Assembly (NCBI GenBank): GCA_026709935.1 | Contig: JAPOSC010000051.1 | Coordinates: forward strand, 11,843-75,842 | Direction: 5' to 3' | DNA length: 64,000 nucleotides | From: Thiotrichales bacterium | GTDB lineage: Bacteria; Pseudomonadota; Gammaproteobacteria; HK1 | Shown here: positions 1 to 64,000 of the stretch, in pieces | How positions within the stretch are numbered: the stretch's first letter is position 1 | Layout: each line of letters begins with the position of its first letter | Notes under the pieces: generated by a model | The model's input: the letters and a program-made list of their open reading frames with translations, nothing else | The model's database searches: none | What the model was told of the DNA's origin: nothing | Made by a program: the position numbers and the translations under genes

Positions 1-558
1 CCACTTACAAACCCCGCCCCCCCCCCACACAACACAAATCCGGTACACACTTTCCCACCACCACCCTCTTCCAGGGTGTACGACGGCAATCGGCAATTCC
101 CCCCCCCCCCCCCCCCCGAGGGGCTGTTGTCGATGGCGAAGCGATTCCGGCAGTTTCAGGTGGAAGACAGGGTAGTACGGCAGTTTTGTCTTGCGCCGTT
201 GCAGCCTGACGACATCGAATTGGTTGGCCTTTCCTTCGAGCGCATTGAGTATGTCGGGAAGATCCGGGTGCAATCTGGCGTCATCCTCAAAAATGGCCGC
301 CATGTCGTCGGCGCTCTCGACCAACGAGCGCAGAACAGCCCAATGACTCAGCAGACAAGCGATGGTCGCATCGTCCATTGGCAACATCCCCCGGCGCCAG
401 CGGGTCTCTTGATCGATGAGTTGCCGAGTACCGTCATTTAGGTCAAGCCGACTGACTGCCGACCAGAGCTCATAGTCGACTCCGATCTTCCGGAATTCAC
501 ACTGAATTGCTTCACGCCGCTCCCGCGCCAGCGGCAGGTTGATGACGATGCAACGCAT
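1..558 (-). CDS. Glycosyltransferase family 25 (LPS biosynthesis), truncated at the window edge
   Basis: The frame opens at ATG 558 and runs without a stop to base 1, so no 3' end is visible. The first ~146 residues are convincing: start MRCIVINLPLARERREAI, then LSHWAVLRSLVE and the acidic motif AAIFEDDARL, which match the GT25 pattern (INL..s..R; LSH; EDDa). GT25 enzymes add sugars, often galactose, to lipooligosaccharide at the inner membrane. From base 117 downward the frame enters a 19-base G run (read on this strand) and then glycine/tryptophan-rich sequence unlike any GT25, so the C-terminal third is missing or corrupted. It is divergent from waaA, which fits an LPS core locus. Family call is firm; acceptor and sugar are unknown. 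Confidence 0.75.
   Translation of the reverse strand, partial: MRCIVINLPLARERREAIQCEFRKIGVDYELWSAVSRLDLNDGTRQLIDQETRWRRGMLPMDDATIACLLSHWAVLRSLVESADDMAAIFEDDARLHPDLPDILNALEGKANQFDVVRLQRRKTKLPYYPVFHLKLPESLRHRQQPLGGGGGGELPIAVVHPGRGWWWESVYRICVVWGGGGVCKW
99..117. repeat. Homopolymer C tract (19 bases)
   Basis: Nineteen consecutive C (G on the coding strand of the GT25 gene) interrupt that gene. A second C-rich stretch lies at 12-26. Such tracts can be phase-variation sites in LPS genes, but the position at the extreme end of the window and the low-complexity sequence around it make an assembly or sequencing artefact more likely. Confidence 0.9.
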
Positions 559-993
559 GCACGAAACTCCTCTCCACTCGCATACCGGCGCGCAGAAAGG
601 AGCGCCGGATCATGCCTACTGGCAGGTTTGGCGTGCAAGGCCCTGCCTGTTCATCCAGCTTGGGGAACTACCCCTGCCGTAGGATTAAGCTGGAACTACC
701 CCTTACCGCGAGGTTAGACTGCTGCATTAAGATGGACCAGCGACAGGCCACGCGCCAGATGATACGGGAAACGCTGGGTACGCGCAGCGGTAACGGCGAA
801 AGAGGTTTGACGGATTAAATGGTGTCCTGATAGTCAGCCGAGACCAGCGACTTGATCGGGCGCTGTCGGAATGCCAGAGATGGGATTGATCGTTTATTGC
901 GACGTGTCGGCATTCGAATTGCGAGTATGTGATCCTCCACCGTCGCCACTCCGCCGAACAGCAGGATGAGTCCAAGGGTAAGGTCGATACTGA
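559..993. other. Divergent intergenic region between the GT25 gene and waaA
   Basis: This 435-base region separates the two divergent LPS genes and must hold both promoters. I see no credible gene in it. It contains the direct repeats at 664-716. The part from about 730 to 990 shows no pattern I can name. Confidence 0.5.
664..716. repeat. Two tandem 28-base-spaced copies of GGAACTACCCCT
   Basis: The 12-mer GGAACTACCCCT occurs at 664-675 and again at 692-703. Each copy is followed by a related tail (GCCGTAGGATTA and TACCGCGAGGTTA). The core TACCCCT matches the NarL-type heptamer consensus TACYYMT. The position between divergent LPS genes suggests operator sites for a response regulator of the NarL/FixJ family; this is inference from motif and place only. 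Confidence 0.5.
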
Positions 994-2274
994 ATGAGGT
1001 TACTGTACACAGTCGTGCTGTGTCTTGTCGTCCCACTCATCGTGGCACGGCTCATGTCGCGGGGGTTCCGGGAACGCGCCTATCGGGATCGTATCAGCGA
1101 ACGCTTCGGACTAGGCACACACATTGGGTCCAGGCGAGGATGCCTATGGGTTCACGCGGCATCGGTTGGTGAGGTCCAGGCTGCAACGCCGATCGTCAGA
1201 GCACTTGAGTCCCGCTATCCCGGTGAGACGATCCTCGTCACAACGACGACTCCGACCGGCGCACAGCGGGCAGTGGAGACCTTCGGGGACTCGGTCGTCC
1301 ATCGCTACCTGCCTTTCGATTTACCCTGGACGATGGCAAGATATCTTGATCGGGTTAAGCCTCGGGTGGCGATCATCATGGAAACCGAGATCTGGCCCAA
1401 CTTGATGGCGCTTTGCCGCGCCCGCGAAGTGCCGGTCGTGTTGGCCAATGCCCGTCTTTCCGAGCGCTCCGCATCACGCTACCGCATGTTTCGCCGCCTT
1501 TACACACCGGTCTTCAGGGGAGTGGCGGCGGTCGCAGCACAAAGCGACAAGGATGCAATCCGACTGGCGTCCATAGGCGCGCCCCAGGAGTGCATCGACG
1601 TGACCGGAAACACGAAATTCGACGTCCCGATCCCGACCGGTCTGCGCGAGAACGCCGCTGCCCTTCGACGTACATGGGGAGCGACGCGGAGAGTCTGGAT
1701 AGCGGCGAGCACGCACCAGGGTGAGGAATCACAGATCCTCGCCGCTTTCGAGCAAGTGCACAACCGATTGCCTGAGAGCCTGTTGATCCTCGTACCCCGA
1801 CATCCTGAACGCTTCCCGGAGGCCGAGGCGCTCGCTCGCCGATGCGGGCTCATATCAGTTCTGCGATCTCAGCGAACCACCGATTGCACGAAAGCACAAG
1901 TCTACATCGGTGACACGATGGGCGAGCTACTCCTGCTTTACGCTGCTGCGGACGTAGCCTTCGTAGGTGGTTCGCTCGTCGAGATCGGCGGACACAACGT
2001 GCTTGAGCCGGCAGCCCTCGGAGTACCCGTATTTTTCGGGCCGCACCATTTCAACTTCGCCGAGATCAGCCGCCAGTTGGTCGAAGCGGGAGGCGCGGAG
2101 ATCATCATTGATACTGCACACCTTGCCCGATCCGTCATACGGCACTTGGAAGACGAAGACTTGCGCAGCAACGCAGGCGAGAAGGGGCGCGCTTTCGTGA
2201 AAAGTGGCCGTGGCGCGTGGGAGCGAGTGATCGCGATGATTACTCCTCACGTGGAAGGCCATGTCACTGATTGA
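994..2274 (+). CDS. waaA: 3-deoxy-D-manno-octulosonic acid transferase (Kdo transferase)
   Basis: WaaA transfers Kdo from CMP-Kdo to lipid IVA at the cytoplasmic face of the inner membrane. The 426-residue product has the usual family length. An N-terminal membrane anchor (about 1-20) is followed by the GT30 signature HAASVGE ending in the putative catalytic Glu60, ETEIWPN at 130-136, and the C-terminal GGHNVLEPAA near 332 that belongs to the nucleotide-sugar domain. The ATG at 994 has an AAGG about 11 bases upstream. It stands at the head of an LPS core locus with kdkA in the same region; kdsB and lpxK, which supply its substrates, lie at 57.7-59.5 kb. Whether it adds one or two Kdo cannot be read from sequence, though the nearby Kdo kinase favours one. 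Confidence 0.96.
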   Translation: MRLLYTVVLCLVVPLIVARLMSRGFRERAYRDRISERFGLGTHIGSRRGCLWVHAASVGEVQAATPIVRALESRYPGETILVTTTTPTGAQRAVETFGDSVVHRYLPFDLPWTMARYLDRVKPRVAIIMETEIWPNLMALCRAREVPVVLANARLSERSASRYRMFRRLYTPVFRGVAAVAAQSDKDAIRLASIGAPQECIDVTGNTKFDVPIPTGLRENAAALRRTWGATRRVWIAASTHQGEESQILAAFEQVHNRLPESLLILVPRHPERFPEAEALARRCGLISVLRSQRTTDCTKAQVYIGDTMGELLLLYAAADVAFVGGSLVEIGGHNVLEPAALGVPVFFGPHHFNFAEISRQLVEAGGAEIIIDTAHLARSVIRHLEDEDLRSNAGEKGRAFVKSGRGAWERVIAMITPHVEGHVTD

Positions 2275-2468
2275 GATCGTCATCCTGGCGCGTGTCGGGC
2301 GGACTACGCTTCTCGTCCTATCAGATATTTTTATCTTGTCAAATTAAATGCAGAAGCTGTTTCTTGTGGAAACTATACGGTAGTGTAAAATATTTTCTTA
2401 TCCATATGGAATTATATTATATCCCTTATTATTTATAACATGAGCACAGTCACTAAGAGATAAATCTT

Positions 2469-3065
2469 ATGAAATTTTTAAAAACACATACCTCTTTATC
2501 CATGCGACAATCGGATACGCATAACGCTTGCTACTATCAGGATCTGCATGATACATCCGAAGCATACCAATATAATAACTGGTTGATTGGAGAAAAATTA
2601 CTTCAGGAAATGATTTTTGGGAAAACTATCATCGAAATAGGATGCGGAAACGGATATTTTTTAAGAGAAGCATCCAAGATCGCAAAGAGCGTTCACGGCA
2701 TTGATTGGGCGATCAGTCCATGTATGGACAATTTGCCTCCGAATGTGACTTTTACCCAGATCGATTTGTTGCTAGAATCGATTCCAAAAGCAGATGTTCT
2801 TTGCTCGGGCGATGTCCTGGAGCATTTCCCGGAAGCGTCATTGAATATGCTAATCGAGCGAATATTGACTGCCGCGCCGATTCAGTATCACGTCATAGCG
2901 TGCTTTGATGACAACCACAGTCACTTGACAATCAAGAAACCGGATTGGTGGTTACGCAAGTTTCAGGAGATAGGGAACCGGAAATTCCATTGCGAATCGC
3001 GCTACAGGAAACGCAGACGCATATTTGGACGTAACAAGCAGATTGCAGTAATCTACTCCCCTTGA
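2469..3065 (+). CDS. Class I SAM-dependent methyltransferase
   Basis: A 198-residue protein with the Rossmann methyltransferase motif I, EIGCGNGYF, at residues 56-64, the acidic residue ending the second strand (Asp79 in HGIDW), and a motif IV-like stretch ADVLCSGDVLEHF near 108-120. The C-terminus is short and basic. It opens the AT-rich island after waaA and is co-directional with the glycosyltransferases that follow, so a sugar or glycolipid O-methyltransferase is likely; the substrate cannot be read from sequence. Codon use is AT-rich compared with flanking genes, a sign of horizontal acquisition. Confidence 0.75.
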   Translation: MKFLKTHTSLSMRQSDTHNACYYQDLHDTSEAYQYNNWLIGEKLLQEMIFGKTIIEIGCGNGYFLREASKIAKSVHGIDWAISPCMDNLPPNVTFTQIDLLLESIPKADVLCSGDVLEHFPEASLNMLIERILTAAPIQYHVIACFDDNHSHLTIKKPDWWLRKFQEIGNRKFHCESRYRKRRRIFGRNKQIAVIYSP

Positions 3066-3125
3066 AGAAGCACTACCAGTAATATTGAATGAATCCATTC
3101 TCTCATCAACACGTAGTATATAGAT

Positions 3126-3830
3126 ATGAAAATCGAAGATATCACGCTCGTGATTACTTCATGCAATCGCTTCGATCTTCTAGAGAGGACGATTCAGTCC
3201 ATGGAACCATGGATTCACGAATTGCCCTATAAGATAATCGTAGAAGATAGTAACTCTCAACCGGAATTATTCAACCGTCTTCGCACATTAGATTTCCGAA
3301 TTATCATTAATGGGCGCCGACTCGGGCAATTGCCATCGATCGATCGTGCATACGAACAATTAAAGACAGAATTCATCTTTCACTGCGAAGATGATTGGGA
3401 ATTTTCGAGAAGACCGAATATGGAGGCCGCACGCCAAATACTGAAAGAAGGAATTGATGATGAGGGCAAGTTCTCTGTGGTCTGTTTTCGTGAGACAACT
3501 GGCACCAAACACAGTCGGAAAGGTTTGTTCAGGGATCGCACCGTACAAGGTTCTCTCTTTCGATATTCGTTCGATCACAAGTACCCTTTCAACTACTTCT
3601 CCTTCAATCCAGGAATGCTGAGACGTGATTTTTATGAACGCTACGGACCGTGGAGCAAATTCAAGAACGAGCGGAGCATTGCGCAGGCGATAATGAGAGA
3701 AAGGCGCTGCATTGCTAGGGAGCTTCCGGGTATCGTAAGACATATCGGAAAGGGACGCAGTCGAGTCCGCCCCAGCAAGTGGAAATGGATCAGAGAGCTC
3801 GCAAAAAATTGGCTCGTATCTAAAATATAA
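3126..3830 (+). CDS. GT-A type glycosyltransferase (GT2-like)
   Basis: The 234-residue product begins with a typical GT-A beta strand and nucleotide-binding loop (ITLVITSCNRFDLLERTI) and has the acidic metal-binding motif CEDDWEF at 87-93, where GT2 enzymes carry DXD. It has no membrane segment, so it should act in the cytosol on a nucleotide sugar and an LPS or capsule acceptor. At 234 residues it is shorter than many GT2 enzymes but covers the catalytic domain. It lies 60 bases after the methyltransferase, in the same AT-rich block. The sugar is unknown. Confidence 0.72.
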   Translation: MKIEDITLVITSCNRFDLLERTIQSMEPWIHELPYKIIVEDSNSQPELFNRLRTLDFRIIINGRRLGQLPSIDRAYEQLKTEFIFHCEDDWEFSRRPNMEAARQILKEGIDDEGKFSVVCFRETTGTKHSRKGLFRDRTVQGSLFRYSFDHKYPFNYFSFNPGMLRRDFYERYGPWSKFKNERSIAQAIMRERRCIARELPGIVRHIGKGRSRVRPSKWKWIRELAKNWLVSKI

Positions 3831-3867
3831 AACTAAAATCTTTATTATTTATTTGAGGAAATGCACT

Positions 3868-4983
3868 GTGAAAAATCCATATTTTTTTCGAAAGATTTTT
3901 TTAATATACAAACGTTTTCGAAATAAGTTACTCGCAGATTTGATTTATCAAAAAATTCTTTCTAACACCGACAAGGAATTGATTCTTGGATTTTATATAA
4001 GTCAACGCAAAAGTTTAGTTTCGTGCGCAATTTCACCAGATGCTATTCACATCCGAATTAACTTTCTCCGAAAGATTCATGGCTGGAATTCTATAGAAGT
4101 AGAATCATTTATTAAGAATATCGCAAACCTATCTCAAAAAAGTAAAAAAACCACGCATGTTATTGTATGGGGAAATCGAGATCGAATACATAATCTAGAA
4201 ATTCTCACGAAATTTTTTCCAAAAATAATTAGAATTGAAGATGGATTATTATATATACCAAAATATAAGAAAAAGAAAACATCTTTTATAGTTAACTATC
4301 ATGGCATATATTTTGATGGTCGTCAACCAAGTGATTTAGAATTATCACTTAATACATTATCTCCAGGATATGCAATTTATTACAAAAATGCTCAGAGATT
4401 TTTGAATTATATTATTTCTAATAAAATGACAAAATATCGTCATTATGATAGAGAAAAAATATTAATTGATCCTGCAGGATTACTAATCATTGGACAAGTA
4501 AATGAAGATCAAGCAATTATATCAACAACGACAATAGGGAAAACTAACTTTGATCTAATTTCATTTATTATAAAATCCCAAGCTATTCCTAATGCTACAA
4601 CTTTTTACTATAAACCACATCCAAGAAATAAGGAAAACAGGAAAGAAATTGCGCGCATAATTTCAAATTTTCCTGATATAGTTATTTTAGATTCAAAAAT
4701 AAATATTCACACTCTTTTTGCTCAGAAACCACTTGTCGCAACAATGACTTCTGGTGCGGGATTAGAGGCTGCACTACATGGATGTACTGTGTATTGCTTC
4801 GGAATTTCATTTTATTCTAATTGGGGATTTACGATTGATTATTTTGATTGCCCACGAAGAAAAAATAAAATTTCTGCTGAGGACTTAGCAGTGTTTTTAT
4901 GGATGGAATTTACTGTCTATATTAATCCAGTATCACGTAGAATTATCAAGCCGCAAGATGCATTTAAAATAAATATAAATTAA
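3868..4983 (+). CDS. KpsC-like capsular polysaccharide / beta-Kdo transferase-type protein
   Basis: The protein resembles KpsC-family domains: IRIEDGLL (about 121-128), HGIYFDGRQPSDLE (about 145-158), LIIGQVNEDQ, YYKPHPRN (about 247-254) and SGAGLEAALHG (about 295-305). In KpsC these domains build the poly-Kdo linker of group 2 capsules. Only one domain is present here, against two in full KpsC. I start at GTG 3868 because GAGGA at 3855-3859 sits 8 bases upstream; a TTG at 3853 would add five residues but overlaps that site. Base composition is extremely AT-rich for this genome. No kpsDEMT or kpsS partners are in view, so it may act on LPS Kdo instead; that is inference. Confidence 0.68.
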   Translation: MKNPYFFRKIFLIYKRFRNKLLADLIYQKILSNTDKELILGFYISQRKSLVSCAISPDAIHIRINFLRKIHGWNSIEVESFIKNIANLSQKSKKTTHVIVWGNRDRIHNLEILTKFFPKIIRIEDGLLYIPKYKKKKTSFIVNYHGIYFDGRQPSDLELSLNTLSPGYAIYYKNAQRFLNYIISNKMTKYRHYDREKILIDPAGLLIIGQVNEDQAIISTTTIGKTNFDLISFIIKSQAIPNATTFYYKPHPRNKENRKEIARIISNFPDIVILDSKINIHTLFAQKPLVATMTSGAGLEAALHGCTVYCFGISFYSNWGFTIDYFDCPRRKNKISAEDLAVFLWMEFTVYINPVSRRIIKPQDAFKININ

Positions 4984-5026
4984 TAAAAAATAGACGATTA
5001 AATTTTTATTAAAAACTCTCATATCT

Positions 5027-5932
5027 GTGAATACAAGAATAATGCAGCAACTCGGAGAACTTTTAGAGATATTCTTCTTACGCTTTGTCGCAAGTAGGAT
5101 ACTGCCTGTGTCATGGTTTCGTCGCATTGATCCGGCCACAATCGCGAAAGCCAAACGGCGAGGACGGCTACATCTTCAGATCGTTAGCCATTGCTGGCGC
5201 TACGCTCATTTCTTGATCTATCAACTTAGCTCTCTGATTCTACACCACAGTGCCAAGCTCGATCTCACGGTGACAATATACTACTGCCCCGAGGATGAAT
5301 CGACTCTGAGAGTACTGCGCTTCTTCGGCGAAATGAAGCAACCGGGTCTTACTTGGGATTGGCGTGCACTGCCGAAGGAGCAACTTTTTCGTCGCGGGAT
5401 CGGCAGAAACTTGGCAGCGAAGAGCACCACCGCTGACTGGGTGTGGTTCACCGATGTAGACATCATCTTTCAGGACAAGTGCCTCGACGTCTTGGCAGAT
5501 CTTCTGCAGGGACGCGACGATGTGCTTCTCTATCCTACGATGACGCGCGCTACCAAGCTCCTTCCGGAAGACGACGATATTCTTTCGCGAGGCCGCGGAG
5601 CTCCGACGATCATCAGTCTCCCACTACAGGCATTTCCACTCCACATGGGACCAGCCTCCAGGGCAACCGGACCCCACCAGATAATGCATGGGGACGTTGC
5701 GCGGGAGTGCGGATACTGTGACGGATCGCGCGTCTTCCAAAAACCCGCGAAGCATTGGCGCAAGTGCTACGAGGATTCCGCATTCCGTTGGTTGATCGGT
5801 AGCCACGGTGTGCCGATCGATCTGCCGGGAGTTTGCCGGATTCGACACAGCGCCAAGGGCCGATACAGGCAAGGGGCATTCAGCGCAGTCCTACGCGCTT
5901 CCGTGCGGAAACTTCAAGATCGATATATGTGA
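5027..5932 (+). CDS. Glycosyltransferase, GT2/GT-A fold
   Basis: A 301-residue protein with the arrangement GRNLAAKSTTADWVWFTDVD, in which the TDVDIIF motif near 141-147 is a DXD metal site, and a C-terminal part with DLPGVCRIRHSAKGRY typical of galactosyl-type GT-A enzymes. GTG 5027 is the longest start; ATG 5042 is in frame and equally possible, and neither has a clear ribosome site. Its base composition is closer to the genome average than that of the preceding gene, so the AT-rich island ends around 5030. It converges on kdkA with only 33 bases between them. Acceptor and sugar unknown. Confidence 0.68.
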   Translation: MNTRIMQQLGELLEIFFLRFVASRILPVSWFRRIDPATIAKAKRRGRLHLQIVSHCWRYAHFLIYQLSSLILHHSAKLDLTVTIYYCPEDESTLRVLRFFGEMKQPGLTWDWRALPKEQLFRRGIGRNLAAKSTTADWVWFTDVDIIFQDKCLDVLADLLQGRDDVLLYPTMTRATKLLPEDDDILSRGRGAPTIISLPLQAFPLHMGPASRATGPHQIMHGDVARECGYCDGSRVFQKPAKHWRKCYEDSAFRWLIGSHGVPIDLPGVCRIRHSAKGRYRQGAFSAVLRASVRKLQDRYM

Positions 5933-5965
5933 TCATCGCAATCTCCAAGCGCTTGCAATGGAGTC

Positions 5966-6724
5966 TCACGCCCCACTACGGTAAGCGTCCAGCAGGGCAC
6001 GGAAATCTGACTCTTGGCAGCACAGACTGGGTTCCAGCCGACGCTGCTTATCCAGAGAGCGCCACAAGCGGAGGATACCACGTTCTCTCCAACCGCGCCC
6101 GCGACGAAAGCGCGCCCGATCGAAGTCGACGAGATGAAATTGCCCCCTGTCGTCCATCAGTACGTTACTCGCGTTGAGATCAGGATGCCAAACCTCATTG
6201 TCGTGGAATTGGCGCAAGGTCACGCCCAGCCGCCTCCACTCCGATTCGCTCAGTTTCCTCTGCAACAGAAGACGGTGCAGCGCAGTGCAGTTTGGAATTC
6301 GCAACGTCATGAGATCGGCTCGGTAGAAGCCGAGGCCGGATTGGATGATTCGCCACGCAGCCGGTGCGGGTACTGGTAATCCACGTGCGCGCATCCCGCA
6401 GAGCATTCTCCACTCGCATGCCGGGCGGCTGCGGACGCGCGACACCCCGAAGTAGCTGTCGTAGTTGAGGCGCGAAACCGCGCCTCCACGCCGATAATGA
6501 CGCAGAACGAAGACTTTATCCTGGTAAGCAAACGACCATCCCACGCCTCGTAGACCCTGCTCGGCGACAAGCAACAAACCCTCCGCCTCAAGATACTCAG
6601 GATCGAAGAGGGTTGCCGCAAAGCCGGGCAGAAGCCTCTTGTCATAGACGATGTATTGATGTCGCTCCTCAATTTCCGCTGGGAAGGGCTGATTTTCGTT
6701 CTGCCCAATTCTCCTGGATTTCAA
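5966..6724 (-). CDS. kdkA: 3-deoxy-D-manno-octulosonic acid kinase
   Basis: KdkA phosphorylates the single Kdo residue of Kdo-lipid A at O-4 using ATP. The kinase fold shows in VGWSFAYQDKVFVLRHYRRGG (split: VFVLRHYRRGG at 71-81), the catalytic HPDLNASN (H180, D182) and HLVDFDRARF with the metal-binding Asp near 200-202. The frame is open upstream to 7108, but that part overlaps another gene. I choose TTG 6724 because GAGGGA lies 6 bases before it; this gives 252 residues, close to the ~240 of known KdkA. The gene sits 22 bases after the DUF4143 ATPase gene and near waaA, its functional partner. Confidence 0.88.
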   Translation of the reverse strand: MKSRRIGQNENQPFPAEIEERHQYIVYDKRLLPGFAATLFDPEYLEAEGLLLVAEQGLRGVGWSFAYQDKVFVLRHYRRGGAVSRLNYDSYFGVSRVRSRPACEWRMLCGMRARGLPVPAPAAWRIIQSGLGFYRADLMTLRIPNCTALHRLLLQRKLSESEWRRLGVTLRQFHDNEVWHPDLNASNVLMDDRGQFHLVDFDRARFRRGRGWRERGILRLWRSLDKQRRLEPSLCCQESDFRALLDAYRSGA

Positions 6725-6746
6725 CGCGGATCCCTCTTTAGCGAAT

Positions 6747-7979
6747 TCAGGGCCAGAGCGTGTTGTCGGCGAGGGCCCGGTGCAGGCGCTCCGCTGGCCA
6801 CACGTCGATTCCGTCCTGCGTGCGGAAAGATCTCCTGCCGTCGTAGACAAGCACTCGTCGCACCATACCCGGAAGCTCGGCCACCGCACGCAGGCCCGGC
6901 AGCATTCCGGGGTGGTAGCGTGGCGCAGACTTGACCTCAAGGGCGACAAACTCGTCGGCGCGGCGCAGGAGAAAATCCACCTCGGTGCGGTTGGCGGGAT
7001 GGGGCGCCCAGTAGCGAAGATCTTCGTAGAGATCGCTCTCCTCGCCGTACGCCCGGAGCAGGTGAAACACCCAGCCTTCGAGGAGCGCCCCACGCTCCTC
7101 GGGCGCAATCGCCCCTCCGAGCTTCTTCACCGCGCGCACAAGTCCCGGATCCACCCAGTACAGCTTCGGATGGCGACGCTCGCGCACCCGTAGCTTCGCT
7201 TCGAAGGCAGGCAGGCGGCTTGCGAGCAGCGTGTCCTCCAGGATGTCGAGGTAGCCCTGCACGGTGGTGCGCGCGACCCCGCAGTCACGGGCGAGGCCGG
7301 ATATGTTCACGACCTCACCGTGAAAGAGGGCCGCAATCGGGAGAAAGCGGGCGAATCCGGGGAGATTCCGCACCAGCGCCTCGGCCCGGATCTCCTCCTT
7401 GAGGTAGAGCTGAACGTAGCTCTCGAGCACCTCGCCCGGCGCCTCGGAGGCCCACACCAGTGGAATCGTCCCCCACCGAAGCGCGGCGCCCAGGTCGAAA
7501 TCGTCACCGAGCTCCGAAGGCGTGAGTGGAAACATGGTTCTGCGCAAAGCTCGACCCGCGAGCAGGTTGACCCCGGCCGCCTTGAGCTTGCGCGCACTCG
7601 ATCCGAGCAGGGCGAACTTGAGCTGCCGTTCCTCGATAAACCGGTGCACTTCATTCAGCAGATTCGGGAGGCGCTGTATCTCGTCGACCACTACCCAGCT
7701 TCCGCGTGGAGACGAGGCAAGCTCCGCCGCGAACAGCGACGGATCCACGAGATAATCCTGATAGCGAGCCTCGTCGAGCAGATCGATGCGCAGCGCATCG
7801 GGGAATTGCCGTCGTGCCCACATACTCTTCCCGACCCCGCGCACCCCCAGGAGGAAGAAGCTCTGCCGGGGCGGGCGGGTCAGTCGAGAATAGGACTTGT
7901 TGCGCATCATATCGTCATAATACGTCGAAAATTGACGACATGATTTCATGTTTCCATCAGCAGAACGACTACTTGGCAC
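6747..7979 (-). CDS. AAA-family ATPase with DUF4143 C-terminal domain
   Basis: Residues 41-150 form an AAA ATPase: Walker A GVRGVGKS at 45-52 and Walker B WVVVDEIQ at 95-102. The middle is the DUF4143-type winged-helix region (SGLARDCGVARTTVQGYLDIL), and the C-terminus holds EVDFLLRR...ALEVKSA, a PD-(D/E)XK-like signature seen in this family. Biological role of the family is poorly defined; members are common accessory genes in bacteria and archaea. The annotated start gives 410 residues; ATG 7949 or the pair at 7910/7907 may be the true start, since the fold begins after about residue 30 and no strong ribosome site decides. It precedes kdkA but looks functionally unrelated. Confidence 0.82.
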   Translation of the reverse strand: MPSSRSADGNMKSCRQFSTYYDDMMRNKSYSRLTRPPRQSFFLLGVRGVGKSMWARRQFPDALRIDLLDEARYQDYLVDPSLFAAELASSPRGSWVVVDEIQRLPNLLNEVHRFIEERQLKFALLGSSARKLKAAGVNLLAGRALRRTMFPLTPSELGDDFDLGAALRWGTIPLVWASEAPGEVLESYVQLYLKEEIRAEALVRNLPGFARFLPIAALFHGEVVNISGLARDCGVARTTVQGYLDILEDTLLASRLPAFEAKLRVRERRHPKLYWVDPGLVRAVKKLGGAIAPEERGALLEGWVFHLLRAYGEESDLYEDLRYWAPHPANRTEVDFLLRRADEFVALEVKSAPRYHPGMLPGLRAVAELPGMVRRVLVYDGRRSFRTQDGIDVWPAERLHRALADNTLWP

Positions 7980-8135
7980 ATCAAAAGTGGCAATCGGCGC
8001 CGCGTTAGCCTCGGCGCGACGGAGAGTCTGTCACAGCCTGGCGTCGATACCAGCTTCTTTCCGTTCGTCGTCTGCGACGTAGTAAGTGACGAGATGAATC
8101 GAGGGCCGCCGTGTGGGCACGCACCAACGCCTCGA

Positions 8136-8597
8136 TCAGCGCATCAGGCGGGCAGATACCGGCGCAGCCGTGTCGATTCGCGGGAAATCGGCGTGGAGCT
8201 GATTGAACAGTACGTTCGATTCGTACGGCGACACCGCAGACGGGACCCACAGCACCGATGTTCGTCCGCGGTCGTACCACTGGTTGCCGAGCGCACGAGT
8301 CGATGCGAAGTCGTTCGCAGCCATTGATGCGCGGTCGAATTCGTCGATTCGCTCCTGCTCGATACCGGCGGGTATCGTCACTCTCACGCACACGAGTTCC
8401 GGTGGAAGCGCGCTTGTCTGCCAGTGCACCAGGTTCTCCAGCACGGCGAGGGCATAGGTCTCTGCCGCGTGGATGACCCGGCGTCCGGGCCCGATCCATC
8501 GACTGCCCCACCGGTGAGTTCCACCGCCGTCGAACGGTGGATAGCGCGCGTGAACGATTCGATAAGCATGTTGGGGGGCTTCAGGCCGGAAGACCAT
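8136..8597 (-). CDS. RES-domain toxin of a RES/Xre toxin-antitoxin pair
   Basis: A 153-residue RES protein. Characterised RES toxins degrade or modify NAD+ and stop growth. Family landmarks are present: YRIVHARYPPF near the N-terminus, GSRWIGPGRRVIHAAE (Arg and Glu), and YESNVLFN near the C-terminus supplying the Ser of the R-E-S set. A His stands where many members have Tyr in the V.YaaE motif. I start at ATG 8597, preceded by AAAGGGGG 5-6 bases upstream; the longer frame to 8630 lies inside the antitoxin gene. It overlaps the antitoxin stop by 17 bases, which suggests translational coupling. Confidence 0.86.
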   Translation of the reverse strand: MVFRPEAPQHAYRIVHARYPPFDGGGTHRWGSRWIGPGRRVIHAAETYALAVLENLVHWQTSALPPELVCVRVTIPAGIEQERIDEFDRASMAANDFASTRALGNQWYDRGRTSVLWVPSAVSPYESNVLFNQLHADFPRIDTAAPVSARLMR

Positions 8598-9042
8598 GCA
8601 ACCCCCTTTCGATGACCTCTTCGACCTCACGACCGCCTACCTCGGTCAGAGCGGTGTCGAATGGAGTCCGATCACCCAGCTCCGGATGAGGATGCATCAT
8701 GAAGCGTGCAGCGACTTCGGAGTCCTGGAACGCGAACAGAGCCAGAGCGTACAGCCGAGCGATGCGTTCCGTGGTCTCGCTGACCTGGAGGTTGAAGCGC
8801 TCGACCCGCTGATACGTTGCCCGTGGCACGATCTTGTTCCGCAGCCGCACACCGGAATCATCCGCGCGGTCTCCCGACACGATGGTCGTGATCAGCCGGT
8901 CCAGCGCCGGCTTGGGAATCCCCGCGCGAACCGCATCCTCAAGATCTCGCGTATCCCTGATGGGGCGGCCCAAAACACCGGAGCCACCCAGAATACCTGC
9001 GATCGCCGTGGCATCCACACCCATCCGAATCTCTCCGACCAC
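8581..9042 (-). CDS. Xre/MbcA/ParS-type antitoxin (DUF2384)
   Basis: The 153-residue protein has the layout of antitoxins paired with RES toxins: an N-terminal helical region (LEDAVRAGIPKPALDRLI), a central degenerate helix-turn-helix, and the C-terminal DUF2384 domain (TERIARLYALALFAFQD, then FMMHPHPELGDRTPFD and TALTEVGGREVEEVI). It should bind and block the RES protein encoded directly downstream and repress its own promoter, which would lie in 9043-9160. The toxin gene start overlaps its end. Pairing and order (antitoxin first) are standard for this TA class. Confidence 0.87.
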   Translation of the reverse strand: MVGEIRMGVDATAIAGILGGSGVLGRPIRDTRDLEDAVRAGIPKPALDRLITTIVSGDRADDSGVRLRNKIVPRATYQRVERFNLQVSETTERIARLYALALFAFQDSEVAARFMMHPHPELGDRTPFDTALTEVGGREVEEVIERGLHGLPA

Positions 9043-9186
9043 CCTGCTTCACATGAGACAATACTAGGCATTGAATGAGCACAGCACAAGGAGATATGAC
9101 GTGTACAGAGCGCAGAGACAGTCGGTAGACTGCCGGTCGCCGGTCGCCCTACTGTCGGCAGCCGGTTGCGCGGGGGGCGCGCCATC

Positions 9187-9999
9187 GTGCGGGAACTGAA
9201 CAGAATCACCCTTGACGCGCTCGTCACGGACGGAAAACCGTGCATTCGGGGCTTGCGGATCCTGGCCGTTGCCACCCTCCTGACCCTCGTCCTGCTTCTC
9301 TCCACCGCGGCTGACGCCCTCACCAACGCGCAGCGGGAACTCCCGCAGCGGTTCGAGGCGACCTTCTCGCTCAAGACAGCGGGCGCGACGTTCGCTCGCT
9401 CGCAGTGGTCTCTCGCGCCCGAGGACGGCGGCCGGTTCGTTTCCACATCCCGGACGGAGCCGACGGGAATGTTCTCCCTGATCCGCGACGATACCCGCGT
9501 CGAGCACAGCGAATGGGCCTACGCGGGGGACTGGCTGCAGCCGATCAGGTATCGCTACGAGCGCACCGGTCGCAAGACCCGCGTCATCGACATCACGTTC
9601 GACTGGGAGAAGAACACCGCGCGCCACGAGTCCGGGGGCACGACATGGCAACTGGAGGTGCCGCCCGGGACCATGGACAAATTCAGCTATATTCTCGCCC
9701 TGATGCGGGATCTCGAACTCGGCGCGCGCCGGATGGAGTACACCATCGCCGACGGCGGCCGTCACCTCAAGCGTTACGTGCTGACCGGCGTTGGCGAGGA
9801 GCACATCGAGACCGCGCTCGGAACGCTCGACACCGTCGTCATCCGGCGCGAGCGGGAGAACAGTACTCGCCGAACGACCTTCTGGTGCGCGAAATCGCTT
9901 GGCCACTTTCCGGTGAAGATCGTCCACACCGAACGCGACGACGCCACTCTCACCCTCCAGATCGAATCGCTCAGCGGCATCGAACGCCGCAATCTCTGA
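9187..9999 (+). CDS. DUF3108 exported protein with a DUF433-like N-terminal tag
   Basis: From about residue 50 this is a DUF3108 protein: FEATFSLKTAGATFARSQW, YAGDWLQPIRYRYER, a TMDKFSYILALMRDL stretch and TFWCAKSLGHFPVKI, a predicted periplasmic beta-rich protein of unknown role. A hydrophobic signal sequence (LAVATLLTLVLLL, about 26-40) precedes it. Before the signal, in frame, stands RITLDALVTDGKPCIRGL, which is the conserved opening of DUF433 antitoxins and has no place in DUF3108 proteins. GTG 9187 gives 271 residues; ATG is available only at 9166, and TTG 9253 would remove the DUF433 part but lacks a properly spaced ribosome site. This looks like a recombination junction. It converges on the U-type scaffold gene. 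Confidence 0.8.
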   Translation: MRELNRITLDALVTDGKPCIRGLRILAVATLLTLVLLLSTAADALTNAQRELPQRFEATFSLKTAGATFARSQWSLAPEDGGRFVSTSRTEPTGMFSLIRDDTRVEHSEWAYAGDWLQPIRYRYERTGRKTRVIDITFDWEKNTARHESGGTTWQLEVPPGTMDKFSYILALMRDLELGARRMEYTIADGGRHLKRYVLTGVGEEHIETALGTLDTVVIRRERENSTRRTTFWCAKSLGHFPVKIVHTERDDATLTLQIESLSGIERRNL

Positions 10000-10029
10000 C
10001 CGGCGAGTGAGGACGCACCGACGTACCCG

Positions 10030-10215
10030 CAGGTACGGAGCGAGCTTGCGAAGCAAGCGGCATCGAGCCCCCCGAGCCAAACCCAAGCCACACCTATGTC
10101 GTGTTCAACGCGGCGCGAACGTAAAACGCTTGGGGAGCAAGCGTTGGTTCGATCAGATCCGTGCCCGCAGTCGTGAATCGGTGAAATTTCCGAGTCAGGT
10201 ACGGAGCGAGCTTGC
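10030..10215. repeat. Direct repeat of a 20-mer in a convergent intergenic region
   Basis: CAGGTACGGAGCGAGCTTGC occurs at 10030-10049 and again, identical, at 10196-10215. The first copy runs into a hairpin (GCTTGC-GAA-GCAAGC, 10044-10058). The whole 10000-10265 gap between converging genes carries no gene that I can see. Confidence 0.85.
10125..10145. repeat. Perfect inverted repeat (7-base arms)
   Basis: AACGCTT and AAGCGTT flank a 7-base loop (GGGGAGC). It follows the DUF3108 gene by 125 bases and has no T-run, so it is at best a weak terminator or an RNA-stabilising hairpin. Confidence 0.6.
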
Positions 10216-10244
10216 AGTGAGGGGGCTGCTCTCAGGGAGAAATT

Positions 10245-10262
10245 CGGGGCACTTGAGCCCCG
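10245..10262 (-). terminator. Possible hairpin terminator after the U-type scaffold gene
   Basis: CGGGGC and GCCCCG form a 6-base GC stem with a 6-base loop, starting 3 bases beyond the stop codon of the minus-strand gene. On that strand it is followed by AATTTCT, so the U-tract is poor. Placement favours a terminator; strength is doubtful. Confidence 0.4.
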
Positions 10263-10265
10263 TGT

Positions 10266-10706
10266 TCACCCGGTGTGCTCGTCCACCGAACCGAGAGCGG
10301 CCGCGAGCGCCGCGGTGAGCGCCTCGAACGGTAGTCCGACGCACCGGTGACGGCTCGTTACGTCGCGTACCGGTGCGAACATCTCGAGCGCTGGCCATGG
10401 AAACGGGGCGCCGTCGCGGAGCGCCGCCTCCACCTCCGTCTCCATACCGAGCAGCTCCTCCAGCCCCCGCTCCGGCGCCTGCTCCGCGATCAGTACTGCG
10501 GCGGCTTCGCACAGCACGCATCCTCTGACCACGTGCCCGACGCGCGCCACCCCCGCGGCCGGCGGATCGAGCGCCACGTCGATGGTGACCCGATCCCCGC
10601 ACAGAGGGTTGTCGACGGTCGCGGAACCGTGCGAGCAAACAAGCCGACCGTGCCCGGAGGTGCGGCGGGCCGCGGTCAGGATCGCGTCGTGGTAGAGGTC
10701 GTTCAA
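10266..10706 (-). CDS. NifU/SufU-type iron-sulfur cluster scaffold
   Basis: The 146-residue protein has the U-type scaffold pattern: LYHDAILTAARR start, the first cysteine and aspartate in NPLCGD, GHVVRGCVLCEAAAVL with the second cysteine (and an extra one), and HRCVGLPFEAL with the third. These three cysteines hold the nascent [2Fe-2S] cluster or zinc. Length fits SufU. The only usable start is TTG 10706 (no ATG or GTG in frame before the upstream gene), with GGGAG 11 bases upstream, so the start is uncertain. It follows the molybdenum cofactor genes on the same strand, while no isc or suf partners are near; a role in supplying a cluster to a molybdenum hydroxylase is inference. Confidence 0.78.
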   Translation of the reverse strand: MNDLYHDAILTAARRTSGHGRLVCSHGSATVDNPLCGDRVTIDVALDPPAAGVARVGHVVRGCVLCEAAAVLIAEQAPERGLEELLGMETEVEAALRDGAPFPWPALEMFAPVRDVTSRHRCVGLPFEALTAALAAALGSVDEHTG

Positions 10707-10842
10707 GATCCAGCGACTCCCGCGCTTCCCGTCGGTGCTCCGAGAGGCCGGCCCATCGTGCGATTCCGGCGAGAGTTCGACCTCCGGAGCATCCGGTCGG
10801 AGCGATTTCCAGCGCGTACTCCAGTCTGGCGGAAATGGCGGT

Positions 10843-12480
10843 TCAAGGCCCGCCTCCAATGTCACGCAACGCCTGCGGAGAATCCACATCGACGAGCACG
10901 GCGCGATCATCCATCGCCACCTCGCATACGTACTCCTCGTACTCGCCGATGAGGTGACGTGCGCCCACGTCCCCGCGCACCCCGGCGATCTCATCGAAGA
11001 AACGCCGGGCAAACAGGACCGGGTTGCCGCGCTTGCCCTCGAACACCGGGACACAGATCTCGCGCCCCTCGGCGGGATCGAATGCCGCCGCCAGCCGGTC
11101 GATGTGCGTCGAGGTGACGAGCGGCATGTCGCCGAGGCAGATCACCGCGGCCTCGGTGGACTCCGGCAACGCCGCGAGCCCGGCTCGAATCGAGCCGCTC
11201 AGGCCCTGCCGGTACTCGGGGTTGTGGACGAGGTGCGCACCGGTCCCCGCCAGCGACTCCTCCACCCGATCGGCTTCGTGCCCGGTGACGACCACCACTG
11301 ATCGCACGCTCGATCCCGCAAGCGCATCGACCACCGCGCGCACCATCGCGCGCCCGCCAAGCGGCGCCAGGAGCTTGTTGACCGACCCCATTCGGGTCGA
11401 GCGTCCGGCCGCGAGCACCAGCGCCGACACGTTCGGGGCCCGCGCCGGGGCCGACTCGTGCGACCCGCGCCGGGGCTGGGAACGCGCTGCGGTCTCCTTG
11501 AGCAGCCCACCGACTCCCATGGCCATGATGTCTCGCGGCCCCACCTCCAACCCGGCGGCGAGCCGTTCGAGAACCAGATCGAGACCGTTCAGCGCCGGTG
11601 AGCGCGCGCATCCGGGCAGGCCGAGCACCGGATATCCCCGGCAGCGGGCCAGCAGGAGCAAGTTGCCCGGATCGACGGGCATGCCGAGGTGAAGCACCTC
11701 GCCCCCTGCGGCCACGACGCCGGCGGGAACGATGTCGCGGCGGTCGACGATGGCCGAAGCCCCCACGATCAACACGATCCCGGCGCCGGAGTCGAACGCG
11801 CATCCAACGGCCTCCGCGACAGCGCCGGGGACATGTTCGCAGCGGGTGTCGCTCACGACCCATCCGCCGAGCGCCTCGATGCGTGCGCGCAGCACCCGGG
11901 ACGTCTTGTCGAGCACGGTCTCCTTCGTGGCCGGGAGCCGGGTCTGGATCAGGGCGGCCTTCATCGGCTCGAACGCCTGCACCCTGATTGGCCGGATTGG
12001 CCGAATCGGTGGCTCGGCGCCGAGGCAGGCGAGCGCGCGATCGAGCACCACGCGCGGCACCGCGAACGGAATCACCTTGATGGTCGCGAGCATCTCGCCC
12101 TCGCGCACCGCCCGCGGCGCCGACAGGGTGGCGACGGTCAGCGCCTCGTCCACCGCATTGAACCGGTCGACATCCGGAGCGCGAACAAGGAGCAGGCCAT
12201 CGATCGCCGCGAACACGTTGCAGCGCCCGGTGAACGGCGCCCCGACCCGCACCCCCTCCCCCGCGAGCGCCTGCGCCGCCGCCGCCGCGGCCTCATCCTC
12301 GGTCACGTCGCCGGGGTCGAGCCTCGCGCCCACCACCGCGTCGCACTTCTCGTGCTTCAGCGCCTCGACATCCGCAGCGCTCAGCACGCGCCCCTTCCTG
12401 AACGTCCGGCCCCCAACCCGCATCGAGTGCGCGAGCACGGTGCCCGCCGCGTCGACGACATTGACCCGGCCGAACCTCAC
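10843..12480 (-). CDS. Molybdopterin-binding (MoeA/CinA-like) domain fused to MobA-like nucleotidyltransferase
   Basis: A 545-residue two-domain protein. Residues about 1-340 include a molybdopterin-binding fold (GIVLIVGASAIVDRRDIVPA, then a GGEVLHLGMPVDPGNLLLL stretch) of the kind that prepares molybdenum cofactor. From about 350 to the end is an NTP transferase: VLAAGRSTRMGSVNKLL, VVVTGHEADRV, CLGDMPLV and GNPVLFARRFF, as in MocA/MobA enzymes that link CMP or GMP to the cofactor. The domain pair is known from genes near xanthine and CO dehydrogenase operons, where MCD cofactor is made. It overlaps the XdhC-like gene by 4 bases. A small 9-base tandem repeat around 11985-12010 encodes IRPIRPIR between the domains. 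Confidence 0.88.
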   Translation of the reverse strand: MRFGRVNVVDAAGTVLAHSMRVGGRTFRKGRVLSAADVEALKHEKCDAVVGARLDPGDVTEDEAAAAAAQALAGEGVRVGAPFTGRCNVFAAIDGLLLVRAPDVDRFNAVDEALTVATLSAPRAVREGEMLATIKVIPFAVPRVVLDRALACLGAEPPIRPIRPIRVQAFEPMKAALIQTRLPATKETVLDKTSRVLRARIEALGGWVVSDTRCEHVPGAVAEAVGCAFDSGAGIVLIVGASAIVDRRDIVPAGVVAAGGEVLHLGMPVDPGNLLLLARCRGYPVLGLPGCARSPALNGLDLVLERLAAGLEVGPRDIMAMGVGGLLKETAARSQPRRGSHESAPARAPNVSALVLAAGRSTRMGSVNKLLAPLGGRAMVRAVVDALAGSSVRSVVVVTGHEADRVEESLAGTGAHLVHNPEYRQGLSGSIRAGLAALPESTEAAVICLGDMPLVTSTHIDRLAAAFDPAEGREICVPVFEGKRGNPVLFARRFFDEIAGVRGDVGARHLIGEYEEYVCEVAMDDRAVLVDVDSPQALRDIGGGP

Positions 12481-13172
12481 CCCTCGGCCCGCGCCCGCAG
12501 CACCAACGTGAACTCGGCGACGATCGATGCGGCGATCTCCGCCGGGCTCACCGCCCCGATGTCGAGCCCGATCGGCGCGTGAATCCTGGCCAGCGCCTCC
12601 TGCGTCAATCCCGCGGTGGCCAGCCGCTCGATGCGCCGGCCATGGGTGCGTCGGCTGCCGAGGCTCCCGATGTAGAACGCAGGGGATGCGAGCGCGACGC
12701 GGAGCGCCGGGTCGTCAAGTTTGGGGTCGTGCGTGAGCGTCACCACCGCGCTGCGGGCATCGAGCCCCACCGCGGCGAGCGCATCGTCGGGCCAGTCGGT
12801 GCTCACCTTCACCCCGGAGAATCGCTCGCCGGTGACGAAGGCACGACGCGGATCGATCACCGTCACCGCGTAACCCAGGAGCGACGCCATCGGAACGAGA
12901 GCCTGGGCGATATGGACCGCCCCCACCACGAACAGCCGGAGCGGCGGGTTCATCGCGTGCAGGAAGTACCGGGCCCCGGCGATCTCCACGACGGCGCTCC
13001 GGTCGCGGGAGAGCGCGGCGAGCGCGGCGTCCCGGAGGTCCGCGGCGAGCCCGGAGGCCGGCCCGCCCCGGATCTCCGCCCACTGGCGCCCGGAGTCCAA
13101 CTCGGTGACAAGCACCAGCGGGCGCTGGTGCGCCCGCGCTTCAAGCACGGCATGCAGCACCGAGCGGTTCAT
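12477..13172 (-). CDS. XdhC family protein, Rossmann (C-terminal) domain
   Basis: XdhC proteins bind molybdenum cofactor, help sulfurate it and insert it into xanthine dehydrogenase-type enzymes. This 231-residue gene product carries the C-terminal Rossmann part: LFVVGAVHIAQALVPMA, VTVIDPRRAF, VVTLTHDPKLDDPALR, FYIGSLGSRRTHGRR and IHAPIGLDIGAVSPAEIA. The N-terminal CoxI part is encoded separately at 13418-13765, so the protein is split into two genes, as in several CO dehydrogenase-type clusters. It overlaps the next gene by 4 bases, indicating an operon. Confidence 0.88.
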   Translation of the reverse strand: MNRSVLHAVLEARAHQRPLVLVTELDSGRQWAEIRGGPASGLAADLRDAALAALSRDRSAVVEIAGARYFLHAMNPPLRLFVVGAVHIAQALVPMASLLGYAVTVIDPRRAFVTGERFSGVKVSTDWPDDALAAVGLDARSAVVTLTHDPKLDDPALRVALASPAFYIGSLGSRRTHGRRIERLATAGLTQEALARIHAPIGLDIGAVSPAEIAASIVAEFTLVLRARAEG

Positions 13173-13417
13173 CGCGGGACGCCTTGCGCGGAACCTTCGG
13201 ACCTCGACCGAAATCGGTCTGCCACCTCACGGACTCCGGCCCCCGGCCGGACTGGAAGGGCAGGCGCGTTAAACGGAAGAATCATGCCGGGCAGAGTCCT
13301 TCCCCGATTCGTGCCTTCAGCCTCTGCGGAGACGGGGACAGAGCACGGAAGCGCTCGGGCCCCGTCCATCGGGGAAGTATTCGCGCCAGGATCACGGAGG
13401 CGTTCACGGAGTCGGCT

Positions 13418-13765
13418 TCAGTCCTCGACCGGCTCGACATACACCTGCACCTTGCCACCGCAGGTCAGGCCGACCTCCCACGCCTGCTCGTTGCTGACGC
13501 CGAAGTCGAGCGTGCGGGGCTTGCGGTCGCGAATGGCTTCGATGCCCTGCGCGATCACCGCCCCCTCGATGCACCCGCCCGACACCGAGCCGGCGAAGCG
13601 CCCCTCCTTGTCGAGCACGAGCTGACTCCCGACCGGCCGCGGGGACGACCCCCAGGTGGCGATGACGGTGGCGATGGCGACACCCCTGCCTTCCCCGCGC
13701 CAGCGCTCGGCCGTCGTCAGGGGGTCGGGGTCCGGCTCGTTCACCGCAAGTTCGGAATCGTCCAT
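13418..13765 (-). CDS. XdhC/CoxI family protein, N-terminal domain
   Basis: The 115-residue product from ATG 13765 matches the XdhC_CoxI domain: TWGSSPRPVGSQLVL at 38-52, SVSGGCIEGAV at 60-70 with the conserved cysteine, and LTCGGKVQVYVEPV at the end, where the second conserved cysteine lies. The open frame continues upstream to 13912 but that part is arginine/proline-rich and unlike the family. It lies 245 bases before the Rossmann-domain gene on the same strand; nothing recognisable is in that gap. Together the two genes supply a full XdhC. Confidence 0.85.
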   Translation of the reverse strand: MDDSELAVNEPDPDPLTTAERWRGEGRGVAIATVIATWGSSPRPVGSQLVLDKEGRFAGSVSGGCIEGAVIAQGIEAIRDRKPRTLDFGVSNEQAWEVGLTCGGKVQVYVEPVED

Positions 13766-14029
13766 CGTCGTCTCCGGCGCACCGCAGCGCCGATCCGGCC
13801 GTTCATGGGCAGGCCCGGGCCGTGCGGATGGAGCACATCGCACGTTCTCGGGGCTGGCCCATGGTAACGCAGGAACACGTCCGGCCAAACGAGCCGGCGG
13901 CACGCGCGTCAAGTCCTGCGGGGACAGATGGGGGGACAGGCGGCATCAAGGGTCGAGGCCACGTAGTAGTATCTGCGCCCGGTCGCGCCGTGCGCGCCGC
14001 TCATCGATGCCACCGAAGAACACTCCCCG

Positions 14030-15511
14030 ATGCGACGACACCGATTCGCCAAGATCATCGCCACCCTGGGACCCGCCTCGGCCGCACCGGACACCATCCG
14101 CGCCCTGTTCGCGGCTGGTGTCGACGTGTTTCGGCTGAACTTCAGTCACGGCGACCATGAGGCCCACCGGCAGTGCTACGAGGCGATCCGGCAGCTCGAA
14201 GCCACCACCGGGCGACCCATCGGCATACTGCTCGACCTCCAGGGGCCGAAACTGCGCATCGGCGAATTCGTGGGAGGGCGGGCGAGGCTCGAAGAGGGCG
14301 AGTCGTTCATGCTCGACCTCGACGCCGGCCCCGGGGACACGCATCGGGTCGCGCTCCCCCACCCGGAGGTATTCACCGCCCTCAGGCCGGGTACCGATCT
14401 CCTCGTCAACGACGGCAAGATTCGGCTCGAGATCGAGACCTGCGGCGCGAACTTCGCGGGTACGCGGGTGAAGGTCGGCGGCGAGATCTCGGACCACAAG
14501 GGCGTCAATATTCCCAACGCGGTGCTTCCCATCTCGCCGCTGACGGACAAGGACCGCCGGGACCTCACGCTGGGCCTGGAGCTCGGGGTGGACTGGGTAG
14601 CGGCATCGTTCGTCCAGCGCCCGCAGGACGTACTCCTGCTGCGCGAGGCGATCGGCGACCGCGCCAGTCTGATGACAAAGCTCGAAAAGCCCTCCGCGGT
14701 GGAGAGGCTGGACGAGATCGTCGGGCTGTCGGACGCGATCATGGTCGCACGGGGCGACCTCGGCGTGGAGCTTCCGCCGGAGGACGTGCCGAGCATCTCC
14801 CGCCGCATCGTGCGGACCTGCCGTGACGCGGGAAAGCCGGTGATCGTGGCGACCCAGATGCTGGAGTCGATGATCTCGGCTCCGGTGCCGACCCGGGCGG
14901 AAGCCTCCGACGTGGCCACCGCCGTTTACGACGGCGCCGATGCGGTCATGCTCTCGGGCGAAACTGCGGTGGGACGCTTCCCGGTCGAGACCGTGGACAT
15001 CATGCATCGCATCGTCACCCGGGTGGAGCGCGACCCCCACTACCGGGAGCTGATTGGGGCGACGCACACATCGCCGGACCCGACCGCAGCCGACGCGATT
15101 TCCGATGCGATGCGCCGCAGCGCCGAAACCCTGTCGGTCTCCGCCGCGGTGACCTACACCAAGTCCGGATCGAGCAGCCTGCGGGCGGCGCGCGAACGCC
15201 CGAGCGCGCCGATCCTGAGTCTGACGCCCCACCTGAGCACCGCGCGCCGCCTCGCTCTGGTCTGGGGGATCCACTCCGTCCTGACCGGGGACGTCACCCA
15301 GGTCGAACAGATGGTCGATCAGGCGTGCCACACTGCGGTCGCCGAGGGGTTCGCGAACGCGGGCGAGCGGGTCGTCATCATGGCCGGCATGCCGTTCGGC
15401 GTCTCCGGAACCACGAACCTGCTCCGCATCGCCCGCGTGCCGGCGCCGGCCACCGCAGTGGCGGGCGAAGGGGTCGGTGGAGCCGGACGGCAGGCATCGA
15501 CGAGTCCCTGA
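14030..15511 (+). CDS. pyk: Pyruvate kinase
   Basis: Catalyses phosphoenolpyruvate plus ADP to pyruvate plus ATP, the last step of glycolysis. The 493-residue product has the N-terminal IIATLGPASAAPDTI and NFSHGDHEAH, the central KLEKPSAVERLDEI with the catalytic Lys, the substrate-binding stretch VARGDLGVELPPEDV, and the ATQMLESMI plus SDVATAVYDGADAVMLS signature. The allosteric C-terminal domain follows from about 345. ATG 14030 fits the family start. It is divergent from the XdhC genes and converges on a small membrane protein gene, so it is probably monocistronic. Confidence 0.95.
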   Translation: MRRHRFAKIIATLGPASAAPDTIRALFAAGVDVFRLNFSHGDHEAHRQCYEAIRQLEATTGRPIGILLDLQGPKLRIGEFVGGRARLEEGESFMLDLDAGPGDTHRVALPHPEVFTALRPGTDLLVNDGKIRLEIETCGANFAGTRVKVGGEISDHKGVNIPNAVLPISPLTDKDRRDLTLGLELGVDWVAASFVQRPQDVLLLREAIGDRASLMTKLEKPSAVERLDEIVGLSDAIMVARGDLGVELPPEDVPSISRRIVRTCRDAGKPVIVATQMLESMISAPVPTRAEASDVATAVYDGADAVMLSGETAVGRFPVETVDIMHRIVTRVERDPHYRELIGATHTSPDPTAADAISDAMRRSAETLSVSAAVTYTKSGSSSLRAARERPSAPILSLTPHLSTARRLALVWGIHSVLTGDVTQVEQMVDQACHTAVAEGFANAGERVVIMAGMPFGVSGTTNLLRIARVPAPATAVAGEGVGGAGRQASTSP

Positions 15512-15568
15512 TTCAGTATCGCCGATCCATCCAAGGGAGACCCGCGTCAGGCGCGCGGGGGACCCGCG

Positions 15569-15724
15569 TTAGTACAGACCGAGGGCCGCCGCTACCAGCG
15601 CGACGGCGGCCAGGATCGCGAATGCGAACAGCACCTGCGAAACGTCGCGGTTGCGCGCCCGCATCTCGAACGACAGCCAGCCAAGCACCACGACCAGAGC
15701 GGCGAGGATGTAGACGACGCGCAC
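15569..15724 (-). CDS. Small two-helix membrane protein (51 residues)
   Basis: A frame from GTG 15724 to the TAA at 15569-15571 encodes 51 residues: a first hydrophobic segment (VVYILAALVVVLGWLSFEM), a short basic loop (RARNRDV) and a second hydrophobic segment (VLFAFAILAAVALVAAALGL). Hydrophobicity and codon bias match a real small integral membrane protein. It starts 16 bases after dsbC on the same strand and so may be co-transcribed with it. No strong ribosome site is visible and I do not recognise the family, so function is unknown. Confidence 0.55.
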   Translation of the reverse strand: MRVVYILAALVVVLGWLSFEMRARNRDVSQVLFAFAILAAVALVAAALGLY

Positions 15725-15740
15725 GCCGGGCCCGCCGGGC

Positions 15741-16466
15741 TCAGCCCGAAGCGCGTCCTTCGAGCCGGTCGAGGAGTTCCTGCGGCTCGACGTAGCCGGG
15801 GATCATCTCGCCGGATTCCAGCACGATCGACGGGGTACCCCGCACGCCGATCGCCTGACCCGCGTCGTAGTGCACACCCACGGGATTGTCGCACTGCGCC
15901 GTCTCCACCGCGCGCCCGGCCTTGGCGTCGGTCATCGCGGCCTGCTGGTCCGACGCGCACCACACCGAGACCATCCGGTCGTAGGTGTCGGAGCCGATGC
16001 CGGCCCGGGGGAATGCCGTGTACCGGATCTCGATGCCGAGCCGGTTGTAATCGGCAATCTGCTGGTGCATGAGCTGACAGTACCCGCAGTCGATGTCGGT
16101 GAAGACGGTGATCGTGTGCTTTGCCGTCGACGGCGCGAACACCACCATGCTCGCGTCGCCGAGCGCGCCGACAGCCTCCGCTCGCGCGTGCGAGCGCGCC
16201 ACCTCGGTCATATTGTCTCCCGTCTCGAGATCCAACAGATCACCGCGCAGCATGTGCCGGCCGTCGGCGGAGAAGTAGACGACGAAGGGACCGTATCGGA
16301 CCTCGTAGATCCCAGGCAGGGCGGACTCGACAACATGGTCCGGCTGCTGATCCGAAACCATCACCGCCAGCCGCTCGGCGAGCGCCGGCGGAACATCTTC
16401 GGCCGCCGGCGCGGGCATGAATCCGGGCCACACCAGCAACGCCGTCACGGCAAGGAACGTTCGCAT
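15741..16466 (-). CDS. dsbC: Thiol:disulfide interchange protein DsbC
   Basis: Periplasmic disulfide isomerase that reshuffles wrong disulfides and is kept reduced by DsbD. From ATG 16466 the 241-residue product has a signal peptide (about 1-22, ending AAA/E), the N-terminal dimerisation domain (GIYEVRYGPFVVYFSADGRH) and the thioredoxin-fold domain with TVFTDIDCGYCQLMHQQI, whose CGYC is the active site, and the cis-proline region VRGTPSIVL. A longer frame to 16535 does not encode a signal-like start. The gene is followed by a small membrane protein gene. Confidence 0.93.
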   Translation of the reverse strand: MRTFLAVTALLVWPGFMPAPAAEDVPPALAERLAVMVSDQQPDHVVESALPGIYEVRYGPFVVYFSADGRHMLRGDLLDLETGDNMTEVARSHARAEAVGALGDASMVVFAPSTAKHTITVFTDIDCGYCQLMHQQIADYNRLGIEIRYTAFPRAGIGSDTYDRMVSVWCASDQQAAMTDAKAGRAVETAQCDNPVGVHYDAGQAIGVRGTPSIVLESGEMIPGYVEPQELLDRLEGRASG

Positions 16467-16612
16467 CGCAATCACCCTCCGTCCGAGTCCCGTCCATGAT
16501 ACGCCACCCGAAACCCGCCGCCATTCGGCGTTCACGGCCGGTCTTCATCGTCGAATCCGCAGCGCACACTGGTCCTTCATGGTCGCGGCCGCTCAGGCAC
16601 AGTCGCGATGGC

Positions 16613-18007
16613 TCAGGTTCGGGCCCGCCGCCATACCGTCCCCTGCGCTCCGTCCTCGAGCACGATGCCCGCGGCGCTCAGCGCATCGCGCAGCCGATCC
16701 GCCTCGGCCCAGTCCCGGCGCGCTCGGGCTTCCCCCCGCTGCGCGATCATCGTCTCGATGGTGTCGTCGTCCGGGCCCTCACCGGCGGAAGCCCCGCGCA
16801 GCCAGACATCCGGGTCGGCGTCGAGAAGGCCCAGAACCCCGCCCAGCGTGTGCAGCGTGCGGGCAAGCATCCGGGCGCGATCCGGGTCCGACCCGCGCAC
16901 CCGCTGGACCTCGTGGGCAAGCTCGAAGAGCACCGAGAGCGCTCCCGGGGTGTTGAAGTCGTCGTCCATCGCGGCCCGGAAGCGCGCGAGCCAGGTCGCG
17001 TCGGGCTCGGACTCGCCCTCCCCCGCGCCGGCGTCCCGCAGCGCCGTGTACAGGCGCCGGACCGAGGCGTCCGCCTGCCGCAGGTGGTCCTCGGAGTAGT
17101 TGAGCGGACTCCGGTAGTGGCTCGACAGCATGAAGCAGCGCACCGCCTCCGCCGGATAGTGGGCGAGCACTCCGCGCACGGTGAAGAAGTTGCCGAGCGA
17201 TTTCGACATCTTCTCGTCGTCGATGCGCACGAAGCCGTTGTGCATCCACAAGTTCACGAACTTGCAGCCGGTGGCGGCCTCGCTCTGAGCGATCTCGTTC
17301 TCGTGGTGCGGAAACTGGAGATCCATCCCCCCACCGTGGATGTCGAAGTGATTCCCCAGGCAGGAGGTGGACATCGCCGAGCACTCGATGTGCCAGCCGG
17401 GACGGCCCGGGCCCCACGGCGAAGCCCAGCTCGGCTCGCCGGGCTTCGCCGCCTTCCACAACACGAAGTCGAGGGGATCGTCCTTCGCCTCGTCCACCTC
17501 GACCCGGGCTCCGCTGCGCAGATCCTCCGGCCGCCGGTCGGACAGCGCTCCGTAGGCGGGAAACGCGCTCACATCGTAGTACACGTCCCCGTTCGCCCCG
17601 CAGTAGGCGGCCCCGTTCGCGAGCAGCCGCTCCACCATCGCGATGATGGGATCGATGTAGTGCGTCGCGCGAGGCTCTTCGTCCGGGTCGAGCACCCCGA
17701 GGGCGCGGCAGTCCTCATGCATGTAGTGGATGAAGCGCTCCGTGAGCACCCGGAAGTCTTCGCCGTTTTCGTTCGCCCGGGCGATGATCTTGTCATCGAT
17801 GTCGGTGATGTTGCGCACGTAGGTGACCCGGTAGCCCAGGCTGCGCAGGTAGCGGGCGACGGTATCGAACGCCACGAGCACCCGGGCGTGGCCCAGGTGG
17901 CAGTGGTCGTAGACCGTCATGCCGCATACGTACATCCGCACATGACCGGGCTCGATGGGGCGAAGTTCCTCCTTCGCCCGGGTCAGGGTGTTGTAGATCC
18001 GAAGCAT
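16613..18007 (-). CDS. cysS: Cysteinyl-tRNA synthetase
   Basis: Charges tRNA-Cys. The 464-residue product from ATG 18007 ([10 protein letters not shown]) has the family length. Visible features are the class I HIGH variant in [11 protein letters not shown], zinc-binding cysteines ([16 protein letters not shown]), the [11 protein letters not shown] motif, and [11 protein letters not shown]. The open frame extends upstream to 18067 but the alignment begins at MLRIYN. It is monocistronic as far as can be seen, with a 302-base gap before the next gene. Confidence 0.96.
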
Positions 18008-18309
18008 GATGAACGGCTGAATAATCGATGCGCGAGAGCGGGGCCGGTTTGTAGCACATCCGTCCACCGTCTGCCGGCAATCCCGCCATGCACACGGCCG
18101 GGTACCCGACCGAGGGCCCGACCAGTTGCCTAGCCTTTGCTCGGCCTTTGCTCGGCCTTTGCTCGGCCTTTGCTCGGCTTTGGCTCGGCCGGGTGTCCAG
18201 CCGTGTGCTCGGCCCTGTGACGTGAGTCGCGTCGGAATGCCCGACGGGAGGAAGCGTCCCCGCCGGCGTTGCAGGACGAGAGTCGGGGCGCCGGCGATTG
18301 TCTCCCGGC
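18008..18309. other. Intergenic region with a short tandem repeat
   Basis: The gap between cysS and the end of the ACP/ligase/acyltransferase gene holds no convincing gene. Its main feature is the 11-base repeat array at 18133-18188. Confidence 0.5.
18133..18188. repeat. 11-base tandem repeat, about five copies
   Basis: GCCTTTGCTCG is repeated exactly at 18133, 18144, 18155 and 18166, followed by one altered copy (GCTTTGGCTCG). It lies upstream of cysS and downstream of the fusion gene. Confidence 0.9.
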
Positions 18310-21444
<3,135 letters not shown>

Positions 21445-21518
21445 GGCGGGGACGAGGCCTTCAGGGAGGCCACGGCGAGAGGGAACGGGGATGATACCGC
21501 ACCGGATCTTCCCTCCCG

Positions 21519-22526
21519 TCAGCGCTCCGGACCTGCCGCGTCGCGCGCAAGGAGCGCCTCCACCGCCTCGACCGGGCTCGATGCGCCGGTCACCACGTCC
21601 CGGACCTGCTCGCAGATGGGCATCTCGACCCCGAAGCGGCGCGCGAGACTCATCACGCGGGCGCTCGTCTCCACGCCTTCGACGACCTGTCCGACCGTGG
21701 CGGCGGCCTCGCCCGGCGACGCCCCGCGCGCGAGCGCGAGCCCGAACTTCCGATTGCGCGACTGGTCGTCGGTACAGGTGAGCACCAGATCGCCCAGCCC
21801 CGCGAGCCCCATGAAAGTCGCGGTCCGCCCGCCCGCTGCCTCGCCGAGTCGCACCATCTCGGCGAGGCCCCGCGCGACAAGCGCGGCGCGGGCATTCGCA
21901 CCGAAGCCGAGCTCGTCCGCGATGCCGGCGGCAATCGCGAGAACATTCTTGACCGCACCCGCGATCTGTACGCCGACGAGATCATCGCCCGTGTAGATGC
22001 GGAACCGCGAGTTCGCGAGACGAGACGCCCACTGCGCGGCGAACCCGGCGTCGGTCGCGGCGAGCGTCACCGCAGTCGGAAGACGCCTTGCCACCTCACC
22101 GGCAAACGTCGGCCCGGAGAGCACGCCGAGAGGGACGCCGGCCGGCAGCCGCTCGGCCGCCACCTCGTGCAGGAGACGACCGCTCGACGGATCGAGCCCT
22201 TTCGTCGCCCACAACATTCCCCGGTGCGCCGCGGGCGTCGCGGCAAACGCGTCGACGATGACCCGGAACGCATGGCTGGGGACGGCCACGAGACAATTCG
22301 TCGCCGACTCCACCGCCCGCGCGAAATCCGGCTCGACCGCCAGGCGATCGGGCACGTGCGGCCCGGGAAGATACTTGTCGTTGCTGCCGCGTTCGGCGAT
22401 GGCCGCGAGCACTGCCTCGTCGCGGCCCCAGATGAGCGTGTCGTGCCCGTTGCGAGCAAGCAGGATCGCAAGCGCGGTTCCCCATGAGCCCGCGCCGAGT
22501 ACCACGATGTCGAAACGCCGCTTCAT
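21519..22526 (-). CDS. gpsA: Glycerol-3-phosphate dehydrogenase [NAD(P)+]
   Basis: Reduces dihydroxyacetone phosphate to sn-glycerol-3-phosphate for phospholipid synthesis, in the cytosol. The 335-residue product starts MKRRFDIVVLGAGSWGTALA with the dinucleotide loop, has the substrate lysine region WATKGLDPSSGRLLHE, GAVKNVLAIAAGIADELG with the catalytic lysine, and GLAGLGDLVLTCTDDQSRN. Length is normal. It is followed by the acyltransferase fusion and preceded by yibN; the usual grxC and secB between yibN and gpsA are absent. Confidence 0.96.
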   Translation of the reverse strand: MKRRFDIVVLGAGSWGTALAILLARNGHDTLIWGRDEAVLAAIAERGSNDKYLPGPHVPDRLAVEPDFARAVESATNCLVAVPSHAFRVIVDAFAATPAAHRGMLWATKGLDPSSGRLLHEVAAERLPAGVPLGVLSGPTFAGEVARRLPTAVTLAATDAGFAAQWASRLANSRFRIYTGDDLVGVQIAGAVKNVLAIAAGIADELGFGANARAALVARGLAEMVRLGEAAGGRTATFMGLAGLGDLVLTCTDDQSRNRKFGLALARGASPGEAAATVGQVVEGVETSARVMSLARRFGVEMPICEQVRDVVTGASSPVEAVEALLARDAAGPER

Positions 22527-22619
22527 TGCGCACCCGCGCCCCGTGCGGATTCGACCATAGAGGAGTTCGATCGCAGCCGGACTCGCTGCCTGAAGCTTGC
22601 CTGAAGCTATTTTCCGGGG

Positions 22620-23051
22620 TTACTTCCTGGTCAGTGGAAGGCTCGCCCCTTCCCAGGCCAGGATCCCGCCGTTCAGGACGTACACTTTCTCGAACCCGCC
22701 GGAGACCAGTTTTCCGCCCGCCTTCGCGCTGATCTGGCCGGTACGACAGGTCGTGATGATCGGCCGTCCGCGGTATTTGTTCAGCTTGCCGAGACGATCC
22801 GCGAGCTGTGACTCCGGGATGTTCAGGGCATTGACGATATGGCCCTGACGGAACTCACCATCGCTGCGGAGATCGATGATCACCGCATCCTCTTGATTGA
22901 TGAGGCGCGTCGCATCCGACGGGCTCAGCTTGCGCACGCCACGGGCCGAGCCCTGGAAGAACGTCCACACGATGCCACCCAGGATCGCGATGAACGCCAT
23001 GCACAGTCCCGGGTGGTTGGAGAAGAATTCCTGCAGCCTGTCCACTTGCAT
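22620..23051 (-). CDS. yibN: Rhodanese-like membrane protein YibN
   Basis: The 143-residue product from ATG 23051 matches the family length exactly. It has one N-terminal membrane segment (about 15-34, MAFIAILGGIVWTFF) and a cytosolic rhodanese domain with DAVIIDLRSDGEFRQGHI and the active-site loop ITTCRTGQISAKAG (cysteine followed by RTG). Rhodaneses transfer sulfane sulfur; the exact role of YibN is not settled, although links to membrane protein insertion have been proposed. The frame extends to 23084 but the shorter start fits homologues. It is 93 bases upstream of gpsA on the same strand, the typical order without grxC and secB. Confidence 0.9.
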   Translation of the reverse strand: MQVDRLQEFFSNHPGLCMAFIAILGGIVWTFFQGSARGVRKLSPSDATRLINQEDAVIIDLRSDGEFRQGHIVNALNIPESQLADRLGKLNKYRGRPIITTCRTGQISAKAGGKLVSGGFEKVYVLNGGILAWEGASLPLTRK

Positions 23052-23330
23052 GCCTTCGGATACGGCCTGGTCCGCATTTCCCACCAGCGTGCAGCGGCCC
23101 GGCGACGGGCCGCGAGATTAGCGCGATGACCCCCGTCCCGCAACGCTGCCATCGGGGGCCCTCGTTTGACAGCAAGCCGTCCGGCGCATGACGATCACAG
23201 CGTGGTCAGGCATCCGGTCTGCGCACCGTGCGCGCGATTCCCAAGCTCCCATTTCTCACCAGTGCAAGGATCGGAGAATCGCTCAGGCTTGCATGGCTCC
23301 GGTTCGAGGGCCGGTGAGAAACGCGGCCAA

Positions 23331-24596
23331 ATGCTCGTCTCCTTCACATGCGCCTTGATGCGCATTTCCCCCCGGTCCGCGAGGCGAGGGCGCGGAGGTG
23401 CGAAGCGGGGGCTGGCGCGGTTCGCACGCGTCTTTGCCGCAGCCCTCCTCCTCACCAGCGCGACCGGCGCGCCGGGGCAGTCGGACTACGAGATCCGCGG
23501 GGATCTGGAGCAGGTGCGGGCTCGTCTGGAGACGATCGCGCGCGAGCTCACCCGAGCCTACGGCGAGCATGACACCCAAACGCAGGCGCTGGCGCGGAGC
23601 GAAAAACTGGCCGCCGGCATTCGCAGCGAAATCGCCGGTCTCGACGAACGTCTGGCCGCAGCGCATGTGCGGGCCGGTGCCGCCCGCCGCGCCAGCGACC
23701 GTACGCGCGGTGAGCTCTCCGAGCGCCGGCGCGAGCTTGCCCGCGCGATTCGCGCCTCGTATCGATTCGCCCGCCGTGACTCCCTCGCCAGGCTTCTCGA
23801 CCTCGAGTCGCTGCGCAACATCGACCGTCTGCTCGCCTACCACTCGGTCATCGAGCGGGCACACGCGCACCGGATTGGCGCAATCGCCGACACCCTCTCC
23901 AGGCTCGAAGCACAGGAGGCAAAGGTGGCCGAGGAAGTCGCGGCAATCGCCGCGCTACTCGGCGAACGGCAGCGCCGACTCACCGAGCTCGAGGAGCGCC
24001 GCACCGCCCGGGCGGAGGCGATGCAGGCGTTGGCGGAGCGCATTCAGGACCGCGAGAGCCGGGTGGCGCGCCTTCGGACCGATGAACACCGACTGGTGGA
24101 ACTCGTCGAGGCGCTGCGGACATCGCTGACTGACGATGCGCTGAAGATCCCCGGGCGCCGGAACTTCGAGCAGTCGCGGGGCCGGCTCCGGTGGCCGGTG
24201 AGCGGACGCGTGCTCGCGCGATATGGCACCCCGCGTGGCAAGAGCGGCCTCATGTGGCAGGGGATGCTGATCGAAGCACCAGCCGGGGAAACCGTCCACT
24301 CCATTCACGGCGGACGGGTTGCGTACGCCGACTGGCTCCGGGGGTTCGGGCTGCTGCTCATCATCGAGCACGAAGACGAATTCATGAGTCTGTACGGACA
24401 CAACGACACCCTGACCCGGGAGACGGGCGACTGGGTGGATTCCGGTGAGATCGTGGCGACGGTCGGCGACAGCGGCGGCCACTCGCGCCCGGCCCTCTAC
24501 TTCGAGATCCGGCGCACCGGACGCCCGGTAGACCCCCGTCATTGGTGCATGCCGACCGCGGGCGCCGCGCTTGTAAGCCCGCTTGTAAGCCATTAG
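23331..24596 (+). CDS. envC: Murein hydrolase activator EnvC
   Basis: EnvC is a periplasmic activator of the septal amidases AmiA/AmiB during cell division. The protein has a signal segment (VFAAALLLTSATGAPG), a long Arg/Glu-rich coiled coil (about residues 50-270) and a C-terminal LytM/M23 domain (RLRWPVSGRVLARYGT, GGRVAYADWLRGFG, GDSGGHSRPALYFEIR). The zinc ligands of active M23 peptidases are missing (WQGMLIEA instead of H.G.D; ALYFEI instead of H.HFE), as expected for a non-catalytic EnvC. ATG 23331 is my choice; ATG 23358 or a start at 23166 are possible, and ribosome sites are weak. It lies upstream of ctpA, the usual order, but the expected gpmI is not present next to it. Confidence 0.9.
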   Translation: MLVSFTCALMRISPRSARRGRGGAKRGLARFARVFAAALLLTSATGAPGQSDYEIRGDLEQVRARLETIARELTRAYGEHDTQTQALARSEKLAAGIRSEIAGLDERLAAAHVRAGAARRASDRTRGELSERRRELARAIRASYRFARRDSLARLLDLESLRNIDRLLAYHSVIERAHAHRIGAIADTLSRLEAQEAKVAEEVAAIAALLGERQRRLTELEERRTARAEAMQALAERIQDRESRVARLRTDEHRLVELVEALRTSLTDDALKIPGRRNFEQSRGRLRWPVSGRVLARYGTPRGKSGLMWQGMLIEAPAGETVHSIHGGRVAYADWLRGFGLLLIIEHEDEFMSLYGHNDTLTRETGDWVDSGEIVATVGDSGGHSRPALYFEIRRTGRPVDPRHWCMPTAGAALVSPLVSH

Positions 24597-24767
24597 CAGC
24601 GGCGAGTATTCTCACCACCACGCGGGCGTGACGGAGGGGCTCCGCTTGCAGCGAAACTGTCGGATCCGTGTCCGCAGCCGTGACCCGACAAGAGATGCGG
24701 GCTCGCTGAGTCGCGGGATCCTGGTCGATGCCCACCGCAGGACGCGGGCGCGTATCGGAGACGAAAG

Positions 24768-26081
24768 ATGAAGTGGTTGACACGATCGATTGCGTGGCTC
24801 CTCGTCGGAATCTCGATCGGCGCCTCTCTGGCCATCGGCCAGGGAGTACTCGCGGAGCGGCACGCCGAGGAATCCCTGCCGCTTGAGGATCTGCGCACGT
24901 TCACCGAGGTATTCGCCCGGATCAAGAACAATTACGTGGAGGAGGTGGACGACGGAACGCTGCTGGAACACGCGATCCGCGGCATGCTGACCGGCCTCGA
25001 TCCGCACTCCGCGTACCTCGTGCCCGACGACTATCAGGAATTGCAGGCGGGCACGAGCGGCGAGTTCGGGGGACTGGGGATCGAGGTCGGGATGGAAGAC
25101 GGCTTCGTCAAGGTGATCGCGCCGATCGACGATACCCCCGCGCAACGCGCCGGGGTCGAGGCCGGCGACCTCGTCATCCGGCTGGACGACACTCCGGTGA
25201 AAGGGATGTCACTGTCCGAGGCGGTGAAGCTGATGCGCGGGGAACCTGGAACCGACATCGTCCTCACCATCGTGCGGGAGGGGGAGGATCGCCCCATCCC
25301 GATTACCATCACCCGCGACGTCATCCGCGTCACCAGCATCCGCACCCGCACCCTCGAGCCGGGATACGGATACGTCAGGATCAGCCAGTTTCAGCTTCGA
25401 ACCGGCGAGAGTCTGCGGGAGACGATCGGCAAGCTGCGCGAAGACGCGGGCGACGACGGCCTCAAGGGCCTCGTCCTCGATCTGCGCAACAATCCGGGCG
25501 GGGTGCTGAACGCGGCGGTATCGGTTTCCGACGCTTTTCTGGACGAGGGAATCATCGTCTACACCGAAGGGCGAATGAACGACGCGAAGCTCACGTTCAA
25601 CGCCAAGGGGTCGGACATCCTTGAGGGTACTCCGCTCGTCGTGCTCGTCAACGCAGGTTCCGCCTCGGCCTCCGAAATCGTCGCCGGTGCGCTCCAGGAC
25701 CATGGGCGCGCGGTCATCATGGGAGAGAAGACCTTCGGAAAGGGCTCGGTGCAGACGATTCTTCCGCTCGGCAACGGATCGGCGCTGAAGCTCACCACCG
25801 CGCGGTACTACACGCCTTCGGGGACGTCGATCCAGGCCCGGGGGATCGTCCCCGACATCACCCTTGATCGCGTGCGCGTATCCCGGATCGACATCGGCCA
25901 GGGCGTGAAGGAAGCCGACCTCGCCGGGCACCTGGAGAGCGAAAGCGAAGAAGACGACTTCGACGCGGCGCAGCAGGCTCGGCAGGAAGCCGACGAAACC
26001 CCGCTCGCCCAGCGGGACTACGCCCTGTACGAGGCGCTCAACCTCCTCAAGGGGTTGCACATCCTGAAGGGCCGCTCGTAG
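24768..26081 (+). CDS. ctpA: Carboxy-terminal processing protease (S41 family)
   Basis: A periplasmic serine protease that trims protein C-termini. The 437-residue product has an N-terminal membrane anchor or signal (about 1-27), an S41 N-terminal helix region (LRTFTEVFARIKNNYVEEV), a PDZ domain (about 80-165; GDLVIRLDDTPVKGMSLSEA) and the catalytic core with LVLDLRNNPGGVLNAAV, the nucleophile region GSASASEIVAG (about 298-308) and the general-base lysine in EKTFGKGSVQT (about 322-332). Start ATG 24768 fits the signal sequence. It follows envC by 171 bases on the same strand, probably as one unit. Confidence 0.95.
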   Translation: MKWLTRSIAWLLVGISIGASLAIGQGVLAERHAEESLPLEDLRTFTEVFARIKNNYVEEVDDGTLLEHAIRGMLTGLDPHSAYLVPDDYQELQAGTSGEFGGLGIEVGMEDGFVKVIAPIDDTPAQRAGVEAGDLVIRLDDTPVKGMSLSEAVKLMRGEPGTDIVLTIVREGEDRPIPITITRDVIRVTSIRTRTLEPGYGYVRISQFQLRTGESLRETIGKLREDAGDDGLKGLVLDLRNNPGGVLNAAVSVSDAFLDEGIIVYTEGRMNDAKLTFNAKGSDILEGTPLVVLVNAGSASASEIVAGALQDHGRAVIMGEKTFGKGSVQTILPLGNGSALKLTTARYYTPSGTSIQARGIVPDITLDRVRVSRIDIGQGVKEADLAGHLESESEEDDFDAAQQARQEADETPLAQRDYALYEALNLLKGLHILKGRS

Positions 26082-26110
26082 CCGGAGCGATACCCGATTC
26101 CCGGCGGGGG

Positions 26111-27778
26111 TCAGTCTCCGTCCAGGAGCGCCGCGAGGACCAGGCATCCGCCCGCGCCGCCGAGCACCCAGGTCCAGATCGGCGCCCCCCACAGGCTCGC
26201 AAGGTGTTGCGTCCCGAGGCTGAGCACCACCGATGCCGCGATGATCAGCGCCGTGCCGATGACCGCTTGCACAATGCGCCGGTTTCCCCGGCGCATTTCG
26301 GTGCGCAGCCCATCGAGCGCATCGGAACGGATGCTCACTTCGATACGCCCGGAGCGCACGAGCTTCATCGTCTCGTAGGCGATCCCCGGCAGCGCCGGCA
26401 GGGTCTCGCCCCACCTCGGCGCCTGGCGCCCGAGCTCGCGTATCAGTCCCCGAGTGCCGATCTTCCCTCGTATCCAGCGCTCGAGGAACGGCTTGGCAGT
26501 TTCCCAGAGATCGAGTTCGGGATAGAGCTGGCGGCCGAGACCCTCGATGTTGAGCAGCGTCTTCTGCAGCAGTACGAGCTGCGGCTGCACCTCCATGTGG
26601 AACCGCCGCGTCGTGCTGAAAAGCTGCACGAGCACTCGGCCGAAGGAGATCTCCTTCAGCGGACGGTCGAAGATCGGCTCGCACACCGCGCGAATCGCCG
26701 CCTCGAACTCGTCGATGCGGGTATCGGCGGGCACCCATCTCGACTCGACGTGCAACTCCGCCACCCGGCGATAGTCGCGATTGAAGAACGCGAGGAGGTT
26801 CTCGGCGAGATAGCGCTGATCCTGATCCGAGAGAGAGCCCATGATGCCGAAGTCCACCGCGATGTAGCTCGGCCGCGCGGGGTGGGTGCGATCGACGAAG
26901 ATGTTCCCCGGGTGCATGTCGGCGTGAAAGAAGTTGTGGTGGGTCAACTGGGTGAAGAAGATCTCGACGCCCCGCTCGGCGAGCACCCGCAGGTCGACGC
27001 CCGCATCGACGAGCGCATCGACGTTGCTGACCGGAATGCCCGAGATCCGCTCCATCACCATGACCCGGCGCCGCGTATACTCCCAGTGCACCTCCGGCAC
27101 ATGAAGCAGATCGGAACCCTCGAAGTTCCTCCGGAGCTGCGAGGCGGACGCGGCTTCGCGCAGCAGATCGAGTTCGTCGATGATGGTCTTCTCGTACTCG
27201 GCCACCACCTCGCGCGGGTTGAGTCGCCGGACCGCGGGCCAGTACCGGTGCGCCAGCTCCGCCACAAGCCGGAGCAGACTGACGTCGCGCCGGATGGTCT
27301 TCTCGATCTCCGGGCGCACGACCTTGACCACGACCTCGCGGCCGTCGGCGAGCCGCGCCGCGTGAACCTGGGCGATTGACGCCGATGCCAGCGGCTCGCG
27401 GACGAACTCGCTGAAGATCTCCTCCACCGGACGCCCGAGTTCCTGGCGCACGATCACGGCGGCCTTCTCGCCCGGGAACGGCGGCACGCGATCCTGGAGA
27501 CTGGCGAGCTCGTCGGCGATGTCCTCCTGCAACAGGTCGCGGCGGGTCGAGAGGAGCTGGCCGAACTTGATGAAGATCGGGCCGAGATCCTCCAGCGCGC
27601 GCCGCAGCCGCACCGCGCGGGGCGGCTGCGTCCGGCGGACCCAGTTCCAGGGCAGGAGGTAGAGAACGAAACGCACCGGCCGCAGCAGGTGCGTCCTCAA
27701 CACGATCTCGTCGAGACCGTGCCGCACCAGCACCACGTTGATGGTGACGAGCCTCAGGATCTGGCGAAGTCCGATCAT
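26111..27778 (-). CDS. ubiB: Ubiquinone biosynthesis protein UbiB (ABC1/ADCK family)
   Basis: UbiB is an atypical kinase-like ATPase needed for ubiquinone synthesis, anchored in the inner membrane. The 555-residue product has the family hallmark KFGQLLSTRRDLL (KxGQ), ALASASIAQVHAA (Ala-rich loop), EYEKTIIDELDLLREA, HADMHPGNIF and VDFGIMG. Two C-terminal membrane segments (about 497-517 and 525-550) match the family. It overlaps ubiJ by 4 bases. The order ubiE-ubiJ-ubiB is conserved in gammaproteobacteria. It converges on ctpA with 29 bases between. Confidence 0.97.
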   Translation of the reverse strand: MIGLRQILRLVTINVVLVRHGLDEIVLRTHLLRPVRFVLYLLPWNWVRRTQPPRAVRLRRALEDLGPIFIKFGQLLSTRRDLLQEDIADELASLQDRVPPFPGEKAAVIVRQELGRPVEEIFSEFVREPLASASIAQVHAARLADGREVVVKVVRPEIEKTIRRDVSLLRLVAELAHRYWPAVRRLNPREVVAEYEKTIIDELDLLREAASASQLRRNFEGSDLLHVPEVHWEYTRRRVMVMERISGIPVSNVDALVDAGVDLRVLAERGVEIFFTQLTHHNFFHADMHPGNIFVDRTHPARPSYIAVDFGIMGSLSDQDQRYLAENLLAFFNRDYRRVAELHVESRWVPADTRIDEFEAAIRAVCEPIFDRPLKEISFGRVLVQLFSTTRRFHMEVQPQLVLLQKTLLNIEGLGRQLYPELDLWETAKPFLERWIRGKIGTRGLIRELGRQAPRWGETLPALPGIAYETMKLVRSGRIEVSIRSDALDGLRTEMRRGNRRIVQAVIGTALIIAASVVLSLGTQHLASLWGAPIWTWVLGGAGGCLVLAALLDGD

Positions 27779-28389
27779 GGCCGATGCACCGGCCGCCGCC
27801 CGAGCCGCGCGACCCGAGCTTCGAGACGCTCGACATCGTCCCGGACCGCGTCGACGGCATTCGAGAAACGCTCCATGTCTTCCACCGCCGGCGTTGCCGC
27901 GGCCTCGTGGCGCAGGTACTCCGACACGTCCGCGAGCAGCGCGGTGCCGGCGGCATGCATCCAGCCACCGAGCCCGCGCAGGCGGCGCGAGATCTGGTGG
28001 GCGGGAATGTCGCCCATGCGCTGCGCCAGCGCCTCCTCGAAGTCGAGATCCATCCGGGCGACGATCCGCTGCAGCCGTGTCGCCAGCGCGATGTCTCCGT
28101 GCAGGCTCACCTCCCCGCTCAGGACCAGCTTCTCCCGGTCGTCGACGAACGCGAAGCGCGCAAGCGACAGTGGGGTGCCGCGAATCGTGACGTGGGCGTC
28201 GACCAGTTCCTCACGCGGCTCGACCCGAACTCGCTCACCGTCCAGGTACAGGCGCAGCCCGCCGACGCCGGTCACGTCGAGATCGATGACACTGCCCGAC
28301 AGCTCGGCCAGGGCATGGCGCGTTTCGGGGTCCAGCTCGAGGGCGGCGTCGATGAGTCGGCCGATGAGGCCGACCGGAGACGTATTCAC
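27775..28389 (-). CDS. ubiJ: Ubiquinone biosynthesis accessory factor UbiJ
   Basis: UbiJ, with UbiK, binds ubiquinone intermediates and holds together the cytosolic Ubi complex. From GTG 28389 the product is 204 residues, close to known UbiJ. It has an SCP2 sterol-carrier-like lipid-binding domain (LYLDGERVRVEPREELVDAH; KLVLSGEVSLHGDIALATRL) and a C-terminal helical region (VEDMERFSNAVDAVRDDVERL) that can form a coiled coil. The open frame reaches 28485 but the extra residues are Arg/Gly-rich and not part of the family. It sits between ubiE and ubiB and overlaps ubiB by 4 bases. Confidence 0.9.
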   Translation of the reverse strand: MNTSPVGLIGRLIDAALELDPETRHALAELSGSVIDLDVTGVGGLRLYLDGERVRVEPREELVDAHVTIRGTPLSLARFAFVDDREKLVLSGEVSLHGDIALATRLQRIVARMDLDFEEALAQRMGDIPAHQISRRLRGLGGWMHAAGTALLADVSEYLRHEAAATPAVEDMERFSNAVDAVRDDVERLEARVARLGRRPVHRP

Positions 28390-28573
28390 GGCCGCTCCCG
28401 CGCCGCGATGCGATCGGTTCGAAGGGCAGCGGCTCCGGCCCCCCCATGCACCGGCCCGCAAACCCCGGCGGATCCGGCCCGACATCGTTCGCCCCGCGCC
28501 GCAACGCCTGCCTGCATCGGAACCGGTCGCCGGCGCCTCCCGGCCCGTCCCGCCGCGGCCCCCGCTCTCCCCT

Positions 28574-29332
28574 TCACAGCCGGTAGCCCTTGTGAACGGC
28601 GACGATGCCGCACGCGAGATTGTGAAGCCCGCAGCGCTCGAACCCGGCCTCGCGCATGGCCGCGAGCAGCGTCTCCTGATCCGGGTGCCGGCGGATCGAC
28701 TCCGCCAGGTACCGGTAGCTGCCCGCGTCTCCGGCGACGAACCGCCCGAGGGCGGGCAGCACCGCGAAGGACCAGGCGTCGTAGGCGCGCTGGAGCGCCG
28801 GCACGGTCAGGTGCGAGAACTCCAGCACCAGCAGCATGCCGCCCGGACGCAGCACCCGCCACATCTCTGCCAGCGCACGATCCTGGTGAGTGACGTTGCG
28901 CAGCCCGAATCCGATCAGGACGCGATCGAAGCTGCGATCGGAGAACGGCAGGCATTCGGCGTTGCATTCGGCGTAGTGAACGTTGCCGGCGAGCCCGCGG
29001 TCGATGAGACGCGTCCGCCCGCGTTCCAGCATGGGGCGGCTGATGTCGGCGAGCACCACGCTCCCCCCCTCCCCCACCGCGGGCGCGATGCGCGCGGTCA
29101 GGTCGCCGGTGCCGCCGGCGAGATCGAGGACCCGCGCACCGGGGCGCACGCGCGCGACACGGGCGGCGAACCACTTCCAGCCACGGTGCAGACCGAGCGA
29201 CATCAGGTCGTTCATGAGGTCGTAGCGTTCGGCCACCGACTCGAAGACCGTCCCGACCCGCGCCTGCTTCTCCCCCGTCGGGATCTCCTCGAAACCGAAA
29301 TGGGTGGTCTGCGCTTTCATGTCCTCAGGCAT
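28574..29332 (-). CDS. ubiE: Ubiquinone/menaquinone C-methyltransferase UbiE
   Basis: SAM-dependent methylase of the ubiquinone (and menaquinone) ring. The product has KAQTTHFGFEEIP at the start, motif I LDLAGGTGDLTARIA, and GFGLRNVTHQDRALAEM and LEFSHLTVPALQRAYDAW, all UbiE signatures. ATG 29332 (252 residues) overlaps the DUF971 stop by 8 bases; ATG 29320 gives 248 residues and aligns equally well with known N-termini. The much longer open frame upstream is antisense to nothing useful and lies in the DUF971 gene. Order ubiE-ubiJ-ubiB is conserved. Confidence 0.96.
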   Translation of the reverse strand: MPEDMKAQTTHFGFEEIPTGEKQARVGTVFESVAERYDLMNDLMSLGLHRGWKWFAARVARVRPGARVLDLAGGTGDLTARIAPAVGEGGSVVLADISRPMLERGRTRLIDRGLAGNVHYAECNAECLPFSDRSFDRVLIGFGLRNVTHQDRALAEMWRVLRPGGMLLVLEFSHLTVPALQRAYDAWSFAVLPALGRFVAGDAGSYRYLAESIRRHPDQETLLAAMREAGFERCGLHNLACGIVAVHKGYRL

Positions 29333-29705
29333 CGAGTCGACGCCGGTGACCGGCCGCGGCCAGTCGTTCGAGGTAATCGTTCCACAGCCGCTCCTGGTGC
29401 GTGCCGAGCCGGTGCAGCTCCTCCCAGGAGTACAGCCCGGTGTCGTGACCATCGTCGAAGCGCAGACGCACCGCGTAGTTGCCCACCGGTTCGATATCCG
29501 CGATGCCGACACGCTCCTTGCCGATCTGCAGGACTTCCTGGCCGGGACCGTGGCCCCGGACTTCGGCCGAGGGCGAGTGCACGCGCAGGAACTCCGCGGG
29601 GTAGGAGAACCGCTCGTCGTTGTCGAAGGTCACGTGCAGGACGCGCGCCGCGGTCTCGTAGCGCAGCTCGGTGGGGTTCGGTGAATTCGCTCGAGGCATG
29701 GTCAT
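29325..29705 (-). CDS. DUF971 domain protein
   Basis: A 126-residue protein of the DUF971 family: TELRYETAARVLHVTFD, FSYPAEFLRVHSPSAEV, GNYAVRLRFDDGHDTGLYSW and a C-terminal helix. The same fold forms the N-terminal domain of gamma-butyrobetaine hydroxylases, where it can bind zinc; the free-standing bacterial form is of unknown function. It is regularly found between hslU and ubiE in gammaproteobacteria, as here. It overlaps ubiE by 8 bases and lies 27 bases after hslU. Confidence 0.88.
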   Translation of the reverse strand: MTMPRANSPNPTELRYETAARVLHVTFDNDERFSYPAEFLRVHSPSAEVRGHGPGQEVLQIGKERVGIADIEPVGNYAVRLRFDDGHDTGLYSWEELHRLGTHQERLWNDYLERLAAAGHRRRLDA

Positions 29706-29732
29706 GGATGCTCCCGGCGGGCGGGGCTCGCC

Positions 29733-31082
29733 TCAGAGTATGTACCGCGACAGATCCTGGTCGGATGCGAGCTCCGCGAGATGGGAGTCCACGTATACCG
29801 CGTCGATCTCCACCTGCCGCTGCGCCATGTCCGCGCTCTCGAACGAGAGGGTTTCCAGCAGCCGCTCCAGCACCGTATGCAGCCGGCGGGCGCCGATGTT
29901 CTCGGTGGACTCGTTCACCTGCCACGCGATCTCAGCGATCCGTCGCAGGCCATCCTCGGTGAACGAGAGGGCGACCTGCTCGGCGCCCAGCAAGGCCGCG
30001 TACTGCTCGGTCAGCGAGCAATCCGGCTCGGTGAGGATGCGCAGGAAGTCGTCGGCCCCGAGCGCGGCGAGTTCCACCCGGATCGGGAAGCGGCCCTGAA
30101 GCTCGGGAATGAGGTCCGAGGGCTTCGCGACATGGAACGCGCCGGAGGCGATGAACAGGATGTGATCGGTGCGCACCGCCCCGTGCCGAGTCGAGACAGT
30201 GCTGCCCTCGACCAGCGGAAGCAGGTCGCGTTGCACCCCCTCGCGCGAGACGTCGGCGCCGACGCGGTCGCTGCGGCGCGAGACCTTGTCGATCTCGTCG
30301 AGGAACACGATGCCGTTCTGCTCCACGTCCTCCAGCGCCCTCGACTTGAGATCGTCCTCGTTGATGAGCTTCCCCGCCTCCTCCTCGGTCAGCAGCCGGA
30401 ACGCATCGCGAATCCGCAGTCGGCGGGCCCGGGTCTTCCCTCCCCCCAGGTTCTGGAACATGCTCTGGAGCTGACTGGTCATCTCCTCCATGCCGGGCGG
30501 GGCCATGATCTCGACCCCGATGGCGGGCATGCTCAGCTCGATCTCGATCTCTCGCTCGTCGAGCTTCCCCTCGCGCAGCATCTTGCGAAACTTCTGCCGG
30601 GTGGAGGCGGATTCATCGCCGCTGCCGTTACTACTGTCGCCTCCGACGGAGGCGACTCCGCTCCGGGCGGGACGGAGCAGGAGGTCGAGGATGCGCTCCT
30701 CCGCCGCGTCCTCGGCCCGACGCCGCACCTTTTCCGTCTCGCGCTCTCGGGCGAGCTTCACCGCAACGTCGGTGAGATCGCGCACGATGGACTCGACGTC
30801 GCGCCCGACGTAGCCGACCTCGGTGAACTTGGTGGCCTCGACCTTGATGAACGGGGCGTCCGCGAGGCGGGCCAGGCGGCGCGCGATCTCGGTCTTGCCG
30901 ACGCCGGTCGGCCCGATCATCAGGATGTTCTTCGGCGTGATCTCGGCCCGCATCTCCTCACCGACCTGCATCCGCCGCCAGCGGTTGCGCAGCGCGATGG
31001 CCACTGCCCGCTTCGCGTCCGCCTGCCCCACGATGTGCTTGTCCAGCTCGTGGACGATCTCCCTCGGCGTCATTGGGGTCAT
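29733..31082 (-). CDS. hslU: ATP-dependent protease ATPase subunit HslU
   Basis: The unfoldase ring of the HslUV protease in the cytosol. The 449-residue product starts [20 protein letters not shown] and has Walker A GPTGVGKT, the pore motif GYVGRDVES, Walker B FLDEIDK and the sensor region GRFPIRVEL, ending in a short C-terminal tail (YIL) that docks into HslV. The I-domain contains a Gly/Ser-rich stretch ([14 protein letters not shown]) that is coded by a perfect DNA palindrome at 30636-30656. Start choice among ATGs at 31085, 31082 and 31073 is not decided by the ribosome site. It follows hslV by 39 bases. Confidence 0.96.
30636..30656. repeat. Perfect 9-base-arm palindrome inside hslU
   Basis: GTCGCCTCC and GGAGGCGAC are separated by GAC. 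The palindrome lies in the variable I-domain coding region of hslU and keeps the frame. It may be a small inserted element or a chance result of GGC/GAC codons. Confidence 0.8.
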
Positions 31083-31121
31083 CATTCCTGCTCGCGTCTT
31101 CTCGGGGCGCACCGCACGCCG

Positions 31122-31670
<549 letters not shown>

Positions 31671-31841
31671 GACGGACAATCGAAGGAGCGTGGGCGCGAT
31701 CTTACCGTATGCGCTCTGAGGCCGGAGGCTCGAATCGAGGTGGGGTGGTGTCCCGGCCCGCATGCAGGGCGGGGTTTCGGGGCCATCCGCGAATTCTTCA
31801 TTGCCCGGCCCACACCGTCCCCGGGCTCGTCGCGCGCCCCT

Positions 31842-32735
31842 CTACTTCTTCCGGGCTCTGGGGTGCGCCTGGTCGTAGACCGCGGCGAGGTGCTGGAAAT
31901 CGAGGTGAGTGTAGACCTGCGTGGTTCCGATATCGGCGTGCCCGAGCAGTTCCTGGACCGCGCGCAGATCGCCGCTCGACTCCAGCAGGTGCGTGGCGAA
32001 CGAATGACGCAGCATGTGCGGATGGACGTGCACACCGATCCCGCGTTCGCGCGCGCGCCCGGCGAATCGCGCCTGCACGGTGCGGGCCGAGATTCGGCGC
32101 CCCCGGCGGCTCACGAACAACGCGCCCTCGCCGGGACCGGCAAGCTCCCCGCGCACCGCGAGCCAGGCCCGGATCGCATCGCGCGCATGGCGTCCGACGG
32201 GGATCCGGCGAACCTTGCGCCCCTTGCCGAGCACGGTGACGAGTCCGCCTTCGAGGTCGACATCCGCCACCGCAAGCCCGCAGAGCTCCGACAGCCGCAG
32301 TCCGGACGAGTAGGTCAACTCCAGCATCGCGCGGTCGCGCAGGCTCAGCGGATCGTCGCCATCGAGCTCCACCAAGGCGCCGGCGCGGTCGGTGTCGAGC
32401 ACGTTGGGCAGCCGTCGCGGCGCCTTCGGCGCACTCACCGCCCGGGCCGGATTGCCGGCCATCGTCCCCTCGCGAACGCAGAAGTCGAAGAACGATCGCA
32501 GGGCGGAGAGCCCGCGCTGGATCGAGCGCCCGCCCACCGAACTCCGGTGCCGCCACGCGACGAAGCCCCGCACGAGCCCGGCATCGACGCTCGGCCAGTC
32601 CGGCGTCCCCTTCGACGCGAGAAACTCGGCGAAGAACGCCAGATCCCGCCGGTACCCCCGCACGGTGTGAACGGAGAGCCCGCGCTCGACCGCCAGATGC
32701 CTGCAGAACCGCTCGATCCGATCGTCGAAGCGCAT
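31842..32735 (-). CDS. xerC: Site-specific tyrosine recombinase XerC
   Basis: With XerD it resolves chromosome dimers at dif. From ATG 32735 the product is 297 residues. The N-terminal SAM-like domain (FCRHLAVERGLSVHTVRGYR) is followed by the catalytic domain with the R-H-R-H-Y set: SGLRLSELCGL, HPHMLRHSFATHLL, LGHADIGTTQVYTH. The frame is open to 32930 but that part is not family-like. dapF lies directly upstream (32 bases), the usual pairing except that the DUF484 gene normally between them is missing. Confidence 0.96.
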   Translation of the reverse strand: MRFDDRIERFCRHLAVERGLSVHTVRGYRRDLAFFAEFLASKGTPDWPSVDAGLVRGFVAWRHRSSVGGRSIQRGLSALRSFFDFCVREGTMAGNPARAVSAPKAPRRLPNVLDTDRAGALVELDGDDPLSLRDRAMLELTYSSGLRLSELCGLAVADVDLEGGLVTVLGKGRKVRRIPVGRHARDAIRAWLAVRGELAGPGEGALFVSRRGRRISARTVQARFAGRARERGIGVHVHPHMLRHSFATHLLESSGDLRAVQELLGHADIGTTQVYTHLDFQHLAAVYDQAHPRARKK

Positions 32736-32767
32736 GGCCGACTCGTCCCGGGGACGGCGGCCCGCGC

Positions 32768-33595
32768 TCACAGCTCGATCTCCGCATCGAACACCCGCGC
32801 CGCCGGCCCCGCCATCCACACCGGCTCGCCCTCCCCGCCCCACCGTACTTCCAGAACACCGCCCGGGAGTTCCACACGCGCATCCGCGTCCAGATCGCCG
32901 CTCAAGCGCCCCGACACCACAGCGGCGCACGCTCCCGAGCCGCAGGCCCGCGTCTCGCCGACCCCACGTTCGAATACCCGCAGGCGAAGGCGGTCACGAG
33001 CGAGGGGCTCGGCGAACCCCACGTTCACGCCCGCGGGGAAGAAGGGATGCGACTGCAGCGCGGCACCGAGGCGCACCACCGGCGCCATCGCCACGTCCGA
33101 CACGCGCACCACCGCGTGCGGATTGCCCATCGATACCGCCGCGAACCGGATCTCTTCGCCGCCGATATCGAGCCGGTAGCTCACCGCGCGGCCCGATGCC
33201 ACGATGGGAATCTCCTCCGGCTCGAACCGGGGAACGCCCATGCGCACGCGCACCGTGCCGCCACTCTCGATCGCGGCGAACACACACCCTCCCGGCGTCT
33301 CGAAGCGCATCGCGTCGGTGGCGACGAGACCGCGTTCGCGCGCGAACACTGCCAGGCACCGCATGCCGTTGCCGCACTGTTCGGCGCGCGAACCGTCGGC
33401 GTTGAAGATGGCGACGCCGAGGTCGCAGTCGGGATCCGCGGGAGGCACCGCCATCAGCACCTGGTCGCACCCGACCCCCTCGCGGCGGTCGGCGAGGCGG
33501 CGGATCTGTCCGGCATCGGGCAGGGGCGTCCGTGTCGCATCCGCCACGACGAAGTCGTTGCCGATCCCGTGCATCTTGGAGAAGCGCAGGCGCAT
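32768..33595 (-). CDS. dapF: Diaminopimelate epimerase
   Basis: Interconverts LL- and meso-diaminopimelate for lysine and peptidoglycan synthesis, without cofactor, using two cysteines. From ATG 33595 the 275-residue product begins MRLRFSKMHGIGNDFVV and has both catalytic cysteine motifs: QCGNGMRC and ACGSGACAA. Length is normal. It is followed by xerC at 32 bases. Confidence 0.97.
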   Translation of the reverse strand: MRLRFSKMHGIGNDFVVADATRTPLPDAGQIRRLADRREGVGCDQVLMAVPPADPDCDLGVAIFNADGSRAEQCGNGMRCLAVFARERGLVATDAMRFETPGGCVFAAIESGGTVRVRMGVPRFEPEEIPIVASGRAVSYRLDIGGEEIRFAAVSMGNPHAVVRVSDVAMAPVVRLGAALQSHPFFPAGVNVGFAEPLARDRLRLRVFERGVGETRACGSGACAAVVSGRLSGDLDADARVELPGGVLEVRWGGEGEPVWMAGPAARVFDAEIEL

Positions 33596-33688
33596 GACCC
33601 GAAGGTTACAGGAGCGATCCACCCGGGCGAAGCCCGACGCACGGTACCGAGATGGAGCGTCCTCACGCAAATCCCGAGCCGGCGCAGG

Positions 33689-34129
33689 CTATCGTGGCGG
33701 TTGACCCACGAGCCGCCGCACGCGGGCGAGGTAGCGGTCTTCGTCCGGGGGCGCGCCTTCGCGTTGCGCATCCCACAGGGTCTCGGCAAGGCAATCCATG
33801 AGCGCGTGCTCCAGGCGGTGGGCGTCCGGGTACCGGGGCAGGAGCTTCGCGTAGAGTGCGCGTGCGCCCGGGGGGCGATCCGTGGCGAGCTGCTCGCGGA
33901 TGGCGACGTGCAGACCCATATGCAGGAACGGGTTGGTGCGGCCGGCTTCGGGGGTGAACTCGCGTTCGAGCGCGGCCGGGGTCTCCAGGGCGGGATGGTA
34001 CTCGGGGTGCTCCGCGATCACCTCGGCGAGGAGCCGCTCCAGGGGCTCGAGCGGCTGCCCGGCGCGGGACTTCGACCATGCGTCCACCCAGGCCCGGCGC
34101 AGATCGTCGCGGTCGTTTCCGTACAGCAC
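33689..34129 (-). CDS. DUF1841 family protein
   Basis: A 146-residue protein with the DUF1841 pattern: an N-terminal helical start (DDLRRAWVDAWSKSRAGQPL), EVIAEHPEYHP, the TNPFLHMGLHVAIREQLATD stretch and HALMDCLAETLWDAQR. The HMGLH and CLAETLW motifs resemble the metal-binding helices of DinB-like bundles, but no function is established for the family. It lies 4 bases downstream of nth on the same strand, suggesting co-transcription. Confidence 0.85.
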   Translation of the reverse strand: MLYGNDRDDLRRAWVDAWSKSRAGQPLEPLERLLAEVIAEHPEYHPALETPAALEREFTPEAGRTNPFLHMGLHVAIREQLATDRPPGARALYAKLLPRYPDAHRLEHALMDCLAETLWDAQREGAPPDEDRYLARVRRLVGQPPR

Positions 34130-34133
34130 GGGG

Positions 34134-34769
34134 CTACCCGGGGTCCTTGTCCCGGTACTCGCACAGATCGGCGATGATGCAGCGCCCGCAGGCGGGCTTG
34201 CGCGCGGTGCACACGTAGCGCCCGTGCAGGATCAGCCAGTGGTGGGCGTTGCGCTTGAACTCGCGCGGGGTGGAGCGCTCCAGAGCGTCCTCGATCGCCC
34301 GCGGGGTCTTGCCGCGGGCGAGCCGGGTCCGGTTGGCGACCCGGAAGATGTGGGTATCCACCGCGATCACCGGGACGCCGAACGCGGTATTCAGCACCAC
34401 GTTGGCGGTCTTGCGCCCCACGCCCGGCAGACTCTCCAGCGCCTCTCGATCGGCCGGCACCTCGCCGCCGTGACGCTCGACGAGACGGAGGCAGGTCGCA
34501 ACCACATTCTTCGCCTTGGCGTTGAACAGGCCGATGTGGCGGATGTGCGCCCGCACCCCCTCCTCGCCCAGCGCCAGCATCGCCTCCGGGGTGGGGGCGG
34601 CGGCAAACAGCGAACGGGTTGCCTTGTTGACGCTCACGTCGGTGGCCTGGGCCGAGAGAATCACCGCGGTCAGCAATTCGAAGGTGGTTGCGTATTCCAG
34701 CTCCGTGGTCGGCGACGGATTGGCGGCGCGCAGCCGCTCGAAGATCGCCCGGCGCTTCGACGCATTCAT
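34134..34769 (-). CDS. nth: Endonuclease III
   Basis: DNA glycosylase/AP lyase that removes oxidised pyrimidines. From ATG 34769 the product is 211 residues, equal to the E. coli enzyme. It has the helix-hairpin-helix [16 protein letters not shown] with the catalytic Lys, the catalytic Asp in [12 protein letters not shown], and the iron-sulfur loop [17 protein letters not shown]. It overlaps the RnfB-like gene by 4 bases; rnf-nth linkage is typical of gammaproteobacteria. Confidence 0.97.
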
Positions 34770-35533
34770 CGGACGCGCTCCGCGACACGTGCCTTGCGCG
34801 CCCTGGCCCGCGCCACCGCCGCGGCGATGTCCGCCCGGCGCTGTTCGAGGGTGCGTGTTCTCAGCGATTCGGTCGCATCGATGCGTGCGGCTCGCTCCCG
34901 GCGGTGCGGGGCGGAGTCGAGCGCGGATTCCCGCGCGCACCGGCGCTCGAAGCGGCGGCGGGCGAGAGGCGCGCGCTCGGCGAGCCATGTCTCGGGGGTT
35001 GCCGGCCCGGCCCGCGCCGGAACCATGACGATGCAGTCCACCGGACACGGCTCGACGCACAGGCCGCAGCCGGTGCACTCGCTCTCCAGCACCGCGTGCA
35101 TCCACTTGCGCGCACCGATGATCGCGTCCACCGGACAGGCGCGGATACATACCGTGCACCCGATGCACTCGCTCTCGACGATGCGCGCGGTCTCGCGCGG
35201 GCCGGCCGCGCCGCACGCGGGGTCGAGCGGGACGACCGGACGTCCCAGTGCACAAGCCAGGGCGGCGATGGTGATCTCGCCCCCCGGCGGACAGCGATTG
35301 ATGCCCGCCTCGCCGCGCACCAGAGCTTCCGCATAGGGCCGGCAGGCGTCGTAACCGCAGCGCCGGCACTGGGTCTGGGGCAGAAGCGCGTCGATGGCGC
35401 CGGCGGCAGGTTCGGAGTCCGCCACGGGACAGGAATCGGGATCGGGTTCGGGGCAAACGGAGGGGGCGGACCGGGCGCCGGAACCGGGGCGGCCAGCGTC
35501 ACCGGAGCGGAGTTCGAAGGGCGACGCGTCCAC
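34766..35533 (-). CDS. RnfB/RsxB-like iron-sulfur protein, soluble, without other rnf genes
   Basis: A 255-residue protein with the RnfB core: a Cys4 [4Fe-4S] domain ([19 protein letters not shown] and NRCPPGG) and a two-cluster ferredoxin domain ([20 protein letters not shown] and [18 protein letters not shown]). The N-terminal membrane segment that anchors RnfB in Rnf/Rsx complexes is absent; instead there is a Pro/Ser/Asp-rich stretch. The C-terminus is a long Arg/Ala-rich helix. No rnfA, C, D, G or E gene is near. It probably acts as a soluble electron carrier; partner unknown. It precedes nth, overlapping by 4 bases, and lies 6 bases after metG. Confidence 0.85.
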
Positions 35534-35539
35534 CGGGGT

Positions 35540-37579
35540 TCACTTCACCCGCATGCCGGGCTTTGCGCCCTCGTCGACGCCGAGCAGCCAGATGTCCGAA
35601 CCGCCGGGGCCGGCGGCCAGGATCATGCCGTCCGACACCCCGAACCGCATCTCGCGGGGGGCGAGGTTGGCGACCACCACCACCTGGCGCCCGACCAGAC
35701 TCTCCGGCGCATAGGCGGCGCGAATGCCGGCGAACACAGTGCGCTCCCCGTCGCCGATGTCCACCCGAATCTCCAGCAGCTTGTCGGCCCCCTCCACGAG
35801 CTTCGCGCCGATGATCTTCGCGATCCGCAGATCGACCTTCGCGAATTCCGCGATGTCGATCCGCTCCTCCGTGCCGACATCCGGCGCGGGAGCGGGCGCG
35901 CTCCCCTCCCCCGACTCCATCGAATCGGCGACCATGGCGTCGATCTTCTTTGGCTCGACCCGGGTGAGCAGAGGCTCGAAGCGGGCGATGTCGTGGTCGA
36001 GCAACGGCGTCGCGACCGCGTCCCAGGCAAGCCCACCGGAGCGCAGGAACGATTCCGCGCGCTCGGCGGTGCGGGGCAGCACCGGCTTCAGGAAGGTCAT
36101 GAGTACCCGGAACAGGTTGAGGCCCACGGTGCAGACATCGCGCACCTCCTCGCGCTTCGTCTCGTCCTTGGCGAGCACCCACGGCTTGCGCTCGTCGATG
36201 TACCGGTTCGCCCGATCCGCGATGGCCATCACCTCGCGCATCGCCTTGCCGAACTCTCGCGCGTCGTAGAGCGCGGCGATGCGATCGGAGGCGGCGGCGG
36301 CTTCGCGGTGGAGGTCCGGCGCCGCGAGGCGCGCGGAGAGCCGGCCGCCGAGGTGCCGGTGGATGAAACTCGAACACCGCGCGGCGATGTTGACCACCTT
36401 GCCCACCAAATCCGCGTTCACCCGCCGGCAGAAGTCCTCGAAGCTCAAGTCGAGGTCGTCGATGCCGCCCGAGAGCTTGCACGCGAAGTAGTAGCGCAGG
36501 TACTCGGGGTCGAGGTGGTCGAGGTAGGTGCGCGCCCGGACGAAGGTGCCGGTCCGCTTCGACATCTTCTGGCCGTTGACGGTCAGGAATCCGTGGACGA
36601 ACACTGCGGTCGGCATGCGGAAGCCGGCGCCGTGCAGGAGCGCGGGCCAGAACAGCGTGTGGAAGTACGCGATGTCCTTGCCCACGAAGTGGTAGAGCTC
36701 GGCCTCGGAGCCCACCCTCCAGGCGCCGTCGAAGTCGAGGTCGGGGCGCCGCTCGCACAGATGCCGGAAGCTCGCCATGTAGCCGATGGGCGCATCCAGC
36801 CAGACGTAGAAGTACTTGCCGGGGACGCCGGGGATCTCGAACCCGAAGTACGGGGCGTCCCTTGAGATGTCCCAGTCCTGGAGACCGGCGTCGAACCACT
36901 CGCCGAGCTTGTTGGCGATCTCGGGCTGCACCGGAGCGGCGCCGTTCAGGCCGCCGCTCGCAAGCCACTGCCGCAGCACCGGCTCGAAGTCCGCCAGACG
37001 CACGAAGTAGTGCTCCGAGGAGCGGAACTCGGGCGCCTCCCCCGACAGGACCGACACCGCGTCGGCGAGGTCCGCCGGGCTGTAGGTCGCGCCGCAGACC
37101 TCGCAGTTGTCCCCGTACTGGTCGGGAGCGCCGCAGTGCGGGCACGTGCCCTTGACGTAGCGGTCCGGCAGGAACATCGCCTTGATCGGATCGTAGGCCT
37201 GGTCGATGTCCTTGCGCACGATGTGCCCGGCCTCGTTAAGCCGGCGGTAGATCAGCTCCGAGCACGCCCGGTTCTCGGGCGAGTGGGTGGTGTGGTAGTG
37301 GTCGAACGAGATCCCGAAGTCGCGGAAGTCGGCCCGGTGCTCCTCGCCGATCTTCTCGATGAGCGCTTCCGGAGTCATGCCCTCCTGCTCGGCCTTGAGC
37401 ATGATCGGGGTGCCGTGCCCATCGTCCGCGCACACGTAGGTGCAGTGATGACCCAGACCGCGCTGGAACCGCACCCAGATATCGGTCTGGATGTACTCCA
37501 CCATGTGACCGATGTGGATCGGGCCGTTCGCATAGGGCAGTGCGCTCGTGACCACGAGCGTGCGGGTCGATTCGGACAT
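35540..37579 (-). CDS. metG: Methionyl-tRNA synthetase
   Basis: Charges initiator and elongator tRNA-Met. From ATG 37579 the product is 679 residues, near the 677 of E. coli. HIGH at 22-25 ([14 protein letters not shown]), a zinc knuckle (CPHCG...CEVCG), [12 protein letters not shown] near 336 and a C-terminal tRNA-binding OB domain ([33 protein letters not shown]) are visible. A frame to 37651 is open but not family-like. The linker before the OB domain is Ala/Pro-rich. Confidence 0.97.
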
Positions 37580-37675
37580 GGGATTCGGTTCCGTTGCGTC
37601 GCCGGCGGCCGGACGGCCGCTCACGTTAGCACCGTCATCGGGAAGCGTCATGACCTGTCATCGATGGGCAGAGGT

Positions 37676-38623
37676 TCATCCGGGAAGGTCGGTGCCGATG
37701 CGGAAGTCTCTGCCCTCGACCCGGGAGTGAAGGGCGACCAGCCGGTCGATAAAGAGGTTGAGCAACGCGTTACGCCGGCTCTCCTTGCGGATGATCATCT
37801 CGTAGAGCGAGGAATAGCCGATCCGGTCCGGCAGGATGGGGCGGATCAGGTCGTCCCGGATCCACGGTCGGGTGTAGTGCCGGGGCAGATAGGCGGTGTA
37901 CTTGCCGGACAGTACCAGGGTGACCAGCCCTTCGACCGTGGAAGACGACGCGCGGACCATGAACTTGCGCTCGAAGGTCGGCAGTTGCGCGGCGGAGATG
38001 TAGCCCCTGGCGGCGTGTTCGGAGGCGAAGACCTCTTCCAGTTGCAGACGGTCCGGCGCCTGGCCGAAGAGCGGATTGTCCCGGCCGCAGTAGAGATCCA
38101 TGCGCGACGTGAACAGCGCCTTATACTCCAGCCCCTGGCGGCGGGCGGGGAAGAAACCGATGCCGAGGTCGCAGGCGCCGGACAGCACCATCTGCTCCAC
38201 TTCGTTGGGCGCGACCACGTAGAGAACGATCTCCGAGTCGTGGCTCTTCTCCTTGAACGACCGGATGGTGGTATGGAGATGAAACTCGTCGTTGAAGACC
38301 GAGTTGTCGATCACGCTGACATGTAGCCGACCACCCAACCGGCCGGATGAAGATGCGACCGACGAGCGGAACTCGTCGAGGGACCGGAACAGGGTCTGGC
38401 AAGCGTCGTACACATCCCGGCCTTCCCCGGTCAGCCAGAAGCCGCCCCGCCCCCGGTGGCACAACCGCATGCCGAGCCTCTCTTCGAGGCGCTTCATCTG
38501 CATGCTGATCTGCGCCTGACTGACGTTGAGCGCCGACTGCGCGGCGGCAAAGCCGCCGCAGCGCACGACCGTCGCGAAGACTCTCAGCAACCGAAGATCG
38601 ACATCCGACACCGTTCCGAACAT
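37676..38623 (-). CDS. LysR-family transcriptional regulator
   Basis: A 315-residue regulator. The N-terminal winged helix (DLRLLRVFATVVRCGGFAAA, LNVSQAQISMQMKRLEERLG) is typical LysR, followed by an effector domain (RLHVSVIDNSVF; CDLGIGFFPARRQGLEYKAL). It is transcribed away from the transporter operon and separated from it by 152 bases, so it most likely controls that operon and itself in response to the transported compound or its product. Effector unknown. Confidence 0.9.
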   Translation of the reverse strand: MFGTVSDVDLRLLRVFATVVRCGGFAAAQSALNVSQAQISMQMKRLEERLGMRLCHRGRGGFWLTGEGRDVYDACQTLFRSLDEFRSSVASSSGRLGGRLHVSVIDNSVFNDEFHLHTTIRSFKEKSHDSEIVLYVVAPNEVEQMVLSGACDLGIGFFPARRQGLEYKALFTSRMDLYCGRDNPLFGQAPDRLQLEEVFASEHAARGYISAAQLPTFERKFMVRASSSTVEGLVTLVLSGKYTAYLPRHYTRPWIRDDLIRPILPDRIGYSSLYEMIIRKESRRNALLNLFIDRLVALHSRVEGRDFRIGTDLPG

Positions 38624-38775
38624 GGCGCGCGTAAGTTAAGTATTTGCTTGCGTGAAAATAACAAATTGCGCATGGAACCACCATCGGCGCTTTGGCACAC
38701 TCGTCTATCGGTGCCTCCCGAACCATCGATCGACCCTACCGACAGCCGGACATGTAGCGGTAATCCAGACGATTC
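38624..38775. promoter_or_regulatory. Divergent control region of the LysR gene and the transporter operon
   Basis: The 152-base gap must contain both promoters and the LysR sites. On the minus strand TTGTTA and TACTTA, 16 bases apart, lie just before the regulator gene and could be its -35 and -10. The segment around 38638-38672 is AT-rich compared with its surroundings. No exact operator was identified. Confidence 0.4.
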
Positions 38776-39624
38776 ATGGATGTCATCATCTCGATTTCCC
38801 TGAACGCACTGACACTTATCAGTATTCTGATGTTGGTTGGCCTAGGGCTAGCGATCATCTACGGTCTGATGGGCGTCATCAACCTGTCCCACGGGGACTT
38901 CATCACCATCGGGGCCTTCAGTCTGGCCGTGGTGCAGGGTTTCGGCGGCAGCTTCTGGCTCGCCCTGATCGTGGCGCCGGTCGTCGGCGCGGGGCTCGGA
39001 CTCGCCATCGAACAGTCGATCATCCGGTTCCTCTACGCTCGGCCTCTGGCCACGATCATGGTGACCTGGGGTCTGTCGCTGATCATCCAGCAATCCCTGC
39101 AACTGACCTTCGGCGCGGCGCCGCAGAGGGTCCTGTCGCCGATCACCGGATCCGTCGAACTGTTCGGCGCGCCCTACCCCGCCTACCGGATCGCGATGAT
39201 CGCCATGGCGGCGGCGCTCATGATCGCCGCTTATCTTCTGATCCGCAGGACGCGGTTCGGCCTCGATCTCAGAGCCGCCATCCAGAATCCGGACATGGCC
39301 CGGGCGCTTGGTATCGACACCGGGCGCGTCTACGCCATCGCCTTTTCGCTCGGCACTGCGGTCGCGGCGATCGCCGGCGTCCTGCTGGCGCCGTTGACCG
39401 CAGTCATCGCCCAGATGGGCATCAACTATCTGGCCCGATCCTTCTTCGTGGTCATCGTCGGCGGCACGGGCAGTGTTCCCGGCGTGGTGGCCGGCAGCGC
39501 GGTGGTCGGTGGCGCGGAAACCCTGTTCAACTACGTCATTCCGGCCACCCTGTCCCAGGCGCTGGTTCTGGTCCTGGCGATCGTGCTGGTACGCCTGCGG
39601 CCGAGCGGGCTGGTCAGGGGGTGA
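38776..39624 (+). CDS. Branched-chain/urea-type ABC transporter permease (UrtB/LivH family)
   Basis: A 282-residue inner-membrane permease with about eight hydrophobic segments, starting with LMLVGLGLAIIYGLMGVINL followed by SHGDFITIGAF, a signature of the LivH/UrtB family, and ending IVLVRLRPSGLVRG. It pairs with the downstream permease to make the channel. The substrate-binding gene downstream is UrtA-like, which points to urea or a short amide. First gene of an operon with urtC-, urtD-, urtE- and urtA-like genes and an amidase. Confidence 0.88.
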   Translation: MDVIISISLNALTLISILMLVGLGLAIIYGLMGVINLSHGDFITIGAFSLAVVQGFGGSFWLALIVAPVVGAGLGLAIEQSIIRFLYARPLATIMVTWGLSLIIQQSLQLTFGAAPQRVLSPITGSVELFGAPYPAYRIAMIAMAAALMIAAYLLIRRTRFGLDLRAAIQNPDMARALGIDTGRVYAIAFSLGTAVAAIAGVLLAPLTAVIAQMGINYLARSFFVVIVGGTGSVPGVVAGSAVVGGAETLFNYVIPATLSQALVLVLAIVLVRLRPSGLVRG

Positions 39625-39629
39625 CGGCC

Positions 39630-40676
39630 ATGGCCGACGGCGTTCGGACCGTGCGACGTGACCATCGGTTTCGCCTGTCCGTGGTCATGCTCGGTCTGGT
39701 CCTGGCGTTCGTCTGCGCCGCCCCTCTGATCGTCGGGGTCTATGCGGCGTCGCTGCTGCGCGATGCGATGCTCTTCTCGCTGCTCGCGCTGGCGCTCGAC
39801 TACCTCTGGGGCAAGACCGGGGTCCTGAGCTTCGGTCATGCGACCTTTTTCGGCGCCGGCGCCTACGGCGCGGCGATCGTGTCGACCAGGCTGGGCCTCG
39901 ATCCCGTCGTCGGCTCCTGGCTCGGGCTGATCGCCGGTATCGCCGCCGCCGCCGCGATCGCACTGATCGTCGGATACTTCCTTGTATTCGGCGGCGTCCG
40001 CGGCTCCTACTTCACGATCGTGACCCTGGCGCTGGCCGTGATCGCCGAGCACGTGATCGTCGGCTGGTCCGAGGTGACCGGCGGCGATGCCGGGCTGCTC
40101 GGGATTCCACCCCTGTACTTTCCGACCACGGACGGCATGGCGCCGCTGTCCGCCGAGGCGCTCTACTGGTTCGTGGTGGCGGTGGTCTGCGTCGTCACCG
40201 CGCTGCTTTACCGGGGCTGCAAGGGGCGTTACGGCTCGATTCTCAAGGCGATCGAGGACAATGAATTGCGCGCCCGGGCGCTCGGTCACAACACTTCCCT
40301 GCACCTGCTCATGGTCTTCGTCGGCTCCGCCGCCATCGCCGCCCTCGGCGGTGCCCTCTATGCGTCGTCGGTCGGCTTCGTGGCCAAGGATATCGTCGGC
40401 CTCGTGCTGTCCACTCAGGTCATCATCTGGGTCGCCATCGGCGGACGCGGCACCCTGATCGGCCCGATCCTGGCGACGATTTTCATCCTCTGGCTGGAGC
40501 AGGAGGTCAGCAGCATCGATGTCCGCCTCTGGCCCCTGTTCATGGGCGGACTCTTCATCCTCACCGTGTTCGTCTTTCCGGACGGCATTCTCGGGAAAGC
40601 GGAGCAACTGATCGCCGGAGCCCGGCGACACGGAGCCCCGCGACATGCGCCCCGAAAGGGCCGACATGACGGCTGA
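39630..40676 (+). CDS. Branched-chain/urea-type ABC transporter permease (UrtC/LivM family)
   Basis: From ATG 39630 the product is 348 residues. It has the LivM/UrtC pattern: DYLWGKTGVLSFGHATFFGAG, TIVTLALAVIAEH, SILKAIEDNELRARALGHN and AIGGRGTLIGPILAT, with around nine membrane segments. The longer frame to 38652 overlaps the first permease gene and is not used. It starts 5 bases after the first permease gene and overlaps the ATPase gene by 11 bases. Confidence 0.9.
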   Translation: MADGVRTVRRDHRFRLSVVMLGLVLAFVCAAPLIVGVYAASLLRDAMLFSLLALALDYLWGKTGVLSFGHATFFGAGAYGAAIVSTRLGLDPVVGSWLGLIAGIAAAAAIALIVGYFLVFGGVRGSYFTIVTLALAVIAEHVIVGWSEVTGGDAGLLGIPPLYFPTTDGMAPLSAEALYWFVVAVVCVVTALLYRGCKGRYGSILKAIEDNELRARALGHNTSLHLLMVFVGSAAIAALGGALYASSVGFVAKDIVGLVLSTQVIIWVAIGGRGTLIGPILATIFILWLEQEVSSIDVRLWPLFMGGLFILTVFVFPDGILGKAEQLIAGARRHGAPRHAPRKGRHDG

Positions 40677-41383
40677 GGCGCTTCTGGTGGGCCGCAACCT
40701 CCACAAGCGGTTCGGCGGCATCGTCGCCGTCGACGATGTCTCCATCTCGGTCGCGCCGTTTCAGGTCAAGTGCATCATCGGCCCGAACGGCGCGGGGAAA
40801 AGCTCGCTCTTCAACGTGCTCTGCGGCGCCCTCGCACCGGACTCCGGAGAATTGATCTTTCGAGGGCCGGACGCTGATCGGACTGGCGCTGCACGCGTTC
40901 TCGCGGGCCGGCATCGCCCGGAAATTCCAGATCCCGAGCGTCTTCGACTCGCTCACCGTCGAACAGAATCTGGAGACCGCCGTTTACAGGCCCGGCGCCG
41001 CCGCGGACTTGAGCGCACGGGTCGAAGCCATGCTGGGGCTGATCGACCAGAGCGACATTCGAGATCGACCGGCGGGAATCCTCGCCCATGGCCACAAGCA
41101 GTGGCTCGAGATCGGCATGGCGCTGATGTCGGAGCCCAGGCTCCTGCTGCTCGACGAGCCGACGGCGGGGATGACGCCGGAGGAAACCCTGAGAACGGCG
41201 GAGCTCATCGGCCGGTTGACCGAGCGCACGGCGGTCGTCGCGATCGAGCACGACATGGGCTTCGTGCGCGCGCTCGGCTGCCACACCACCGTCATGCACC
41301 AGGGCCGAATCATCGCCGAAGGCGCGTTCGCAGACATCGAGCACGACGAACGGGTGCGCGACGTCTATCTGGGGCGAGCCTGA
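40666..41383 (+). pseudogene. UrtD/LivG-type ABC ATPase gene with a frameshift
   Basis: The first 67 codons encode a LivG/UrtD ATPase start with Walker A IIGPNGAGKSSLFN and end at GELIFRG. The rest of the ATPase (AGIARKFQIPSVFDSL, the Q-loop region; LLLDEPTAGMTPEE, Walker B; VVAIEHDMGFV, H-loop) is in the next frame and ends at the stop before 41384. Removing one C at 40867/40868 restores a 238-residue protein of normal length. ATG 40666 has AAAGGG 6 bases upstream. It could be a sequencing error or a real inactivation; all other operon genes are intact. The signature motif region is AHGHKQWLEIGMAL, as in UrtD. Confidence 0.8.
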
Positions 41384-41384
41384 G

Positions 41385-42083
41385 ATGCTCGAGGTGCACA
41401 ATCTCGAGGCCGGCTATGGCGTCCTGCCCGTCCTCCACGACATTTCCTTCCGGCTCGACAGGGGCGACACCCTGGTCGTGCTGGGCCGCAACGGCGTCGG
41501 CAAGACGACGTTGCTCAAGTCGCTGATCGGCCTCGTCAGACCCACTGCGGGCGCCATCAGGCTGAACGGGCGCGATGTCGCGGGCTGGCCGCCGCACCGC
41601 CTGGCGCGGGCGCGCATCGCCTATCTGCCGCAGGGGCGCGGCATTTTCCCGAAGCTGACGGTCGAGGAGAACCTTCTGGTCGGGCTGCGCAGCCGCGCCG
41701 ACGGCCGCCGCACCATCCCCGGCGACATCCTGGACATGTTCCCGATCGTCGGGGAACGACTGAGTCAGCGAGCCGGCACGCTTTCGGGCGGGCAGCAGCA
41801 GATTCTCGCCCTGGCGCGCGCCCTTTGCGCCGATCCGGTGTTGCTGCTCATGGACGAGCCGTCGGAAGGCATCCAGCCATCGATCGTCCAACAGCTCGGC
41901 GAACTCCTGCGCGACCTGACCGGAGAGCTCGGCCTGACGGTCCTGCTGGTCGAACAGAATCTCGAACTCGCCCGCAAGACGGCGTCGCACTGCCTGGTCA
42001 TGGAAAAGGGGCGAATTCTCCGGCGCCTGACTACCCACGATCTCGAAGACGGAGACAAGGTCTTCGAGGCCCTGGCCCGATGA
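41385..42083 (+). CDS. UrtE/LivF-type ABC transporter ATPase
   Basis: A 232-residue ATPase with Walker A LGRNGVGKTTLL, Q-loop IAYLPQGRGIFPKLTVEEN (UrtE/LivF-like), signature LSGGQQQILALARAL and Walker B LLLMDEPSEGIQPS. It should pair with the frameshifted ATPase to energise the two permeases. It begins 1 base after the stop of the preceding gene, so translation is probably coupled. Confidence 0.92.
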   Translation: MLEVHNLEAGYGVLPVLHDISFRLDRGDTLVVLGRNGVGKTTLLKSLIGLVRPTAGAIRLNGRDVAGWPPHRLARARIAYLPQGRGIFPKLTVEENLLVGLRSRADGRRTIPGDILDMFPIVGERLSQRAGTLSGGQQQILALARALCADPVLLLMDEPSEGIQPSIVQQLGELLRDLTGELGLTVLLVEQNLELARKTASHCLVMEKGRILRRLTTHDLEDGDKVFEALAR

Positions 42084-42111
42084 CGGGCCGCCAACGAAAG
42101 GAGGTAGAACG

Positions 42112-43320
42112 ATGACCGAACGAAAGCACACCACAAGCCGCGGCGTGACCAGGCGAACCGCAATGAAAGGGGCCGGCGCGGTGGCATTGGCCGGCGCCGC
42201 TGGCCTGGCGATGCCGTCGATTGTTCACGCCCGGAAAGACCGCATCAGGATCGGGTTTCACTCGGCCCTGACCGGCCTCGAAACCCTGCTGGGCGAAACC
42301 CAGCTCAACTGTTTCAAGATGGCGGTCGACGAAATCAACGCCGCCGGGGGCGCCGGCGGTCGCGAGATCGAGTATCTGGTCGAGGACAATCAGACCACCA
42401 CCCGAGGCGCCATCGACAAGACCCGAAAGTTCATCTTCGAGGACGAAGTCGATGTCATCGTCGGCATGATCACCAGTCTCGAACGGGCGGCCGCCCTGAG
42501 CGTGTCGGCGCCGGCGAAGAAGCTGGTGATCTATCCGACCTACTACGAGGGCGGCGAGTGCCAGCGCTATCTCGCCTGCACCGGTCAGATTCCCAACCAG
42601 TCGGTCGATCCCTTCGTTCCCTGGATCGCGGAGAACGTGGGCAAGTCCGTCTACATTCTCGGCTCGGACTACGCCTGGCCGCAGGAAACGGCGAAGGCCA
42701 TCTCGGCCGCTTTCGAGAAGGTCGGCGGCGAGACGCTGGGTACCCAGTTCTTCCCCTTCGGCACCCAGGACTTCGGACCGGCGCTGGACCAGATGCGGGC
42801 GGCGAAGCCCGACTGCGTCTGGGAGCTGTTCGCCGGTGCCGATGCGCTCACCTTCCTCAAGCAGTTCGCCAGCTACAAGCCCGGCGGCCAGCTCCTGACC
42901 AACGGTCTCGACGAACTGTTCACCACCGCCGTCGATGGCGCCAACGTGGAGGGCATCATCGTCAACCAGTCCTACTTCTCGTCGCTGCAAACCCCCGCCA
43001 ACGAGACCTTCCTGGCCAACTACCGGGCCAGGTTCGGGACCGGAAAGTACGTCAACGCCATCGCCGAGGCGACCTATATCGCTACCTGGCTCTACGCCAG
43101 GGCGGTCGAGAAGGCCGGCAGCGCCGACACCGAAGAGGTCATCGACGCGATGGCCAGCCTCGCCTTCGAGGCGCCACAGGGGCCGGTGTCCTTCGACGGC
43201 GGCAACAACCATCTCGCGACCAACAGCATTATCGGTCGCTGCCGATCGGATGGTCTCTACGACATCATCGAGAACTTCGGCGCTATCGCGCCCGTCGTTC
43301 CGGGCTGCAAGCTGGCCTGA
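42112..43320 (+). CDS. Urea/amide ABC transporter substrate-binding protein (UrtA-like), Tat-exported
   Basis: A 402-residue periplasmic binding protein. A twin-arginine signal (RRTAMKGAGAVALAGAAG from residue 14) directs folded export. The mature part is a Peripla_BP type I fold (IGFHSALTGLETLLGETQLN; VDVIVGMITSLERAA) with UrtA-like features: YEGGECQRYLACTGQIPNQ and VYILGSDYAWPQE. The substrate is probably urea, an amide or a related compound, not a branched-chain amino acid. It is placed after the ATPase genes, unlike the classical urtABCDE order. Confidence 0.9.
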   Translation: MTERKHTTSRGVTRRTAMKGAGAVALAGAAGLAMPSIVHARKDRIRIGFHSALTGLETLLGETQLNCFKMAVDEINAAGGAGGREIEYLVEDNQTTTRGAIDKTRKFIFEDEVDVIVGMITSLERAAALSVSAPAKKLVIYPTYYEGGECQRYLACTGQIPNQSVDPFVPWIAENVGKSVYILGSDYAWPQETAKAISAAFEKVGGETLGTQFFPFGTQDFGPALDQMRAAKPDCVWELFAGADALTFLKQFASYKPGGQLLTNGLDELFTTAVDGANVEGIIVNQSYFSSLQTPANETFLANYRARFGTGKYVNAIAEATYIATWLYARAVEKAGSADTEEVIDAMASLAFEAPQGPVSFDGGNNHLATNSIIGRCRSDGLYDIIENFGAIAPVVPGCKLA

Positions 43321-43405
43321 CCCGCCCGGCATCGATGCGACCAACCGCCCCGCCGCCGACCGTGCGGCGGGGCGGTTGGCCGGCTTCCGACGCGAACTCC
43401 AAGGC

Positions 43406-44662
43406 ATGTCTCCAACGGAGTGCTGCGAACGCATTCTCCGGCGGATTGCCGAGCGCAATCCGCAGGTGAACGCCTTTTCGCAAGTCCTGACCGAAACCGC
43501 ACGCGACGAGGCGCGGAGGCTCGGCCGAGGGCCCGCCGGGGGCGCGGCGCCCGCGGTACTCACCGTCGCCGTCAAGGACAACATCGACACCGTGCCGGCG
43601 ATCTGCGACGCCGGCCTGGCGAGAAACGCCGGTTATCGGCCCACCCGGGACGCCGAGGTCGTGGCCCGGCTGAGGAGGGCCGGTATGGTCATCGTCGGTG
43701 TGACGAGGACCGACAGCGGCGCCTTCGGGGTCACCACACCCCCGGTCGCCAATTCGGTCTTGCCCGACCGTATCGCCGGCGGGTCCAGCGGTGGTTCGGC
43801 GGCGGCGGTCGCCGCCGGCTTGTGCGATGCCGCCATCGGCACGGATACCGGCGGGTCCGTGCGTATTCCCGCCGCCTGCTGTGGCGTCTTCGGCTTCAAA
43901 CCGACTCGGGGCGCAGTGTCACTGGAGGGTGTTCGTCCGCTGACCCGTTCCTGTGACCATGTCGGTGCGCTGGCCTCCTCGGTCCGACCGCTTTCTTCCA
44001 TCATGCGCGTCATTGCCCCGCAGTTCGACCGTCTGCCCGCCGGTGACCGAGAACCCGTCGCCATCGGGATTCCGAGACCGAGCATTCTCGATGCCGCGCC
44101 CGAAATCCTGGCGGACCTGCGGACCTTCGAGGAAGCGATGGCGCAACGCCTGACCTCTACGGACGTCCCGTTTCCGGCCTTCGACGAATTGACCGCGATG
44201 CACATCGCCCTGTCGATGCGCGAAGCGGCCGAGATCCATGGGGGTCTGTCCGACGACGATCTCGCGTCCCTGCCGGAGGTTGCGCGCGAGAGCATTCTGA
44301 TCGGCCGCGCCGTCTCCCGCCGGGAGCACGAGGACGCGCTACGCTGCCGTCGAGACCTCACGCAGCAGATCGAGCACTTGTTCGAAGGCGTCGACTTCCT
44401 GCTCCTGCCGACTCTTCCAGTCCTGCCGCCGTTGCGGGGCGACCGGCAAGTCCGGATTGGCTCGGTCGACACCGACATTCTGCATGCGCTGATCCGCTAC
44501 ACAGCGCCCTTCAATCAGACCGGGCATCCGGCCCTGGCCTTTCCCTGGCGTTCCGGCGGTGGTCGCCTTCCAGTCAGCCTTCAACTGGTTGCCCCTCGCA
44601 ATGCCGACCGCCGACTGCTGTCGTTCGCCACCGCGCATCTTCCCCGAGCCCCGATGGGATGA
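43406..44662 (+). CDS. Amidase-signature family amidohydrolase
   Basis: From ATG 43406 the product is 418 residues. The Ser-cisSer-Lys triad is clear: VAVKDNIDT (Lys57), GGSSGGSAAA (Ser127) and GTDTGGSVRIPA (Ser151), spaced as in characterised members. It hydrolyses a C-N bond; the linked transporter suggests an imported amide or urea derivative as substrate, releasing ammonia. It has no signal peptide, so it is cytosolic. It is the last operon gene, 85 bases after the binding protein gene, and its stop is only 11 bases from the 3' end of the tRNA gene. Confidence 0.88.
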   Translation: MSPTECCERILRRIAERNPQVNAFSQVLTETARDEARRLGRGPAGGAAPAVLTVAVKDNIDTVPAICDAGLARNAGYRPTRDAEVVARLRRAGMVIVGVTRTDSGAFGVTTPPVANSVLPDRIAGGSSGGSAAAVAAGLCDAAIGTDTGGSVRIPAACCGVFGFKPTRGAVSLEGVRPLTRSCDHVGALASSVRPLSSIMRVIAPQFDRLPAGDREPVAIGIPRPSILDAAPEILADLRTFEEAMAQRLTSTDVPFPAFDELTAMHIALSMREAAEIHGGLSDDDLASLPEVARESILIGRAVSRREHEDALRCRRDLTQQIEHLFEGVDFLLLPTLPVLPPLRGDRQVRIGSVDTDILHALIRYTAPFNQTGHPALAFPWRSGGGRLPVSLQLVAPRNADRRLLSFATAHLPRAPMG

Positions 44663-44673
44663 GGCAGGCATGT

Positions 44674-44761
44674 TGGCGGTGGGGGTGGGATTCGAACCCA
44701 CGGAGCCTCTCGGCTCGCTGGTTTTCAAGACCAGTGCTTTCGACCACTCAGCCACCCCACC
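44674..44761 (-). tRNA. tRNA-Ser (anticodon UGA)
   Basis: The minus strand folds as a class II tRNA of 88 bases with encoded CCA (44674-44676). The acceptor arms are GGTGGGG and CCCCACC with discriminator G; the anticodon loop CTTGAAA between CTGGT and ACCAG gives UGA, which reads UCA and related serine codons; a long variable arm (GCGAGCCGAGAGGCTCC region) and TTCGAATC in the T loop are present. serS lies 1.4 kb away. Confidence 0.96.
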
Positions 44762-44936
44762 GGGACCAGCCAGCCGCGGCGCGGCACCGGCCTCGCGCCG
44801 ATACGGAACCCGAGCGCGTGCTCGCGAGCATACCGTACGGACCGACAGGCATGAATGCCGCTGCCCATCCGCCAGTCATTCCCGCTGACGACCCGAGAGA
44901 CCATTCCGCGACATGATTTCTGTCGGATTTCGACCT

Positions 44937-45087
44937 TCGGAGCGTCCGGTCGAAGCGACTCCGAGGGGCATCCTTCGGATCGGCCGGAATTGCTGCCAAA
45001 TCACTCATCACCCCTCTCCGATGGGGCATAATCGCTTGTGCGGAAAGGATTTTCGTCTCCGGCCGACCCGCCGACCGGACGCTCCGA
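44937..45087. repeat. 16-base inverted repeat with a 119-base loop
   Basis: TCGGAGCGTCCGGTCG at 44937-44952 is the exact reverse complement of 45072-45087. The arms could close a large hairpin. The enclosed sequence has no gene and no terminator-like T-run. A structured small RNA or a remnant of a mobile element are possible; I cannot choose. Confidence 0.75.
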
Positions 45088-45228
45088 GGCCCCCAGGGCG
45101 GGGGAATACGCAATGAACGCAGCACCCCCCGTTGGCGCCGGAGCCATTGAATCCACCGCGATCGACGCCACCTGAAAGCGCAGACAGAGTACGGGCGCTG
45201 CCGGCGACCCGTGGGACCGCCCGTGGCG

Positions 45229-45256
45229 TTGAAACGTGCGTCCGGTGCAGTATGAT
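45229..45256 (+). promoter_or_regulatory. Sigma-70-like promoter of yccA
   Basis: TTGAAA at 45229-45234 and TATGAT at 45251-45256 are separated by 16 bases, close to the consensus -35 and -10. They are 85 bases before the yccA start. Confidence 0.6.
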
Positions 45257-45340
45257 TGGCCTGAACCATTTCTGTCCGGCACCATCCAACGGCTTGCGTT
45301 TCAAAGCATTTCATCGGCAAATTCAGGAGGTTGATCAGAC

Positions 45341-46018
45341 ATGGCATCTCTCCAGCAGAACGTCATCCGCACGCAGCGCACCGGGGCGGTGCTTGCGACC
45401 AACAAGCTGATCCGCAACACCTACACCCTGCTCGCGATGACCTTGGCGTTCAGCGCGGTGACCGCCGGGGTCGCGATGGTGCTCAACATGCCGCCGCTGC
45501 ACTGGCTGGTCACCCTCGGCGGCTACTTCGGGCTGCTGTTCCTGACCTACAAGTGCGCCAACAGCGCCATGGGCCTGGCCTGCATCTTCGCGCTGACCGG
45601 CTTCATGGGGTTGACCCTGGGCCCCATCATCAGCTTCTACCTGCAGGCGTTCTCGAACGGTTCCCAGCTCGTGATGATGGCGTTCGGCGGTACCGCCGCG
45701 ATCTTCCTGGGGCTCTCGGGCTACGCCCTGACCACGAAGCGGGACTTCAGCTTCCTCGGCGGGTTCCTGATGGTGGGTATCCTCGTCGCGTTCCTCGCCG
45801 GCATCGGGGCGATAATGTTCTCGATCCCCGGGCTCTCGCTCGCAGTGTCCGCGATGTTCATCCTGCTCATGTCAGGCCTCATCCTGTTCCAGACGAGTCA
45901 GCTCGTACACGAGCCGGACACGAACTACATCCTCGCGACGGTGGGCCTCTACGTCTCGATATTCAACCTGTTCCTGTCTCTGCTTCAGATCCTCGGGATC
46001 TTCGGGGGCGACGAATAA
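45341..46018 (+). CDS. yccA: Bax inhibitor-1/YccA family membrane protein
   Basis: A 225-residue inner-membrane protein with seven hydrophobic segments, of the BI-1 family. In E. coli YccA is a substrate and modulator of the FtsH protease. Visible: an N-terminal cytosolic part (LATNKLIRNTYTLLAMTLAF), the central helices (LACIFALTGFMGLTLGPIIS) and the conserved aspartate-containing end (TSQLVHEPDTNYILATVGLYVS). ATG 45341 is preceded by AGGAGG about 10 bases upstream. It has a well-formed promoter and a strong terminator and stands alone. Confidence 0.92.
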   Translation: MASLQQNVIRTQRTGAVLATNKLIRNTYTLLAMTLAFSAVTAGVAMVLNMPPLHWLVTLGGYFGLLFLTYKCANSAMGLACIFALTGFMGLTLGPIISFYLQAFSNGSQLVMMAFGGTAAIFLGLSGYALTTKRDFSFLGGFLMVGILVAFLAGIGAIMFSIPGLSLAVSAMFILLMSGLILFQTSQLVHEPDTNYILATVGLYVSIFNLFLSLLQILGIFGGDE

Positions 46019-46075
46019 TTGCCCAGGGAAAATACCCAAAGGACAATTACACTGGCTCGAAGCTGGACCGAAACG

Positions 46076-46107
46076 AAAAAACCCCGGGGCCTTCCCCGGG
46101 GTTTTTT
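46076..46107. terminator. Strong bidirectional intrinsic terminator
   Basis: An 8-base GC stem (CCCCGGGG at 46082-46089 and 46094-46101) with a CCTT loop is followed by six T and preceded by six A, so it works in both directions. It separates yccA from the converging serS. Confidence 0.93.
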
Positions 46108-46161
46108 CTTGGGCCTTGATCGCGGTTGGGTCTTGACCGCACACGAACGCGGTAGCGTGCT

Positions 46162-47469
<1,308 letters not shown>

Positions 47470-48828
47470 TCATGGACCGCGGCGAGGCTTCGTCCGAGCC
47501 GCCTCGTCGCGCGCCCGAAGCTCGCGGAGCTTCTCGGCGATGCGCCCTTCGAGCCCCCGCCCGGTCGGCGCATAGTAACGCCTTTGCTGCAGCGCGTCAG
47601 GCAGGTACTGCTCCCCCGCCGCGTAGGCGTCGGGCTCATCGTGGGCGTGCCGATAGTCCTCCCCGTGCCCGAGCGTCTCCAGCAACCGGGTGGGGGCGTT
47701 GCGCAGGTGCTTCGGCACCTCCAGGGAGCCTTGCTCGCGCGCATCGCGCATGGCCGCCCCGAACGCGGTGTAGACCGCGTCGCTCTTCGGCGCACAGGCC
47801 ATGTACGCCGCGGCGTGCGCAAGCGCGAGCTCCCCTTCCGGGCTCCCGAGCCGCTCCTGAACCTCCCATGCGTCGAGACCCAGGGTGAGCGCCCTCGGGT
47901 CCGCGTTGCCGATGTCCTCCGATGCGATGCGCACGAGACGCCGGGCGAGATAGCGGGGGTCGGCGCCGCCGTCGATCATGCGTGCAAGCCAGTACAAGGC
48001 GCCGTCGGGGTTCGAGCCCCGGATGGACTTGTGCAGGGCGGAGATCTGGTCGTAGAAGGCATCGCCGCCCTTGTCGAAGCGCCGGCCCGAGCCGCCCTGA
48101 AGCACGCGGAGCAATACTTCTTCGGTCAAGGCGCGGGAATCGTCGGACACCAGATCCGCCGCAATTTCGAGCAGGTTCAGCGCGCGCCGCGCATCGCCGT
48201 CGACGGCACCCGCGAGCATCCCGCGAAGCTCCGGCGTCATCTCGATCCGCCGGGCGCCGAGCCCACGCTCGGCGTCGGCCAGCGCGCGGTCGATCACGGT
48301 GCGGATGGCGGCCTCGCCGAGCGCCTCCAGGACATAGACCCGCGCTCGCGAAAGCAACGCGTTGTTCAGCTCGAACGAGGGGTTCTCCGTGGTCGCCCCG
48401 ATGAAGACGACGGTGCCGTTCTCGACATGGGGCAGAAAGGCGTCCTGCTGACTCTTGTTGAAGCGGTGCACCTCGTCGACGAAGAGCACGCAGTCCTCCC
48501 CGTGCTCGGCGCGGAGCCGCTTCGCCTCGGCGATGACCTCGCGGATCTCCTTCACCCCGGACAACACCGCGGAGAGCGAGAGGAAACGGGCGTTGGCGTG
48601 GTTGGCAACGAGCCGGCCGAGCGTCGTCTTCCCGGTGCCCGGCGGCCCCCAGAAGATCATGGAATGCGCACGACCGGCCTCGATCGCGGCCCGCAGCGGC
48701 CGGTCGGGACCAAGGATGTGCTCCTGCCCGATGAACTCGCCGAGAGTACGCGGCCGCATGCGATCGGCGAGGGGCCGCGCCGCGTCGGAGGCGGAATCGA
48801 AGAGTCCGGTTTGGGCCGTCGCGGTCAC
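47470..48828 (-). CDS. rarA: Replication-associated recombination protein A
   Basis: A RuvB/clamp-loader-like AAA ATPase acting at stalled forks. The 452-residue product has Walker [11 protein letters not shown], Walker [21 protein letters not shown] and sensor 1 [19 protein letters not shown], then a helical tetramerisation part ([19 protein letters not shown]). Start [11 protein letters not shown] fits the family. Order lolA-rarA-serS is conserved; 224 bases of unclear content separate it from lolA. Confidence 0.96.
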
Positions 48829-49052
48829 TCGGCGTCCGGTGCTACGGCGGAAGGCACCCGCACCGACCGAAACAGGGCCGGCAGCAAATGCAGCAGATCA
48901 GCCTGATGCAAGTACTGCACTGCAGCGGCGATGTATCACGGATGATGTCGTGCATGACCTCGTGCACTGGCCAAGTCGCGCTCGCGCGATCCCTCTCAGC
49001 GCTTCTGCATCCGGCATCAGGCACCGGAGCGAGCGGCCGGCATTGCGCGGGC

Positions 49053-49679
49053 CTACTCCCCCGCTTCGACCACGTCGACGCCGGCCGGGGGGGTGAATGT
49101 GAAGGCGGCAGGCGGGATCTCGGGCTGGCGCTGGATGTCGTGGAAGGTGAGGAGTGTGGTCTGGCCGAACTGGTCGAGCAGCTCCATGCGGCGAAGCTCT
49201 CCGCCGGCGAACGCGAGCCGGATGCTGGTGAACGAAGCGTCCTCCGCCTTCGGTTCCAGCGCGAAGGCGTCGACATTCGCGCCGGCCTCGAGTGCTTCGA
49301 CCCTAAAACCCTCCGCCACCGGCCGGCCGCTGGTCAGCAGCACCGCGGGGGTCGAGCCGAGCGCGGCATCAAGGTCGAGGACCGTGACCTGAGCCAGTTC
49401 CGGATCGTAGATCCAGACCCTCGCGCCGTCCCCGACGATAAGTTGCGGCGGGTCTGCGTAATCGAAGCGGAACCGCCCCGGACGGTCGATCAGCACCGTG
49501 CCGCGAGCTCGCTCCAGGAGCTTGCGGCTTTCGTCGAAGAGACGCTGTTCGAACCGCGACGCCACGGTGTCGAGACCGGCGAGATATCCATCCAGTCGAT
49601 CTCCGGCATCGGCAAGTACGGGGGTGAAGGACAGCGAGAGCAGCCCGGCAACGAAGAGCCTTGCGATATGCAGCATCAT
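49053..49679 (-). CDS. lolA: Outer-membrane lipoprotein carrier LolA
   Basis: Periplasmic chaperone that carries lipoproteins from LolCDE to LolB. The 208-residue product has a signal peptide (about 1-23, SLSFTPVLADA), a conserved start (LDTVASRFEQRLFDESRKLL), RPGRFRFDYADPPQLIVGDG and WIYDPELAQVTV. Length matches the family. It lies 183 bases after ftsK on the same strand. Confidence 0.93.
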   Translation of the reverse strand: MMLHIARLFVAGLLSLSFTPVLADAGDRLDGYLAGLDTVASRFEQRLFDESRKLLERARGTVLIDRPGRFRFDYADPPQLIVGDGARVWIYDPELAQVTVLDLDAALGSTPAVLLTSGRPVAEGFRVEALEAGANVDAFALEPKAEDASFTSIRLAFAGGELRRMELLDQFGQTTLLTFHDIQRQPEIPPAAFTFTPPAGVDVVEAGE

Positions 49680-49862
49680 GGCGATTGGTTCCGCGACACG
49701 GGCACCCCGCCTTCCGGCGATCCGGGTTCGCGGTGCCGCACCGTGCCTCGGCAGCCGCTCGGGACAGTGGTCGAAACAAGGTGCCGACCCCGGCCAGGGG
49801 CAACTCGCCCTTGCAGGATCAGCGCTCTCGATATGTGGCCAGGAAAATTCTCGTCAGGGTCC

Positions 49863-52238
49863 CTAATCCGCAGGAGGCGGCGGTGCGAGGACTTCGCGGC
49901 TGCCGTTCGACTGCAACGGGCCCACCACACCCGCCTGCTCCATCTCCTCCAGCATGCGGGCGGCCCGGTTGTACCCGATCTTGAGCCGGCGTTGAACCCC
50001 GGAGATCGAGGCCCGGCGGGTCTCGGTCACGATCCGCACCGCCTGGTCGTACAGGGGGTCGGCCTCCGCGCCGGATGCGCCACCCGCCTCGAAGGCGGAG
50101 CCGGCTCCCTCGGACGCGACGTCGGCGATGGCGGTGCCGTCCAGAATCCCTTCCAGATAGGACGGTTTACCCATCTGCTTGAGGCTCTTGACGACCTTGT
50201 GGACCTCGTGGTCGGCGACGAACGCGCCATGCACGCGGCTCGGTGTCGACACTCCCGGTCCGAGGTAGAGCATGTCGCCATGCCCCAGAAGGTGCTCCGC
50301 CCCCATCTGATCGAGGATGGTTCTGGAATCCACCTTCGACGACACCTGGAAGGCGATACGGCTGGGGATGTTCGCCTTGATCAGCCCGGTAATCACATCG
50401 ACGGAAGGGCGCTGGGTGGCGAGGATGAGGTGGATACCCGCGGCACGCGCCTTCTGCGCCAGACGCGCGATCAGTTCCTCCACCTTCTTGCCGGTGATCA
50501 TCATCATGTCGGCAAGCTCGTCGACGACCACGACAATATAGGGCAGCTTCGCGAGCGTCGGCGCCTCGCCGCCTTCGCCGTCCGGCAGGGACAGCGGATC
50601 CGGGAGCGGCATGCCGCTCTCGGCCGCGGCGCTCACCTTGCGGTTGTAGCCGCCGATGTTGCGCACCCCCAACGCCGACATCAGGCGATAGCGCCGGTCC
50701 ATCTCGACCACGCACCAGCGAAGCGCGTTCGACGCGTGCTTCATGTCCGTCACCACCGGCGCGAGGAGGTGCGGAATACCCTCGTACACCGACAGCTCCA
50801 GCATCTTCGGGTCGATCATGATCATCCGCACGTCGGAGCTGGAGGCCTTGTAGAGCAGGCTCAGAATCATCGCGTTGATGGCCACCGACTTGCCCGAACC
50901 GGTGGTGCCGGCCACCAGGAGGTGAGGCATGGTCGCGAGATCCACCACCACCGGCTGCCCCGAGATGTCCTTGCCGAGACCCAGCGCGAGATGGGACGTG
51001 TCAGCGTCGTACCGGCTGGACTTGATCACGTCGCTCAGCACCACGATCTCGCGTTCCTCGTTGGGGATCTCGAGCCCGATGGTGGTCTTGCCGGGAATGA
51101 CTTCCACGATTCGCACGCTCACCGTGGACAACGACCGTGCGAGGTCCTTGGCCAGGTTGGTGACCCGGCTCACCTTCAGCCCCGGCGCGAGCTGCAGCTC
51201 GTATCGGGTAACGACGGGACCGGGGTGCACCGCGACCACCTCCGCCTCGATCCCGAAGTCCGCGAGCTTGAGCTCCACCTGGCGCGAGATCGCCTCGAGG
51301 GATTCGGCGGAGACAACCTTGCGCTTTTCCTTGGGTTCATCAAGCAACGCGAGCGGCGGCAGCGCGCCGGAGCCCGGCGCCGGCTCGAACATGGGCACCT
51401 GCCGCTCGCGCTCCAGGCGCGGGCTCGTCTCGACCTTCGCGATGACGGGCTCGATGCGCGGCCGCTTGCGAGAAGACCGTCGCTTGCGCTCCACCTCGAT
51501 ACGGACTTCCCGCTCCTGCCGGCGCCGGCCCGCCGCCCAGCGCTCTCTCGCCAGACGGCCGGCCTGACGGCCGCGGTCGACCAGGCGCTCCCCAGCCAGA
51601 ATGGTGTAGCGGCCCGTCACGTCCATGACGTCGAGCCATGACAAACCGGTGAACAGGGTGATACCGGTGAGGAAGAGGGCGAGCAGGAACAGGGTGCCCC
51701 CCACTGGATTGACGAGACCCGCGAGACCACTTCCCACCACGGATCCGATAATCCCGCCGGCGTCGACGGGAAGTGCCGCGCCACCCTGGTAGTGCAAAGT
51801 CGCAAGACCGCATCCGGCGCACACCGCCACCACGCATCCGGCGGCGCGGATGATGGCGTGATGCATGTCGATCTCGCCGGACCCCACCTTCAGGCCCCGA
51901 TAGATCAGCCATCCCGCGTAACCCATCATCACCGGAAACAGATACGCCATGAAGCCGAACAGATAAAGCAGCACATCGGCGATCCAGGCGCCGGCCACCC
52001 CCCCCTGGTTGGCGATGCGGTCGACATGGCCGGCGCTGGACCATCCCGGATCGCCCGGATGCCAGCTCGCGATCGACACCAGCAGGTAGATGGCCACGGC
52101 GGAGATGACGAGGAGCGCTCCCTCGCGTGAGCCTCGCGCCAGCGGACCCCGCAACAAGGCGAGGAAGCCCGGCTTGTCTTGTATCGCTTGCGCCACGGTT
52201 GCAATCCTGTTTCGAGATTTCATTTCTAACATTGTCAT
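49863..52238 (-). CDS. ftsK: DNA translocase FtsK
   Basis: Links cell division with chromosome segregation and XerCD recombination at dif. The product (791 residues from ATG 52238) has four or more N-terminal membrane segments (about 40-190), a short linker, the RecA-like motor (Walker [44 protein letters not shown]) and a C-terminal gamma domain ([20 protein letters not shown]) that reads the KOPS sequence. GTG 52196 with AGGA 9 bases upstream is a plausible alternative start. It is shorter than E. coli FtsK because the linker is short. Confidence 0.95.
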
Positions 52239-53608
<1,370 letters not shown>

Positions 53609-53629
53609 CGGTGGGGCGGCGGGAACCCC

Positions 53630-54868
53630 GTGTCGGTGAGCGCGAGCACTTCGGGCCCCGGTCTGCGGCCGGACAAAGGCTTCGCCCCGGAGTTCACGGT
53701 CACCACGATCGAGCGCGTCGCCGACGTCCCGGCATCCGAGTGGGATTTGCTCGCGGGCAAGGACTACCCGTTCACCCGGCACGCGTTCCTCGATGCGCTG
53801 GAGCGTCACGGCTGCGTGGGAGAGCAGGCGGGGTGGATCCCGTCGCACCTCCTCGTGCACGCGAACGGGCAACTCGTGGGAGCGACCCCGGCCTACGTCA
53901 AGCTCCATTCCCAGGGTGAATTCGTCTTCGACTGGTCCTGGGCCGAGGCGTACACGCGCCATGGCCTCGATTACTACCCCAAACTCGTCTCCGCTATCCC
54001 GTTCACCCCATCGACCGGACCGAGGTTGCTCGTCCACCCCCACGCCGACGGCCCGAAGGTGCGGCAGGCCCTCACTGCCGGCGCGGTGGAGGTGTCGAAG
54101 GCGATGCAGGCATCATCGTTTCACTGGCTGTTCCCTCGCGCCGACGACGCCGACGCGCTGGAAAGCGGCGGCCTGCTGGTGCGCTCCGGATGCCAGTTCC
54201 ACTGGAGGAACCGCGGCTACCGCGACTTCCGGGACTATCTGGATGCTCTGACGGCGAAGCGGCGCAAGGAGATCCGGCGCGAGCGCCGGGACGCGGCGGC
54301 GGCCCCGGTGGAGATCGAGATCCACGACGGCCACACCGCCACGGAGGCGCACTGGCGGGCGTACCATGGGCTGTACAGTTCCACCTACGACCGCAAGTGG
54401 GGCTACCCCACCCTGACCGTCCCGTTCTTCGTCGATGTGGCGCAGTCGCTCCCGGAGCAGACGCTCGTGGTTCTCGCGAAACGAGACGGCCGCTACGTCG
54501 CGGGCGCCCACTGCTTCGTGGGCCGGGATACGCTCTTCGGCCGGAACTGGGGCTGTCTGGAGCATCATCGCGGACTTCACTTCGAGATGTGCTACTACCA
54601 GCTCATCGAGCACTGCATCCGTCGCGGCCTCGATCACTTCGACGCCGGCGCCCAGGGCGAGCACAAGCTCTTGCGCGGATTCCTGCCGGTGGAGACACGC
54701 TCCGTGCACTGGATCCGGGACTCACGCTTTCGAGCGGCCATCGGCCGGTTCCTCGCCGAGGAGCGCACGGCCCTCGAGCGCTACCGGCGCACGATGGCCC
54801 GGCACTCGCCCTACCGCACGCCGCCCGGCGGGGCCTCTCCGGACGCGGGCGGAACCGGCGATGCCTGA
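53630..54868 (+). CDS. DUF482 family / GNAT-like acetyltransferase-fold protein
   Basis: A 412-residue protein of the COG3146/DUF482 family, related in fold to the FemAB/GNAT peptidyl transferases. Recognisable parts are WDLLAGKDYPFTRHAFLDAL, FDWSWAEAYTRHGLDYYPKL, LDALTAKRRKEIRRERRDA and DHFDAGAQGEHKLLRGFLP. Its reaction is unknown. Start GTG 53630 is the annotated one. It overlaps aat by 8 bases and is part of the trxB-to-infA series. Confidence 0.85.
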   Translation: MSVSASTSGPGLRPDKGFAPEFTVTTIERVADVPASEWDLLAGKDYPFTRHAFLDALERHGCVGEQAGWIPSHLLVHANGQLVGATPAYVKLHSQGEFVFDWSWAEAYTRHGLDYYPKLVSAIPFTPSTGPRLLVHPHADGPKVRQALTAGAVEVSKAMQASSFHWLFPRADDADALESGGLLVRSGCQFHWRNRGYRDFRDYLDALTAKRRKEIRRERRDAAAAPVEIEIHDGHTATEAHWRAYHGLYSSTYDRKWGYPTLTVPFFVDVAQSLPEQTLVVLAKRDGRYVAGAHCFVGRDTLFGRNWGCLEHHRGLHFEMCYYQLIEHCIRRGLDHFDAGAQGEHKLLRGFLPVETRSVHWIRDSRFRAAIGRFLAEERTALERYRRTMARHSPYRTPPGGASPDAGGTGDA

Positions 54869-55637
54869 GCCGCGAATGCCCGGACCCACCCGCGCATCGC
54901 ATCCGCGGCGGCGCCCTCCCGAACCACAGCACGTGCGGCGGCCCTGGCTTCTCGCGCCGCACTCTTCGCCGGACGCCTTCCCCGACCCGTCGCTCGCGCT
55001 CGAGGCGCCGAACGGACTCCTCGCGGTGGGCGGTGACCTCCACCCGGAACGCCTGCTGTACGCGTACCGCCACGGAATCTTCCCCTGGTTCAGTGAAGGT
55101 GAGCCGATCCTGTGGTGGTCTCCCGAACCGCGCGCGGTGCTGTGGCCCGAAGCCCTGCGCGTCAACCGTTCGCTGCGGCGCGCACAGCGCCGCGCGGCGT
55201 TCACCATCTCCACCGACACCGCCTTCGAACCGGTCGTGCGCGAATGCGCCGCGTCTCGGCCGGGCCGGGAGAGCACCTGGATCACGCCGGAAATGGTGGC
55301 CGCCTACGGGCGACTGCACCAGGCCGGACACGCGCACTCCATCGAGTGCTGGCGCGGGGCCGAGCTGGCCGGCGGTCTGTACGGCGTCGCCATCGGTCGC
55401 GTGTTTTTCGGCGAATCCATGTTCAGTCGCGCCCCCGATGCGTCGAAGATCGCAATCGCGCATCTGTGCACCCTTGGCTTCGGGCTCATCGACTGTCAGA
55501 TACCGAGCGCCCACCTCGCCCGTCTCGGCGCCGTCGGCGTGCGACGACGACGCTTCCTCGCCCTGCTCGACGAGCTGTGCGAGGCACCCCGGCCATGCGC
55601 CTTCGGCGACCGGCGCCTCGCAGGAGCCGGGCCATGA
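54861..55637 (+). CDS. aat: Leucyl/phenylalanyl-tRNA-protein transferase
   Basis: Adds Leu or Phe from tRNA to N-terminal Arg or Lys, marking proteins for ClpAP (N-degron pathway). From ATG 54861 the product is 258 residues. Visible: LLAVGGDLHPERLLYAYRHG, FPWFSEGEPILWWSPEPRAV, ESTWITPEMVAAY and GRVFFGESMFSRAPDASKIA. ATG 54876 is an alternative. Overlaps bpt by 4 bases. Confidence 0.95.
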   Translation: MPEPRMPGPTRASHPRRRPPEPQHVRRPWLLAPHSSPDAFPDPSLALEAPNGLLAVGGDLHPERLLYAYRHGIFPWFSEGEPILWWSPEPRAVLWPEALRVNRSLRRAQRRAAFTISTDTAFEPVVRECAASRPGRESTWITPEMVAAYGRLHQAGHAHSIECWRGAELAGGLYGVAIGRVFFGESMFSRAPDASKIAIAHLCTLGFGLIDCQIPSAHLARLGAVGVRRRRFLALLDELCEAPRPCAFGDRRLAGAGP

Positions 55638-56341
55638 ACTCGCCGAATCGGGTGCGGTTCTTCACCACTCCGGGGCATCCGTGCACCTATATCACGGGAC
55701 GCGAGGCGACCACGGTGTTCGCCGATCCCGCATATCCCAAGAGCCCGGCCCTGTACACGGCGTTGAGCCGACTCGGATTCCGGCGCAGCGGGACGCACAT
55801 CTACCGCCCCGAGTGCACGAATTGCAACGCGTGCATACCGGTCCGCGTCCCGGTGACGCGCTTCCGCCCCCGGCGGATCCATCGTCGGGTGAGGGCCACG
55901 AACCGCGATCTCGCGTTCCGGGTCCGTCCCGCACAGTTCGAGCCGCGGCACTTCGCCCTGTACCAGCGCTACCTCTCGGCCCGCCATCGCGGCGGCGGCA
56001 TGGACGATCCTTCGCCCGGACAATACCGCGACTTCCTCACCAGCACGTGGTGCGACACCCTCTTCTTCGAGTACTCGCTCGGCGCCGCGGTCGTCGCCGT
56101 CTCGGTCATCGACCGGCTCACCGACGCGCTGTCGTGCGTGTACACCTTCTTCGACCCCGCCTTCGAGCAACGCAGCCTCGGAACGTACGCCATCCTGCAC
56201 GCGGTCGATGTGGCCCGGGGCCATGGCCTGGAGTGGCTGTACCTCGGATACTGGATCGAGGATTCCCCGAAGATGCGCTACAAGGCCGAGTTCCGGCCCC
56301 AGGAACGGTTTGTCGACGGAAGGTGGGCGTCGGCGGAGTGA
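55634..56341 (+). CDS. bpt: Aspartate/glutamate leucyltransferase
   Basis: Adds leucine to N-terminal Asp or Glu, feeding the same degradation path as Aat. From ATG 55634 the product is 235 residues. Visible: the N-terminal [19 protein letters not shown], the cysteine-rich [19 protein letters not shown] and the C-terminal [19 protein letters not shown]. Order aat-bpt-infA is conserved in many gammaproteobacteria. Confidence 0.95.
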
Positions 56342-56435
56342 ACGGGAGTCCAGCGACAGTAGCGACAGTGGCTTTGCTCGCACCCTCAATTCGGGCACAC
56401 TACGCGCGCCTCCCGGGACCACGACGGAGACAGGC

Positions 56436-56654
56436 TTGGCGAAGGAAGACCACATCGAGATGGAGGGCACCGTGATCGACACGCTGCCCAACACGATGTT
56501 CAGGGTGGAACTCGAGAACGGCCACGTCGTGACCGCGCACATCTCGGGCAAGATGCGCAAGCACTACATCCGCATCCTGACTGGTGACCGGGTCACGGTC
56601 CAGCTCACCCCCTACGATCTCACCAAGGGGCGGATCACCTACCGGGTGCGTTGA
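56436..56654 (+). CDS. infA: Translation initiation factor IF-1 (TTG start)
   Basis: A 72-residue OB-fold protein that binds the 30S A site. [20 protein letters not shown] and [19 protein letters not shown] are typical. The only start in the right place is TTG 56436, with GGAG about 8 bases upstream; the next in-frame ATG (56461) would remove the first eight residues. It follows bpt by 94 bases. Confidence 0.94.
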
Positions 56655-56741
56655 CGCCCCGGCATCCCCGGCTCACCCTCCCGCGAACTGGCCCGCACCC
56701 TGGTCCGACCCGACGAGATGCGGGCCCGGCCACATACCCGC

Positions 56742-56826
56742 CCGGTTGTGCCGGGGTTATCCGGTTGTGCCAGATCGACCCTATGGCGCCGAGAACCGGT
56801 CACACCGTCTAAAACCGTTCACACCC
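56742..56826. repeat. Short direct repeats after infA
   Basis: CCGGTTGTGCC occurs at 56742-56752 and 56761-56771. Related ACCG-TCACACC units follow at 56793-56826. The block lies between the converging infA and phosphatase genes and holds no gene. Confidence 0.6.
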
Positions 56827-57598
56827 TCTGCGCGGTGTGAATTGCATACTCGCGATCCTGCTCGGGGTGGATCTGCACCACCGTCAACCTCGCGGCGTCG
56901 TACCCCTCCTGAATGTACACCGCACCGGTATCGATGTAGTGCACATTCTCGATCCGGATCGGGGTCCGTGTCGGCGTGTGCCCACAGTACACCCGCTCCA
57001 CTCCCCCGCGCACCGGCAGCCGAGGGCTGGCCCCGTGGACGCGATTTCGCGACCACAGCGCGTAGAACGCGGCATCGCGGTCATGGGCGCACAGCATCTC
57101 CATGAAGCGGTCCCAGGGGACGAGCGGCGGCACGTCCGCGTGGATGATCCCCACCACCCCCGCCGCCGTCTCCACCTCGATGGCGAGCGGGAGGTCCGCG
57201 AACGCTTCGCGGAAGCGCGCCCGCGCCGCATCGTCCTGTTCGAGCCACCACGCGCCCCCGTTGTGGTTGACCCACAGGTCGTACTGAACCGGATCATCGG
57301 AGTCGATGGCGAACTGCTCGTGATTCCCGCGGCAGGGGTGGAACCATGCATGCTCGAGCCAGTCGAGGGCCGCCGCCGACTCCGGGCCCCGATCGACGAG
57401 ATCGCCGACCGAGAACAAGCGGTCAACGGCCGGATCGAAGCCGATCTCGTCGAGCAGGGAGCGCAGGTGCGCGAACATGCCATGGATGTCTCCGACCACG
57501 AAATCGCGGCCGGCCTCGTTGCGCGCATGACGCGCCACGACCGGCCCGGAGCGAACCTCGGGCGCCGGCAATTGGGCAGGCAGTTCGCTGATCTTCAT
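56819..57598 (-). CDS. PPP-family metallophosphatase
   Basis: A calcineurin-like phosphoesterase of about 259 residues from ATG 57598 (MKISELPAQL). The metal-binding motifs of PPP phosphatases are present in order: DIHG in FVVGDIHGMF, GDLVDRG in FSVGDLVDRGPE and NHE in CRGNHEQF, with late histidines in IIHADVP and YCGHTPT. It resembles bacterial PrpA/PrpB protein phosphatases. Targets are unknown. It converges on infA. Confidence 0.88.
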   Translation of the reverse strand: MKISELPAQLPAPEVRSGPVVARHARNEAGRDFVVGDIHGMFAHLRSLLDEIGFDPAVDRLFSVGDLVDRGPESAAALDWLEHAWFHPCRGNHEQFAIDSDDPVQYDLWVNHNGGAWWLEQDDAARARFREAFADLPLAIEVETAAGVVGIIHADVPPLVPWDRFMEMLCAHDRDAAFYALWSRNRVHGASPRLPVRGGVERVYCGHTPTRTPIRIENVHYIDTGAVYIQEGYDAARLTVVQIHPEQDREYAIHTAQRV

Positions 57599-57719
57599 GG
57601 GGATTCGCAAGTTTCGCGGCAGCGCTGCACCACAACTTTCGATCCACGCTCGGTGGGCAGGACAGGGGTTTACACGTTGGCGGGCGGGCGCATTCTACAC
57701 GTGCGCGCCCCCGGCGCGG

Positions 57720-58517
57720 TTATCCGTCGGATGCCATTGCTTCGAAGATCGCCCGCACCCGCTCCAGATCGGCCGGCGTATCCACTCCCGGACCGGGTCG
57801 CTCGCGCGCAACTTCCATGTGAATCAGGAAGCCGTGGTGGATGGCGCGGAGCTGCTCGAGCGACTCCGCGAGTTCGCTCGGCACCGGTGCGAGAGACGCG
57901 AACCGGGCCAGAAATTTCGCGCGATAGGCATACAGGCCGATATGCCGGTAGTGCAGACCGGCGGCCGCGCAAGCCCGGGACGTGCCGGCCCGGGATGTGC
58001 CGACACCAGGGTCGAAGCGCTTGCGGCGGTACGGGATCGGGGCGCGCGAGAAGTACGCGGCACGGCCGTGCGCGCCGAAGACCACCTTGACCACGCCGGG
58101 ATCGAAGATCTCCTCCTCGCGCTCGATGGCTTCGCACAGGGATGCGATCGCGAAATTCGGTCGATCCGAGAGATTGGACGCAACCTGCTCGATCAGGCTC
58201 GGCGGGAGCAACGGCTCGTCACCCTGCACGTTGACCACCACCGTCTCGGGACCGAGCCCGCGCATCGCGGCGACTTCCGCGATGCGGTCGGTCCCGCTCG
58301 CGTGCGCGCGGGAGGTGAGGACCACATCCGCACCGCTGGCCCGCGCCACGGCGACCACCCGCTCGTCGTCGGTCGCGACCACCACCGGCCCGACGCCGCT
58401 CGCCACCGCCCGCTCGTGGACTCGGATCACCATCGGCTTTCCGGCGATGTCCGCCAGTGGCTTGCCCGGCAGTCGCGCCGATGCGTAGCGCGCCGGAATC
58501 ACGACGAGGCAGTTCAC
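57720..58517 (-). CDS. kdsB: 3-deoxy-manno-octulosonate cytidylyltransferase (CMP-Kdo synthetase)
   Basis: Makes CMP-Kdo, the donor used by WaaA. The 265-residue product has MNCLVVIPARYASARLPGKP, GKPMVIRVHERA, VNVQGDEPLL and RHIGLYAYRAKFLARFASL, all KdsB signatures. It overlaps lpxK by 4 bases, giving one LPS unit lpxK-kdsB downstream of exbBD. Confidence 0.96.
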   Translation of the reverse strand: MNCLVVIPARYASARLPGKPLADIAGKPMVIRVHERAVASGVGPVVVATDDERVVAVARASGADVVLTSRAHASGTDRIAEVAAMRGLGPETVVVNVQGDEPLLPPSLIEQVASNLSDRPNFAIASLCEAIEREEEIFDPGVVKVVFGAHGRAAYFSRAPIPYRRKRFDPGVGTSRAGTSRACAAAGLHYRHIGLYAYRAKFLARFASLAPVPSELAESLEQLRAIHHGFLIHMEVARERPGPGVDTPADLERVRAIFEAMASDG

Positions 58518-59527
58518 GCCACCGATGATTGCGTATCCGGATCCACGACCACGCCGAGCCCGCGAACGATCGTGAGAAGCCTGTCTTCCAGTGCGCCCGA
58601 GAGCACCGCATCAACCGGCACGCACCAGTGGCGCGCATCGGCGAACCGCTCGCACTTCACCGTATCCTTCTCCGTCATGAGCACCGGGGCGTCGTCGGGG
58701 AACCGGACCTCCTCCTCGCGAAACGGATGATGATCCGGGAACGGATGGCGGATGATCGTCAACCCGCGGCTCTCCAGAGTGCGGAAGAATCGCTCCTGAT
58801 GGCCGATCGCGCACACCGCATGGACCGCCTCGCCGCGAAACGCCTCGAGCGGGCGCGTGAGAGCCGGATCGGCGAGGTTCACCGCGTGGCCGGGCTCGAG
58901 CCGCATCTCGAACTCGCCCGACGCCGCGGGACCGTTCGCGACCACGAGGTCGACCGACGCAAGCCGGCCGAGGGGCTCTCGCAGCGGCCCGGCCGGCAGG
59001 CATCGGCCGTTTCCGTGCCGCCGATCTGCGTCGATCACGACGATCTCCACATCCCGGGCGAGGCGCAGGTGCTGGAGTCCGTCATCGCTCAGGATCACAT
59101 CGCACTTCGAGCGCCGGAACAGGATGCGCCCGGCGGCAATACGATTCGGTCCGGCCGCAACCGGGACCCCGGTCCGGCGCGCGAGCAGTACCGCTTCGTC
59201 ACCCACCCGGCCCGGATCGCTGTCGGGCAGGACCTTCCGCGGCCAGCGGCTGCCGGTGCCCCGGTATCCGCGGCAGATGACCCCTACCCGCACGCCTCGC
59301 GCCGCGAGGAGTTTCGCGATGGCGATGATCAGTGGTGTCTTCCCCGTCCCTCCGACGCTCAGGTTCCCGACCACGACCACCGGACAACCGATCCGCCGGG
59401 AGCGGCGTATCCCGTACCGATAGGCGGCACGGCGCACAATGGCAAACAGCGCGACCAGCCACCCCGCCGGAGCCAGCAGGGCGCCAAGCAGATCGGGCGC
59501 GTACCAGAAATGCGGCGACTCACGCAC
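58514..59527 (-). CDS. lpxK: Tetraacyldisaccharide 4'-kinase
   Basis: Phosphorylates the lipid A disaccharide at position 4' to make lipid IVA, at the inner membrane. The 337-residue product has an N-terminal membrane-associated segment (LLGALLAPAGWLVALFAIVR), Walker A in VGNLSVGGTGKTPL, GVICRGYRGTGSRWP and LSDDGLQHLRLARD. It overlaps kdsB by 4 bases. Confidence 0.96.
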   Translation of the reverse strand: MRESPHFWYAPDLLGALLAPAGWLVALFAIVRRAAYRYGIRRSRRIGCPVVVVGNLSVGGTGKTPLIIAIAKLLAARGVRVGVICRGYRGTGSRWPRKVLPDSDPGRVGDEAVLLARRTGVPVAAGPNRIAAGRILFRRSKCDVILSDDGLQHLRLARDVEIVVIDADRRHGNGRCLPAGPLREPLGRLASVDLVVANGPAASGEFEMRLEPGHAVNLADPALTRPLEAFRGEAVHAVCAIGHQERFFRTLESRGLTIIRHPFPDHHPFREEEVRFPDDAPVLMTEKDTVKCERFADARHWCVPVDAVLSGALEDRLLTIVRGLGVVVDPDTQSSVA

Positions 59528-59677
59528 GGGGAGTGCGAACCGAGTTCGGGGCGGCGGTCAACGGCGGAACGCAGGGTTGACGATGCTGCGCGCCCGGTGG
59601 GCGAACCGCGCCGATTCGGGCCTTTGGCCCCCGCGCAGGCGGGGGGAAGGCGTGGAGGTGAAATTCGCGCCCCAGGC

Positions 59678-60103
59678 TCAACGGTCCGACTCCCCGGACC
59701 GGCGCGCCGCAAACGTGAGCCGGTACAGGCCCGCAGTGCGCGCGGCATCCATGACCGTGACCACCGACTGGTGCGGGGTCCGGGCGTCGGCGCTGATCAC
59801 CACCGGCGGGGAGTCGAGCCCCCGCGCCGCCCGCGTCAGGGCCTGCCGAAGACTCTGCGTCGTGGGGTCACCGAGCCGACGACCCTCGACTTCGATGCCT
59901 CCGGCGGCATCAATCACCACCTCCACGTCCGCGTCGTCCCGCGCGCTCTCGCGGGCGCTCGCCTCCGGGAGCTCGATGCCCAGCTCGGTGCGCCATTCGA
60001 AGGTCGTGGACACCATGAAGAAGATGAGCAGCAGGAAGACGACATCGATCAGCGCGGTGAGATTGACCTCGGGAGAACCGCGACTCGAGGCCCGAAACTT
60101 CAC
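59678..60103 (-). CDS. exbD: ExbD/TolR family biopolymer transport protein
   Basis: A 141-residue inner-membrane protein with one helix (VNLTALIDVVFLLLIFF), whose aspartate takes part in proton-driven motor function, and a periplasmic domain. GTG 60103 has GGAGGGG about 6 bases upstream and overlaps the exbB stop by 4 bases. In this location (before lpxK and after comEC) ExbBD-like pairs are often found; they may serve TonB or another envelope task. No tonB is present. Confidence 0.9.
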   Translation of the reverse strand: MKFRASSRGSPEVNLTALIDVVFLLLIFFMVSTTFEWRTELGIELPEASARESARDDADVEVVIDAAGGIEVEGRRLGDPTTQSLRQALTRAARGLDSPPVVISADARTPHQSVVTVMDAARTAGLYRLTFAARRSGESDR

Positions 60104-60735
60104 CGGTACCCCTCCTCTGCGTCGGGTTCCGAACGCAGCCGCTCCAGCGCTCCCACCAGCCGGAGCGCCTCGCGCTCCATCGTCACCACCAGTTCGTCCA
60201 CCCGCCCGCGCAGCACCCGATGGAAGAGCAGGCTCGGGATCGCGACCGTCAGCCCCGCGGCGGTAGTGACGAGCGCCTCGGAGATCCCGCCGGCCAGGAA
60301 CCTCGGCTCGCCCACGCCCTGCGCCGTAATCATGGCGAACACCTTGATCATTCCGATGACCGTGCCCAGCAGACCGAGCAACGGGGCGATGGCGGCGATG
60401 GTACCGAGCGTATTGAGGTACCGGTCGAGTTCGTGGGCCACGTGGCGGCCCACTTCCTCGATGTACTCCTTCATCATCTCGCGATCGAGGTGACGGCTGG
60501 CGAGAACGGCGGCGAGAATGCGCCCGAACGGAGATCCCTCCCGCAACCCCTGGATCTGCTCCTCGGTCAGCGCTCCGGACCTGACCCACTCCAGAGCGCG
60601 GGCCGCAAGATCTGCGGGCACGACCCGCCCACGCTGAAGCGACCACAGTCGTTCGACGATGATCGCCATCGCGGTCACCGAGCAAAGAAGGATCGGCACC
60701 ATCAGCCATCCGCCCGATCGCACGATCTCGAGCAT
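60100..60735 (-). CDS. exbB: ExbB/TolQ/MotA family proton channel protein
   Basis: From ATG 60735 (MLEIVRSGGWLMVPILLCSV) the product is 211 residues with three membrane segments: an N-terminal one, and two after a cytosolic domain (LNTLGTIAAIAPLLGLLGTV; ALVTTAAGLTVAIPSLLFH). It pairs with ExbD downstream. The frame to 60855 is open but not family-like. Confidence 0.91.
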   Translation of the reverse strand: MLEIVRSGGWLMVPILLCSVTAMAIIVERLWSLQRGRVVPADLAARALEWVRSGALTEEQIQGLREGSPFGRILAAVLASRHLDREMMKEYIEEVGRHVAHELDRYLNTLGTIAAIAPLLGLLGTVIGMIKVFAMITAQGVGEPRFLAGGISEALVTTAAGLTVAIPSLLFHRVLRGRVDELVVTMEREALRLVGALERLRSEPDAEEGYR

Positions 60736-60836
60736 TGCTTCTCCGCGTGCCGGGGGGCGCAGGGGGGAACCTGAATGATAACCGGGTGGACCGGACCCGC
60801 AACCCACATCCGTATCGCACCACTCAAAGACCGCTT

Positions 60837-63191
60837 TCAGGGCTCGCCTCGGCACGGCCGGTCGGGTACGTGCCAGTACCGGCGCCCGATCTCGCGCTCG
60901 ACCCGGATGATCCGCGGCCCACCGGCCACATCGGACTCGACGGTTACCGCGCCGCAGCGTGAGGTCGAGTACGTCGCAATCCCCGCGTCGACATACCGGG
61001 ACACGACTTCGGGATGGGGGAGCCGGAATCGTCCATGCTCGGACGCGCTGAAGATCCCGATCGAGGGGGCGACCGATGCGAGGAACGGCCGGGTCGACGA
61101 CGTCCTGCTGCCGTGATGCGGAACCACGAGGACATCGGCGGCGAGGCGCGGTCCCGAACGCGTGACGAGCGCACGCTCGCTACCACTCTCGATATCCCCG
61201 GTGAGAAGCACGCTGCCGCCGGAGCCTGCGATGCGGATCACGCACGAGTGGGCGTTGTCGAACCCCGTCCGCTCGGGAAACGGATAGAGCACCTCGAAGG
61301 AAATTCCGTCCCAGTTCCACTCCGTGCCTGCCTCGCACGGGAGATCCGGCTCGTGCGGCCCCACCGCGCCGTTCGCGATCGTCACCGGGATGGGGACCGT
61401 CCCGGCGAGTCGCCGGTAGCCTCCGACGTGGTCCGTGTCGCCGTGACTCAGCACCACGCGGTCGATGCTGTCGTGGCCCCGGGCCGCGAGGTACGGCAGC
61501 ACGGCGAGGGCCGCGGCATCGAGACGGCTCCCCACTCGCGGCCCCGTGTCGTAGACCAGCACGCGCCGCGCCGTCTCCACCACCACCGAGAGTCCGTGTC
61601 CCACATCGAGCACCGTCATCCGCCAGGCGCCCTCCTCGACCGGCGCCGGGCGCATCGCGAACATCGGCAGCATCCACACGATACCGAGCCAGCGCGGTGC
61701 GAGGCCCCGCGGCGCAAGCATGATCAGCACCCCCACCACCGCGGCCGCGAGCGGCCAGTTTCCGATTTCGCCCGGCGCGCGCAGCATGACGGCATGCCCG
61801 GCGATCCATTCGATGAGTGGCCACAGCGTGTCGAGCCCCCCGGCCGCGACCGCGAGCAGCAACGCTCCCGCCGGCGGATGCACCGCCCCGGCGAGCAGGC
61901 CCAGAAGAACCACAGGAACAACGATGATGCCGACAAGCGGAATGACGAGCGCATTGACGAAGGGAGACACCACCGACTGCTCGGCGAAGACGGCGAGGGT
62001 CACCGGCGCCAACCCCACCGTGACCGCAATCTGCACCGTGACCACCATGCGCAGCCGGCCGGAGACAGTACGCACATCCAACGCCGGCCGGGTGGCAAGC
62101 GCCATCACGATGGCGGCGACCGCCACGAACGACAGCCAGAAACCCGGAGCTCGCACACTGTGCGGATCGACGACCAGCACCACGATCAGCGCCAGTGCGA
62201 GACTGTGCGAGTGCGGGACGCAGCGCCTTGCCAGGCGCGACGCGAACAGAACCCCCAGCATCAGCAGCGCGCGCTGGGTGGGAAGTGCGAGACCCGCGAG
62301 CAGCGCATAAGCCAGGGCGGCAAGCATCGCCGCAACTCCTGCGAGCTGGGGGGCGGGAACGAGGAGCGCCGCCCGCGGCACCAGCGTCCACACCCGTAGC
62401 GCCAGCCAATACGCGGTGCCCGCCGCCATCCCGACATGCAGGCCCGAGATCGCCATGAGGTGGGCGATGCCGGTCACGCGCAGCGTGCGCCAGCGATCCT
62501 CCGAGAGACCGCTCCGATCGCCAATGGCAAGCGCGCGGACCAGGTCTTCGCTGTCGTACCCGTCGAGCGCGGAACGAATCCACCGCGCCAGATCCGCACG
62601 CACCATGTCCACCCGCGCGAGCGAGAACGCCGGCGCCGAGCCAACGACCTCCCCGGCCCTGACGTAGCCGGTAGCGGCAATGCGATCGGCAAACAGCCGC
62701 CCCTCGTAGTCGGAGCCGCCCGGATTGCGCCATCCCCGCGGCCGGCGAATCCGGACCGTCAGGCGCCACACGGACCCAGGCCAAATGGACCCGGGCCACA
62801 CAGACCTTGGCGACGGAGCCGCCTCCACCCCGTACCACGAGAGCCGCAGCCGTGCCCCGGCAAGGGGCGCGTGGGTGCTGTCGAGCACCCGGAATTCGAA
62901 GCGGGTCCGGCGCGAGTCGACATCGGGAAGACCGCGCACCGTGCCCGTCACCTCGACATCCCGCCCCTCCACTGGCGCCGCCACCGACCCCCACGCTCCC
63001 ATCTGCATGTGCGCGACGAAAGCCGCCCAGAAATATCCGGCGGCAAGAGCAAGCAGCGGGGCCACCCGGACCCGCACGAAAATGAGTGCCACCAGGACGG
63101 GCAGCAGTGCGCACCACATCGCGTCGGGCAGCACCGGCTCGTTCTCCAGCACCGCCACCCCGGTCACGAAAAGGCAAGCGATCAGCAGCAC
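60837..63191 (-). CDS. comEC: ComEC/Rec2 family DNA internalization channel
   Basis: Inner-membrane protein that moves single-stranded DNA into the cytosol in natural transformation. The 784-residue product has an N-terminal OB-like domain, the Competence domain (LRVTGIAHLMAISGLHVGMA) with many membrane segments and a C-terminal metallo-beta-lactamase-like domain (VLDVGHGLSVVVE, VLSHGDTDHVGG, DVLVVPHHGSRTSS). A short tandem repeat encodes WPGSIWPGSVW near residue 133. It lies upstream of exbBD, as in many gammaproteobacteria. Confidence 0.93.
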   Translation of the reverse strand: MLLIACLFVTGVAVLENEPVLPDAMWCALLPVLVALIFVRVRVAPLLALAAGYFWAAFVAHMQMGAWGSVAAPVEGRDVEVTGTVRGLPDVDSRRTRFEFRVLDSTHAPLAGARLRLSWYGVEAAPSPRSVWPGSIWPGSVWRLTVRIRRPRGWRNPGGSDYEGRLFADRIAATGYVRAGEVVGSAPAFSLARVDMVRADLARWIRSALDGYDSEDLVRALAIGDRSGLSEDRWRTLRVTGIAHLMAISGLHVGMAAGTAYWLALRVWTLVPRAALLVPAPQLAGVAAMLAALAYALLAGLALPTQRALLMLGVLFASRLARRCVPHSHSLALALIVVLVVDPHSVRAPGFWLSFVAVAAIVMALATRPALDVRTVSGRLRMVVTVQIAVTVGLAPVTLAVFAEQSVVSPFVNALVIPLVGIIVVPVVLLGLLAGAVHPPAGALLLAVAAGGLDTLWPLIEWIAGHAVMLRAPGEIGNWPLAAAVVGVLIMLAPRGLAPRWLGIVWMLPMFAMRPAPVEEGAWRMTVLDVGHGLSVVVETARRVLVYDTGPRVGSRLDAAALAVLPYLAARGHDSIDRVVLSHGDTDHVGGYRRLAGTVPIPVTIANGAVGPHEPDLPCEAGTEWNWDGISFEVLYPFPERTGFDNAHSCVIRIAGSGGSVLLTGDIESGSERALVTRSGPRLAADVLVVPHHGSRTSSTRPFLASVAPSIGIFSASEHGRFRLPHPEVVSRYVDAGIATYSTSRCGAVTVESDVAGGPRIIRVEREIGRRYWHVPDRPCRGEP

Positions 63192-63379
63192 GGAGGACTC
63201 ACGGAAACGGGTTCATCGGAAGGGTGCGAAGGAGATCGGCAACTCGTGGACGCCAATGGCGAGACATGGATAATGCCCTTCTCGCAACCGCGTGCCGTCA
63301 GCCTGGGGAGCTCGTACATAGAGGCCGAGAACCCGTCGATTGTGGGATTCGAGCCCGGTGCCGGTACGAGACGAGGACG

Positions 63380-63988
63380 ATGAGACGGCTGCTGCGCAGA
63401 ATGATCCCCGGGACGCGCGCGCTTCGCAGGCACCCGGTCCTGCATCGCATCTTCGGCCGAACGCTCTTCGACCCCGAGCTGTGGCACCTCGGCCGCAGCT
63501 CGGTGGCGCGAGCTGTCTCTCTCGGCCTGTTCATGGCCTGGACGCCCGTGCCCTTTCAGATGGTTCTCGCCGCCGGGGCCGCGCTCGTGGCGCGCTGCAA
63601 CCTTCCGGTCGCGGTCGCGATGGTGTGGGCGAGCAACCCGGTAACGGTGGCGCCGATGTTCTACGCGGCCCACGAACTCGGGGCGTGGATACTCGACCGA
63701 CCGCCCGGAGACTTCCGGATCGAAGTGTCGCTGCGCTGGCTATTCGAGGGACTCGGCAAGGTGTGGGAGCCGCTGCTTCTCGGATGCTTCATGCTTGGCC
63801 TGGCCTCGGCGCTCCTCGGGCAGATCCTGATCCGGCTCGTATGGCGCGCTCACACCATGGCCTCGTGGCGCGAACGCCGCATCCGACGGCGCCGACGCCG
63901 CGACTCGGCCGGATCCGGCTCTCCCGCCGCCGGCATACCCCCGCCAGCGCCGGTGAGGAATCCCGGGAAGCGCGGTCCGAAGCTCTGA
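63380..63988 (+). CDS. DUF2062 membrane protein
   Basis: A 202-residue protein from ATG 63380 with a basic N-terminus (MRRLLRRMIPGTRALRRHP), then DPELWHLGRSSVARAVSLGL and two to four membrane segments (FMAWTPVPFQMVLAAGAALV; WASNPVTVAPMFYAAHEL), typical of DUF2062. Function unknown. It is divergent from comEC; DUF2062 genes next to comEC are common in gammaproteobacteria. The stop lies 12 bases from the window end. Confidence 0.88.
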   Translation: MRRLLRRMIPGTRALRRHPVLHRIFGRTLFDPELWHLGRSSVARAVSLGLFMAWTPVPFQMVLAAGAALVARCNLPVAVAMVWASNPVTVAPMFYAAHELGAWILDRPPGDFRIEVSLRWLFEGLGKVWEPLLLGCFMLGLASALLGQILIRLVWRAHTMASWRERRIRRRRRRDSAGSGSPAAGIPPPAPVRNPGKRGPKL

Positions 63989-64000
63989 CGAGATTCGTAT

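Follow-up and report, generated by a model that had tools for sequence, protein, structure and literature searches.

Atypical composition and absence from genus mates support acquisition of a mosaic block of surface-sugar genes, with a single-module KpsC-type transferase, beside waaA in a Thiotrichales bacterium

The AT-rich sugar genes next to waaA in this Thiotrichales genome raise the question of whether they were acquired, how far the foreign DNA extends and what their most deviant member, kps, contributes to the cell surface. Acquired LPS gene blocks are common, and this one is ordinary in itself; what makes the locus useful is Kps. The genes of the block and its right border, located in the window (the whole stretch of 64,000 nucleotides that was analysed), are listed in Table 1.

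Table 1. Genes of the block and its right border; coordinates are positions in the window.
Feature	Coordinates	Strand	Evidence and remarks
GT25 (LPS-type) glycosyltransferase gene, 5' part	1..558	-	Broken at C19 tract (99-117) and at an assembly gap immediately beyond the left window edge
waaA, Kdo transferase; native, inverted orientation	994..2274	+	NCBIfam NF004388 541.9 bits, cut-off 438
MT, class I SAM methyltransferase, GC 0.43	2469..3065	+	PF13489 E 1.6e-8
GT2a, GT2-type glycosyltransferase, GC 0.45	3126..3830	+	PF00535 E 2.1e-5, above cut-off
Kps, single-module KpsC-type transferase, probable beta-Kdo transferase, GC 0.29	3853..4983	+	PF05159 E 1.9e-17
GT2b, GT2-type glycosyltransferase, GC 0.54	5027..5932	+	PF00535 E 3e-5, above cut-off
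kdkA, Kdo kinase; start codon uncertain	5966..6754	-	NCBIfam NF002475 211 bits, cut-off 142 (curated equivalog); PF06293 E 5.7e-29
AAA_14/DUF4143 ATPase	6747..7979	-	PF13635 and PF13173
RES-domain protein of RES/Xre pair	8136..8630	-	PF08808 E 8.4e-20; NCBIfam NF049844 100.3 bits, under cut-off 110
Xre/MbcA-type antitoxin of RES/Xre pair	8581..9042	-	PF09722 E 6e-10, above cut-off; TIGR02293 56.1 bits, just under cut-off 57
DUF3108 gene, right border of insertion	9166..9999	+	PF11306

Base composition was assessed against the 41 called genes right of position 9100 (GC 0.678 ± 0.028, GC3 0.838 ± 0.046). The mean GC of the window was 0.659, and the values for MT, GT2a and Kps were 0.429, 0.452 and 0.294, corresponding to z values of −8.9, −8.1 and −13.8 with respect to the reference genes; codon-usage distances gave z values of 6.9, 6.3 and 13.2, respectively, and the sole run of 500-base windows with GC below 0.5 extended over 2001-5500. 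The strongly lowered GC of the three genes at 2469-4983, with the KpsC-like gene as the extreme, was therefore confirmed as originally predicted. The flanks, described at the same time as GC-rich, are not ordinary: waaA (GC3 z −3.6) and kdkA (−4.3) are themselves GC-low for the genome. GC3 was also below that of the host genes in GT2b (z −5.4), the GT25 fragment (−3.8) and the RES and Xre genes (about −3), and it was normal in the DUF3108 gene that follows (z 0.2). The segment is not uniform, with GC3 values of 0.49 in both MT and GT2a and 0.19 in Kps, and its composition shifts stepwise via genes of intermediate GC. Because this mosaic differs so sharply between genes, more than one event is likely; a single transfer of three genes was dropped as unproven.

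Comparison with related genomes bears directly on acquisition. None of the four genus mates (G001-G004) contained a match to MT, GT2a, Kps or GT2b, and a match of KdkA strength was likewise absent from them; at the corresponding site waaA was present and the insert absent, so that the AT-rich genes occupy the same place in none of the four. The ilvC-waaA and waaA-DUF3108 neighbourhoods are common to genus mates and other genera, the DUF3108 gene adjoining waaA in G001, G003, G004, G008, G011 and G014. In the protein trees, waaA grouped with its genus mates, following the genus tree, whereas Kps departed from the host; trees cover these two proteins, as MT and GT2a have too few relatives. Atypical composition, absence from genus mates, the insert-free site and a waaA that follows the genus together support acquisition of the surface-sugar genes. 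This part of the original prediction stands; a three-gene island from a single event is not shown, given the mosaic composition.

The island limits of 2275-5030 had to be extended, since GT2b and the KdkA-strength match are missing from the mates as well. The foreign block measures about 9.8 kb, running from the GT25 gene through kdkA and the AAA/DUF4143 gene to the RES/Xre pair, with its right end at about 9.1 kb. It sits between ilvC and the DUF3108 gene, and waaA is a native gene, inverted inside it. The genes given to Pfam included no integrase or transposase domain, no bounding repeats were found (the repeats around the segment are short, imperfect and not at its ends), and no tRNA lies at the block edge, the nearest in the window being at 44674; the absence of mobile-element flanks therefore holds for the Pfam-scanned genes, repeats and tRNAs. 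Promoter and terminator scans returned nothing bearing on acquisition. The assignment of the RES/Xre toxin-antitoxin pair relies on PF08808 and PF09722 matches above their cut-offs in adjacent genes, the NCBIfam models falling just below theirs. The accessory genes at the right end (AAA/DUF4143, RES/Xre) are of a kind often borne on islands.

We consider it fairly probable that the locus is an acquired mosaic LPS-decoration block beside the native waaA. The products of the block most likely lengthen the LPS core and cap it. In this scheme sugars would be added by GT25 and the GT2 enzymes, Kps would use a CMP-sugar to attach Kdo in beta linkage, or a similar acidic sugar, via the double-displacement route of KpsC and WbbB, the methyltransferase would modify the product, and KdkA would phosphorylate the first Kdo. 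We infer CMP-Kdo as the substrate of Kps, LPS as its acceptor and a single pathway for the block genes. This LPS/Kdo role is proposed because the neighbouring waaA and kdkA pass curated Kdo-enzyme cut-offs and because GT2b and kdkA recur (66% and 58% identical) beside waaA in G006, a genome from another genus of the same family, in a locus that also carries kdsA and Kdo hydroxylase genes. Unlike the present block, the G006 locus shows no Kps or MT match, its GT2a match covers only 35 residues and its waaA is only 37% identical. An LPS role for Kps is also backed by a Hasllibacter locus, in which the gene for a double GT25 protein is immediately followed by that for a Kps relative (37%), the two being lower in GC than their flanks; in contrast to our block, no waaA or kdkA was present among the ORFs scanned there, and the Kps relative carries additional sequence at its N-terminus.

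Kps is a protein of 376 amino acids with a single PF05159 module (64.1 bits, cut-off 20), and among characterised proteins it is closest in sequence to KpsC modules, with a match to PDB 6mgd_A over about 280 residues (E 1.3e-19). Alignment with 56 modules revealed that the beta-Kdo transferase residues are kept (Q215-D219 of the QXXXD motif, E129, H256 and W106). As in KpsC of group 2 capsules (GT107; PDB 6mgd, 6mgb, 6mgc), the QXXXD, Glu-Asp, His-Pro and Trp elements are conserved; unlike KpsC, Kps has one module, not two, and lies outside the clades of the N and C modules. It formed a clade with two alphaproteobacterial proteins outside both, with support of 100/100 and a long-branch warning. 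This tree was rebuilt with two relatives added and rows G008KpsS and L088_N dropped, superseding a first one in which Kps had a very long branch and no clear place; neither tree includes L085 (truncated frame), and L070 was left out. Several features count against the favoured reading: the nearest relatives are only 37% and 29% identical, the branch is long, and the Paroceanicella relative is encoded among transporter genes, not LPS genes. A structure predicted from two sequences had low confidence (mean pLDDT 40.7) and was set aside.

Known transferases of LPS offer partial parallels. The GT99 module of WbbB is described as a beta-Kdo enzyme acting on LPS that caps the O-antigen with beta-Kdo; Kps, judged by its residues, appears to share this catalytic scheme and differs in being a stand-alone protein. 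KdoT of Acinetobacter baumannii LOS is presented as a Kdo transferase of the LPS/LOS core distinct from WaaA (PMC12856342), the class to which Kps would putatively belong; unlike Kps, KdoT was first described as ELM1-like, with no relation to KpsC in the part available (PMC10936431). The A. baumannii LOS outer-core loci are listed with Orf4, a PF05159 protein entered as hypothetical, and, for the locus set, a GT25 (GtrOC36) (PMC10327509); by this listing Kps resembles Orf4 as a PF05159 gene in an LPS/LOS locus. If Kps adds beta-Kdo to LPS, it would connect two settings of this enzyme fold, capsule and LPS, and would point to a role for PF05159 genes without an assigned function, among them the one listed for Acinetobacter.

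The identity of the transferred sugar admits an alternative that we regard as unlikely, namely that Kps transfers another nine- or eight-carbon acidic sugar of the pseudaminic or sialic type. A weak match to the polysialyltransferase family PF07388 (E 2.1e-4, below its cut-off) points in that direction, as do the replacement of the Asp following the catalytic Glu in both near relatives and the existence of a related Pse transferase, KpsS1 of A. baumannii (PMC12887879). Kps, however, retains the Glu at the KpsC/WbbB position that the same source reports as missing in KpsS1, and its neighbours are Kdo enzymes. Service in a capsule pathway, with Kps as a substitute for KpsC or KpsS, would fit its kinship with KpsC modules, but we judge it improbable: Kps is the only PF05159 protein detected by profile search in this 95.9% complete draft, so that neither a KpsS partner nor a two-module KpsC was found, it groups outside both KpsC modules, and its gene, unlike kpsC, lies between waaA and kdkA. 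We take LPS rather than capsule as the most likely target of Kps, with Kdo or an acidic sugar related to it as the residue added.

No donor of the block was found in genome, viral, phage and plasmid searches, which also weighs against the main reading. As a single query Kps had no match in the genome contigs; a two-row alignment retrieved three loci, the strong one in Hasllibacter and two weak ones in Bacillota. Kps matched no viral contig, gave one partial match in phages (30.5%) and hit 185 plasmid records, all below 60%. GT2a had no match in plasmids or phages, nor GT2b in plasmids. For MT, relatives were found in genome G010 (41%) and Sinorhizobium medicae (47%), and 47 of the 398 genomes of the phylum had a match besides its own; since the best reached only E 4.4e-6, MT appears by sequence to have no close kin among them.

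That the block genes were ancestral in the genus and lost in the mates, their AT-richness being a regional trait of LPS loci, would agree with the fairly close relatives of GT2b and kdkA in another genus of the family and with the mildly low GC of the entire segment, waaA included. We hold this to be quite improbable, as none of the 54 other genomes searched contains a close relative of MT, GT2a or Kps, the simple waaA neighbourhoods described above are widely shared, and the GC3 of Kps lies 14 standard deviations from the host genes. An assembly chimera with another organism of the sample is very improbable: the genome is a draft in 88 contigs and the left window edge adjoins a 10-N gap and junk sequence, the draft state and the gap counting against our main reading too, but the whole window contains no N, composition steps through intermediate-GC genes, and the AT-rich genes are sugar genes adjoining waaA and kdkA.

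In the GT25 gene, the part before the C19 tract matched PF01755 (E 1.3e-17) and the part after it had no Pfam match. The C19 tract hints at possible phase variation; in this single draft assembly the tract lengths flanking the gap are 18 and 19. Tentatively, Kps might found a third, uncharacterised branch of KpsC-type transferases that decorate LPS instead of capsule, forming a switchable surface module with the poly-G phase-variable GT25; we see this as a doubtful extension. As a separate observation, the genomes of the genus carry many long poly-G tracts.

The window opens next to a cluster of LPS genes on contig C63; the draft genome measures 3.78 Mb in 88 contigs and is 95.9% complete. The gene that we take to be ilvC (this name, like pyk and cysS, comes from ORF reading without a family search) has its last base at contig position 11157, 686 bases before the window starts, and its linkage to the rest of the cluster spans a 10-N gap. 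The genes that follow rightward are listed in the table; waaA and kdkA score above curated equivalog cut-offs.

Gene order rightward from ilvC (window coordinates), with GC z-scores relative to 41 called genes beyond position 9100
Feature	Position	Strand	GC z
GT25 (part)	1-558	-	-3.9
waaA	994-2274	+	-2.6
MT (methyltransferase)	2469-3065	+	-8.9
GT2a (glycosyltransferase)	3126-3830	+	-8.1
Kps (KpsC-like)	3853-4983	+	-13.8
GT2b (glycosyltransferase)	5027-5932	+	-4.8
kdkA	5966-6754	-	-3.4
AAA_14/DUF4143	6747-7979	-	-1.4
RES/Xre pair	8136-9042	-	-1.8 (RES), -1.9 (Xre)
DUF3108	9166-9999	+	-0.9

Protein comparison with 54 other genomes, four of them genus mates (G001-G004), revealed waaA in 50; Kps was matched in three (29-32% identity), GT2a in two (one at 39%, the other a 35-residue piece), GT2b in the relative G006 only (66%), and MT in nine (41% in G010, weak in the others). 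Neither MT, GT2a, Kps nor GT2b had a match in any of the four mates. The KdkA domain PF06293 gave strong matches in G006 and G008 and, among the mates, a match in G003 only (E 4e-13), similar in strength to that of a second PF06293 gene located elsewhere in this genome. In G002, G003 and G004, ilvC and waaA lie tail to tail with nothing intervening. DUF3108 stands directly beyond waaA in G003 and G004, and also beside it in G001, G008, G011 and G014; G002 carries a MobA-like gene next to waaA, without DUF3108. The distance between ilvC and DUF3108, which keep their positions in our genome, is ~9.8 kb (~1.4 kb in G004); waaA is inverted relative to the mates. The genes further right (MobA-like, XdhC, pyk and cysS) keep the same order as in the mates, and their proteins are ~62-87% identical in G002-G004. 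In the waaA tree, this genome groups with G002-G004 (98/94) and then with G001 (97/93), which indicates that waaA is native, unlike the added genes. The original prediction of an acquired sugar-gene island at 2275-5030 is supported as to acquisition by the absence of the genes in all four mates, whose site lacks the insert, but its boundaries are wider and mosaic.

GC in 500-base windows is ~0.60 in waaA, drops to 0.27 at about 4251-4750 and rises again past 5250, this being the only stretch of the whole window below 0.5, which confirms the AT-richness initially described for MT, GT2a and Kps. GC3 and codon distance, calculated against the same reference genes, were mostly in line with the GC z-scores, and the AAA gene deviated by less than 2 sd in all three measures. 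The flanks waaA and kdkA, previously regarded as GC-rich, are low for this genome. The waaA genes of G002-G004 have a GC of 0.67-0.70, so that of this genome (0.61) is also low. Since the neighbouring genes, waaA included, are low as well, the AT-rich dip is the middle of a broader atypical segment. The large difference in composition between MT/GT2a and Kps makes a single shared source unlikely.

The reported lack of mobile flanks agrees with the scans: no integrase or transposase domains appeared among the genes given to Pfam, no repeats bounding the segment were found, and no tRNA lies nearer than 44674. The insertion carries the RES/Xre toxin-antitoxin pair beside the AAA_14/DUF4143 ATPase gene at its right-hand end; neither is at this site in the mates.

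Relatives of GT2b (66%) and kdkA (58%) are grouped in G006 with waaA, a Kdo hydroxylase gene and a gene presumed from ORF reading to be kdsA. The waaA of G006 (L066 9052-10422) is only 37% identical to ours although GT2b reaches 66%, and may be a replaced copy. Relatives of MT occur in polysaccharide loci of G010 and Sinorhizobium medicae, in the latter near KpsF, RkpR, an ABC transporter and a PF05159 (KpsC-type) protein; that of Roseobacter litoralis has rfb genes and transposases nearby. In G010, a member of the family, the MT relative adjoins ABC-2 exporter genes, glycosyltransferases including GT8 genes, and a 661-aa PF05159 protein (L070 3049-11740), an arrangement resembling an O-antigen locus with a putative beta-Kdo-type cap.

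Kps matched KpsC structures (6mgd_A, E 1.3e-19). In an alignment with 56 KpsC-type modules, E129, Q215, D219, H256, P257, S300, G303, G317 and G325 were identical in all 56, and W106, D130 and W324 in 54 or 55. Catalytic residues of this enzyme kind are the Asp of QXXXD as nucleophile, plus His and Glu (excerpt of PMC10148158). Whereas waaA follows the genus mates, Kps and its relatives from Hasllibacter (37%) and Paroceanicella (29%) form a clade (100/100) that falls in neither KpsC-N nor KpsC-C, with a warning that long branches meet at this point. The Asp following the catalytic Glu is replaced in both relatives, which argues for a different acceptor. The Hasllibacter relative is encoded directly 3' of a double GT25 protein, 27-29% identical to the GT25 fragment of the window; here too the two enzyme kinds, this two-part Kps relative and the GT25 protein (L134 7473-11041), are paired and low in GC (0.52-0.54 vs 0.61 in the surroundings). 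The Paroceanicella relative is surrounded by transporter genes. Kps was the sole PF05159 protein found in this draft; across the phylum, 57 of 397 other genomes had matches, mostly modules of two-module proteins. Kps belongs to a known class of enzymes but is a novel variant within it. Titles and abstract openings of the literature searched describe no single-module or LPS-type KpsC enzyme, which is weak evidence of absence.

The acquired enzymes would most likely modify the LPS core in its outer region. Kps itself would most likely attach Kdo, or a similar sugar, in beta linkage; a role of Kps in LPS is our best prediction, and we infer the order of enzyme action and the role of MT. Precedents, from excerpts of the respective papers, are WbbB, which caps O-antigen with beta-Kdo (PMC9587256), KdoT, a separate non-WaaA Kdo transferase of A. 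baumannii (PMC12856342), and Orf4, a PF05159 'hypothetical' listed for A. baumannii LOS outer-core loci (PMC10327509).

A run of 18-19 C interrupts the GT25 gene; the run occurs, with an identical flank, on either side of an assembly gap. The portion preceding the run matches PF01755 (E 1.3e-17); that following it had no Pfam match, so its membership of the same gene is a reading only. The locus (window 99-117; L052, contig C63 11779-11959) comprises the C18-C19 run and, flanking it, a duplicated copy of its 5' flank, a G36 run, 10 Ns and a stretch resembling garbled sequencing adapter; the assembly breaks here at a long homopolymer. The C run is possibly a phase-variable tract. Phase variation through such tracts is well documented in Neisseria. 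All five genomes of the genus contain G runs of at least 13, as do G005, G006 and G008 from the same family, but none of the 11 other relatives does. Counting each tract and strand once, there were 15 in G004 and 8 in G002, both single-contig genomes, and 17 in ours, three of them at the GT25 gap. All listed tracts of G002 and G004 were fetched, and included sites both with and without long open frames alongside. The pattern fits switching by slippage, without proving it, and points to a set of candidate switchable genes across the genus. Some G runs in G000-G004 (loci L178-L197) interrupt apparent coding frames.

Follow-up and report, generated by a model that had tools for sequence, protein, structure and literature searches.

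Based on reading-frame inspection, profile and reverse peptide searches and comparison with related genomes, we found that codons 9187-9258 of the analysed DNA (a stretch of 64,000 nucleotides, here called the window) are, by homology, the N-terminus of a DUF433 protein (COG2442, VapB10-type antitoxin), lying in frame with the signal peptide and the full domain of a DUF3108 protein. The explanation that we regard as likely is that an island replaced the upstream DNA, that the DUF3108 gene captured a DUF433 start in frame, and that the resulting leader has no antitoxin function and is clipped off. As the fusion is known from one genome only, there is no sign that it is maintained by selection. 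It is probably a chance 5'-end replacement, a one-off accident, rather than a fusion of antitoxin and envelope protein that is ancestral or functional.

The DUF433 leader and the DUF3108 protein

Inspection of the open reading frames showed that the fused frame opens after a stop ending at 9099 and closes at the stop at 9999. From GTG 9187 it is translated as the leader VRELNRITLDALVTDGKPCIRGLRI, the hydrophobic core LAVATLLTLVLLL, AADA and DUF3108; the stretch with which the frame continues after the leader is LAVATLLTLVLLLSTAADALTNAQRELPQRF, and the DUF3108 domain that follows is complete. The following parts were distinguished:

9167-9183, plus strand: Shine-Dalgarno-like stretch GCGGGGGGCG before GTG 9187 (anti-SD duplex -9.4 kcal/mol)
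9187-9258, plus strand: DUF433 N-terminal fragment VRELNRITLDALVTDGKPCIRGLR with the putatively captured GTG start (PF04255 positions 1-25; the peptide retrieves DUF433 genes)
9250-9262, plus strand: putative recombination junction between the DUF433 frame and the DUF3108 signal-peptide codons (alignment A1)
9253-9321, plus strand: DUF3108 signal-peptide region LRILAVATLLTLVLLLSTAADA, with TTG 9253 as alternative start (hydropathy, orthologous signal peptides, predicted helix at residues 20-45)
9322-9999, plus strand: mature DUF3108 domain to the stop codon, with a predicted LolA/YmcC/DUF1849-like, beta-barrel-like fold (PF11306, AlphaFold, Foldseek)

Searched alone, the 25-aa leader peptide aligned to positions 1-25 of the 56 in PF04255 (E=0.0012, 19.1 bits), and a six-frame search of the whole genome recovered it with E=0.012. 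Its scores of 15.7-19.1 bits lie below the gathering score of 23.6 and full-domain membership failed, as is expected when just 25 of the 56 Pfam positions are present. A reverse search served as the test for chance similarity: with tblastn, the 25-aa peptide matched 34 of 369 genomes of the class, and every non-self match with a readable frame (27 of 27) encoded DUF433 with its body, one of them shortened after about 35 positions. In a plasmid collection, 18 of the 20 matches listed carried a DUF433 annotation, the other two being named 'protein of unknown function' and 'hypothetical protein'. The Pfam and reverse peptide searches thus identify the region around the GKPCIRGLRI motif as homologous to the DUF433 N-terminus, and together with the frame they confirm the claim of the sequence-only reading that a DUF433 opening is joined in frame to an exported DUF3108 protein.

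DUF433 (COG2442) proteins are PIN-associated, DNA-binding antitoxins (PMC2701414), and VapB10 is an antitoxin of the DUF433 type (PMC3834315). The leader shares with them 24 residues homologous to their conserved start (RIT.D...GKPCIRGLRI), but differs in having neither the remainder of the domain (the match covers 25 of the 56 Pfam positions) nor a partner toxin. As 25 of 56 positions are not expected to fold into a DNA-binding domain, an antitoxin function of the leader is not expected. No PIN or DUF5615 toxin gene adjoins it, DUF3108 lying directly downstream, and a genome-wide search for the DUF5615 partner toxin gave sub-threshold matches only.

The DUF3108 part was assigned above the gathering score (PF11306, E=4.9e-23, 82.5 bits against a gathering score of 26; residues 67-258 of the 9166-9999 ORF). 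Hydropathy and alignment predicted a signal peptide with its hydrophobic core at residues 25-38 followed by AADA, in register with the signal peptides of the orthologs. In the AlphaFold model the leader was disordered (pLDDT about 52-55); the signal helix spanned residues 20-45, and the beta-rich domain after it was modelled with confidence (mean pLDDT 91.3). Foldseek gave DUF1849 (6ntr) as the nearest solved fold, followed by LolA, LprG, 3fzx and YmcC, with low TM-scores except for 6ntr, and a sequence search of PDB chains with DUF3108 gave no match. The model agrees with the published YmcC-fold of DUF3108 (PDB 3FZX; PMC4364669). The protein has in common with other DUF3108 envelope proteins the complete domain, the orthologous position beside moc and the same predicted beta-barrel-like fold; it differs from them in its N-terminal extension of about 24 residues and in the loss of the native start and of the intergenic region on the kdtA side.

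Start codon and fate of the leader

Three candidate starts are found in the fused frame, TTG 9166, GTG 9187 and TTG 9253; downstream of the last of these, a frame scan showed no further ATG, GTG or TTG codon as far as the DUF3108 core. The anti-SD pairing before GTG 9187 (-9.4 kcal/mol) was equalled by 1.5% of random sites in the window and by 1.4% of its GTG triplets, whereas TTG 9166 reached -2.0 kcal/mol and TTG 9253 only -1.1 kcal/mol, with 76% of random sites as strong or stronger; this comparison is a weak test in G+C-rich DNA, where the native start of a sister gene (L034) scores just 0.3 kcal/mol. If the DUF433 codons were a dead remnant in the 5'-leader and the protein started at TTG 9253 (MRILAVATLL...), its signal peptide would be of normal length, about that of the orthologs, and the unusual n-region of 24 residues would disappear. 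We consider this unlikely, as TTG is a weak start codon, this one lacks the SD-like pairing present at GTG 9187, and the 24 DUF433 codons are still free of stops. The strong SD-like match at GTG 9187, and the lack of one at TTG 9253, favour the captured DUF433 codon, from which translation probably proceeds, adding about 24 residues before the signal peptide. No sigma-70-like promoter site was found that would bear out the capture of a promoter, also proposed earlier.

With this start the extended precursor would have a 24-residue n-region of net positive charge ahead of the hydrophobic core. Presumably the leader is clipped off together with the signal peptide and the mature DUF3108 protein is unchanged.

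Rearrangement of the kdtA-DUF3108 locus

A DUF3108 gene was found in 35 of 55 relatives. The DUF433 motif was absent before DUF3108 in all of the approximately 33 loci checked by reading frame, four same-genus genomes included; these frames start right at a short signal peptide, for example MSAVHPLAALSLL in G004, MNPVISLGCALL in G003 and VNPVVRIPGLAALL in G002. In alignment A1 the start methionine of the orthologs lines up with residues 21-23 of the fusion, which puts the junction at about 9250-9262; as the residues GLRI suit both DUF433 and the native gene, it is placed to this interval and not to an exact base. The retained open frame and the well-preserved DUF433 motif would be in keeping with a family of DUF433-DUF3108 proteins whose leader is ancestral or under selection and serves in regulation or targeting. 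However, none of the DUF3108 relatives inspected, in the same genus or beyond, has the leader, and across the 369 genomes of the class no readable match to the leader stands in front of DUF3108. This reading is largely refuted by these comparisons, and we give it next to no probability.

In the sister genomes G003 and G004 the gene order is ilvC(+), kdtA(-), DUF3108(+), moc(-), and about 100-300 bp separate the divergent kdtA and DUF3108 genes; the gene we call ilvC was presumed to be so from reading the sequence and not from a family search. kdtA neighbours DUF3108 also in more distant family members. Comparison of gene order indicates that ilvC-kdtA-DUF3108-moc is the ancestral arrangement. 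The present genome is collinear with G004 on either side, at ilvC (93% identity) and in the genes that follow DUF3108 on the right (79% for moc), and the interval between ilvC and DUF3108 has become about 10 kb, containing a glycosyltransferase, an inverted kdtA, further glycosyltransferases, kdkA, an AAA/DUF4143 ATPase and a RES/Xre module. The genes and elements of the locus that bear on the fusion are:

994-2274, plus strand: kdtA (Kdo transferase), ancestrally adjacent to DUF3108 and divergent from it, here inverted at a distance of 7 kb (NF004388, E=8e-163; synteny)
5966-6700, minus strand: kdkA (Kdo kinase), a gene of the LPS island, located between kdtA and DUF3108 (NF002475, E=9.7e-63)
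8155-9090, minus strand: RES/Xre toxin-antitoxin module (RES 8136-8630, Xre 8581-9042), a separate element (PF08808, PF09722; NF049844 and NF049845 below cut-off)
9091-9186, plus strand: spacer between RES/Xre and the DUF433 fragment, presumed old upstream region of DUF433 (17 genomes of the order and 399 of the phylum gave no convincing match)
10843-12480, minus strand: moc (molybdopterin/nucleotidyltransferase-like), conserved right neighbour in the unrearranged flank (78-79% identity, same position in G003 and G004)

kdtA and kdkA here share one LPS island, and in the sister genomes kdtA lies alone between ilvC and DUF3108. A conserved 16-bp element, GTCTCAACGTAGCATT, occurs in the kdtA/DUF3108 gap of both G003 and G004. 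It had no match within three mismatches in the window, and the rest of the genome holds a single match to it, on a different contig and with two mismatches. By synteny, the right edge of the replacement is the DUF433/DUF3108 junction, in the first DUF3108 codons. The joining of a DUF433 start to DUF3108 by recombination, one of two possibilities raised earlier, is thus borne out by the relatives without the leader, by the synteny breakpoint at this place and by the loss of the native start and intergenic element. No direct or inverted repeats were found at the junction.

The left edge of the replaced region spans a scaffold gap just outside the window, and the island of about 10 kb is thus not fully resolved. 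The gap is a run of 10 N directly left of the window (G000:C63:11833-11842). Long poly-C/poly-G runs and a duplicated TGTACGACGGCAATCGGCAATTC stretch flank it, apparently a sequencing or assembly artefact that takes in positions 1-120 of the window, and a glycosyltransferase frame is broken there. The gap and the poly-C/G artefacts immediately left of the window, in a draft of 88 contigs, are what would speak for the junction being an assembly chimera. However, the window is free of N runs from 1 to 64000, both flanks carry the expected orthologs of the sister genomes (identities of 65-66% for kdtA, 68% for DUF3108, 78-79% for moc and 93% for ilvC), and a chance chimera would be in frame one third of the time and would rarely include a start codon. 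We therefore judge a chimera very improbable.

The RES/Xre module resembles ParT/ParS and is a complete neighbour on the opposite strand, upstream of the fusion and separate from it. The distance given previously holds, with 144 bases between GTG 9187 and the start of the minus-strand Xre gene at 9042. Over 936 bp (8155-9090) the module shares 87.5% DNA identity with a G003 copy (G003:C316) that stands in another context, among histidine-biosynthesis-like genes; it is sharp-ended, sits at an unrelated site in G003 and looks recently mobile. This homology stops about 96-97 bp before the DUF433 fragment. No DUF433 was visible beside the G003 copy, where the contig ends 176 bp beyond it, or next to a more distant copy in G007, and no relatives of the Xre protein were found in viral contigs. 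DUF433 as a part of the module was rejected, as the homology to G003 stops at 9090 and the G007 copy has no DUF433. The earlier suggestion of a region prone to rearrangement around the module is refined in turn: the block ends at 9090 without DUF433, and the break is the edge of the replacement of about 10 kb at the kdtA locus and not an event of the module. As far as the evidence goes, RES/Xre appears to be a bystander and not a shown cause of the break.

Source of the DUF433 fragment and meaning of the fusion

A remainder of the DUF433 gene, which the sequence-only reading had suggested might lie elsewhere in the genome, was found nowhere in it, including the far (kdtA) side of the rearrangement, where a simple inversion would leave it. 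Consequently, the event cannot be traced back to a simple inversion or exchange. For a donor of 9091-9300, DNA similarity searches of 17 genomes of the order and 399 of the phylum gave 30-40-base matches only, most of them outside the DUF433 codons, and the fragment shared at most 43 of 72 bases with DUF433 genes of relatives. The only intact DUF433 gene in the genome (L001, G000:C25:25631-25789) belongs to a different subgroup (GGTPVFAGTRVPV) and lies downstream of a DNA polymerase I-like gene. Ten DUF433 matches were found in each of the sister genomes G002 and G004.

We propose that the DNA between ilvC and DUF3108 was replaced by the LPS island of about 10 kb, with its inverted kdtA, glycosyltransferases, kdkA, AAA/DUF4143 and RES/Xre genes. 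One end of the replacement would have fallen within a stray antitoxin gene of the DUF433 (VapB10) type and the other at the first DUF3108 codons, so that the native ATG or GTG and the kdtA-DUF3108 intergenic element were lost and the first 22-24 or so DUF433 codons came to stand in frame with the signal peptide. The captured GTG 9187 would then initiate an envelope protein whose n-region is 24 residues longer, and the leader, having no antitoxin function, would be removed with the signal peptide, with only expression and targeting signals altered. There is a slim chance that the leader is active, the DUF433 promoter or 5' region giving an LPS-associated envelope protein antitoxin-type regulation, or the long n-region altering targeting; if so, toxin-antitoxin debris would have been turned into a regulatory part of an envelope gene.

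The replacement of the 5' end of a gene, or capture of a start site, by illegitimate recombination is a known process. As in other such cases a resident coding sequence has received, in frame, the truncated start of a foreign gene, whereas here the foreign part is joined to a signal peptide and is thus probably clipped off. The locus would be a readable example of how a resident gene outlives the loss of its own start when an island replaces its upstream neighbour, an unrelated fragment of a mobile antitoxin supplying an in-frame start codon and ribosome-binding site and signal peptidase being able to cut off the foreign residues. For annotators it is a caution that a recognisable N-terminal domain motif can be recombination debris.
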